This document shows positions 1-35,117 of a stretch of DNA of 35,117 nucleotides, one piece after another. Source of the stretch: Acidobacteriota bacterium (GTDB taxonomy: Bacteria; Acidobacteriota; Thermoanaerobaculia; Thermoanaerobaculales; Sulfomarinibacteraceae); assembly GCA_024641545.1 (NCBI GenBank), contig JAHECW010000039.1, positions 1 to 35,117 of the forward strand. The letters are read 5' to 3'. Within the stretch, counting starts at the first letter, position 1. The number at the start of each line of letters is the position of its first letter. The notes below the pieces were generated by a model. The model saw only the letters and a list, made by a program, of their open reading frames with translations, made no database searches and was not told the DNA's origin. A program made the translations under genes and the position numbers.

Positions 1-586
1 GGTGGTCGTCCGCCATGAGGTCGACCGCGAGGTTGCCCACCGGCCGGCTCACGGGGTGGACCGCGGCGGCGATGAGCTGGCTGCGGTAGAGGGCGTCGAA
101 GCCGTCCCATTGATGGACGCCGGCCGCTCGCTTCGCGAGGAGCGCGGCGAGTTCGAGCAGCCGTTCCCGCTGCCACTGGTAGAACTGGTGGACCTGCATC
201 CCGTCCTCGTGGAGCTCGAACGCCATGTGGAGGGGCCCGAGAAGCCGTGTCAGGTCGGGTCGTTCGGCCAGGCTCGAGGCGACGAGATCGGCGACCTCCC
301 CGCGACTCAAGGGGGCCTCCGAACAGCGAAGAGAGGTCTCGAGGGCGTCGTACCACTCCTTCATCCGGGCGCGGATGACGGTCATGAAGAGCTCTTCGCG
401 ACTCCGAAAGGCGAGGGTCGCCTGGCCCTGCTTGACCCCGGCCTGTTGACCGAGGGTGTCGAGGGTGATCTCGGAGTAGGGAAAACGGACGAACGACGCT
501 TCTGCGGCGTCGAGGATCTTCCTGGCCCGCTCTTCGCGTGCCTGCCGTGCGAGACGGGTGCGGTTCGGATCGATGAGCTTGCCCAT
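1..586 (-). CDS. TetR/AcrR-family transcriptional regulator (3' end outside window)
   Basis: Reverse-complement frame from ATG at 586 reads MGKLIDPNRTRLARQAREERARKILDAAEASFVRFPYSEITLDTLGQQAGVKQGQATLAFRSREELFMTVIRARM..., a TetR-like N-terminal HTH; open to window start. Confidence 0.75.
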   Translation of the reverse strand, partial: MGKLIDPNRTRLARQAREERARKILDAAEASFVRFPYSEITLDTLGQQAGVKQGQATLAFRSREELFMTVIRARMKEWYDALETSLRCSEAPLSRGEVADLVASSLAERPDLTRLLGPLHMAFELHEDGMQVHQFYQWQRERLLELAALLAKRAAGVHQWDGFDALYRSQLIAAAVHPVSRPVGNLAVDLMADDH

Positions 587-648
587 AGCTGGGGATGATA
601 CTTGATCTTCGTGAGTCGTGAGTCGTGAGTCGTGAGGAGGTGAGGAAG

Positions 649-737
649 TCAGCGCTCGCTTCGCTCGCTGTGAAGAGTGAGCGCTCCCTCCGGTCGCTGT
701 GAGAAGATGAGCGCTCGCTTCGCTCGCTGCGAGAAGG
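649..737. repeat. Three tandem ~30-bp units, each with an AGCGCTCGCTTCGCTCGCT-type palindrome
   Basis: Units at 649-677, 678-707 and 708-737: tcagcgctcgcttcgctcgctgtgaagag / tgagcgctccctccggtcgctgtgagaaga / tgagcgctcgcttcgctcgctgcgagaagg. Confidence 0.85.
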
Positions 738-860
738 TGAAAACGGAGATGCTCGATTAGCAGGCCGTGAGTGTAGAGGCCCGCCACCCTTCTAACCATC
801 TAACTTCCTAACTTCCTTACCCCCTCACCTGCTCACTCTTAACCCCTGACCCTTTACCCT

Positions 861-2090
861 TCACCCCGCGAGCCGGTCCCAGATCTCGGCCATTCCGGTG
901 TGGTGGTCGGCGAAGAGGCGCCGCAGATCGGGGTCGAGGTGGCCCTCCGGATCCATCCGGTCGTCGCCGTCGAGGATGATCCTGTGCGCCTCGTCGTGAC
1001 TGAAGCCGGGTTTGTAGGGCCGCGCCGAGCGGAGGGCGTCGTAGATGTCCGCGAGGGCGACGATTCTCGCCTCGATGGGGATCTCTTCGCCCCGCCTGTG
1101 GTTGGGATAGCCGGTCCCATCCCAACGCTCGTGGTGGTTGAGGGCGATGGCCGCCGCCATCTGGAGCCGGTCCGAGGATTCGAGAATCTGATAGCCGAAG
1201 GATGGGTGCTGGTTCATCTCCGCCCGTTCGTCGTCATCGAGCGGCCCCTTCTTGCGGAGGACCATCCCATCAACGCTCATCTTGCCGACGTCGTGGAGTT
1301 GCGCCGAGTATCGGATCTGGTCGCAGAATTCCGCGGGCATGCCGCATTTTTGGGCGATGAAGTGGGAGTACTCGTTGACCCGGAGGACGTGTGACGCGGT
1401 GCTGGTGTCGTGAACCTCGGCCGCGCGGGCGAGGAGGTTGATGGAGAGCTGGAAGGCCTCCTCGGTCTCTTCCTGCAGCGCGGCGATCCTCGCCCGTTGT
1501 TCGGCCAGGGTCTTGTTGCGATCGCGGAGCCTGACGTTCTGCGCCTTGATCCGTTGCAGCATGTCGGCTCGTTCGATGGCGTTGCCGACGAAGTGGTTGA
1601 CCGGAACGATGAGGCCGGCCTGCTCTTCGCCGAACGGCAACGGTTGATCGACCGCGTCCGACCTCCGGTTGATGAGCTGGACCACTCCGACGACCCTGCG
1701 GTCGTAGTTGAGCAGCGGGAAAGACAACATCGAACGGCTGTGATACCCGTGCCGCTCGTCGAATCGGCGGTCGAAGGTGAAGGGCACACTGCCGGGGAGA
1801 TCATAGAGATCTTCGACAAAGACCGTTTCGCCGGTGGTGGCGGTGTATCCGGCGATGGAGGACGGGGTCATGGCCATGACGAACGAAGCCGATTTCACGG
1901 CGATGACGTCGTTTTGTGAGTCCGCCGCCTCGAGCCGCCGGCTGGGTCCGCGACCGCGGACGATGAAGATGGTGCCGGCCTCCGCCCCCGTGAGCTCGCG
2001 GCACTTGAGCAGAACACGGTGCATCAGCTTTTCGACCGACTCCGGCGTTGATGACTCGATGAACTCGAGGAATTCTCTGAGCACGTCCAT
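861..2090 (-). CDS. GAF domain plus HD-GYP domain protein (probable cyclic-di-GMP phosphodiesterase)
   Basis: 409 aa; GAF-like N-terminus (GAEAGTIFIV...SMLSFPLLNYDRRVVGVVQLINR), then HD motif QLHDVGKM and HHERWDGTGYP. Confidence 0.9.
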   Translation of the reverse strand: MDVLREFLEFIESSTPESVEKLMHRVLLKCRELTGAEAGTIFIVRGRGPSRRLEAADSQNDVIAVKSASFVMAMTPSSIAGYTATTGETVFVEDLYDLPGSVPFTFDRRFDERHGYHSRSMLSFPLLNYDRRVVGVVQLINRRSDAVDQPLPFGEEQAGLIVPVNHFVGNAIERADMLQRIKAQNVRLRDRNKTLAEQRARIAALQEETEEAFQLSINLLARAAEVHDTSTASHVLRVNEYSHFIAQKCGMPAEFCDQIRYSAQLHDVGKMSVDGMVLRKKGPLDDDERAEMNQHPSFGYQILESSDRLQMAAAIALNHHERWDGTGYPNHRRGEEIPIEARIVALADIYDALRSARPYKPGFSHDEAHRIILDGDDRMDPEGHLDPDLRRLFADHHTGMAEIWDRLAG

Positions 2091-2159
2091 GATCGGCCAG
2101 CTCTCCTCCCGGGCGTGACGGTTTCAACATGATACAGAATCGCGATTATCCGAGAGAGG

Positions 2160-2240
2160 AGGTAAGAAGGTGAGAAGGTTAGAGGGTGAGGAAATGACCT
2201 CGCTCCCAATCTTCTGACTCTCTCACGTCCTCACTACCTA
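2160..2240. repeat. Purine-rich GTGAGAAGG/GTTAGAGGG arm followed by a pyrimidine-rich partial complement
   Basis: ggaggtaagaaggtgagaaggttagagggtgaggaaatga ... tcttctgactctctcacgtcctcactacc; imperfect inverted organisation. Confidence 0.6.
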
Positions 2241-2253
2241 CCGGACACAGTAA

Positions 2254-2290
2254 GACCCGGACCTCCGGGGTTGCCGTTCTGGTCCGGGCC
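2254..2290 (-). terminator. Candidate intrinsic terminator downstream of rpmG
   Basis: On minus strand GGCCCGGACC-17 nt-GGTCCGGGTC then TCTTACTG; 10-bp stem but weak T-tract. Confidence 0.4.
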
Positions 2291-2335
2291 TTTGACGTCG
2301 GCGCAAGCGCCGGTGGGCGCCCTCCGTGACTGACG

Positions 2336-2494
2336 TCAGCGCGACTCTTTGAATACCACGTGCTTGCGCACGACGGGATCGTATTTCTTGATCTCGAGCC
2401 GGTCAGGGGTGTTCTGCTTGTTTTTCTTTACCGAGTACATGTACGGGCTCTCCGTACTCTTGAGCTTGACGGTGATGCGATGTCCCTTTGCCAT
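2336..2494 (-). CDS. rpmG: 50S ribosomal protein L33 (52 aa, not in the supplied ORF track)
   Basis: Hand translation: [61 protein letters not shown] just upstream (gtcaggaggatcaggtATG). Confidence 0.93.
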
Positions 2495-2523
2495 ACCTGA
2501 TCCTCCTGACACGAAGCCGCGGG

Positions 2524-2552
2524 AGTGTACACGCAGCGATACCCGGTGTCAA
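2524..2552 (-). promoter_or_regulatory. Sigma70-type promoter for rpmG
   Basis: Minus strand TTGACA (2552-2547), 17-nt spacer, TACACT (2529-2524), about 30 nt before the start codon; -35 overlaps the 12-bp palindrome GTCAAATTTGAC (2548-2559). Confidence 0.65.
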
Positions 2553-2692
2553 ATTTGACTCGCCTGAGCGAGGCGCCGAGAGAGCCTCGAAGAGGTCCGC
2601 GAAATTCTCAATTCTGAATTCTGAATCATCCATCGCAGTTCCACGGTGTCCGCTAGCGGTGTAATCAAGAATTAAGAACCGAGAATTAAGAA

Positions 2693-5341
2693 CTACGTTC
2701 TCTTCTTCCGCTTCGGTGCTGCCTTCTTCTTCGCCCTCGGGTCTTTGCCCTGCTCCCGCATCCGTTCCTCACGCTTGGCGATCAACTCGACCGCCTGATC
2801 CATGGTGAGGGTCTCGGGATCGGTGCCCTTGGGAATCGTGGCGTTGACCGTGCCGTCGGTCACGTACGGTCCGAAACGGCCGGTCTTGACCTGGAGATTC
2901 TCGTTGCTCTCGGGGTGCGGCCCGATCTCCTTGAGCACCGAGGCGGAGGTTCGCCCGCGACCGCCCTTGGGCTGCTTGAAGAGCTCCACCGCCTCGGAGA
3001 CGCCGAGCATCAGACTCTGGTGGTCGGGCAACGAGCGGTTTTCCTTGCCCATGGCGAGATAGGGCCCGTAACGACCCACGAGAGCGGTGATCATCTCGCC
3101 GGTTTCCGGGTGCGGACCGACCTCCCGGGGGAACGACAGGAGCTTGACCGCATCTTCGAGGGTGACGTTGTCCAGAGTCATCCCGGGCCACAGGCTCGCC
3201 ATCTTGGGTTTGCTGTCGCCGCCGTTCTCACCGAGCTGGACATAGGGTCCGTAGCGGCCTTCCCTGAGGAGAATCGCCTCCCCGGTCTCCGGGTGTCGAC
3301 CCACGACTCTGCCTCCCGACTCGGTCTGTCGGACCAGGGTCATGGCGCGTTCGGTTGTCAGCTCGTCAGGCGGCAGTTCATCGGGCACCGTGGCCCGAGC
3401 GCCCTCCTCGCCGAGCTGGACATAGGGTCCGTAGCGGCCGATCCTGACGACGATCTCCTCGCCGTCGGCGTTTTTCCCGATGAGGATCTTCGAGGCCTCG
3501 CGCGGGTGGATGCCCTCGGTGGTCTCCTTGAGCAGGCCTTGGAGGCCCATCCGCATGATCGAGCGCCCGCCGCCCTCGCTTGAACCCCCGAAATAGAAGT
3601 CTCTCAGCCACGGCACCGGTTCGCGTTGACCGCTGGCGATGGCGTCAAGCTCGTCCTCCATGCGGGCGGTGAAGTCGTAGTCCACCAGATCCGGCAGGTG
3701 ATTTTCGAGCAGGTGAACCACCGCGATGGCGGTGAAGGTCGGCACGAGGGTCTGGCTCTTGTTCCAGACATAGCCGCGGTCCTGGATGGTCTGGATGATG
3801 GTGGCGTAGGTCGAAGGCCTGCCGATGCCGCGCGCTTCGAGTTCTTTGACGAGCGTCGCCTCGGTGTATCTCGGCGGCGGCTGAGTGGTGTGATCGGTGG
3901 CGTCGACCCCCTCGGCTATCGTGCGCTGCCCGGCGACCAGCCGCGGCAGCAGCTTCTCCTGGTCGGCGACCTCGGCCCGGGGGTCATCGGAGCTCTCGAC
4001 ATAGGCGCGGAGAAAGCCGGGGAAACTGATGACCTTGCCCGAGGTCGTGAAGGCCGCGTCGCCGTCGTCGGTGGTCGGTGCAGCGATCCGCACGTTGGTG
4101 CGGACGCCCTTGGCGTCGCGCATCTGCGAGGCCAGCGTGCGCTTCCAGATCAACTCGTAGAGGCGGAGCTGGTCCTTGTCGAGGCTTGCGGCGACGCTCT
4201 TTGGGGTCCTGAAACGGTCCCCGGCGGGCCGGATGGCCTCGTGGGCCTCCTGGGCGCTCTTCGACTTGGACTTGTAGATCCTCGGCGATTCGGGCAGGTA
4301 CTCGTCGCCGTAGAGCTCGCGAACCTGTGATCGAGCCGCCTGCAGCGCCTCGCTCGACAGGGTGAAGGAGTCGGTTCTCATGTAGGTGATGAAGCCGTTC
4401 TCATAGAGGCTCTGCGCCACCCGCATGGTTCGTTGCGCGTTGAACCGGAGCTTGCGCGCGGCCTCCTGTTGCAGCGTCGAGGTCATGAATGGCGGGTAGG
4501 GTCGATTGGTGAAGGGTTTTTCCTTGACCTCGTCGACGGTGAAGGTGGAGTCCGCGAGCTCGGCTGCGACGGCCTTGGCCTTGTCGCTCTCGAGGACCAG
4601 AATCTTCTGGTTGCCGGGCCTGCCGGTCTCGGAGTCGAAGTCCTTGCCGATGGCGACCTTGCGGTTGCCGAGCTCGGCGAGGCGGGCCGAGAACTCGGTG
4701 CCGTCGATGGCGAATCGGGCCTCGATCCGGCTGAATGAACCCTCAACGAAATTCATCCGCGACTCTTCACGGGCAACGATGAGGCGGGTGGCGACCGACT
4801 GGACGCGGCCGGCCGAGAGCTTCGGGCGGAGCTTTCGCCACAGCACCGGTGAGATCTCGTACCCCACCAGCCGGTCGAGAATTCGGCGGGCCTCCTGTGC
4901 GGCCACGAGTTGGTCGTCGATCTCGCGCGGCGATTCGAGGGCCTGGGCGATGGCCGCTTTGGTGATCTCGTGAAAGACCAGCCGCTTGACCGGGATCTTC
5001 GGCTTCAGAACTTCGATCAGATGCCACGCGATGGCCTCGCCCTCACGGTCTTCGTCAGTCGCGAGGTAGAGCTCGGTGGCGTCCTTGAGCTTTCTCTTGA
5101 GCGTGTCGACCTGCTTCTTCTTGCCGCTCGGGATGACATAGAGAGCCTTGAAGTCCTGATCGACATCGACGCCGAGGCGCGCCCACTTCTCTTTCTTGTA
5201 CTTCGCGGGAATCTCCGCGGCCGTGGACGGGAGGTCCCGAATGTGGCCGATGGACGACTCCACGGTGTAATCGTCCCCCAAAAAACGGGAGATGGTTCGG
5301 GCTTTTGCCGGCGATTCGACGATGATGAGTGCGTGCGCCAT
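2693..5341 (-). CDS. topA: DNA topoisomerase I (type IA)
   Basis: MAHALIIVESPAKARTISRFLG...; TOPRIM region, FITYMRTDSFTLSSEAL active site, four GR[YF]GPY[VL] C-terminal repeats and a Lys/Arg-rich tail. Start placed at MAHALIIVE (5341) rather than the ORF-track start 5521. Confidence 0.95.
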   Translation of the reverse strand: MAHALIIVESPAKARTISRFLGDDYTVESSIGHIRDLPSTAAEIPAKYKKEKWARLGVDVDQDFKALYVIPSGKKKQVDTLKRKLKDATELYLATDEDREGEAIAWHLIEVLKPKIPVKRLVFHEITKAAIAQALESPREIDDQLVAAQEARRILDRLVGYEISPVLWRKLRPKLSAGRVQSVATRLIVAREESRMNFVEGSFSRIEARFAIDGTEFSARLAELGNRKVAIGKDFDSETGRPGNQKILVLESDKAKAVAAELADSTFTVDEVKEKPFTNRPYPPFMTSTLQQEAARKLRFNAQRTMRVAQSLYENGFITYMRTDSFTLSSEALQAARSQVRELYGDEYLPESPRIYKSKSKSAQEAHEAIRPAGDRFRTPKSVAASLDKDQLRLYELIWKRTLASQMRDAKGVRTNVRIAAPTTDDGDAAFTTSGKVISFPGFLRAYVESSDDPRAEVADQEKLLPRLVAGQRTIAEGVDATDHTTQPPPRYTEATLVKELEARGIGRPSTYATIIQTIQDRGYVWNKSQTLVPTFTAIAVVHLLENHLPDLVDYDFTARMEDELDAIASGQREPVPWLRDFYFGGSSEGGGRSIMRMGLQGLLKETTEGIHPREASKILIGKNADGEEIVVRIGRYGPYVQLGEEGARATVPDELPPDELTTERAMTLVRQTESGGRVVGRHPETGEAILLREGRYGPYVQLGENGGDSKPKMASLWPGMTLDNVTLEDAVKLLSFPREVGPHPETGEMITALVGRYGPYLAMGKENRSLPDHQSLMLGVSEAVELFKQPKGGRGRTSASVLKEIGPHPESNENLQVKTGRFGPYVTDGTVNATIPKGTDPETLTMDQAVELIAKREERMREQGKDPRAKKKAAPKRKKRT

Positions 5342-5427
5342 AGGATGCACAGCAGAGCCGAAGGAACCCGGGTTGTCAAGCACGGGTTGCCGAACCGGTT
5401 CGGTGTCGAGCGTGGATGAGCTATCAA

Positions 5428-5455
5428 AAACTGTTGATTTTAAACAGTTTATAAT
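5428..5455. promoter_or_regulatory. Inverted repeat AAACTGTT-N7-AACAGTTT abutting a consensus TATAAT between divergent topA and valS
   Basis: 5428-5435 and 5443-5450 are perfect complements; TATAAT at 5450-5455; an AT-rich island in GC-rich sequence. Confidence 0.55.
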
Positions 5456-5571
5456 CCACGATGCGATCTCGAAAATCTCCGGTTGGGCATCGGCCCCGGT
5501 CTCGAGGTCCTCTGCTATCATGCGCCGACATCGGAGCGGACGCGCGAAAATGCGCCTGGGTGGAGGAGCGA

Positions 5572-8208
5572 ATGGTCGAGATTCCCGAAAAGTACGAACA
5601 CCACGAGGTCGAGGACAAGTGGCGTCAGCAGTGGGAGAAGTGGGGGATCTACCGGTGGGACCCGACCCTGCCGCGCGAACGGACTTTCGTAGTTGATACC
5701 CCTCCGCCCACGGTCTCGGGGTCGCTCCACGTGGGTCACGTTTTCAGTTACACCCACCAGGATCTGATCGTTCGCTATCAGCGGATGACCGGCAAGAATA
5801 TCGCCTACCCCATGGGCTGGGACGACAACGGACTGCCCACCGAGCGACGGGTCCAGAACCTCCTCGGCATCCGCTGCAACCCCGCCCTGCCCTACGACCC
5901 GAGCTGGCGTCCGGATCCAGAGGGCGGGAAACGCAAGGAGATCGAAGAAGTCTCGCGACGCAACTTCATCGAGGCCTGCGGGGTGGTCACCGCCGAGGAC
6001 GAGAAGGCCTTCGAGCACCTCTGGCGCCACCTCGGCCTGTCGCTGGACTGGACCGAACAGTACGCCACCATCGACGATCACTGCCGCAGGATTTCCCAGC
6101 TGAGTTTTCTCGATCTCGTGGAGCGCGACGAGGTCTACAACATCGAGTCTCCAACCATGTGGGATATCGATTTCAAGACCGCCGTGGCCCAGGCCGAGGT
6201 CGAGGACCGACCCCGACAGGGGCTCTTCTTCGACATCCGTTTCGGGATCGAGGGCGGCGGCGAGCTCCTCATCTCCACCACTCGGCCCGAGCTTCTCGGC
6301 GCCTGCATCGCGGTAGTGGCCCACCCCGACGACGAGCGCTATCAGCCGCTCTTCGGCAAGGTCGCGGTCACGCCGCTCTACGGTGCGCGGGTGCCGATCG
6401 TCGCCGCGGAGCACGCCGATCCCGAGAAGGGGACCGGCATCCTCATGGTCTGCACCTTCGGCGATGCCATGGACGTGGAGTGGTGGAAGAAGTCGGGCCT
6501 GGCGCTCAAGCAGCTCATCAGCCGCGACGGCCGGATCCTGCCCGCGGCCATCGGCGAGGCCCCGTTCGACAGCGTTGACGTCGCCGCCGCACAGCGCGCC
6601 CACGATGAAATCAGCGGACTCTTCGTCAGCAAGGCGAAGACGAGGATCGCCGAGCTTCTCGGCGAAGAAGGCAGCCTCCCCGGGTGGGACGGCGCCGCCC
6701 TCGTCGGCGAACCCAGACCCACCGATCAAATGGTCAAGTACTACGAGAAGGGCGACCGGGCGTTGGAGTTCGTGCCCACCCGCCAGTGGTTCGTCAAGAT
6801 TCTCGAGCACAAGGAGGCGCTCCTCGCCCAGGGCGACAAGATCCAGTGGCACCCGGCGCACATGAAGACGCGGTATTCCCACTGGGTCGAGGGTCTCAAC
6901 CAGGACTGGTGCATCTCACGCCAACGCTACTTCGGGGTTCCGTTTCCGGTCTGGTACGTGGTCGGGGCGGACGGCGAACCGGATTTCGCACAACCCATCT
7001 ATGCCGACACGTCGAGCCTGCCGGTCGATCCTCTCACCGATACCCCACCGGGTTACACCGACGATCAGCGCGACACCGCCGGCGGGTTTTCAGCCGAACC
7101 GGATGTCATGGACACCTGGGCGACGTCGTCCCTGACCCCGCAGATCCAGAGCCACTGGGGGACCGACGACGGCCGCCACGCACGTCTCTTTCCCATGGAC
7201 ATCAGGCCCCAGGCGCACGACATCATCCGCACCTGGGCCTTCTACACCATAGTCAAGGCCTGGATGCACTCGGGAGAGATCCCCTGGTACCACGTCATTC
7301 TCTCGGGTTGGATCCTCGACCCCGACCGCAAGAAGATGTCCAAGTCCAAGGGCAACGTGGTGACGCCGGATGATCTGCTCGTCGAGTTCTCCTCGGATGC
7401 GGTTCGCTACTGGGCGGCCCGGGCGCGCCTCGGCACCGACACCACCTTCGATCCCGCCGTCTTCAAGATCGGCAAGCGGCTGTCGACCAAGGTCTTCAAC
7501 GCGAGCCGCTTTGTCTTCATGCAGCTCGAGGGTGCGGTGGGCGACGGCGGAACGCCGGGCATCGAAAGCATTACCGAACCACTCGATCTCGCCCTGGTGG
7601 AAAGGATGCGGACGGTCATCGATCAGGCCACGCGTGCGTTCGAGGCGTTCGACTACGCCGCCGCACTGCAGGTCGTCGAAGACAATTTCTGGAGCTTCTG
7701 CGATCACTATCTCGAGCTGGTCAAGCTGCGCTCCTATGCCGACGAGGACACCCCCGGCCGTCGTTCGGCCGTGGCCACCCTGAGCTGGGCGCTGCGCGCC
7801 TTTCTCCGCCTGCTCGCGCCCTTTGTCCCGTTCGTGACCGAAGAGGTGTGGTCGTGGCGGTTCGCCGACGCCGATCGTCCCAGCGTTCACACCGCCGGCT
7901 GGCCCGAGAGCGCCGAGGTCAGCTCGGTCCCGCGGCCCGACCACGACGCCACCTACGGGGCGGCGGTCGAGGTGCTCACGGCCATCCGCGGCGCCAAAAC
8001 CAAGGCGCAGAAGAGCCTCCGCTGGCCGGTGGCCAAGCTTGAAATCAGCGGTCCCGAACGGGATCGCAGCGCTCTCGCGCCGGTCCTCGAAGATGTTCTC
8101 CGGGCCGGCAACGTGGACGCCGACGTCGTTGTGGTGAGCGATGGTCCGAGCCCGGACGGCCAGCGATTCGCGGTCGTGGTCGAGCTCGCGTCGGAGATGC
8201 CCGGCTGA
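5572..8208 (+). CDS. valS: Valine--tRNA ligase
   Basis: MVEIPEKYEHHEVEDKWRQQWEKWGIYRWDP...; HVGH motif in SGSLHVGHVFSYTHQD, KMSKSKGN; no obvious C-terminal coiled coil. Confidence 0.93.
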   Translation: MVEIPEKYEHHEVEDKWRQQWEKWGIYRWDPTLPRERTFVVDTPPPTVSGSLHVGHVFSYTHQDLIVRYQRMTGKNIAYPMGWDDNGLPTERRVQNLLGIRCNPALPYDPSWRPDPEGGKRKEIEEVSRRNFIEACGVVTAEDEKAFEHLWRHLGLSLDWTEQYATIDDHCRRISQLSFLDLVERDEVYNIESPTMWDIDFKTAVAQAEVEDRPRQGLFFDIRFGIEGGGELLISTTRPELLGACIAVVAHPDDERYQPLFGKVAVTPLYGARVPIVAAEHADPEKGTGILMVCTFGDAMDVEWWKKSGLALKQLISRDGRILPAAIGEAPFDSVDVAAAQRAHDEISGLFVSKAKTRIAELLGEEGSLPGWDGAALVGEPRPTDQMVKYYEKGDRALEFVPTRQWFVKILEHKEALLAQGDKIQWHPAHMKTRYSHWVEGLNQDWCISRQRYFGVPFPVWYVVGADGEPDFAQPIYADTSSLPVDPLTDTPPGYTDDQRDTAGGFSAEPDVMDTWATSSLTPQIQSHWGTDDGRHARLFPMDIRPQAHDIIRTWAFYTIVKAWMHSGEIPWYHVILSGWILDPDRKKMSKSKGNVVTPDDLLVEFSSDAVRYWAARARLGTDTTFDPAVFKIGKRLSTKVFNASRFVFMQLEGAVGDGGTPGIESITEPLDLALVERMRTVIDQATRAFEAFDYAAALQVVEDNFWSFCDHYLELVKLRSYADEDTPGRRSAVATLSWALRAFLRLLAPFVPFVTEEVWSWRFADADRPSVHTAGWPESAEVSSVPRPDHDATYGAAVEVLTAIRGAKTKAQKSLRWPVAKLEISGPERDRSALAPVLEDVLRAGNVDADVVVVSDGPSPDGQRFAVVVELASEMPG

Positions 8209-8344
8209 GTCGAACTCCGACGGGCTCCGACCTCGGCTGCGCCGGGTCTTTTCCCGCCGGAACTCGAGCCGGGAAGAGAGAGGCCGCGCACGTCGGTTCG
8301 TGGTATTGTGCCGCACGGAAATCCCGAAAAAGTAGGAGGCTACC

Positions 8345-8968
8345 GTGATCTTCGCAAAAACTACCAGGAAGCGGTCTTTCGAGATGTTGATGTCGCTGCT
8401 CGTTGTCGTCGCGGCCGTGGCGGCGCCGGTCGCCGCCCAGGAGGAGCCGACCCCGGTTCCCGAACCGGCGCAGGAACAGCCCGCGGCCGCGGCGGAACCC
8501 GTCGCCGCCCAAGAGGAGCCGGCCCCGGTTCCCGAACCGGCCCAGGAACAGCCCGCGGCCGCGGCGGAACCCGTCGCTGCGCCTGCACCTGCGGCGGCGG
8601 TCGCACCGGTCGCGCCGGTCGAGGCGGCCGAACCGGCGGTGGCGGCCGTACCGGTGCTCTATCGGCAAAAGACGCTTGTCAAAGTCGACGGCAAGGCCCA
8701 GGCGGACGGCGTGGTCGAGCTGGTGGTTCAGCCCCAGGGAGGGGAGCCGGTCCTGGTTCGGGTCAATGTCCTGGCCAAGTCCAAGCCCAAGGCCATCACC
8801 GAGGATCTCTTGAAAGAGCTCGATTTCGCCATCGACGACCACTACAAGGTGAGTCGGTCGGGCGACCAGAAGATCGTCGTCAAGGCACTGAAGAAGAACC
8901 CGCCTATCGCCATCACCGTCACGACCCAGAGTCTCTCCGGGGTGTCGGTGACCGTGTCGAACGGCTGA
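8345..8968 (+). CDS. Secreted Ala/Pro/Glu-rich protein of unknown function
   Basis: GTG start after taggag RBS; signal-like hydrophobic segment LMSLLVVVAAVAAPVAAQ, 24-aa tandem repeat, then a conserved-looking C-terminal domain. Confidence 0.7.
   Translation: MIFAKTTRKRSFEMLMSLLVVVAAVAAPVAAQEEPTPVPEPAQEQPAAAAEPVAAQEEPAPVPEPAQEQPAAAAEPVAAPAPAAAVAPVAPVEAAEPAVAAVPVLYRQKTLVKVDGKAQADGVVELVVQPQGGEPVLVRVNVLAKSKPKAITEDLLKELDFAIDDHYKVSRSGDQKIVVKALKKNPPIAITVTTQSLSGVSVTVSNG
8429..8572 (+). repeat. Two 72-bp in-frame tandem units (VAAQEEPxPVPEPAQEQPAAAAEP)
   Basis: 8429-8500 and 8501-8572 are nearly identical at DNA level; a third partial start follows at 8573. Confidence 0.9.
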
Positions 8969-8972
8969 CACC

Positions 8973-9461
8973 ATGCGGACCATCACAACACTTGCAGTGC
9001 TGGCAGCCGGGTTGTCCTGCATGGGGTGCGCTCCGTCAGAGCCTCCCAAGGAGAAAGCCGATGCGGTTGCCGTGACCGTGGTTGCCGAGACGCCCGCCGA
9101 ACGGGTTCCCGAAGCCGCGGAACTCGTCGGGGCTTGGGTCCTCGAAGACCTCGGCGGCAGCGGCGTCGTGGACATGGTGCAGACGACCATCGAGTTCGAC
9201 GGCGAGGGACGGGTCTTCGGCAGCGGTGGATGCAACCGGTTCACCGGCAGCTACGAATTCGAAGGCGGAGAACTCGAGATCGGCCCTCTGGCGGGAACCA
9301 AGATGATGTGTCCCGAGGCGGTCATGGATCAAGAGGATCGATTCCTCCAGGCGCTCGGCGAGGTCGAACGCGTGGCCGCCAACGAACCCTTCCTGCTGAT
9401 CTATTTCGAGGGTGGGGAGCAGCCGCTGAAGTTCATCCGCGGAGATGTGGTCGAGCTCTGA
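8973..9461 (+). CDS. META-domain (HslJ-like) lipoprotein
   Basis: Lipobox-like LAAGLSCMGC; LVGAWVLEDLGGSG...FDGEGRVFGSGGCNRFTGSYEFEGGELEIGPLAGTKMMCPEAVMDQEDRFLQAL matches META family. Confidence 0.85.
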   Translation: MRTITTLAVLAAGLSCMGCAPSEPPKEKADAVAVTVVAETPAERVPEAAELVGAWVLEDLGGSGVVDMVQTTIEFDGEGRVFGSGGCNRFTGSYEFEGGELEIGPLAGTKMMCPEAVMDQEDRFLQALGEVERVAANEPFLLIYFEGGEQPLKFIRGDVVEL

Positions 9462-9556
9462 TCGAGGGGCGCAGGCTACGCGGTCGATTGCCTGTTGAAC
9501 CGCGATGAGGGCGGATGCATCGTCGGCCGCAGCGGAGAGTTCATGAATCGTCCGGG

Positions 9557-10561
9557 TTAGAGGCGCACCAGCATCTTGCCGATGTTGGCGCCGCTGAACA
9601 GCCCGATCAAGGCGGCCGGAGCGTTTTCGAGGCCGTCAACGACGGTTTCGGTCCAGCGGATCTGCTTGCTGGCGATGAGTCCCGCCATCTCGGCCTGGAA
9701 TCTCGGCTCGAGTTCGGCGTGGTCGAAGGCGATGAAACCGCGCATGGTCAGTCGCTTTGTGATCGTCACGATGAGCGAGCTCGGGCCCGCCGGCGGGTGT
9801 TCGGCGTTGTACTGGCCGATCATCCCGCACATCACAACCCGGCCGTGATTGCGCATGTTCATCAGCGCCGCCTCGAGGTGATCGCCGCCGACGTTGTCGA
9901 AGTAGACGTGGAAGCCGTCCCTGCAGATCTTGACCAGTTGGCGATAGAGGTGCTTGGTCTTCTTGTAGTCGAAGGCCTCGACCCCGGCCTTGTCCTCCAG
10001 CCAGCGCACCTTGTCGGCGGAGCCGGCGCTGGCGACGACCCTGGCGCCCAGCCTGCGCGCGAGCTGGCACGCTACCGAGCCCACCGCGCCGGCGCCCCCC
10101 GAGACGAAAATCGTCTCGCCCGCCTCGAGTCGGGCGATCTCGTGAATCCCGAGCCATGCGGTAAAACCGGGCATTCCCATGACCCCGAGGTAGGCCTGGG
10201 GGGGGGCGAGGTTGGGGTCGATGGGGTGGACCCCGTTTCCGTTGGCGACGAAACGGTCGCGCCAGCCGTGGTTGCTGAGCACGAGGTCGCCTTCCGAGAG
10301 TTTTGGGTGATGGGAGACCTCGACGGTTCCGATAGCGCCGCCGGTCATGACCTCGCCGAGGTGGTAGGGGTCGATATAGGTCCGGGTGGTACCCATGAGA
10401 CCGCGCATGTAGGGATCGACTGAGAGCCACAGGTTGCGGACCTGAACCTCGTTTCGACCGGGTTCGTCGAGGGATGTTTCGACGACGGCGAAATCACTCG
10501 GTTTTGGCGGACCTTCGGGCCGGTTGACGAGGTGGATCTCGCGCGATCTGGTGGGAACCAT
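9557..10561 (-). CDS. MDR-superfamily NADP-dependent oxidoreductase (CurA/YncB-like)
   Basis: LSVDPYMRGLM, GMPGFTAWLGI, VSGGAGAVGSVACQLARRLGARVVASAGS. Confidence 0.88.
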   Translation of the reverse strand: MVPTRSREIHLVNRPEGPPKPSDFAVVETSLDEPGRNEVQVRNLWLSVDPYMRGLMGTTRTYIDPYHLGEVMTGGAIGTVEVSHHPKLSEGDLVLSNHGWRDRFVANGNGVHPIDPNLAPPQAYLGVMGMPGFTAWLGIHEIARLEAGETIFVSGGAGAVGSVACQLARRLGARVVASAGSADKVRWLEDKAGVEAFDYKKTKHLYRQLVKICRDGFHVYFDNVGGDHLEAALMNMRNHGRVVMCGMIGQYNAEHPPAGPSSLIVTITKRLTMRGFIAFDHAELEPRFQAEMAGLIASKQIRWTETVVDGLENAPAALIGLFSGANIGKMLVRL

Positions 10562-10593
10562 GACACTCCCTTTCGTCGCAGCCGCCGGTTTTC

Positions 10594-11802
10594 TCAGCTG
10601 CCGGGCACCAGGTCGACCGGCACCGGCATGATATTCCAGGTGAACCCGGAGAGCCCTTCAGGATGAGTGTACAGAGTTTCCTTGACCGGGTGACCATCCT
10701 GCCAGCGGTAGCGGTTGATCTCGCCGGCGTCGTCGTTGGCGACATAGAGTTCATCCACCCCATCGTCGTCGAGGTCGGTGAGGATCGCGGCGTGCTCGAA
10801 ACCGCCGGAGTTGCGATCGATGGAGGTGATGGACCAGGCGCTGCGTGGGTCGTCGCCCGGTCGCAGGAGCCACAGCCCGCTCTTGTGGGCCGCGGCCACC
10901 ATCTCCTTGCGGCCGTCGCCGTCGATGTCGCCGGTGGTGAGGAAGCGGCAGAGCTTGTCCTCGAGGCTGGCCACGAGCATGCCCCCGGCGGGATCGGTGC
11001 CGGCGTCGTAGCGGCGGATCTCGACCCGTCCGCCGGCAACCGCCTCGATGGCGACGTAGAGCTCGTCGGTGCCGTCGCCGTCGACATCATCGACCAGGAT
11101 CTCCTTGGCGTGGCGGTCGCCGAGGTCGGCGACCTCGACCCGACCCTCGCCGGCGGCGGGGACGTAGCGGACGACCGACCCCGGCTGTTCGGAGCCGTCG
11201 AGCTTGTTGGGCAGGCTCGGGGTGGCGTAAATCTCGACCACGCCGTCACCGTTGAGGTCGCCGACCTCGATCTCGTGAACGAAGGTGTTCGGTTCGCCGT
11301 CGATCTCGACGACCTCCCAGCCGTCACCCGAAGGCCGGACCACCGCGACCACTCCCTGGTCGTGGGTGGCCACGGCAAGCGTCGGGGTGCCGTCGCCGAA
11401 GATGTCGGCGATCTCGACATCGCGCATCCGGCTGAATCTGCCGCCGAAATCGGCCTGCCACAGCTTCTCGGGCTCGACGCCGTTACGCCAGAGTTTGAGG
11501 AAGGCGCCGCTCCCGCCCGCGGTGAGGATACCGGCCTCGCCGGGTCGCGGCTCGTAGACCATCGCCTTGTGGAAGACGTTGGAGTCGGCGTCGGAGATGG
11601 CGGTGTAGCTCCAGCCCGAGCCGGTGTCGGTGAGGATGCCGAGCTGCGCGGGCTGCGGGACCGGTTTGCCGTCGGCCCCCTTTTCGAGGACCGCGAGCGC
11701 GAGCAGGAGCCCTTTGCCGAGCGGCGCGGGAGCGGGTGTCGGGGGAGCGCACCCCAGCACGAGAGTGAGAAGCGGAATCAGGGCGATGAGCGAACGAGGC
11801 AT
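10594..11802 (-). CDS. FG-GAP/VCBS-repeat lipoprotein
   Basis: Start MPRSLIALIPLLTLVLGCAPP (lipobox); repeats DLNGDGVVEIY, DVDGDGTDELY, DIDGDGRKEM, DLDDDGVDELYVAN. Confidence 0.85.
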   Translation of the reverse strand: MPRSLIALIPLLTLVLGCAPPTPAPAPLGKGLLLALAVLEKGADGKPVPQPAQLGILTDTGSGWSYTAISDADSNVFHKAMVYEPRPGEAGILTAGGSGAFLKLWRNGVEPEKLWQADFGGRFSRMRDVEIADIFGDGTPTLAVATHDQGVVAVVRPSGDGWEVVEIDGEPNTFVHEIEVGDLNGDGVVEIYATPSLPNKLDGSEQPGSVVRYVPAAGEGRVEVADLGDRHAKEILVDDVDGDGTDELYVAIEAVAGGRVEIRRYDAGTDPAGGMLVASLEDKLCRFLTTGDIDGDGRKEMVAAAHKSGLWLLRPGDDPRSAWSITSIDRNSGGFEHAAILTDLDDDGVDELYVANDDAGEINRYRWQDGHPVKETLYTHPEGLSGFTWNIMPVPVDLVPGS

Positions 11803-11887
11803 TCGATTGTCTCCATACCGAGGAATTCCGCCGTCGGCGGACCGCGACATGGTACCGGATCGGTGTGGCCGCTGGCCACCCCTGGAG

Positions 11888-12300
11888 GAGCTTCCTTCAG
11901 CCCCGGCCTTCCGGGCCGCCGATTGTGGTGCGGGCGTCCCGCCCGCAGGAAGTCGTTGGGGTTTGCCACCATCGCGTGATGGGGCGGACAGGGTAAGCGC
12001 TTCCTTCGGCGCCGGCCTTCCGGGCCGCCTTCGGCGTCCCGGCGTCGCCTGGGCAGCGCGGTCGAGGGAGCTGAGGGGAGGTGTGACCGCGCTGCCCGCG
12101 CGAGCGGCGGCCTGTTTCGCTGCGGGGAGAGATGCACCGGGAGGTTGTGCCGCGGGGGTTGCCCGGCGTCGGCATTGTGCTCGGGGTACCGGGTTGCCGG
12201 AGGGGTCGTGGTTGTGCACAATGCCGCGCCCGGCACGCCCCGGTGGAGGGTGGCCGCTGCCCCGGTCGCTGCCCCTGCCCCTGCCCCTGTTACGGACTCG
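11888..12300. repeat. GC-rich mosaic of REP-like inverted and direct repeats in a divergent intergenic region
   Basis: cCGGCCTTCCGGGCCGCC twice (11902-11920, 12012-12030); ATTGTGGTGCGGGCGTCCCGCCCGC; GGGCAGCGCGGTC (12051-12063)/GACCGCGCTGCCC (12085-12097); GGCATTGTGC...GCACAATGCC near 12172-12230. Confidence 0.75.
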
Positions 12301-12339
12301 CATGGTAGACTCCCACGGTTTCTGGAGGGTGTTGCACAG

Positions 12340-13665
12340 ATGAAACAGCTCGCAGTCCTGTCGCTTGTCGTTGCTGCCCTGGTTCTCCATCTCTCCTGCG
12401 GTGGCGGGGACGTCGCGGAAGAAGGCGCCGCCGCTCTTCCGTCGGGACCGCACCCGGTGGTGATCATCGCCGTCGACGGACTCCGCGCCGATGCCCTCGG
12501 CGCCTACGGCGGACCGGCGGCGACCCCCGCCTTCGACGCGCTCGCGGCGGAGTCGGTGCGTTTTGAATGGGCCTTCGCCCAGGCGCCCGAGATGGCGCCG
12601 TCGCTGGCCTGCCTGGTGTCGGGCCTGTACCCGACCACCAACGGACTGCGGGCTTCGGGAGACTCGCTTCAGGCCGACGCCGTGACGCTGGCCGAAATCC
12701 TCGGAGGAGCCGGTGTCGCCACCGCGGCGTTTGTCGAGGGGGCGCCGGGCGGGTCCGACTACGGGCTCGCCCAGGGTTTTGACTCCTACCAGGTGGTTGC
12801 GACCCCGGGCAGGGACGGCGTGACCTGGATGGCGCAGCATGCCGACGGGAACTTCCTCCTGCTCATCGCCGGTTGGGGATCGAGCGCGTTGGACGAGATC
12901 GATCGCGTTCTCGATGCGGAGAAGGCGATCGGCAGCCAGCGGGTGATGGAGGTTCTGGCTTCCCGCGACGGTGACAAGCCGCTGCTCTTCGACGACGACG
13001 AGATGGTGCGGATCGACGACTGGTACGGCGCTCGAGTCCAGGTCATCGATGCCTTCATCGGCGAGTTCATGACCGAGTTCAAGGCCCTCGGTCTTGACGA
13101 GAGGGCGACGCTGGTCGTCCTCGGCTCGAATGGACTCGCCCTTCAGGAGCACGGCGATCTCTTCGGCGAAACGGTCTATTCGCCGGTGACCCGTGTTCCC
13201 CTGATGATCCGTCTTCCGGGCGGCCGGATGGCGGGCGCCAACTCGAAGATCGTCGAAATCGTGGATCTCATGCCGACTCTGGTCGAGCTCTCGGGCGCTC
13301 AGCCCCCGGCGGGTGTCCAGGGTGCGAGCCTGGTCCCGGTCATCAACGGGACCGCGACCCCGCCCTATGTTGCCTTCGGCGAGGGCCAGGCGGGAGACGG
13401 CCAACGATTCGTGGCCCTGGCGGGCTTCAGGGTCGTCGCCACGGGAGATCAGGGGACGGTGGAACTGTTCAACACCGCCGCCGATCCGCTCGAGCTCACC
13501 GACATCGCCGCGACGGAAGCCGACAAGCTCGCCAAGCTCACCGGGGATCTCGAGGCGTGGTCAAAAATGGTCGCCGCCGCTTCGCTCGACCCGGAGCTCC
13601 GGATCGACGCCGAGCTCGATGACGAAACCCTCAATCAGCTCAAGAGCCTGGGTTACATCCAGTAG
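12340..13665 (+). CDS. Sulfatase / alkaline-phosphatase-superfamily-like lipoprotein
   Basis: MKQLAVLSLVVAALVLHLSCGGG lipobox; VVIIAVDGLRADALGAYGG, LACLVSGLYPTTNG, PLMIRLPGGR, VEIVDLMPTLVELSG. Confidence 0.82.
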   Translation: MKQLAVLSLVVAALVLHLSCGGGDVAEEGAAALPSGPHPVVIIAVDGLRADALGAYGGPAATPAFDALAAESVRFEWAFAQAPEMAPSLACLVSGLYPTTNGLRASGDSLQADAVTLAEILGGAGVATAAFVEGAPGGSDYGLAQGFDSYQVVATPGRDGVTWMAQHADGNFLLLIAGWGSSALDEIDRVLDAEKAIGSQRVMEVLASRDGDKPLLFDDDEMVRIDDWYGARVQVIDAFIGEFMTEFKALGLDERATLVVLGSNGLALQEHGDLFGETVYSPVTRVPLMIRLPGGRMAGANSKIVEIVDLMPTLVELSGAQPPAGVQGASLVPVINGTATPPYVAFGEGQAGDGQRFVALAGFRVVATGDQGTVELFNTAADPLELTDIAATEADKLAKLTGDLEAWSKMVAAASLDPELRIDAELDDETLNQLKSLGYIQ

Positions 13666-13668
13666 ACG

Positions 13669-14064
13669 CTACTTGTAGAGCAACCCGTTGACGAGGGCCA
13701 GGAACTCGGTGGCGAGCGCTTCCTTGCGGTCCGGACTCATGGAGGGTTCGCCCGTTCCGGCGGCCGAGCGGACATAGACCTTGACCTCGTTGCCGCGCAT
13801 GATCTGATCGATGAAAAGAAGTTCGGTCGAGCCTTGGCCACTGCCGCCGCGAACGGCGCGGACAACGCCCTCGTCGCGGTTCTCGGACTCGACGTCGTAG
13901 TCCAGGTCGATCAGGGCAAGGTGGATCGCCGCCCAGACATCATCGGGCGAACCGACGTAGTGGGTCGTCCACGGGTCACTCGACGGCTGCGTGGCGGCAC
14001 ACCCGAAGACGCCGAACAGTAACAGTGCCAAACTCACGATCGTCCTCGCCGATCCGAATCGCAT
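13669..14064 (-). CDS. Small lipoprotein, unknown function
   Basis: MRFGSARTIVSLALLLFGVFGCAATQ... lipobox; 131 aa. Confidence 0.65.
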   Translation of the reverse strand: MRFGSARTIVSLALLLFGVFGCAATQPSSDPWTTHYVGSPDDVWAAIHLALIDLDYDVESENRDEGVVRAVRGGSGQGSTELLFIDQIMRGNEVKVYVRSAAGTGEPSMSPDRKEALATEFLALVNGLLYK

Positions 14065-14097
14065 GCTCCACTCCTACCCTCTCAACCGCCACCGCTC

Positions 14098-14131
14098 ATT
14101 CAAAATTCATAATTCAAAATTGAGAACTTAT
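14098..14131. repeat. AT-rich AATTCA-type simple repeat at the 3' end of a DUF4136 gene
   Basis: attcaaaattcataattcaaaattgagaacttatt in otherwise GC-rich sequence; related to the AT-rich tract at 2608-2692. Confidence 0.6.
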
Positions 14132-14709
14132 TGTCCTGCCGTCTGATCCTTGGCGTGCATCTCCTGCCACTTCCTGACCATCTTTTCGATGCCCTTGTCG
14201 ACCTTTTTTGTGGCCTTCTGAGGGTTCTCGGGGATGGTGCCCGTCATTGTTCCGCGCCAGACGATCTTCTGGGTCCTGGCGTCCCAGAGATCGATGACGA
14301 GCGTGCCCGCCTGCTGGACGATGGGGGTCGTCGAGGTCATTCCGACGTTGCTTCCACCCCACTCTGAGTTCCACGTCCATCCCGGGCCGTAGGCATAGCC
14401 GGCGGACGAGACCGTGTTGACCTGGAACTGTTCATCCGACTCGCCATAGTAGGTGGCGTAGATATCGGGGTCGTCGGTGTTTTCGACCATCCCGCCCTTC
14501 CCCAGGTAGTACTCGATGGCGTTCTTGATCCGCGAGTGAAGCAGGGGGTTGTTGTCGTAGAGCGATACGCTGGGCGTCGGTCCCCAGGCAAAGGTCTTGT
14601 AGCTCTTCATGTCGACGTTCCGGTCGTAGTCGATGATGACCTTCTGCGCGGCCGCTGGGGCGGCGGTGATCAATGCGATGGCGATGGCGAGGCCGAGTGC
14701 CTTGTGCAT
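14128..14709 (-). CDS. DUF4136 family secreted protein
   Basis: Signal peptide then QKVIIDYDRNVDMKSYKTFAWGPTPS...DPDIYATYYGES...GTLVIDLWDARTQKIVWRGTMTG. Confidence 0.85.
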   Translation of the reverse strand: MHKALGLAIAIALITAAPAAAQKVIIDYDRNVDMKSYKTFAWGPTPSVSLYDNNPLLHSRIKNAIEYYLGKGGMVENTDDPDIYATYYGESDEQFQVNTVSSAGYAYGPGWTWNSEWGGSNVGMTSTTPIVQQAGTLVIDLWDARTQKIVWRGTMTGTIPENPQKATKKVDKGIEKMVRKWQEMHAKDQTAGQ

Positions 14710-14725
14710 GCGAATCCTCCGGGGA

Positions 14726-15289
14726 CTACTTGGTGTTCTTGGCGCGCATCTTGCGGTAGGTGTCGACCACCTTGTCGATCCCGTCGTCGATCTTCTTGAT
14801 CGCCTTCAGGGGGTTGTCGATATAGATCTTGGTGATCGTCCCGCGGAACAGCGCCTCCTTCTTGCGCGCATCCCAGATGTCGATGATCATGGTCCCTTTC
14901 TTGAACTCGGTGACCATGGTTCCGGAGGTCATCATCGGCCCCCAGTACGGTCCCCAGGCCCAACCGGCGCCGTAAGAGTAGCCGAAAGTGGAGGTCATGA
15001 ACTGGGTCTGGTTCGTGGTCGACGCGTGGTAGGTGACCTTGACGTCCGGGTTCTCGAGGTCCTCCACCATCCCGGCCTTGACCAGGTAGTACTCGATGTT
15101 GTTCTTGATCATCGAGTCGACCTCGGGATAGTTCATCTTGAGCGAGGTGGTGTCGGTGTCGACCCAGGCAAAGCTCTTGTACGAGCCGAAATCGGCGTAG
15201 GTGTCGTAGTCGACGTAGACCTTCTGCGCCGCAACGGGCGACGCGGCGAGCAGAAGGAGCAAGGTGGCACAGAGGTTGAAGGTTCTCAT
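14726..15289 (-). CDS. DUF4136 family secreted protein (paralogue of the downstream gene)
   Basis: QKVYVDYDTYADFGSYKSFAWVDTDT...NPDVKVTYHAST...GTMIIDIWDARKKEALFRGTITKIY. Confidence 0.85.
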   Translation of the reverse strand: MRTFNLCATLLLLLAASPVAAQKVYVDYDTYADFGSYKSFAWVDTDTTSLKMNYPEVDSMIKNNIEYYLVKAGMVEDLENPDVKVTYHASTTNQTQFMTSTFGYSYGAGWAWGPYWGPMMTSGTMVTEFKKGTMIIDIWDARKKEALFRGTITKIYIDNPLKAIKKIDDGIDKVVDTYRKMRAKNTK

Positions 15290-15297
15290 TCGGCCTC

Positions 15298-15879
15298 CTA
15301 GAGAACAACGGACGCGTTGAGGGTGAGCGAAGTTTGGCGGAGATCGACCTTGATCCGGTCTTCTCTACCGTTGTACTTGTAGACGACATCGGAGCCCGCC
15401 AGACCGAGACCGGCCGAGATCCCGGCCTCGGTCCTCTTGGTGTTGGTGAAGGAGTACTGGTAGTTGAAGGTGCCGACCTGGTTGCCGAAGCTTCTGCGGA
15501 TTTCACCGAGGAACTCGACATCGAAGATCGGGACGGTGCCCTGAACCAGCTTGTAGGCATCTCTGGAGTAGTCGGCGTATGAGATTCGGATGGTGTGCCT
15601 TCTGTCCCTTGTGAAGCGGTAGAACGCATCGAAGTTCCAGGTCGTCATCTGGTCGTCGAAGCCGAGCAATTCCTCGAGGTCGATGAGGGCGCCGAGCTCT
15701 TTGCCGGCGGAGACGTCGCTTCCGAGCTCGCTGAGATTGCCGAAGACCCGGACGTTCCAACGGTCTCCGAGATACCGGTGGGTTTGGGGTGCGTCGGGCG
15801 CGTCGTCGGCGGACGCGATCACCGGGGCCAGGAGCGCCGCTGCAACCACAGCGATGAGTCTGAGTTTCGAGGGTTTCAT
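15298..15879 (-). CDS. Putative outer-membrane beta-barrel-like secreted protein
   Basis: Signal peptide MKPSKLRLIAVVAAALLAPVIASA; alternating hydrophobic/aromatic strands; 9 nt upstream of DUF4136 gene. Confidence 0.55.
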   Translation of the reverse strand: MKPSKLRLIAVVAAALLAPVIASADDAPDAPQTHRYLGDRWNVRVFGNLSELGSDVSAGKELGALIDLEELLGFDDQMTTWNFDAFYRFTRDRRHTIRISYADYSRDAYKLVQGTVPIFDVEFLGEIRRSFGNQVGTFNYQYSFTNTKRTEAGISAGLGLAGSDVVYKYNGREDRIKVDLRQTSLTLNASVVL

Positions 15880-15976
15880 CCGTGCCTCCCCAAGAAAATG
15901 TGGCGCGGCAAAGTTAGCACACGACGACCGGGTTGGTCGGCCGGTCGGCTCCGAATGGTGGGTGCCGCCGCGCGGA

Positions 15977-17998
15977 TCAGCCTCGGAGGATCGAACTCCC
16001 TTCCATCTGGCTGGGTTTCTCGATCCCGAACCAGTCGAGAATGGTCACCGGGAGGTCGATGATGTTGGGGTCCTTTGCCGCGACCCGACGGCTCGAGAAG
16101 AGCGTGCCCGGAACCAGATCCTTGGCCATCGAGTGGTCTCCCGACCAGGCCCACGGGTTGAGGTTGATGATCTCGGATCCGGTGGCCCCCATGAACGAGG
16201 TCGAGGAGTTGCGGTAACCGGGCGTGTAGCCGACCAACATCTCCGCCATTTCGCCGACCTTGGGTCCGGTGTACATCTCGTCCCGGTCGTAGACCTTGGC
16301 GATGGGTCTCTTGCCGGTCGAGTCGTCGACCACTGAGTGGAGCTCGTTCTTGAGCCTGGCCGTCATTGCGCCCGCCTTGTCGGGCTCGACGATCCCTTCT
16401 CCCTCGCGCCCCTTGAGGTTGAGGTAGAGGGCGTTGAAGCCGATGCCGTAGGCCGCGGTCCGGCTCCAGTCGATGTCGAAGATCGAGGTTTCGGGCTTTT
16501 TCTCGGCGCCCGGTTTGACCGCGAGCCAGCCGTTGTCGCGGAGCCAGGTGTTGAGGTGGAACTGACGGCCGAACTGGGTGAAACCGTGGTCCGAACAGAT
16601 CAGCAGCAGCGTCTTGTCATCGACCGCGGGCAGGACCTTGCCGACCAGCTTATCCATCTCGGCGTAGAGATCCATGATGTAACCGGCGAAGCGCGGATCG
16701 GCTTCCGAGTGGAGAGGGTGGGTCTCGTCCATGTTGCGCCACATCATGTGGGCGTCCTGATCGGTGGACGAAACGTAGAAGTAGAAGAGACCCGTGTCGA
16801 AACGCGACCACAGGTGATCGAAGAGCGCCATCCGCTCCTTGAGCACCAGCTCTGCCTGGCCGACGTAGGCCTCGTCGTCGAGCACCTTGTAGTCGAAGGC
16901 CTTGGTGTCGCAGGGCAGGCCCTTGGTCCAGAAGGCGCCGATGTCGCGGGCGATCTCGGCGCCGAGCTCGGCGGGATAGACCACCCCCTCGGGCTGGTGG
17001 ACGGGGTCGATGTTGATCGGCGTCGCGTAGAGCTTGAAGTGCGGGCCGATCTCCCTGAGGAGGAAGCGGGTGTTGCCGCGGACCGTCCCGACGACGGGCA
17101 GGAGCTCGAACTCGACCGCGACCCAGGGCGAATACTGACCGCGTTTGAGAAGGATGCTCGAGCCCTGAATGTCGAGACGGACACCGTCGGCATCCCGGTC
17201 GATGTAGACCGTGAATGGGATCTTGGTGGTATTGATGTAGGGGTCGCGGCTGTCGTCCTGGAGCGTTTTGAAACCGTTGACCGGCCCGAGCAGGTTGGCA
17301 TGGACGACATCGTCGTTGACGTCGACGTACTGAACGGTGCCGCCTTCCATCCCGGCGTAGTCTTCGAACGGGTCCGAGGTGAAATAGCTGAACACACCGT
17401 AGGCATCCGCGAGGTCGGGCGTCCCCATGCCGGAGATCGCCACGGTAGCGGTGTCATCGACGGGATAGTTGGTCGGGATTTTGGACACCCAGGCAGGAAT
17501 GCCGCGTTCGGTGAGATAGCTCCAAAACGGCGTTCCGCGGCGCCGGTTGACCGGCCCGCCGCCCTTGATCGGCAGGTGGATGTCGCCGATCGAGAAGACC
17601 ACGTCGGGTTCGGTGTTCTCGAAGATCGAGAAGACCGGCAGGTAGGTTTTCGGGTCGCGCACCACGAAATCCGTGATCCCGTGGCCGCCCGGGGACATCC
17701 CGGTGATGAAGGTCGACCAGGCGACCGGGCTCAGTGCCGGCATGGTCGTCCCGAGTTTCGAGAAGCTGCCCATCTCGGCGAGCTTTTTGAAGTTCGGCGC
17801 CCGGCCCAGGTCGATGAGGGCGCGAATCAGGTTCGGGTCCATGCCGTCGAGACCGAGGACGATGACCCGTTTGTCGGTGGTGGAGCCGCCGCCGCAACCT
17901 GCGGAAACGCCTGTCAACCCGGCGGCGGCGGCGCTGCCGGAAAGCAGACGGACGAAATCGCGGCGGTCGATGCCGCTGGGCTGGTTCTTTCGGTTCAC
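15977..17998 (-). CDS. Tat-exported alkaline phosphatase superfamily (type I phosphodiesterase-like) protein
   Basis: Tat motif DRRDFVRLLSGSAAAAGLTG; KRVIVLGLDGMDPNLI, STDQDAHMMWR, LLICSDHGF. Confidence 0.87.
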   Translation of the reverse strand: MNRKNQPSGIDRRDFVRLLSGSAAAAGLTGVSAGCGGGSTTDKRVIVLGLDGMDPNLIRALIDLGRAPNFKKLAEMGSFSKLGTTMPALSPVAWSTFITGMSPGGHGITDFVVRDPKTYLPVFSIFENTEPDVVFSIGDIHLPIKGGGPVNRRRGTPFWSYLTERGIPAWVSKIPTNYPVDDTATVAISGMGTPDLADAYGVFSYFTSDPFEDYAGMEGGTVQYVDVNDDVVHANLLGPVNGFKTLQDDSRDPYINTTKIPFTVYIDRDADGVRLDIQGSSILLKRGQYSPWVAVEFELLPVVGTVRGNTRFLLREIGPHFKLYATPINIDPVHQPEGVVYPAELGAEIARDIGAFWTKGLPCDTKAFDYKVLDDEAYVGQAELVLKERMALFDHLWSRFDTGLFYFYVSSTDQDAHMMWRNMDETHPLHSEADPRFAGYIMDLYAEMDKLVGKVLPAVDDKTLLLICSDHGFTQFGRQFHLNTWLRDNGWLAVKPGAEKKPETSIFDIDWSRTAAYGIGFNALYLNLKGREGEGIVEPDKAGAMTARLKNELHSVVDDSTGKRPIAKVYDRDEMYTGPKVGEMAEMLVGYTPGYRNSSTSFMGATGSEIINLNPWAWSGDHSMAKDLVPGTLFSSRRVAAKDPNIIDLPVTILDWFGIEKPSQMEGSSILRG

Positions 17999-18116
17999 TC
18001 GGGAGTCTCCCCTGACACCGGCGTGCTGTCTCGATATCCGGTGTCACTACTACGACACGCGAGAAGTGAAGGATATTCCTCGGCGAGGTTGGTTGCAATG
18101 CGGGAACGGGACAGAA

Positions 18117-18264
18117 AGCCCCGGCCCGCGAGGCCGCCTCCGGCGTCCCGGCGTCGCAGATTGTGGTGCGGGCGTCTCGCGCGTGCTCCGAGCGCTGCCG
18201 CTGACGCGGTCGCTGCCGCCGACGCTGCCGCGGCCTCGGACCCGGCGACGGACGCGGTCTCGGT
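18117..18264. repeat. Second copy of GC-rich REP-like unit plus degenerate hexamer array
   Basis: aagccccggcccgcgaggccgcctccggcgtcccggcgtcgcagattgtggtgcgggcgtctcgcgcg shares segments with 11898-11947 and 12010-12048; then gccgctgacgcggtcgctgccgccgacgctgccgcgg. Confidence 0.7.
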
Positions 18265-18322
18265 TGAATGGGCTAGAATACGCCGCGTCGCCCCGGGCGA
18301 CGAGAACAACGGAGCCCAATAG

Positions 18323-21163
18323 ATGTCAGCCGAGAAGAAGAAAGACCGTTACCGCGAGACCCTGCAGCTGCCGAAGACCGCATTCAGCATGCGTGCCGGG
18401 CTTCTCGACAAGGAACCCCGCTTTCAGCGGCGCTGGGAAGCCATCGACCTCTACCGCCGGCAGCAGGAACAGCCGCACCCGGCCGGGGCCTTCGTCTTCC
18501 ACGACGGACCGCCGTACGCCAACGGCAACATCCACATGGGCCACCTGATCAACAAGATCCTCAAGGACCTGGTGGTGCGGAGCCGGCAGATGGCGGGGCA
18601 CGAGGTCCAGTTCGTGCCCGGCTGGGACTGCCACGGCCTGCCCATCGAGCACAAGGTCATGAAGGAGCTCGGTGCCCGGGCCGCGGAGCTCGGGACCATG
18701 GAGATCCGGCACCGCTGCCGCGACTACGCCGCCGGTTTTCAGAAGGTCCAGGCCGAGCAGATGATCCGGCTCGGCACCACCGGCGACTACGAGCACCCGT
18801 ACATGACCATGCTCCCCGCTTACGAAGGTGCGGTCCTGGAGGTCTTTGCAGCGCTCGTCAAACAGGGGCTCGTCTACCGCGATCTCAAACCGGTCCACTG
18901 GTCCATCGAGAACCGCACCGCTCTGGCCGAGGCCGAGCTCGAGTACCACGACCGCCGGGACACCTCGGTCTTCGTCTTCTTCGAGATCGACGACCCCGCG
19001 GTTCTTCCCGGATCGTTGGCCGCACCGGCCGGCGAGCGCGTCGATCTCATGATCTGGACGACCACGCCGTGGACGCTTCCCGCGAACCTGGCGGTGGCGG
19101 TGGGGCCGGTGGCCGAATACGGGCTCTATCGGGTCCGGCAGGGCGGCCCCGTTCGCCTGACGGTGGTGGCGATCGATCTGGCGGCGAAGGTGCTCGGTGA
19201 GGACGCCGAGCTCCTCGGCCGGTGCCGCGGCGCCGAGCTTGCCGATACCGGCGTGCGCTATCGCCATCCCTTCATCGAGCGCGTGTCTCCGGTGTTGCCG
19301 GCGGACTACGTCACCCTGGAAGACGGCACCGGGCTCGTCCACACCGCCCCCGGTCACGGCCAGGAAGACTACGAGACCGGTCTCAGAGCGGGCCTCGAGA
19401 TCTACTGTCCGGTGCTCGAGGACGGGACGTTTGACGAGACCGCCCCCGAGTGGCTCCAGGGCCTCGATGTCTGGAGCGCCAACCCCGTGGTGGTCGCGAC
19501 CCTCGAGAGCTCCGGCCACCTCTACCGGCAGCACACCATCCTGCACAGCTACCCGCACGACTGGCGATCCAAGACCCCGACCATCTTCCGCGCCACCGAG
19601 CAGTGGTTCGTCGGCGTCGACCGGCCCTTCGGCGACGAAGCGACGAGTCTTCGCGAGCGCGCCCTGGACGCGGCGGGAAACCACATCACCTTCGTGCCCG
19701 AGTGGGGTCAGAAACGGTTTGCCGGGATGCTCGAGACCCGGCCCGACTGGTGCATCTCGCGCCAGCGCTCCTGGGGCCTGCCGATCCCCGCCTTTCTCTC
19801 CGACCGCGGTCCGGTGCTCACCGAGGCGACGGTCCGCGCTGTCGCGCTCTTCGTCCGCGCCAACGGCTCCGACGCCTGGTTCACCGAAGATCCGCAGACC
19901 ATCCTCGCAGACTACGATCCGGCGGTCGACGAGGCGGCGCCCGAGTGGCTGCGCCGGGCGGGTCGTGACGGCATCGCCGATCTCGCCAAGGGCAACGACA
20001 TCTTCGATGTCTGGTTCGAGTCGGGTTCGTCGTGGAACGCCGTCATGCGCGAACGCGGGATCGGCTACCCGTGCGATCTCTATCTCGAGGGCTCCGACCA
20101 GCACCGCGGCTGGTTTCAGCTGTCCTTGTTGCCGGCGTTGGGGATGACGGGCCGTTCGCCCTTTGAAACCGTGCTCACCCACGGCTTCATGGTCACCGCC
20201 GAGGGCGAGAAGATGTCCAAGAGTCTGGGCAACGCCATCGATGTCGAGGACCTGCTCAAGGAGCACGGCGCCGACATCTGCCGCTGGTGGACCGCCTCGC
20301 TCAACTACACCCACGACATGAAGGTCGACTGGGAGTTCTTCCGGGTCGCCTCGGACGAGTACCGCAAGGTGCGCAACACCCTGCGGTTCATGATCGGCAA
20401 TCTGTCGGACTTCGATCCCGAGAAGGACCGGGTCGAGCTCACCGAAGACGATCGGACGAGCCTCGACTGGTGGGCCCACGCCAAGCTCGCCGAACTCACC
20501 CGGAAGGTCCACGCGGGTTATGAGAACTACCAGTTCAAGCGGGTCGTCGAGGCGATCTTCGAGTACTGCAACGACACCATGAGCTCGGTCTTCATGGCCG
20601 CGGTCAAGGACCGGCTGTACTGCGACCCGGTGGCGAGCCGGCGACGGCGGCTGACCCAGACCGTGCTCTGGGACGCCGCGACCTCGTTGATCCGGATGGT
20701 GGCGCCGGTGCTCGTCCACACCGCCGACGAGGCCTGGTTGGCGCTCCACGGCCTCGAGGAGGATGCGGCTGACTGCGTCCACGTCGAAGCGCTGCCGGAC
20801 GCGTTTGACTCCGAGATGGGAGCGGGCTGGCCGGCGGTGATGGAACTCCGCGCCCTTGTCCTCAAGAGCCTCGAGGATGCCAAGGAGGCCCAGGGAATCA
20901 AGAACACCCTCGATGCCGGGATCGAAGCAACGCTGCCGGCGGACGCGGCTGCGGTTATCGAACCCTTCATGGCGGAACTCGCCGATCTCTTCGGGGTCAG
21001 CCGCTTCTCGATGGTCGCGGCGGCCGAATCGCAGGTGAGGATCGTCGATCTCCGCGCCGAGCCCCGCTGCGAGCGGTCGTGGAAGAGAGACGGCACCGTC
21101 AGGGAGCGCTCGGACGGTGGGATGCTCTCCGATCGCGATGCGGCGGCGGTCGGCGTGTCGTGA
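18323..21163 (+). CDS. ileS: Isoleucine--tRNA ligase
   Basis: [63 protein letters not shown]; degenerate C-terminal zinc-finger remnant. Confidence 0.96.
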
Positions 21164-21405
21164 GCCTCTTCTGGCGGATCGTCGCGTATCCGATCCGTCT
21201 CTACAAGCGGTTCATCTCGCCCTTCATGCCGCCGGCGTGCCGGTTCGAGCCGACCTGTTCGGTCTACGCCGCCGAGGCCATCGAGACCCACGGGCTCTAC
21301 GGCGTCTGGCTCGCCGTCGTGCGGGTCTTCAAGTGTCATCCCTTCCATCCGGGGGGCTATGACCCCGTACCTCCCGGAAAAACTGGAGCGGAGCCGGAGG
21401 AGTGA
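21160..21405 (+). CDS. yidD: Membrane protein insertion efficiency factor YidD
   Basis: GTG start overlapping the ileS stop (GTGA): [71 protein letters not shown]. Confidence 0.95.
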
Positions 21406-21551
21406 TCGTCGCCGACCCGAACACGGCGAGGAGCGAGTGCCCGCTCTTGCGATGATCGGCGAGACTCTGAGATAATCTCGTCGGTCATGGATGGGTAGTG
21501 GCGTCTTTCTCGTAGAGATTCGGTGTTTGGAGAAGGAAGAGGGAGGATCTG

Positions 21552-22289
21552 ATGAAACGTCTGATGTTGATTGTAGTGATGATAACCGCCGTGGGTGTTG
21601 CGAGCGCAGGTGTCGTCGGGAAGGACGGCAGCACTCTGCCCAACAACCCGAACCCCGTCGCCAACATTGAGAGCCCGCTGCAGGCCGCTTGGGAGTGGAG
21701 CACTGCGGGTTCCATGGATTTTGTCCCCACGCTGGGCGGCAGTTCGGATGGTTGGGGCACCCACTTCCTGGCGACGACGGTGAACACCAGCGGCCAGGAC
21801 ATGCGGATTCTCGAGTTCGGTTGGCCGTGCGGCGGCACCATCGCCGGTGAATGGTTGGTGTGGCTCGGCGCCTCGATGCCTCCCAACTACTCGAACCCCG
21901 ATTTTTCGGGGCCCTTCACGGCGACCAGCCCCGACCCCACAACACTTCCTCCGACCATCTACACCTACGTCGACGTGAGCGGTGCGAACGTCGTGGTTCC
22001 GGCCGGTGAGACCGTCTGGTTTGCCTATGTGAACCCGGGTATCGGCGGCCAGGTCGCCTTCAACGGTGTGGATACCTGGTCATGGTACGGCGGTGTCTGG
22101 GATCCCGATCAGGCTTGGGGCCGCACCGCGGTGATGCAGCTCAGAGCCGATCCCGCGGCGCAGCCGACGCCGACCCCGGGGCCCGGAGGAACCAACGCGC
22201 CGGTGCCGACCCTGTCGCCGATCGGCCTTGTCGCGCTGATTTTGGTGCTGGCCGGGATCGGCGCTGCAATCTTGATGCGCCGCCGCTAG
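21552..22289 (+). CDS. Secreted protein with VPTL-CTERM (IPTL-CTERM-like) sorting signal
   Basis: Signal peptide MKRLMLIVVMITAVGVASAG; C-terminus APVPTLSPIGLVALILVLAGIGAAILMRRR (motif, TM helix, basic tail). Confidence 0.8.
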   Translation: MKRLMLIVVMITAVGVASAGVVGKDGSTLPNNPNPVANIESPLQAAWEWSTAGSMDFVPTLGGSSDGWGTHFLATTVNTSGQDMRILEFGWPCGGTIAGEWLVWLGASMPPNYSNPDFSGPFTATSPDPTTLPPTIYTYVDVSGANVVVPAGETVWFAYVNPGIGGQVAFNGVDTWSWYGGVWDPDQAWGRTAVMQLRADPAAQPTPTPGPGGTNAPVPTLSPIGLVALILVLAGIGAAILMRRR

Positions 22290-22310
22290 TAGATGATTTG
22301 ACCAGAGCAG

Positions 22311-22342
22311 GGTCGGTCCCGCGCGCGGGACCGACCTTTTTT
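22311..22342 (+). terminator. Rho-independent terminator
   Basis: Perfect palindrome GGTCGGTCCCGCGCGCGGGACCGACC followed by TTTTTT, 22 nt after the stop codon. Confidence 0.92.
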
Positions 22343-22410
22343 CTTTGCGTTGAGAAACGGCAGGTCTGATGGAGTCCCTGAGGTAGGGTTTTCCGGTCAC
22401 CCAAGCTGTG

Positions 22411-23253
22411 CTAGTGCGCCTCCAACCACGTCTCCATCTTGTCGAAGACCCTGCGCCGCTCGAGGATCGGCTCGTTGAAGAGCTCGTGGTAGTAGCCCTT
22501 CCACTCGATGTATTCGACGAGGTCGGCGGGCGCCGATGCGACCCAGTTCCGGGTCGTGTCGGGATCCACGAGCCGATCCTCGCCGGCCTGCATGACGAGC
22601 GCGGGAATCGTCATCAACGGCGCCTCGGCGAGGGCGGTGCGCTGGGCGGCCATGACCGACGTGGCCCAACGCGCCGAGACCTGGTTGCTGACCAGCGGAT
22701 CGGCGACATAGTCCTTCGCGACCTCGGGGTCCCGGCTGAGATAGGCCGGGTTGGCGACCTGGGAGAACATCATCTTCGGGGTGATGCGTGAGATGAACTT
22801 CGATGCTCCCATGACGACGGGTGACGGTTTGGAATCGGGGTGGATGCCGAGAAACGGCGACGAGACCACGACTCCGTCGAGATTGTCGGGGCTGGTCTCG
22901 GCGTAGAGCAGGGAGAGGAGTCCCCCCTGGGAGTGGCCGACGAGAAAGATCTTTTTCCGCGGGTGGCGGATTCTGACCAGACGGTGGGCTTCGGCGAGGT
23001 CCGAGAGGTAGTCGTCGAAACCGTCGACGTGAACTCGCGGTCCGGGGCTCTTGCCGTGGCCGCGATAGTCGAAGCCGAAACACGTCCATCCCCGGGCGAC
23101 GAAGTGCCGGACCGGGTTCAGATACCGCCCCGAATGCTCCGCCAACCCGTGAACGAAGAGCAGGACACCCTCAGGTTCGCCGGGCGGCTGCCACGACTGC
23201 CAGTAGAGGGCGAGTCCGTCATCGGTTGTGAGGGCGCCTTCCTCGTGGTTCAT
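22411..23253 (-). CDS. Alpha/beta hydrolase (monoacylglycerol lipase / lysophospholipase-like)
   Basis: VLLFVHGLAEHSGRYLNPVRHF, GFDYRGHGKSPGPR, FLVGHSQGGLLSLLYA nucleophile elbow. Confidence 0.87.
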   Translation of the reverse strand: MNHEEGALTTDDGLALYWQSWQPPGEPEGVLLFVHGLAEHSGRYLNPVRHFVARGWTCFGFDYRGHGKSPGPRVHVDGFDDYLSDLAEAHRLVRIRHPRKKIFLVGHSQGGLLSLLYAETSPDNLDGVVVSSPFLGIHPDSKPSPVVMGASKFISRITPKMMFSQVANPAYLSRDPEVAKDYVADPLVSNQVSARWATSVMAAQRTALAEAPLMTIPALVMQAGEDRLVDPDTTRNWVASAPADLVEYIEWKGYYHELFNEPILERRRVFDKMETWLEAH

Positions 23254-23389
23254 TGCAGCGTGTCTCCCCTGGGTACGATTCTATCCAAGTCTCGGCGGAA
23301 ATTGAGAGATTTGGCCACCGGTCGATGCCGGACTGGTGGAGCCGTCGCGGATCGAGGCCGGAAGTTCCTCGAGAAACCGGGCTCCGGCC

Positions 23390-24880
23390 TCAGCCCGCGG
23401 ACAGAACCTGCCGCACCGCCCGTTGCCAGCCCCCGTAGAGTTCGTCACGACGGTCGTCGTCCATGACCGGTTCGAACAGCCGCTCCCGCCGCCAGGACCG
23501 TTCCAGCTCCTGCGGGTCGCTCCAGAATCCGACCCCGAGCCCGGCCAGGAAGGCGGCGCCGGCGGCGGTGGTCTCCACCAGGTTGGGACGGACCACGGGG
23601 ATCCCGAGAATGTCGGCCTGGAACTGCATGAGGACGTTGTTGGCGGCGGCGCCGCCGTCGACCCTGAGCTCGCTGATCTCGATGCCCGACTCACGGTTCA
23701 TGATGTCGACGACGTCGCGGGTCTGGTAGGCGATGCTGTCGAGGGTGGCGCGGATGATCTGGTCACGGCCGCTGCCCCGGGTCAGACCGACGACGGCGCC
23801 CCTGGCGTGCATGTCCCAGTGCGGCGCGCCGAGACCGGCGAAGGCGGGGACGACGTAGACGCCCATGGTGTCGGTGACCCGCTCTCCGATGGTCTCGGTT
23901 TCGGCCGCTGTTTCAATCAAACCCATCTCGTCGCGCAGCCACTGGACCGCCGCGCCGGTGGTGAAGATCGAGCCCTCGAGAGCGTAGGCGGGAGAGCCGT
24001 TCTCGTCGCAGCAGACCGTGGTCACCAGACCGCCGTCGGACAGCGTCGCCCGATCGCCGGTGTGGAGCACGACGAAGCTGCCGGTGCCGTAGGTCGCCTT
24101 GACCATCCCCGGACGCCAGCACGCCTGGCCGTAGAGCGCGGCCTGCTGGTCGCCGGCGATGCCCGCGACCGGGATTCCGGCCGGGATGGAGCCGAGCGCC
24201 CGGGTGGTCCCGAAGATCCCCGAGCTCGGTCGGATCTTCGGCAACATCAGACGGGGAACTTCGAAGAGCTCGAGCAGATCGGACGCCCAGCGCCGGCGGT
24301 GGATGTCGTAGAGCAGGGTGCGCGAGGCGTTGGTCGGATCGGTGGCGTGGACCTCGCCGCCGGTGAGCTTCCACAGCAGCCAGGTGTCGATGGTGCCGAA
24401 GAGAAGATCGCCCGATTCGGCGAGGGCCTGGCCGTCGGGCACCCGGTCGAGGATCCAGCGGATCTTCGACGCCGAGAAGTAGGCGTCGAGGACGAGCCCG
24501 GTGCGCTCGTGGATCCACTTCTCGTGACCGCCGGCGCGCAGGCGATCGCAGATCTCGGCGGTCTGCCGGCTCTGCCAGACGACGGCGCGGTGGACTGGGC
24601 GGCCGCTCCTCCGGTCCCAGATGACTGTGGTCTCGCGCTGGTTGGTGATGCCGATCGCCGCGAGATCGGTGCCGGCGACATCCGAGGCCTCGATCGCGCG
24701 CTCGGCGACCTCGAGCGAGACCCGCCAGATCTCGTCGGCGTCGTGCTCGACCCAGCCCGGTTTCGGGTAGTACTGGGTGAACTCGGAGTAGGCCCTGCCG
24801 AGCACTGAGCAGTCGCGGCCGATGACCAACGCGGTGGTGCCGGTGGTTCCCTGGTCGATGGCAAGCACGGCTCGCGGCAT
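23390..24880 (-). CDS. glpK: Glycerol kinase
   Basis: MPRAVLAIDQGTTGTTALVIGRD..., KIRWILDRVP, FGTIDTWLLWKLTGG, GIAGDQQAALYGQACWRPGMVKATYGTGSF. Confidence 0.95.
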   Translation of the reverse strand: MPRAVLAIDQGTTGTTALVIGRDCSVLGRAYSEFTQYYPKPGWVEHDADEIWRVSLEVAERAIEASDVAGTDLAAIGITNQRETTVIWDRRSGRPVHRAVVWQSRQTAEICDRLRAGGHEKWIHERTGLVLDAYFSASKIRWILDRVPDGQALAESGDLLFGTIDTWLLWKLTGGEVHATDPTNASRTLLYDIHRRRWASDLLELFEVPRLMLPKIRPSSGIFGTTRALGSIPAGIPVAGIAGDQQAALYGQACWRPGMVKATYGTGSFVVLHTGDRATLSDGGLVTTVCCDENGSPAYALEGSIFTTGAAVQWLRDEMGLIETAAETETIGERVTDTMGVYVVPAFAGLGAPHWDMHARGAVVGLTRGSGRDQIIRATLDSIAYQTRDVVDIMNRESGIEISELRVDGGAAANNVLMQFQADILGIPVVRPNLVETTAAGAAFLAGLGVGFWSDPQELERSWRRERLFEPVMDDDRRDELYGGWQRAVRQVLSAG

Positions 24881-24937
24881 GTCGCGTCTCCCCTCGGTCA
24901 TCGATTCTCGCCGAGATGAAGGGAAAGTCCAACCACC

Positions 24938-25130
24938 CGCGTCCGCGTCCGCGTCCGTGCCCGACTCCGCTCCCGCTACCGCTCCCGATCCCGATGTTCA
25001 GTGTCAGCGTCCGCGACAGCGTCCGAAACAGCGACAGCGTCCGGGACAGCGGCAGCAACCTTGTCCGGGACAGCGGCAGGGACCGCGACAGCGGCAGTGG
25101 CAGCGGCAGGCAGGGTCCGCGACCGGCGTC
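24938..25130. repeat. Degenerate hexamer/12-mer low-complexity array
   Basis: cgtccgcgtccgcgtccg...cagcgtccgcgacagcgtccgaaacagcgacagcgtccgggacagcggcag...; about 190 bp between glpK start and the 3' end of the transporter gene. Confidence 0.85.
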
Positions 25131-25148
25131 AGCTTCAACGGCGGTCGC

Positions 25149-26438
25149 TCAGTTCGAACGACCCCGCAGGCACTGCTGCCGCCGTCCGAGCCACAACCCG
25201 ACGCCCAACCAGGCTCCGGCGAGGGGAATCGCTGCGAAAGCGATCCCGGTCATCCCGAGACCGAGCCAACCCATGGCGGCGTAGGACCAGGCGCCGACCT
25301 GGTCGCCGGCGCGGTAGACGAAGGTGTCGACGAAGTTCTTGGCCTTGTACTTGGTCTCGCGCGGCAGCACGGTGTAGAGCATCTCGCGGCAGGGGCGGGC
25401 GATGGCGTAGTTCGAGGCGCGGCGGATGATCTGGAAGGCCGCGATGACACCCAGGGTCGGCGCCAACCCGAGCCCGAAGAAGCCGACGACCGAGATCAGC
25501 GGCAGCCAGGCCAGGGACATGGCGATACCGATGAAGCGGACGATCCGGCCGGTGAGGAAGATCTGGGTGACGATGGTGAGGATGTTGACCGCGAGATCGA
25601 GCCTGGCGAAGAACACGGTTCGGGCCGCGCTGTCGGCAAAGACCTCGGCGACGATCTCGGCCTGCTCGAAGTAGAGGAAGGTCGACGTCACCGTGTAGAG
25701 CGACATGTAGGCGACGATCCCGAGCAGGTAGGGCGAGCGGAACACCGCGGCGATGCCGGCCATGACGCCGCCGCCGATGACTTCGTTGCCGGCGGAATTG
25801 TTGTCGCCGGCCGCCGCCGGTGAGAGATCGGAGCTGCCGCCGCGGAGCAGGCTCAGCGCGACGATCACCGCGACTTCGATCATCGCGATGGAGGCCAGGA
25901 GGAGAAAACGCGGCGCGATGTGGGTTGCCAGGCTGGCGGTGACGGCCGATCCGACGATGGCGCCGGCGCTGCCGCCGACGGCGATGAAGCCGAAGATGCG
26001 CGCCCCCTGGCCGGGCTTGAAGAGGTCCGCCATTACCGACCAGAAGATCGAGACGACAAAGAGGTTGAAGACCGAGGTCCAGATGTAGAAGACCCGCCCC
26101 ACCCAGACGGTCTGGGTTTCGTTGACGGTGCTGAGCAGGACGAGGAAAACCAGCATGCAGGCGGCGAAGAGGGTGTAGCTCAGCGGGATGAAACGGCGGC
26201 GCGGGAGGCGGGAGACCATGGCGGTGTAGATCGGGTGGGCGAGCAGCATTCCGACGAGGGTGCCGGTGAAGAGCCACGGCAGGTTGCGGATTCCGCCGGC
26301 GATCCCCATCTCGTCGCGCAGCGGCCGGATGATGAAGTAGCTCGCCATGACGAGAAAGAAGTAGAGCGCGGACAGGAGCATCGGACGGACCTCGTCGGCC
26401 TCGACCGCGACAATTCGTTGGAGCACTTTGTTCAGCAT
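25149..26438 (-). CDS. MFS / NTP-NDP-exchange (Tlc-like) family transporter
   Basis: Many predicted TM helices; MASYFIIRPLRDEMGIAGGIRNLPWLFTGTLVGMLLAHPIYTAMVSRLPRRRFIPLSY, VSIFWSVMADLFKPGQGARIFGFIAVGGSAGAIVGSAVT. Confidence 0.7.
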   Translation of the reverse strand: MLNKVLQRIVAVEADEVRPMLLSALYFFLVMASYFIIRPLRDEMGIAGGIRNLPWLFTGTLVGMLLAHPIYTAMVSRLPRRRFIPLSYTLFAACMLVFLVLLSTVNETQTVWVGRVFYIWTSVFNLFVVSIFWSVMADLFKPGQGARIFGFIAVGGSAGAIVGSAVTASLATHIAPRFLLLASIAMIEVAVIVALSLLRGGSSDLSPAAAGDNNSAGNEVIGGGVMAGIAAVFRSPYLLGIVAYMSLYTVTSTFLYFEQAEIVAEVFADSAARTVFFARLDLAVNILTIVTQIFLTGRIVRFIGIAMSLAWLPLISVVGFFGLGLAPTLGVIAAFQIIRRASNYAIARPCREMLYTVLPRETKYKAKNFVDTFVYRAGDQVGAWSYAAMGWLGLGMTGIAFAAIPLAGAWLGVGLWLGRRQQCLRGRSN

Positions 26439-26574
26439 TCTCGTACGTCAACCTGTGTTGGGGCGCGTCGATTCCGGGGTGCTCCGGGGCTCCAGGCTGA
26501 AGCCAGACACTCATTCCGCCCAACCCGGGCGGCCTGAGGTGCCGATGAGTACGAGATGAGAACGCTCGGCGGCG

Positions 26575-26622
26575 GTGCCTGGCTCCAATTTTGTTCGCCG
26601 CGAACAAAGTTGCGTGCCTGGC
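26575..26622. repeat. REP-like element: direct repeats GTGCCTGGC flanking a perfect inverted repeat
   Basis: GTGCCTGGC at 26575-26583 and 26614-26622; TTTGTTCGC (26590-26598) C GCGAACAAA (26600-26608). Confidence 0.75.
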
Positions 26623-26691
26623 ATCCGCACGGGAAACAAGATGAGAGCATCATGTACGGGAACGCGTTCCGGGAAGCGCGACACCAAACCT

Positions 26692-26821
26692 GATTCTCCC
26701 ATCGTTGGTGGCCGAGGGAGCCACCTTTAGCATTGTTCGGCATCGAGGTTGGGCCGACGAAGAGACGATACGAATCCGAACAATGCAAAAGATGGCACCC
26801 CGTTCGATGCCGGAAACGCGT
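26692..26821. repeat. Dispersed hairpin element, copy A
   Basis: ctcccatcgttGGTGGCCGAgGGAGCCACCTTTAGCATTGTTCGG...CCGAACAATGCAAAAGATGGCACCCCGTTCGAtGCCGGAA; near-identical arms at 31446-31565. Confidence 0.9.
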
Positions 26822-26826
26822 TCCGT

Positions 26827-27996
26827 CTACGATCCGCTTTCTTCGGCGGCCTCACCCCGAGCATGCCAGGCGGCGAGGACCTGCTTCTCTTTCTCGGCGG
26901 ACAGTCCCGCCTTCGGCTTGGCGCGGCGCTCTTCCGGCAGCGAGTTCCAGTAGTCCATGGTGGTCTTGGCGGTGTCGGCGAGGGGCCGGAAGGTCAGACC
27001 GGCGTCCAGTGCGCGCCGGATGCTCGACGCCGAGAAACCGGCGTACTCGCCGACCGGGGGAACCCACACCGTCATCTCCATCCAGGGTTGGACCTCGTGC
27101 TTTTCGAGGAAATCGGCCTCCACCCAGGTGAAGGAGATCTCGTTGTCGACGGCGGCCCGGATGCCGTGGAGCATCCCGGCGATGCTCATGGGCGAGCGTG
27201 GGCCGGTTCCGTTGTAGGTGCCGACGGCCTTGTTCTCGACCAGCCGGATGTACCACTCGCCGAGGTCGCGGCAGTCGATGAACTGGACCGGGTCGTCGGG
27301 GTTGCCCGGGGCCATGACCTCGCCGCCGCGGAAGATCCGGATCGGCCAGTAGGAGAATCGATCCGAGTAGTCGCCGGGGCCGACGATGAGCCCGGGTCGG
27401 ACGACGACGGCCCTGTCGGGGAAGGCCTTGCGGGTCTCCTCCTCACAGCGCGCCTTGAGCGGGCCGTAGTTTTCCCCGGTGATGTCCTTGGTGGTCAGAA
27501 CCCCGGCCTCGTCCTCGGCGGAGATCCGCCCGACCGCGGCGGTCTCGTCGGCGCCCGGAATCGACGAGTCGGCATAGGCCGAGATCGACGAGGTGTAGAG
27601 ATAGAGATCGGCGGCGCCGGCGAGCAGGCCGGCCGACTCGCTGACCCACCGGGGGATGGATGCGGTGTTGTCGATGACGACGTCCCAACGCCGGCCGTCG
27701 GCGACGGCCTTTTCGAGGGCCGAGATGTCGTCGTTGCGGTCGCCGGTGATGCGCTCGACCTCGGGGAAGAGATGGGAGTTGGTCTTGCCGCGGTTGAAGA
27801 GGGTCAGCTTGTGGCCGCGGGCAAGGGCGTACTCCACCATGGGTGGCCCGATCAATCCAGTTCCGCCGAGGACGAGGATCTCGAGCGGCTTTGCGGCTGC
27901 TTCCGCAGCTGCTTTTGTGGTGTGGGCGGCGGCGAGACCGGCGGCGCCGGCGGCGAGGACGGACAGCTGGACGAACTCACGTCGGTTGGTGGGCAT
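26827..27996 (-). CDS. NAD-dependent epimerase/dehydratase-type SDR with Tat signal
   Basis: Tat motif NRREFVQLSVLAAGAAGLAAA; Rossmann ILVLGGTGLIGPPMVEYALARGHKLTLFNRG. Confidence 0.85.
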   Translation of the reverse strand: MPTNRREFVQLSVLAAGAAGLAAAHTTKAAAEAAAKPLEILVLGGTGLIGPPMVEYALARGHKLTLFNRGKTNSHLFPEVERITGDRNDDISALEKAVADGRRWDVVIDNTASIPRWVSESAGLLAGAADLYLYTSSISAYADSSIPGADETAAVGRISAEDEAGVLTTKDITGENYGPLKARCEEETRKAFPDRAVVVRPGLIVGPGDYSDRFSYWPIRIFRGGEVMAPGNPDDPVQFIDCRDLGEWYIRLVENKAVGTYNGTGPRSPMSIAGMLHGIRAAVDNEISFTWVEADFLEKHEVQPWMEMTVWVPPVGEYAGFSASSIRRALDAGLTFRPLADTAKTTMDYWNSLPEERRAKPKAGLSAEKEKQVLAAWHARGEAAEESGS

Positions 27997-28107
27997 CTCC
28001 TGAACTCCTTACCGGCACGATCGCGTGCCGGATGAGTATACGAGCGCCCGGGGGACGGGTTTGAAGCGGACCGGGTAGGATGAGGTGTCAATTTTGGATT
28101 GTGAATC

Positions 28108-28241
28108 GGGAGTGAGGAGAGAGAAGGTTAGAAAGTGAGGAAGTGAAGAAGTATCTGGTGAGACAGGGTTGTGATCCATCTCACGTCTCACCTTGAAATC
28201 CTCACCTTCTCACCTTCTAACCTCCTGACTTCCTCACTCCC
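28108..28241. repeat. Long imperfect inverted repeat of GTGAGAAGG/GTTAGAAGG units
   Basis: Left gggagtgaggagagagaaggttagaaagtgaggaagtgaagaag...; right ...cctcaccttctcaccttctaacctcctgacttcctcactccc; ends 17 nt before the SDR start codon. Confidence 0.85.
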
Positions 28242-28258
28242 TCGAGAAGGGAATCTGC

Positions 28259-29080
28259 ATGGCCAAGCGGCTCGATGGCAAGGTGGCGTTCATCACCGGG
28301 GCCTCGTCGGGGATCGGTGCGGCGATGGCGCGCGACTTCGCCCGCCGCGGCGCCGATGTCGTGCTCACGGCCCGGCGTTGGGAACGGCTCGAAGCGCTCG
28401 CGCTCGAGATCCGCGCCCAGGGCCGGCGGGCGGTCGTGGTGCAGTGCGACGTCACGGTCGACGGCGATCTCGAAGCGGCGGCGGCCGAAGCCGTGGACAA
28501 GCTCGGCCGCATCGACTGGGTTGTCGCCAACGCGGGTTTCGGCGTCGCCGGCTGGTTCCACCGTCGCGATCTTGCAGATTACCGGCGGCAGTTCGAGACC
28601 AATGTCTTCGGCGTGCTCCGGGCGGCGTTCGCCACCTTCGATGCCCTGCAGGCTTCGCACGGCTGCTTCGCCGTGATGGGGTCGGTCATGGGGCACGTCG
28701 CCACGCCGGGAAGCTCACCCTACGCCATGAGCAAGCACGCGGTTCGCGCGCTCGCCACGGCGCTGCGCCACGAGTGGCGGCCGCGGGGGGTCTCGGTCAC
28801 CCTGCTCTCACCGGGGTTCATCGATTCGGAGATCCGTCAGGTCGACAACGAGGGCCGGCGCAACCCCGAGGCGCGGGACACCATCCCGAGGTGGATCCGC
28901 ATGCGCACCGACACCGCCGCCCGCAAGATGGTGTCGGCGGTTGTGCGGCGGAAACGCGAAGCGGTGGTCACCTTTCACGGCAAGGTCGCCGTCTTTCTCT
29001 CCCGCTACGCACCGGGCCTCTTCGATTCCCTGGTCCGGGTATTCGGAGTGAGGAGCTCGCGGACCAAGAACTCCACGTGA
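28259..29080 (+). CDS. Classical short-chain dehydrogenase/reductase
   Basis: VAFITGASSGIGAAMARDFARRGADVVLTARR, VANAG, SSPYAMSKHAVRAL catalytic YxxxK. Confidence 0.92.
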   Translation: MAKRLDGKVAFITGASSGIGAAMARDFARRGADVVLTARRWERLEALALEIRAQGRRAVVVQCDVTVDGDLEAAAAEAVDKLGRIDWVVANAGFGVAGWFHRRDLADYRRQFETNVFGVLRAAFATFDALQASHGCFAVMGSVMGHVATPGSSPYAMSKHAVRALATALRHEWRPRGVSVTLLSPGFIDSEIRQVDNEGRRNPEARDTIPRWIRMRTDTAARKMVSAVVRRKREAVVTFHGKVAVFLSRYAPGLFDSLVRVFGVRSSRTKNST

Positions 29081-29203
29081 CGGGCCGCGGGCGCGGCTTT
29101 GTTGAACACTCGTCTCGATTTCCGACCCCCGAAGTTGACATGACGTTGACGATCGAGAGCTTGACGGTCGCGGGCGGTTTGCTACGCTCCAATCAAGCCT
29201 TGG

Positions 29204-31426
29204 ATGGTCAATGTGGAAAACGAACGGGAAAAGGCGCCCTCGCAACGGCATTTGAGTGCCCTTGCGAGACCTGCGGACGGGGCTCGGCCGGAACGGGCCG
29301 ATGCGGCTCCCGACGGGGTGGAGGATCGTCTGGTGGTCCTCACGGTGCTGCCGAGCGCAGCCGAAACCGATCTGATTCGTTCCCAGCTCTCCGAGGCGTT
29401 TGACGCCGTCGTCATCACGTCCACGCTGACCCTCTCCGGTGCCGTGGATCGGGTCGCGGCCGGTGGGATCGACATCGTTTTGCTCGGTCTCGACCTTCCC
29501 GACAGCTCGGGGCTGTCCACCTTTCAACGAATGTTCGACTGCGCCCCCGATCTCCCGATCGTCGTCATGGTCGATCGGGAAGGCGAAGACCTCGCGCTGA
29601 GGGCCATTTCCCAGGGTTGCCAGGGTTTTCTGACCCGTTTCGAGATCGGCCCGAAACAATTGCGGCGCAGCATCGTGGCCTCGGTGGAACGGCAGCGGGC
29701 GCTTCGCACGATCCGCCGCGACGCCGAGCGGTACTCGTTGGCCATCAACGGGACGAGCGACGGGCTGTGGGACTGGGACCTGGAAAGCGATGCCGTGTTC
29801 TATTCGGCGCGGTGGAACGGCCTCATGGGCCTTCCCGAGCGCGATGTGGTCGCCGGTCCGTACCACTGGTTCGACCGGGTCCACCCCGACGACCTTTCCG
29901 GGTTGAAGGACATGCTCATCGAGCACCTGAGCGGCAACGCCCGCCATTTCGAGCACGAGTACCGGGTCCGCGGCACCGGAGGCGACTATCTCTGGGTGCT
30001 GTCGAGGGGCCTCGTGGTGCGGAATCTCGGCGGCGAGACCCGTCGGATCGCCGGGTCGATGACCGACATCACCGAGCGCAAGCTCGCGGAGAAGCTCCTG
30101 GCATTCGGCGCCCTCCACGACGAGCTCACCGGGCTCGCCAATCGAACGCTCTTCAAAGACCGGTTGGCGGTGGCCCTCAAAACGATGAAACGCCAGTCGG
30201 GACCTCCCTTCGGTGTTCTCTTCCTCGACCTGGATCGTTTCAAGAGGGTCAACGACACCTTCGGACACTCGGTGGGCGATCGTCTCCTGGTGGAGATCTC
30301 CCGGCGCCTCGAGACCTTTCTGCGGCCCGGCGACACCCTCGCCCGGCTCGGTGGCGACGAGTTCGGGATCCTGGTGGCCGATGCGCCCAGCGTTTCCGAC
30401 GCGCTGCATGTGGCCGAACGGGTCCAGGAGCGGCTCAGGCTCCCCTTCGCCGTCGACGATCGCACCCTCGAGGTCTCGGCGAGCATCGGAATCGCCCTGA
30501 GCGCCACCGGGTACGACGAACCCGAGGAGATCCTCCACGACGCGGATGTCGCCATGTACCGCGCCAAGGCCGCAGGGCGGGGCCAGACCCAGGTTTTCGA
30601 CCCGTTGATGCATCGCTCCGCGGTCGCGCTCATGCGCTTGGAAGGCGAGCTCCGCCACGCGGTCGATCACGACGAGTTCGTGATGTACTACCAGCCCGTC
30701 GTGTCATTCGATCGCGGCCGGGTGGTCGGTTTCGAGGCGCTGGTTCGGTGGAACCACCCGGAACGGGGCCTGCTCCAACCGGGCCAGTTCTTTGCCATCG
30801 CCGAGGAGTCGGGGCTGGCGAACGCCATCGGTTGGTGGGCGATGGAGGACGCGTGCCGCCAGCTCGTCGAGTGGCACCGGCGGTTTCCGGAGAATCCGAC
30901 GCTGTGGGTCTCGGTCAACATCTCGGATCGGCTCTTCATGCAGGCCGACATGGTGAGCCGCGCCAGGGCCATTCTCGCCGACACCGGTCTCGACCCCGCG
31001 ACCCTGCGCCTCGAGTTCCGCGAAGAGGTGGTGGTCCGTCACGCGGAGCAGGCGATCGCCAAACTCGAAGAGCTCCGCCGGCTCGGGATCCGATTGGCGG
31101 TCGACGACTTCGGAAGCGGTCTCTCGCACCTGAGCTTTCTCCAGAGCTTCCGCTACGACACTCTCAAGATCGACCCCTCCTACATCAACGCCCTCGGAGG
31201 CGACGCGCCCACCATGATCGAGACCATTCTCTCGATGGCCGACGGATTCGGCATCGGGGTCATCGCCGAGGGGGTGGAGACCGCGGATCAGGCCGACCGC
31301 CTGCGCCGGCTTCGCTGCCCCGAGGGCCAGGGGTTCTGGTTCGCGCGCCCGGTGATGCCGACCGACGCCGAGCACCTCATCGTCAATACCCCGGAGTGGT
31401 GGGCGATGGGCGGGCAGGCGCACTAG
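29204..31426 (+). CDS. Receiver-like / PAS / GGDEF / EAL protein (putative bifunctional c-di-GMP enzyme)
   Basis: N-terminal receiver-like fold; PAS GTSDGLWDWDLESDAVFYSARW and PAC SMTDITERKLAEK; RPGDTLARLGGDEFGIL (I-site RxxD plus GGDEF); FEALVRW, VSVNIS, VDDFGSGLSHL, LKIDPSYI, VIAEGVET. Confidence 0.93.
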   Translation: MVNVENEREKAPSQRHLSALARPADGARPERADAAPDGVEDRLVVLTVLPSAAETDLIRSQLSEAFDAVVITSTLTLSGAVDRVAAGGIDIVLLGLDLPDSSGLSTFQRMFDCAPDLPIVVMVDREGEDLALRAISQGCQGFLTRFEIGPKQLRRSIVASVERQRALRTIRRDAERYSLAINGTSDGLWDWDLESDAVFYSARWNGLMGLPERDVVAGPYHWFDRVHPDDLSGLKDMLIEHLSGNARHFEHEYRVRGTGGDYLWVLSRGLVVRNLGGETRRIAGSMTDITERKLAEKLLAFGALHDELTGLANRTLFKDRLAVALKTMKRQSGPPFGVLFLDLDRFKRVNDTFGHSVGDRLLVEISRRLETFLRPGDTLARLGGDEFGILVADAPSVSDALHVAERVQERLRLPFAVDDRTLEVSASIGIALSATGYDEPEEILHDADVAMYRAKAAGRGQTQVFDPLMHRSAVALMRLEGELRHAVDHDEFVMYYQPVVSFDRGRVVGFEALVRWNHPERGLLQPGQFFAIAEESGLANAIGWWAMEDACRQLVEWHRRFPENPTLWVSVNISDRLFMQADMVSRARAILADTGLDPATLRLEFREEVVVRHAEQAIAKLEELRRLGIRLAVDDFGSGLSHLSFLQSFRYDTLKIDPSYINALGGDAPTMIETILSMADGFGIGVIAEGVETADQADRLRRLRCPEGQGFWFARPVMPTDAEHLIVNTPEWWAMGGQAH

Positions 31427-31445
31427 CGATTTTCCGGGCTTGATG

Positions 31446-31565
31446 CTCCCAACGAGGGTGGCCGATGGAGCCACCTTTAGCATTGTTCGGAATCATGGTT
31501 GGTTTGACCTTCGGCGGTTCAGCCCCGAACAATGCAAAAGATGGCACCCCGTTCGAGGCCGGAAC
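31446..31565. repeat. Dispersed hairpin element, copy B
   Basis: ctcccaacgagGGTGGCCGAtGGAGCCACCTTTAGCATTGTTCGG...CCGAACAATGCAAAAGATGGCACCCCGTTCGAgGCCGGAA. Confidence 0.9.
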
Positions 31566-31647
31566 CGCGCGCCTTCGATGCGACGCATCCTGCATCTTGC
31601 CCTTCATCATTTGCCCTGCGGCCCCCGTTGGGCTACCGTCACAGTTC

Positions 31648-32559
31648 ATGAGCGACGCACTTCCCTCCGTCACCATCTACACCGACGGCGGCTGCCGACC
31701 CAACCCGGGACCCGGCGGCTGGGGCGCGATCATTCTGCGGCCGGGCGGCGATCCCCTCGAAATGAACGGCGCCGATCCGAAGGCCACCAACAACCGGATG
31801 GAGCTCATGGCCGCCATCGAGGCGCTGCGGTCCCTCGCCGAGCCGCACCGGATCGAGCTCATGACCGACTCCGAGTACGTCCGCAAGGGCGTCACCGAGT
31901 GGATGACCAAGTGGCGCGCCACCGGGTGGAAGACCGCCGGCAAGAAGGATGTCGCCAACCGTGACCTCTGGGAAGCGCTCAACGAGGAGATCAAACGGCA
32001 CAAGATCATCTGGCGGTGGGTGCGCGGCCACACCGGCGACGCGTGGAACGAACGCGCCGATGAGCTGGCGTCGGCGGCCATTCCCCGCGCACCGCTGCCG
32101 GTGGACGATCCCGATGCGGTCCATCTCTTCACCGCCGTCGCCCATTCGGGAAAGCTCGACGCCGGCGCCTGGGCGGTGCTCTTCCGGTTCCGCGGTCAGG
32201 AGCGGGAGCTGAGCGGCCGCGCGGCGGGGGCTTCGGCCAACCGGATGCACATCACCGGAGCGGGCATGGGTCTCGCCGAGCTCAACCGGCGGGTCAAGGT
32301 CCACCTCTACACCGCCTCGGACTACCTCAAGGACGGCGCCACCGCCTGGATCAAGGGCTGGCAGGCAAGGGACTGGACCACCCGCGATGGCAAGGCGGTG
32401 GCGAACCGCGATCTCTGGCAGCGGCTGGCGACCCTTCTCGGCCGCCACGATGTCCGCTGGCACGTGGTCTCACGCGAGAGTCTCCCGGAGGAGATGGAGC
32501 GCGCCAAGGCGCTTGCCAAGGAAGCCCTTGCCGATCGGGGGCCGAACGACGGTGAGTAG
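31648..32559 (+). CDS. rnhA: Ribonuclease HI with a second, catalytically degenerate RNase H-like domain
   Basis: N-terminal VTIYTDGGCRPNPGPGGWG, NNRMELMAAIEAL, LMTDSEYVRKG, WVRGHTGDAWNERADELA; C-terminal half aligns with the first but lacks the acidic residues. Confidence 0.9.
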   Translation: MSDALPSVTIYTDGGCRPNPGPGGWGAIILRPGGDPLEMNGADPKATNNRMELMAAIEALRSLAEPHRIELMTDSEYVRKGVTEWMTKWRATGWKTAGKKDVANRDLWEALNEEIKRHKIIWRWVRGHTGDAWNERADELASAAIPRAPLPVDDPDAVHLFTAVAHSGKLDAGAWAVLFRFRGQERELSGRAAGASANRMHITGAGMGLAELNRRVKVHLYTASDYLKDGATAWIKGWQARDWTTRDGKAVANRDLWQRLATLLGRHDVRWHVVSRESLPEEMERAKALAKEALADRGPNDGE

Positions 32560-35050
32560 CCTCAGCCGGCGCATCGGCGTTGTCGGTCCGCTGGTGCTCG
32601 TGGCAATCGGGGTGGCGGCGTATTGGGGCACGCTCGACGCGCCTTTCATCTTCGATGACACCAACGCGATCGTCGACAACCCGAACATCCGTGAGCTCCT
32701 GCCCCTGAGCCGATCCCTGAGCGCTCCCGACCAGGCCACCGTCGCCGGCCGTCCGGTGGCCGCCCTTTCGCTTGCGCTCAACTACGCCGTCAGCGGGCTC
32801 GAACCCTGGAGTTACCACCTCGTCAACATCGGCATTCACATTCTGGCAGGGCTGCTGATCTTCGGGATCGTCCGCCGCACGCTCGCCGGCCTCGCCGCGA
32901 AGGCCGGTGAGGCCCCCGGGCACCCGGGCCGTGCCGGCCCGCCGGGTTCGCTGTTCGCCCTGGCGGTGGCGGCGATCTGGCTTGTCCACCCGCTCCAGAC
33001 CGAGGTGGTGACCTACGTCTCGACGCGCACCGAGTCGCTGATGGCGCTGTTCTTTCTGCTCTCTCTGTATGCGCTGATCCGCTGCGGCGACTCTCGCCGA
33101 CCGCTCGCCTGGGCGCTCGCATGCATCGCGGCGTCGGCGCTCGCCATGGCCACCAAGGAGGTGGCGGTGGCCTTGCCGGTCGTCCTGCTGGCATATGACG
33201 CGGTCTTTCTCAGCGACGGCCCGGCGGCCGGTCTCCGCCGCCGGCCCGCGTTGTGGGCCGGGCTCGCCGCGACGTGGCTGATTCTCCTCGCCCTGGTGGC
33301 CGGCGGCGCGCGCAGCGAGACCGTGGGTATCGCCTTCGCCGATCTGACGCCGCTGGACTACGCCCGCACCCAGGTCGAGGTGATCTGGCACTACCTTCGC
33401 CTTTCGCTGTGGCCGCATCCGTTGGTGCTGGATTACTTTGACTGGCCGATCGCCCGACAGGGCTCACCGTCGCTCTGGCTCGCGGCGGCGGTCCTGGTCG
33501 CGGCCGGCCTCGGGTCGTTGTGGTTGGTTTGGCGAAGGCGCTGGCTCGGCTTCATCGGCGTCTGGTTCTTCGCCATCCTGGCCCCGACCTCGAGCGTGGT
33601 GCCGATCGTCAGCGAGGTTGCGGCCGAACGCCGGATGTACCTGCCCCTGGCCGCAGTGGTGGTTGTGGTCGCAAGCGCGGTGTGGTGGTCGTCGCGACGC
33701 CTGGCCCCCGGCCGCCGGCGCGCGATCCTGGCGGCGGCGGCCGTCGCGGCCTGTGTCGTCCTCGGCTCGTTGACCATGGCGCGGAACCGGCTGTACGGCA
33801 CCGAGGTCGGTATCTGGCAGGACACGATCAAACATCGTCCCGGGAACGCGCGCGCCCTCGAAAACCTGGCCGTGGTCCATGTCAGGCGCGGCGAAATCGA
33901 GCGCGCCGCCGAGCTGTTTCGGCGGGCCATCGAGGCCGCGCCGGGTTTTGCCGACGCTCTCGAAGGTCTCGGCGGCTCGCTCATCGATCTCGGTCGACGC
34001 GACGAGGGCATCGCACGGCTGCAGCAGGCGCTGGCGATCAACCCGGCCGCGTACCACGCGCTGGAAAACCTCGGTCTGATCGCGCTCGACGAAGGGCGCT
34101 TCGGCGAGGCTCTCGAAATGCTCGGACGTTGCGCGGTCTTGAAACCCGGCGACCCTTTGACGCGGCTCAATCTCGCCAAGGCCCACCTCGTTGCGGGCGA
34201 CCTTCAGAAGGCCCTGGCCGAGCTCGAGGCCGCGGTCCGGCTGGCGCCCGACAACGCGCTTGCCCAGGCGCGGCTGGCTCTCGTGCTTGCGGCGAACGGA
34301 CGGACGAAAGAGGCGAACGAGCACGGTCGTCGGGCCCTCGATCTGGCACCCGGCGACGCCGAAGTGCTGCGTACCGTAGAACAGGCGGCGGCTCAGGCAT
34401 CCCCGGTCGCCCGACCGGATTCGCCCGAGGCGACCCTGGTCGCCGCTGTCGCCCTGAACCGCGAGGGCAAGACGGCCGAGGCGAAACAGGCTCTTGATGA
34501 CCTGGTGGCGCGGACCACCGACAACGCCGTGCTCGTGTCGCTGGCGCAACGCTGTTCCATGGGTCTCGACCGGGCGACGGCCGTGGGGCTGATGCGGGCG
34601 GCGGTCGGGGCGCGGCCCTCGGAGCCCGAGCTCTACCTCGGTCTCGGTCGCGTGCTGGCCGCGTCGCAGTCGGACGCCGAGGCGCTCGCGGCGTACCGGA
34701 CCGCGCTCAGGCTGCGGCCGCAGTGGACCGATGCCGCCAACAACCTCGCGCTGTTGATGGCCACCGCGGCCGACCCCGCAATCCGCAACCCGGAGGAGGC
34801 GCTTCGCATCGCCCGCGAGGTGGTGGCCGGCTCGGCCGCACCGCACCCGTTGCTCCTGAGCACCCTCGGCGTCGCCCTGGCCTCGACCGGTGATCGAGGA
34901 CAGGCGGACGTCGTGCTCCGGCAGGCGATCGCCGCCGCAACCATCGGCAACGAGCGGGAGATGGCAGCCCGCCTCGAGCGCACCCGGACCCTGATCGCAG
35001 GCGGTTGGCCGCCGGCTCCGGGTGGGGCCCCGCGGCAGGACATTCCCTAG
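32552..35050 (+). CDS. Tmtc-like polytopic membrane protein with C-terminal TPR repeats
   Basis: GTG start overlapping rnhA stop; FIFDDTNAIVDNPNI, HPLQTEVVTYVSTRTESLMALFFLLSLYAL, ATKEVAVALPVVLLAYD; TPR-type helices from about 33830. Confidence 0.85.
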   Translation: MSSLSRRIGVVGPLVLVAIGVAAYWGTLDAPFIFDDTNAIVDNPNIRELLPLSRSLSAPDQATVAGRPVAALSLALNYAVSGLEPWSYHLVNIGIHILAGLLIFGIVRRTLAGLAAKAGEAPGHPGRAGPPGSLFALAVAAIWLVHPLQTEVVTYVSTRTESLMALFFLLSLYALIRCGDSRRPLAWALACIAASALAMATKEVAVALPVVLLAYDAVFLSDGPAAGLRRRPALWAGLAATWLILLALVAGGARSETVGIAFADLTPLDYARTQVEVIWHYLRLSLWPHPLVLDYFDWPIARQGSPSLWLAAAVLVAAGLGSLWLVWRRRWLGFIGVWFFAILAPTSSVVPIVSEVAAERRMYLPLAAVVVVVASAVWWSSRRLAPGRRRAILAAAAVAACVVLGSLTMARNRLYGTEVGIWQDTIKHRPGNARALENLAVVHVRRGEIERAAELFRRAIEAAPGFADALEGLGGSLIDLGRRDEGIARLQQALAINPAAYHALENLGLIALDEGRFGEALEMLGRCAVLKPGDPLTRLNLAKAHLVAGDLQKALAELEAAVRLAPDNALAQARLALVLAANGRTKEANEHGRRALDLAPGDAEVLRTVEQAAAQASPVARPDSPEATLVAAVALNREGKTAEAKQALDDLVARTTDNAVLVSLAQRCSMGLDRATAVGLMRAAVGARPSEPELYLGLGRVLAASQSDAEALAAYRTALRLRPQWTDAANNLALLMATAADPAIRNPEEALRIAREVVAGSAAPHPLLLSTLGVALASTGDRGQADVVLRQAIAAATIGNEREMAARLERTRTLIAGGWPPAPGGAPRQDIP

Positions 35051-35059
35051 GAGCGTGTA

Positions 35060-35117
35060 GTGAATAGAATTGGCGGCGCCTTTCGGGTGCCGTTTGGCCC
35101 GATTTCCGGCGTATTCT
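35060..35117 (+). CDS. Possible start of a further CDS (truncated by window end)
   Basis: GTG at 35060 preceded by AGGAG; open frame VNRIGGAFRVPFGPISGVF to window end. Confidence 0.3.
   Translation, partial: MNRIGGAFRVPFGPISGVF

Follow-up and report, generated by a model that had tools for sequence, protein, structure and literature searches.

The window analysed here, a stretch of 35,117 nucleotides from the Acidobacteriota contig JAHECW010000039.1, carries two similar hairpin-forming sequences, copies A and B, and raises the question of what they are and how they spread. Both are very probably REPIN-like elements, namely dimers built from TIRYT terminal repeats that are non-autonomous and were mobilised in trans by a transposase of the TIRYT class. 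The features on which this reading is built are the following.

26692..26821, plus strand: copy A, dimer element of family 1, intergenic
26717..26740, plus strand: left arm of copy A, GGAGCCACCTTTAGCATTGTTCGG
26741..26775, no strand: spacer (loop) of copy A, 35 nt
26776..26799, minus strand: right arm of copy A, reverse complement GGTGCCATCTTTTGCATTGTTCGG
31446..31565, plus strand: copy B, dimer element of family 1, intergenic
31467..31490, plus strand: left arm of copy B
31491..31524, no strand: spacer of copy B, 34 nt
31525..31548, minus strand: right arm of copy B

Copy A is located upstream of an MFS-type gene (25149-26438, minus strand) and just downstream of an NAD-dependent epimerase-type gene (26827-27996, minus strand), about 6 bp from the stop of the latter, while copy B is flanked by a PAS-GGDEF-EAL gene (29204-31426) and an RNase HI gene (31648-32559). 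The first-pass annotation had described a hairpin with conserved arms and a variable loop, and this is borne out by near-identical arms, a diverged spacer and a fold far beyond that of shuffled sequences: folded as single-stranded DNA, copy A reaches -22.9 kcal/mol (z = -6.1) and copy B -20.2 kcal/mol (z = -4.5), and none of 200 shuffles was equally stable. Direct reading of the sequence gives arms of 24 nt that match at 21 of 24 positions, so that the earlier figure of about 20 was right in substance and slightly low; the centre has indeed diverged, but it measures 34–35 nt and not the approximately 40 nt first proposed. The mismatches of both copies fall at arm positions 3, 8, and 13, which are exactly five nucleotides apart, a possible mark of strand asymmetry; identical differences are seen in some copies of genomes G006 and G017. 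Homology among copies spans roughly -47 to +80/90 relative to the left core, in agreement with the extent originally noted. A and B both have a perfect version of the second, small hairpin described on the left edge (GGTGGC-N7-GCCACC); of the 17 aligned copies only about 4 have it, and it is therefore not a constant feature of the element.

Read 5' to 3', the window holds two copies of family 1, and the description of a two-copy element is valid only at this scale, since a whole-genome search of the assembly (5.38 Mb in 310 contigs) found copies on many contigs. A covariance model built from 17 copies recovers about 19 distinct dispersed dimers in this genome; the 28 own-genome matches listed count the hairpin on both strands, and copy numbers are approximate for this reason and because no more than 28 candidates were scored in each genome. 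Copies A and B thus belong to a family of about 20 short non-coding repeats scattered between genes. All the 18 copies checked with a codon-usage gene caller (17 from this genome and L032 of the congener G001) are intergenic, and many of them lie within 6–60 bp of a gene 3' end; their orientation relative to the nearest gene is mixed and the flanking genes are unrelated. A coding element is ruled out, as no predicted gene covers any of these copies, in accordance with the first impression that no obvious protein is encoded. The elements occur in extragenic space as doublets rather than singlets, and the sole single arm, on contig C133, sits at a contig end. A simple segmental duplication, or inverted repeats arisen by chance, could be imagined from a window with two copies only; this is extremely improbable, considering the approximately 19 copies at unrelated loci, the related elements in 13 genomes and, as regards chance, the z-scores of the two folds. 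An attC-like integron site was also considered and set aside, since the copies occur singly at scattered places and do not form arrays.

The covariance model matches 13 of 147 genomes of the class at E <= 0.01, all of them in the taxonomic family of the window, and no match was found outside this family among the 147 class genomes searched; the matches in G002 and G009 are weaker and represent candidate members of family 1. Copies of the own genome are mostly about 70–85% identical to one another, for which reason the activity of the family may be old; recent transposition was not observed.

The anatomy of family 1 is defined by two inverted copies of the arm consensus GG[A/T]GCCA[C/T]CTTT[A/T]GCATTGTTCGG, nearly invariant across 18 core-aligned copies, and by a spacer that is poorly conserved in sequence and is 33–36 nt long in all 18. 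A GTAG-type tag with a short REP hairpin is absent from the arms of the aligned copies, and for this reason the elements are called REPIN-like and not REPINs in the strict sense. Several copies carry a substitution in one arm that has a counterpart in the opposite arm. Among 44 copies from the own and related genomes of the taxonomic family, 13 of the 24 paired arm positions show changes on both sides, with 87 double-sided cells versus 28.0+-4.1 in shuffles (0/500), a test that kinship among sequences can inflate. The covariation score is 0.232 versus 0.094 after shuffling and no more than 0.105 with a slid partner, a control that keeps relatedness, although the structure was derived from one aligned sequence and the advantage over the slid versions is partly built in. 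Covariation of the arms, for which the first-pass annotation had suggested a covariance model, is also seen at genus level.

Strong arm covariation alone would also fit a structured or cis-regulatory RNA, in which the hairpin acts at the RNA level, for example on the processing or stability of 3' ends, its copies having arisen by duplication. The short distance of several copies from a gene 3' end (6–60 bp) and a weak terminator-like stem followed by CTTTT on the minus strand of the right arm point in the same direction, whereas Rfam gives no match over the elements at either gathering or relaxed thresholds, and mixed orientation and unrelated flanking genes are likewise not in its favor. This explanation is quite unlikely, and the structured-RNA alternative initially offered is not needed. 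An intrinsic terminator was rejected as the main function, since the stem with CTTTT occurs on one right-arm strand and is near shuffled expectation; a side role as terminator or mRNA-stabilising hairpin may exist.

The mobility of the dimers is suggested by the comparison of orthologous sites between congeners, in which five own-genome sites are without an intact copy in at least one congener and one site is shared. At the site of copy B, G001 has 75 bp between the flanking matches versus 148 bp here and no arms; no family-1 dimer is found between the orthologous flanks of L003 in G002 and of L007 and L013 in G001. The element of the L004 site is missing in G002, and G001 keeps there a remnant resembling the left edge; since this is not a clean empty site, deletion may account for some of the absences. 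In G001, L012 gives an ambiguous picture, possibly a decayed element, and the L011 site holds a family-1 variant with both arms changed. The shared site is represented by L008 and its orthologue L032 in G001, which share 88% identity across the element. Neither a clean pre-integration site nor a target duplication was readable at the compared sites. Family 1 therefore both persists vertically and varies in occupancy, through gain, loss or both; such differences between congeners argue further against a function of the hairpin as RNA. The flank of L011 contains a sequence of 35 bp, around TTTCGGGCACGGACTCGGACTCGGAC, for which G002 gives more than 25 matches.

The search for a Y1/RAYT enzyme suggested at first found in the own genome two PF01797 genes, one full length (L062) and one shortened (L061).

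L062, contig C149: full-length TIRYT/RAYT-type Y1 (HUH) transposase gene, 331 aa

L062 scores 80.8 bits with the NCBIfam model REP_Tyr_transpos, above its cut-off of 80, also matches Pfam Y1_Tnp and carries an NHYH motif; a profile made from its alignment hits the C-terminal region of DnaA (E 0.0012). It is the full-length transposase of the TIRYT class (RAYT subclass 2.1) in this genome, with a DnaA-like C-terminal helix-turn-helix, and the dimers of family 1 most likely derive from an enzyme of this class. The gene is flanked by the inverted ends GGTGCCACCCTTAGCATTCAT, written GGTGCCACCCTTAGCATT... in short, and, as in many relatives, these flanking inverted repeats start with GGTGCCA. Compared with the left arm, the ends of L062 and of L102 (genome G013) agree at 17 of 21 positions; when the shared head is held fixed and the rest shuffled, p is about 7e-4 for L062 and about 3e-4 for L102, in a set of 30 comparisons. 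Transposase ends of the GGTGCCAGG type show no match to the arm beyond the head. Arms of the dimers and TIRs of the genes thus share the same end family, having the GGTGCCAC head and a matching tail, and are not identical. In a tree of 38 proteins the initial letters of the ends are distributed in line with the phylogeny: proteins of the GGTGCCAC type form one clade with 100/100 support, and the six end-type groups need 5 changes versus 18.6 after shuffling. Among the PF01797 genes searched in 20 genomes of the taxonomic family, none has ends identical to the arms (best 17/21), and a second search for a cognate, by A1 alignment against 149 class genomes, gave again 17/21 as the best end match. 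The shortened gene L061 (G000, contig C297) is TIRYT-like, with an internal gap and near-perfect 26-nt inverted ends GGTGCCACGTTCAGAATGCACCATTG; L101 and L102 are TIRYT genes in which partial copies of the gene's own end repeat stand in tandem just past the stop codon.

The match between arms and gene ends is a further point against the RNA explanation, and it also bears on a classical MITE, that is a derivative of a double-strand DDE transposon with terminal inverted repeats. Imperfect arms of terminal type, absence of coding capacity and dispersed copies would be consistent with a MITE, but the centre has diverged among copies, unlike in a MITE burst, the ends found to match belong to Y1/HUH genes only (those of Y1/HUH genes being the ends compared), and target duplication is not seen at the compared sites; a MITE is accordingly very unlikely. 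Taken as a mobile repeat in the broad REPIN/MITE-like sense, the earlier proposal is supported by many dispersed copies, intergenic placement, and a RAYT-like Y1 transposase with matching ends; of the two outcomes named at first as contrary to it, a total of two copies or a location within conserved coding sequence, neither was observed.

For TIRYT-associated dimers a mechanism can be proposed by analogy. In a single-stranded region the arms would fold into a long imperfect hairpin, as in IS200/IS605 and RAYT elements; the transposase, presumably L062 or a relative, would recognise the folded arms, bind and cut at them, for which TnpAREP/REP is the model (PMC8266576) together with REPINs, and the excised strand would then be joined into another intergenic site. 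The arms would be kept because they are recognised and must pair, and the spacer would retain its length and not its sequence. To our knowledge, TIRYTs are among the least studied relatives of RAYTs, and we know of no experimentally established target. Matched ends and a fixed spacer offer a concrete substrate for asking whether TIRYTs use single-stranded hairpins like TnpAREP does.

REPINs are one close point of reference, being inverted doublets with conserved arms that keep the length of the spacer and show compensatory changes (PMC3116915), as observed here, and family 1 also shares with them intergenic dispersal and the presence of a RAYT-type gene in the genome. In contrast to REPINs, the arms are without a GTAG-tagged short REP hairpin, the copies number about 19, and no identical dimer adjacent to the transposase was found. 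The arms resemble TIRYT-class terminal inverted repeats rather than GTAG-type REPs. TIRYTs and their TIR families, including TIR dimers and clusters elsewhere in the genome and TIRtrons, were described in 2013, with an acidobacterial example in Koribacter versatilis, where the TIRs of ORF1552 form a repeat family (PMC3733652). The system of the window is similar in having a Y1 tyrosine transposase with long flanking inverted repeats instead of GTAG REPs, as well as dimers; it differs in the ends, which start with GGTGCCA and do not have the GGGGWSAS motif, and in that its dimers, whose arms covary and whose spacer has a fixed length, are followed here through the genomes of a taxonomic family. 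The C-terminal DnaA-like HTH, the HUH motif NHYH and the TIR association are those of RAYT/TnpAREP subclass 2.1, corresponding to group 1 of Bertels; no REP-like sequences were reported near subclass 2.1 genes (PMC6006769), while dimers with related ends occur here in the same genomes. TIRYT TIR dimers being already known, family 1 of the Thermoanaerobaculia is a new acidobacteriotal addition to an ordinary kind of bacterial repeat. It is a well-supported family, whose arms covary in about a dozen related genomes, in a bacterial group where such repeats were little described.

A second REPIN-like family is found close to copy A.

26574..26626, plus strand: palindrome of family 2, GGTGCCTGGCTCC...GTTCGCCGCGAACA...GTGCCTGGCATCC

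The family 2 palindrome (GGTGCCTGGC...) occurs at about 20 places in the own genome and many times in G001 and G002. Seven of the 20 places have a family 1 copy no more than about 100 bp away, on either side (26574-26626 of the window and contigs C43, C208, C288, C36, C51, and C269). A hand calculation that uses the genome size and the copy numbers gives an expectation of about 0.03 such places, rising to about 0.3 when only a tenth of the genome is taken as available. Family 2 is to the left of family 1 at some sites and to the right at others with the same relative orientation, and at the orthologous site L008/L032 it stands on opposite sides of family 1 in the two species. The association could reflect tandem clustering, a shared insertion preference or a composite unit. 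In the last case, families 1 and 2 would form one mobile unit, able to circularise and to be reinserted with its parts permuted; this is unlikely, but if true it would be evidence for a circular single-stranded intermediate with ends of two transposase classes. Other repeats of the window are a long palindrome of purine-rich GAGAAGGTTAGAAAGTGAGGAAGTGA units at 28108-28241 and 2156-2197, with similar repeats in the genome and in congeners, and three tandem 30-bp units with a GCGCTCGCTTCGCTCGC hairpin at 640-732.
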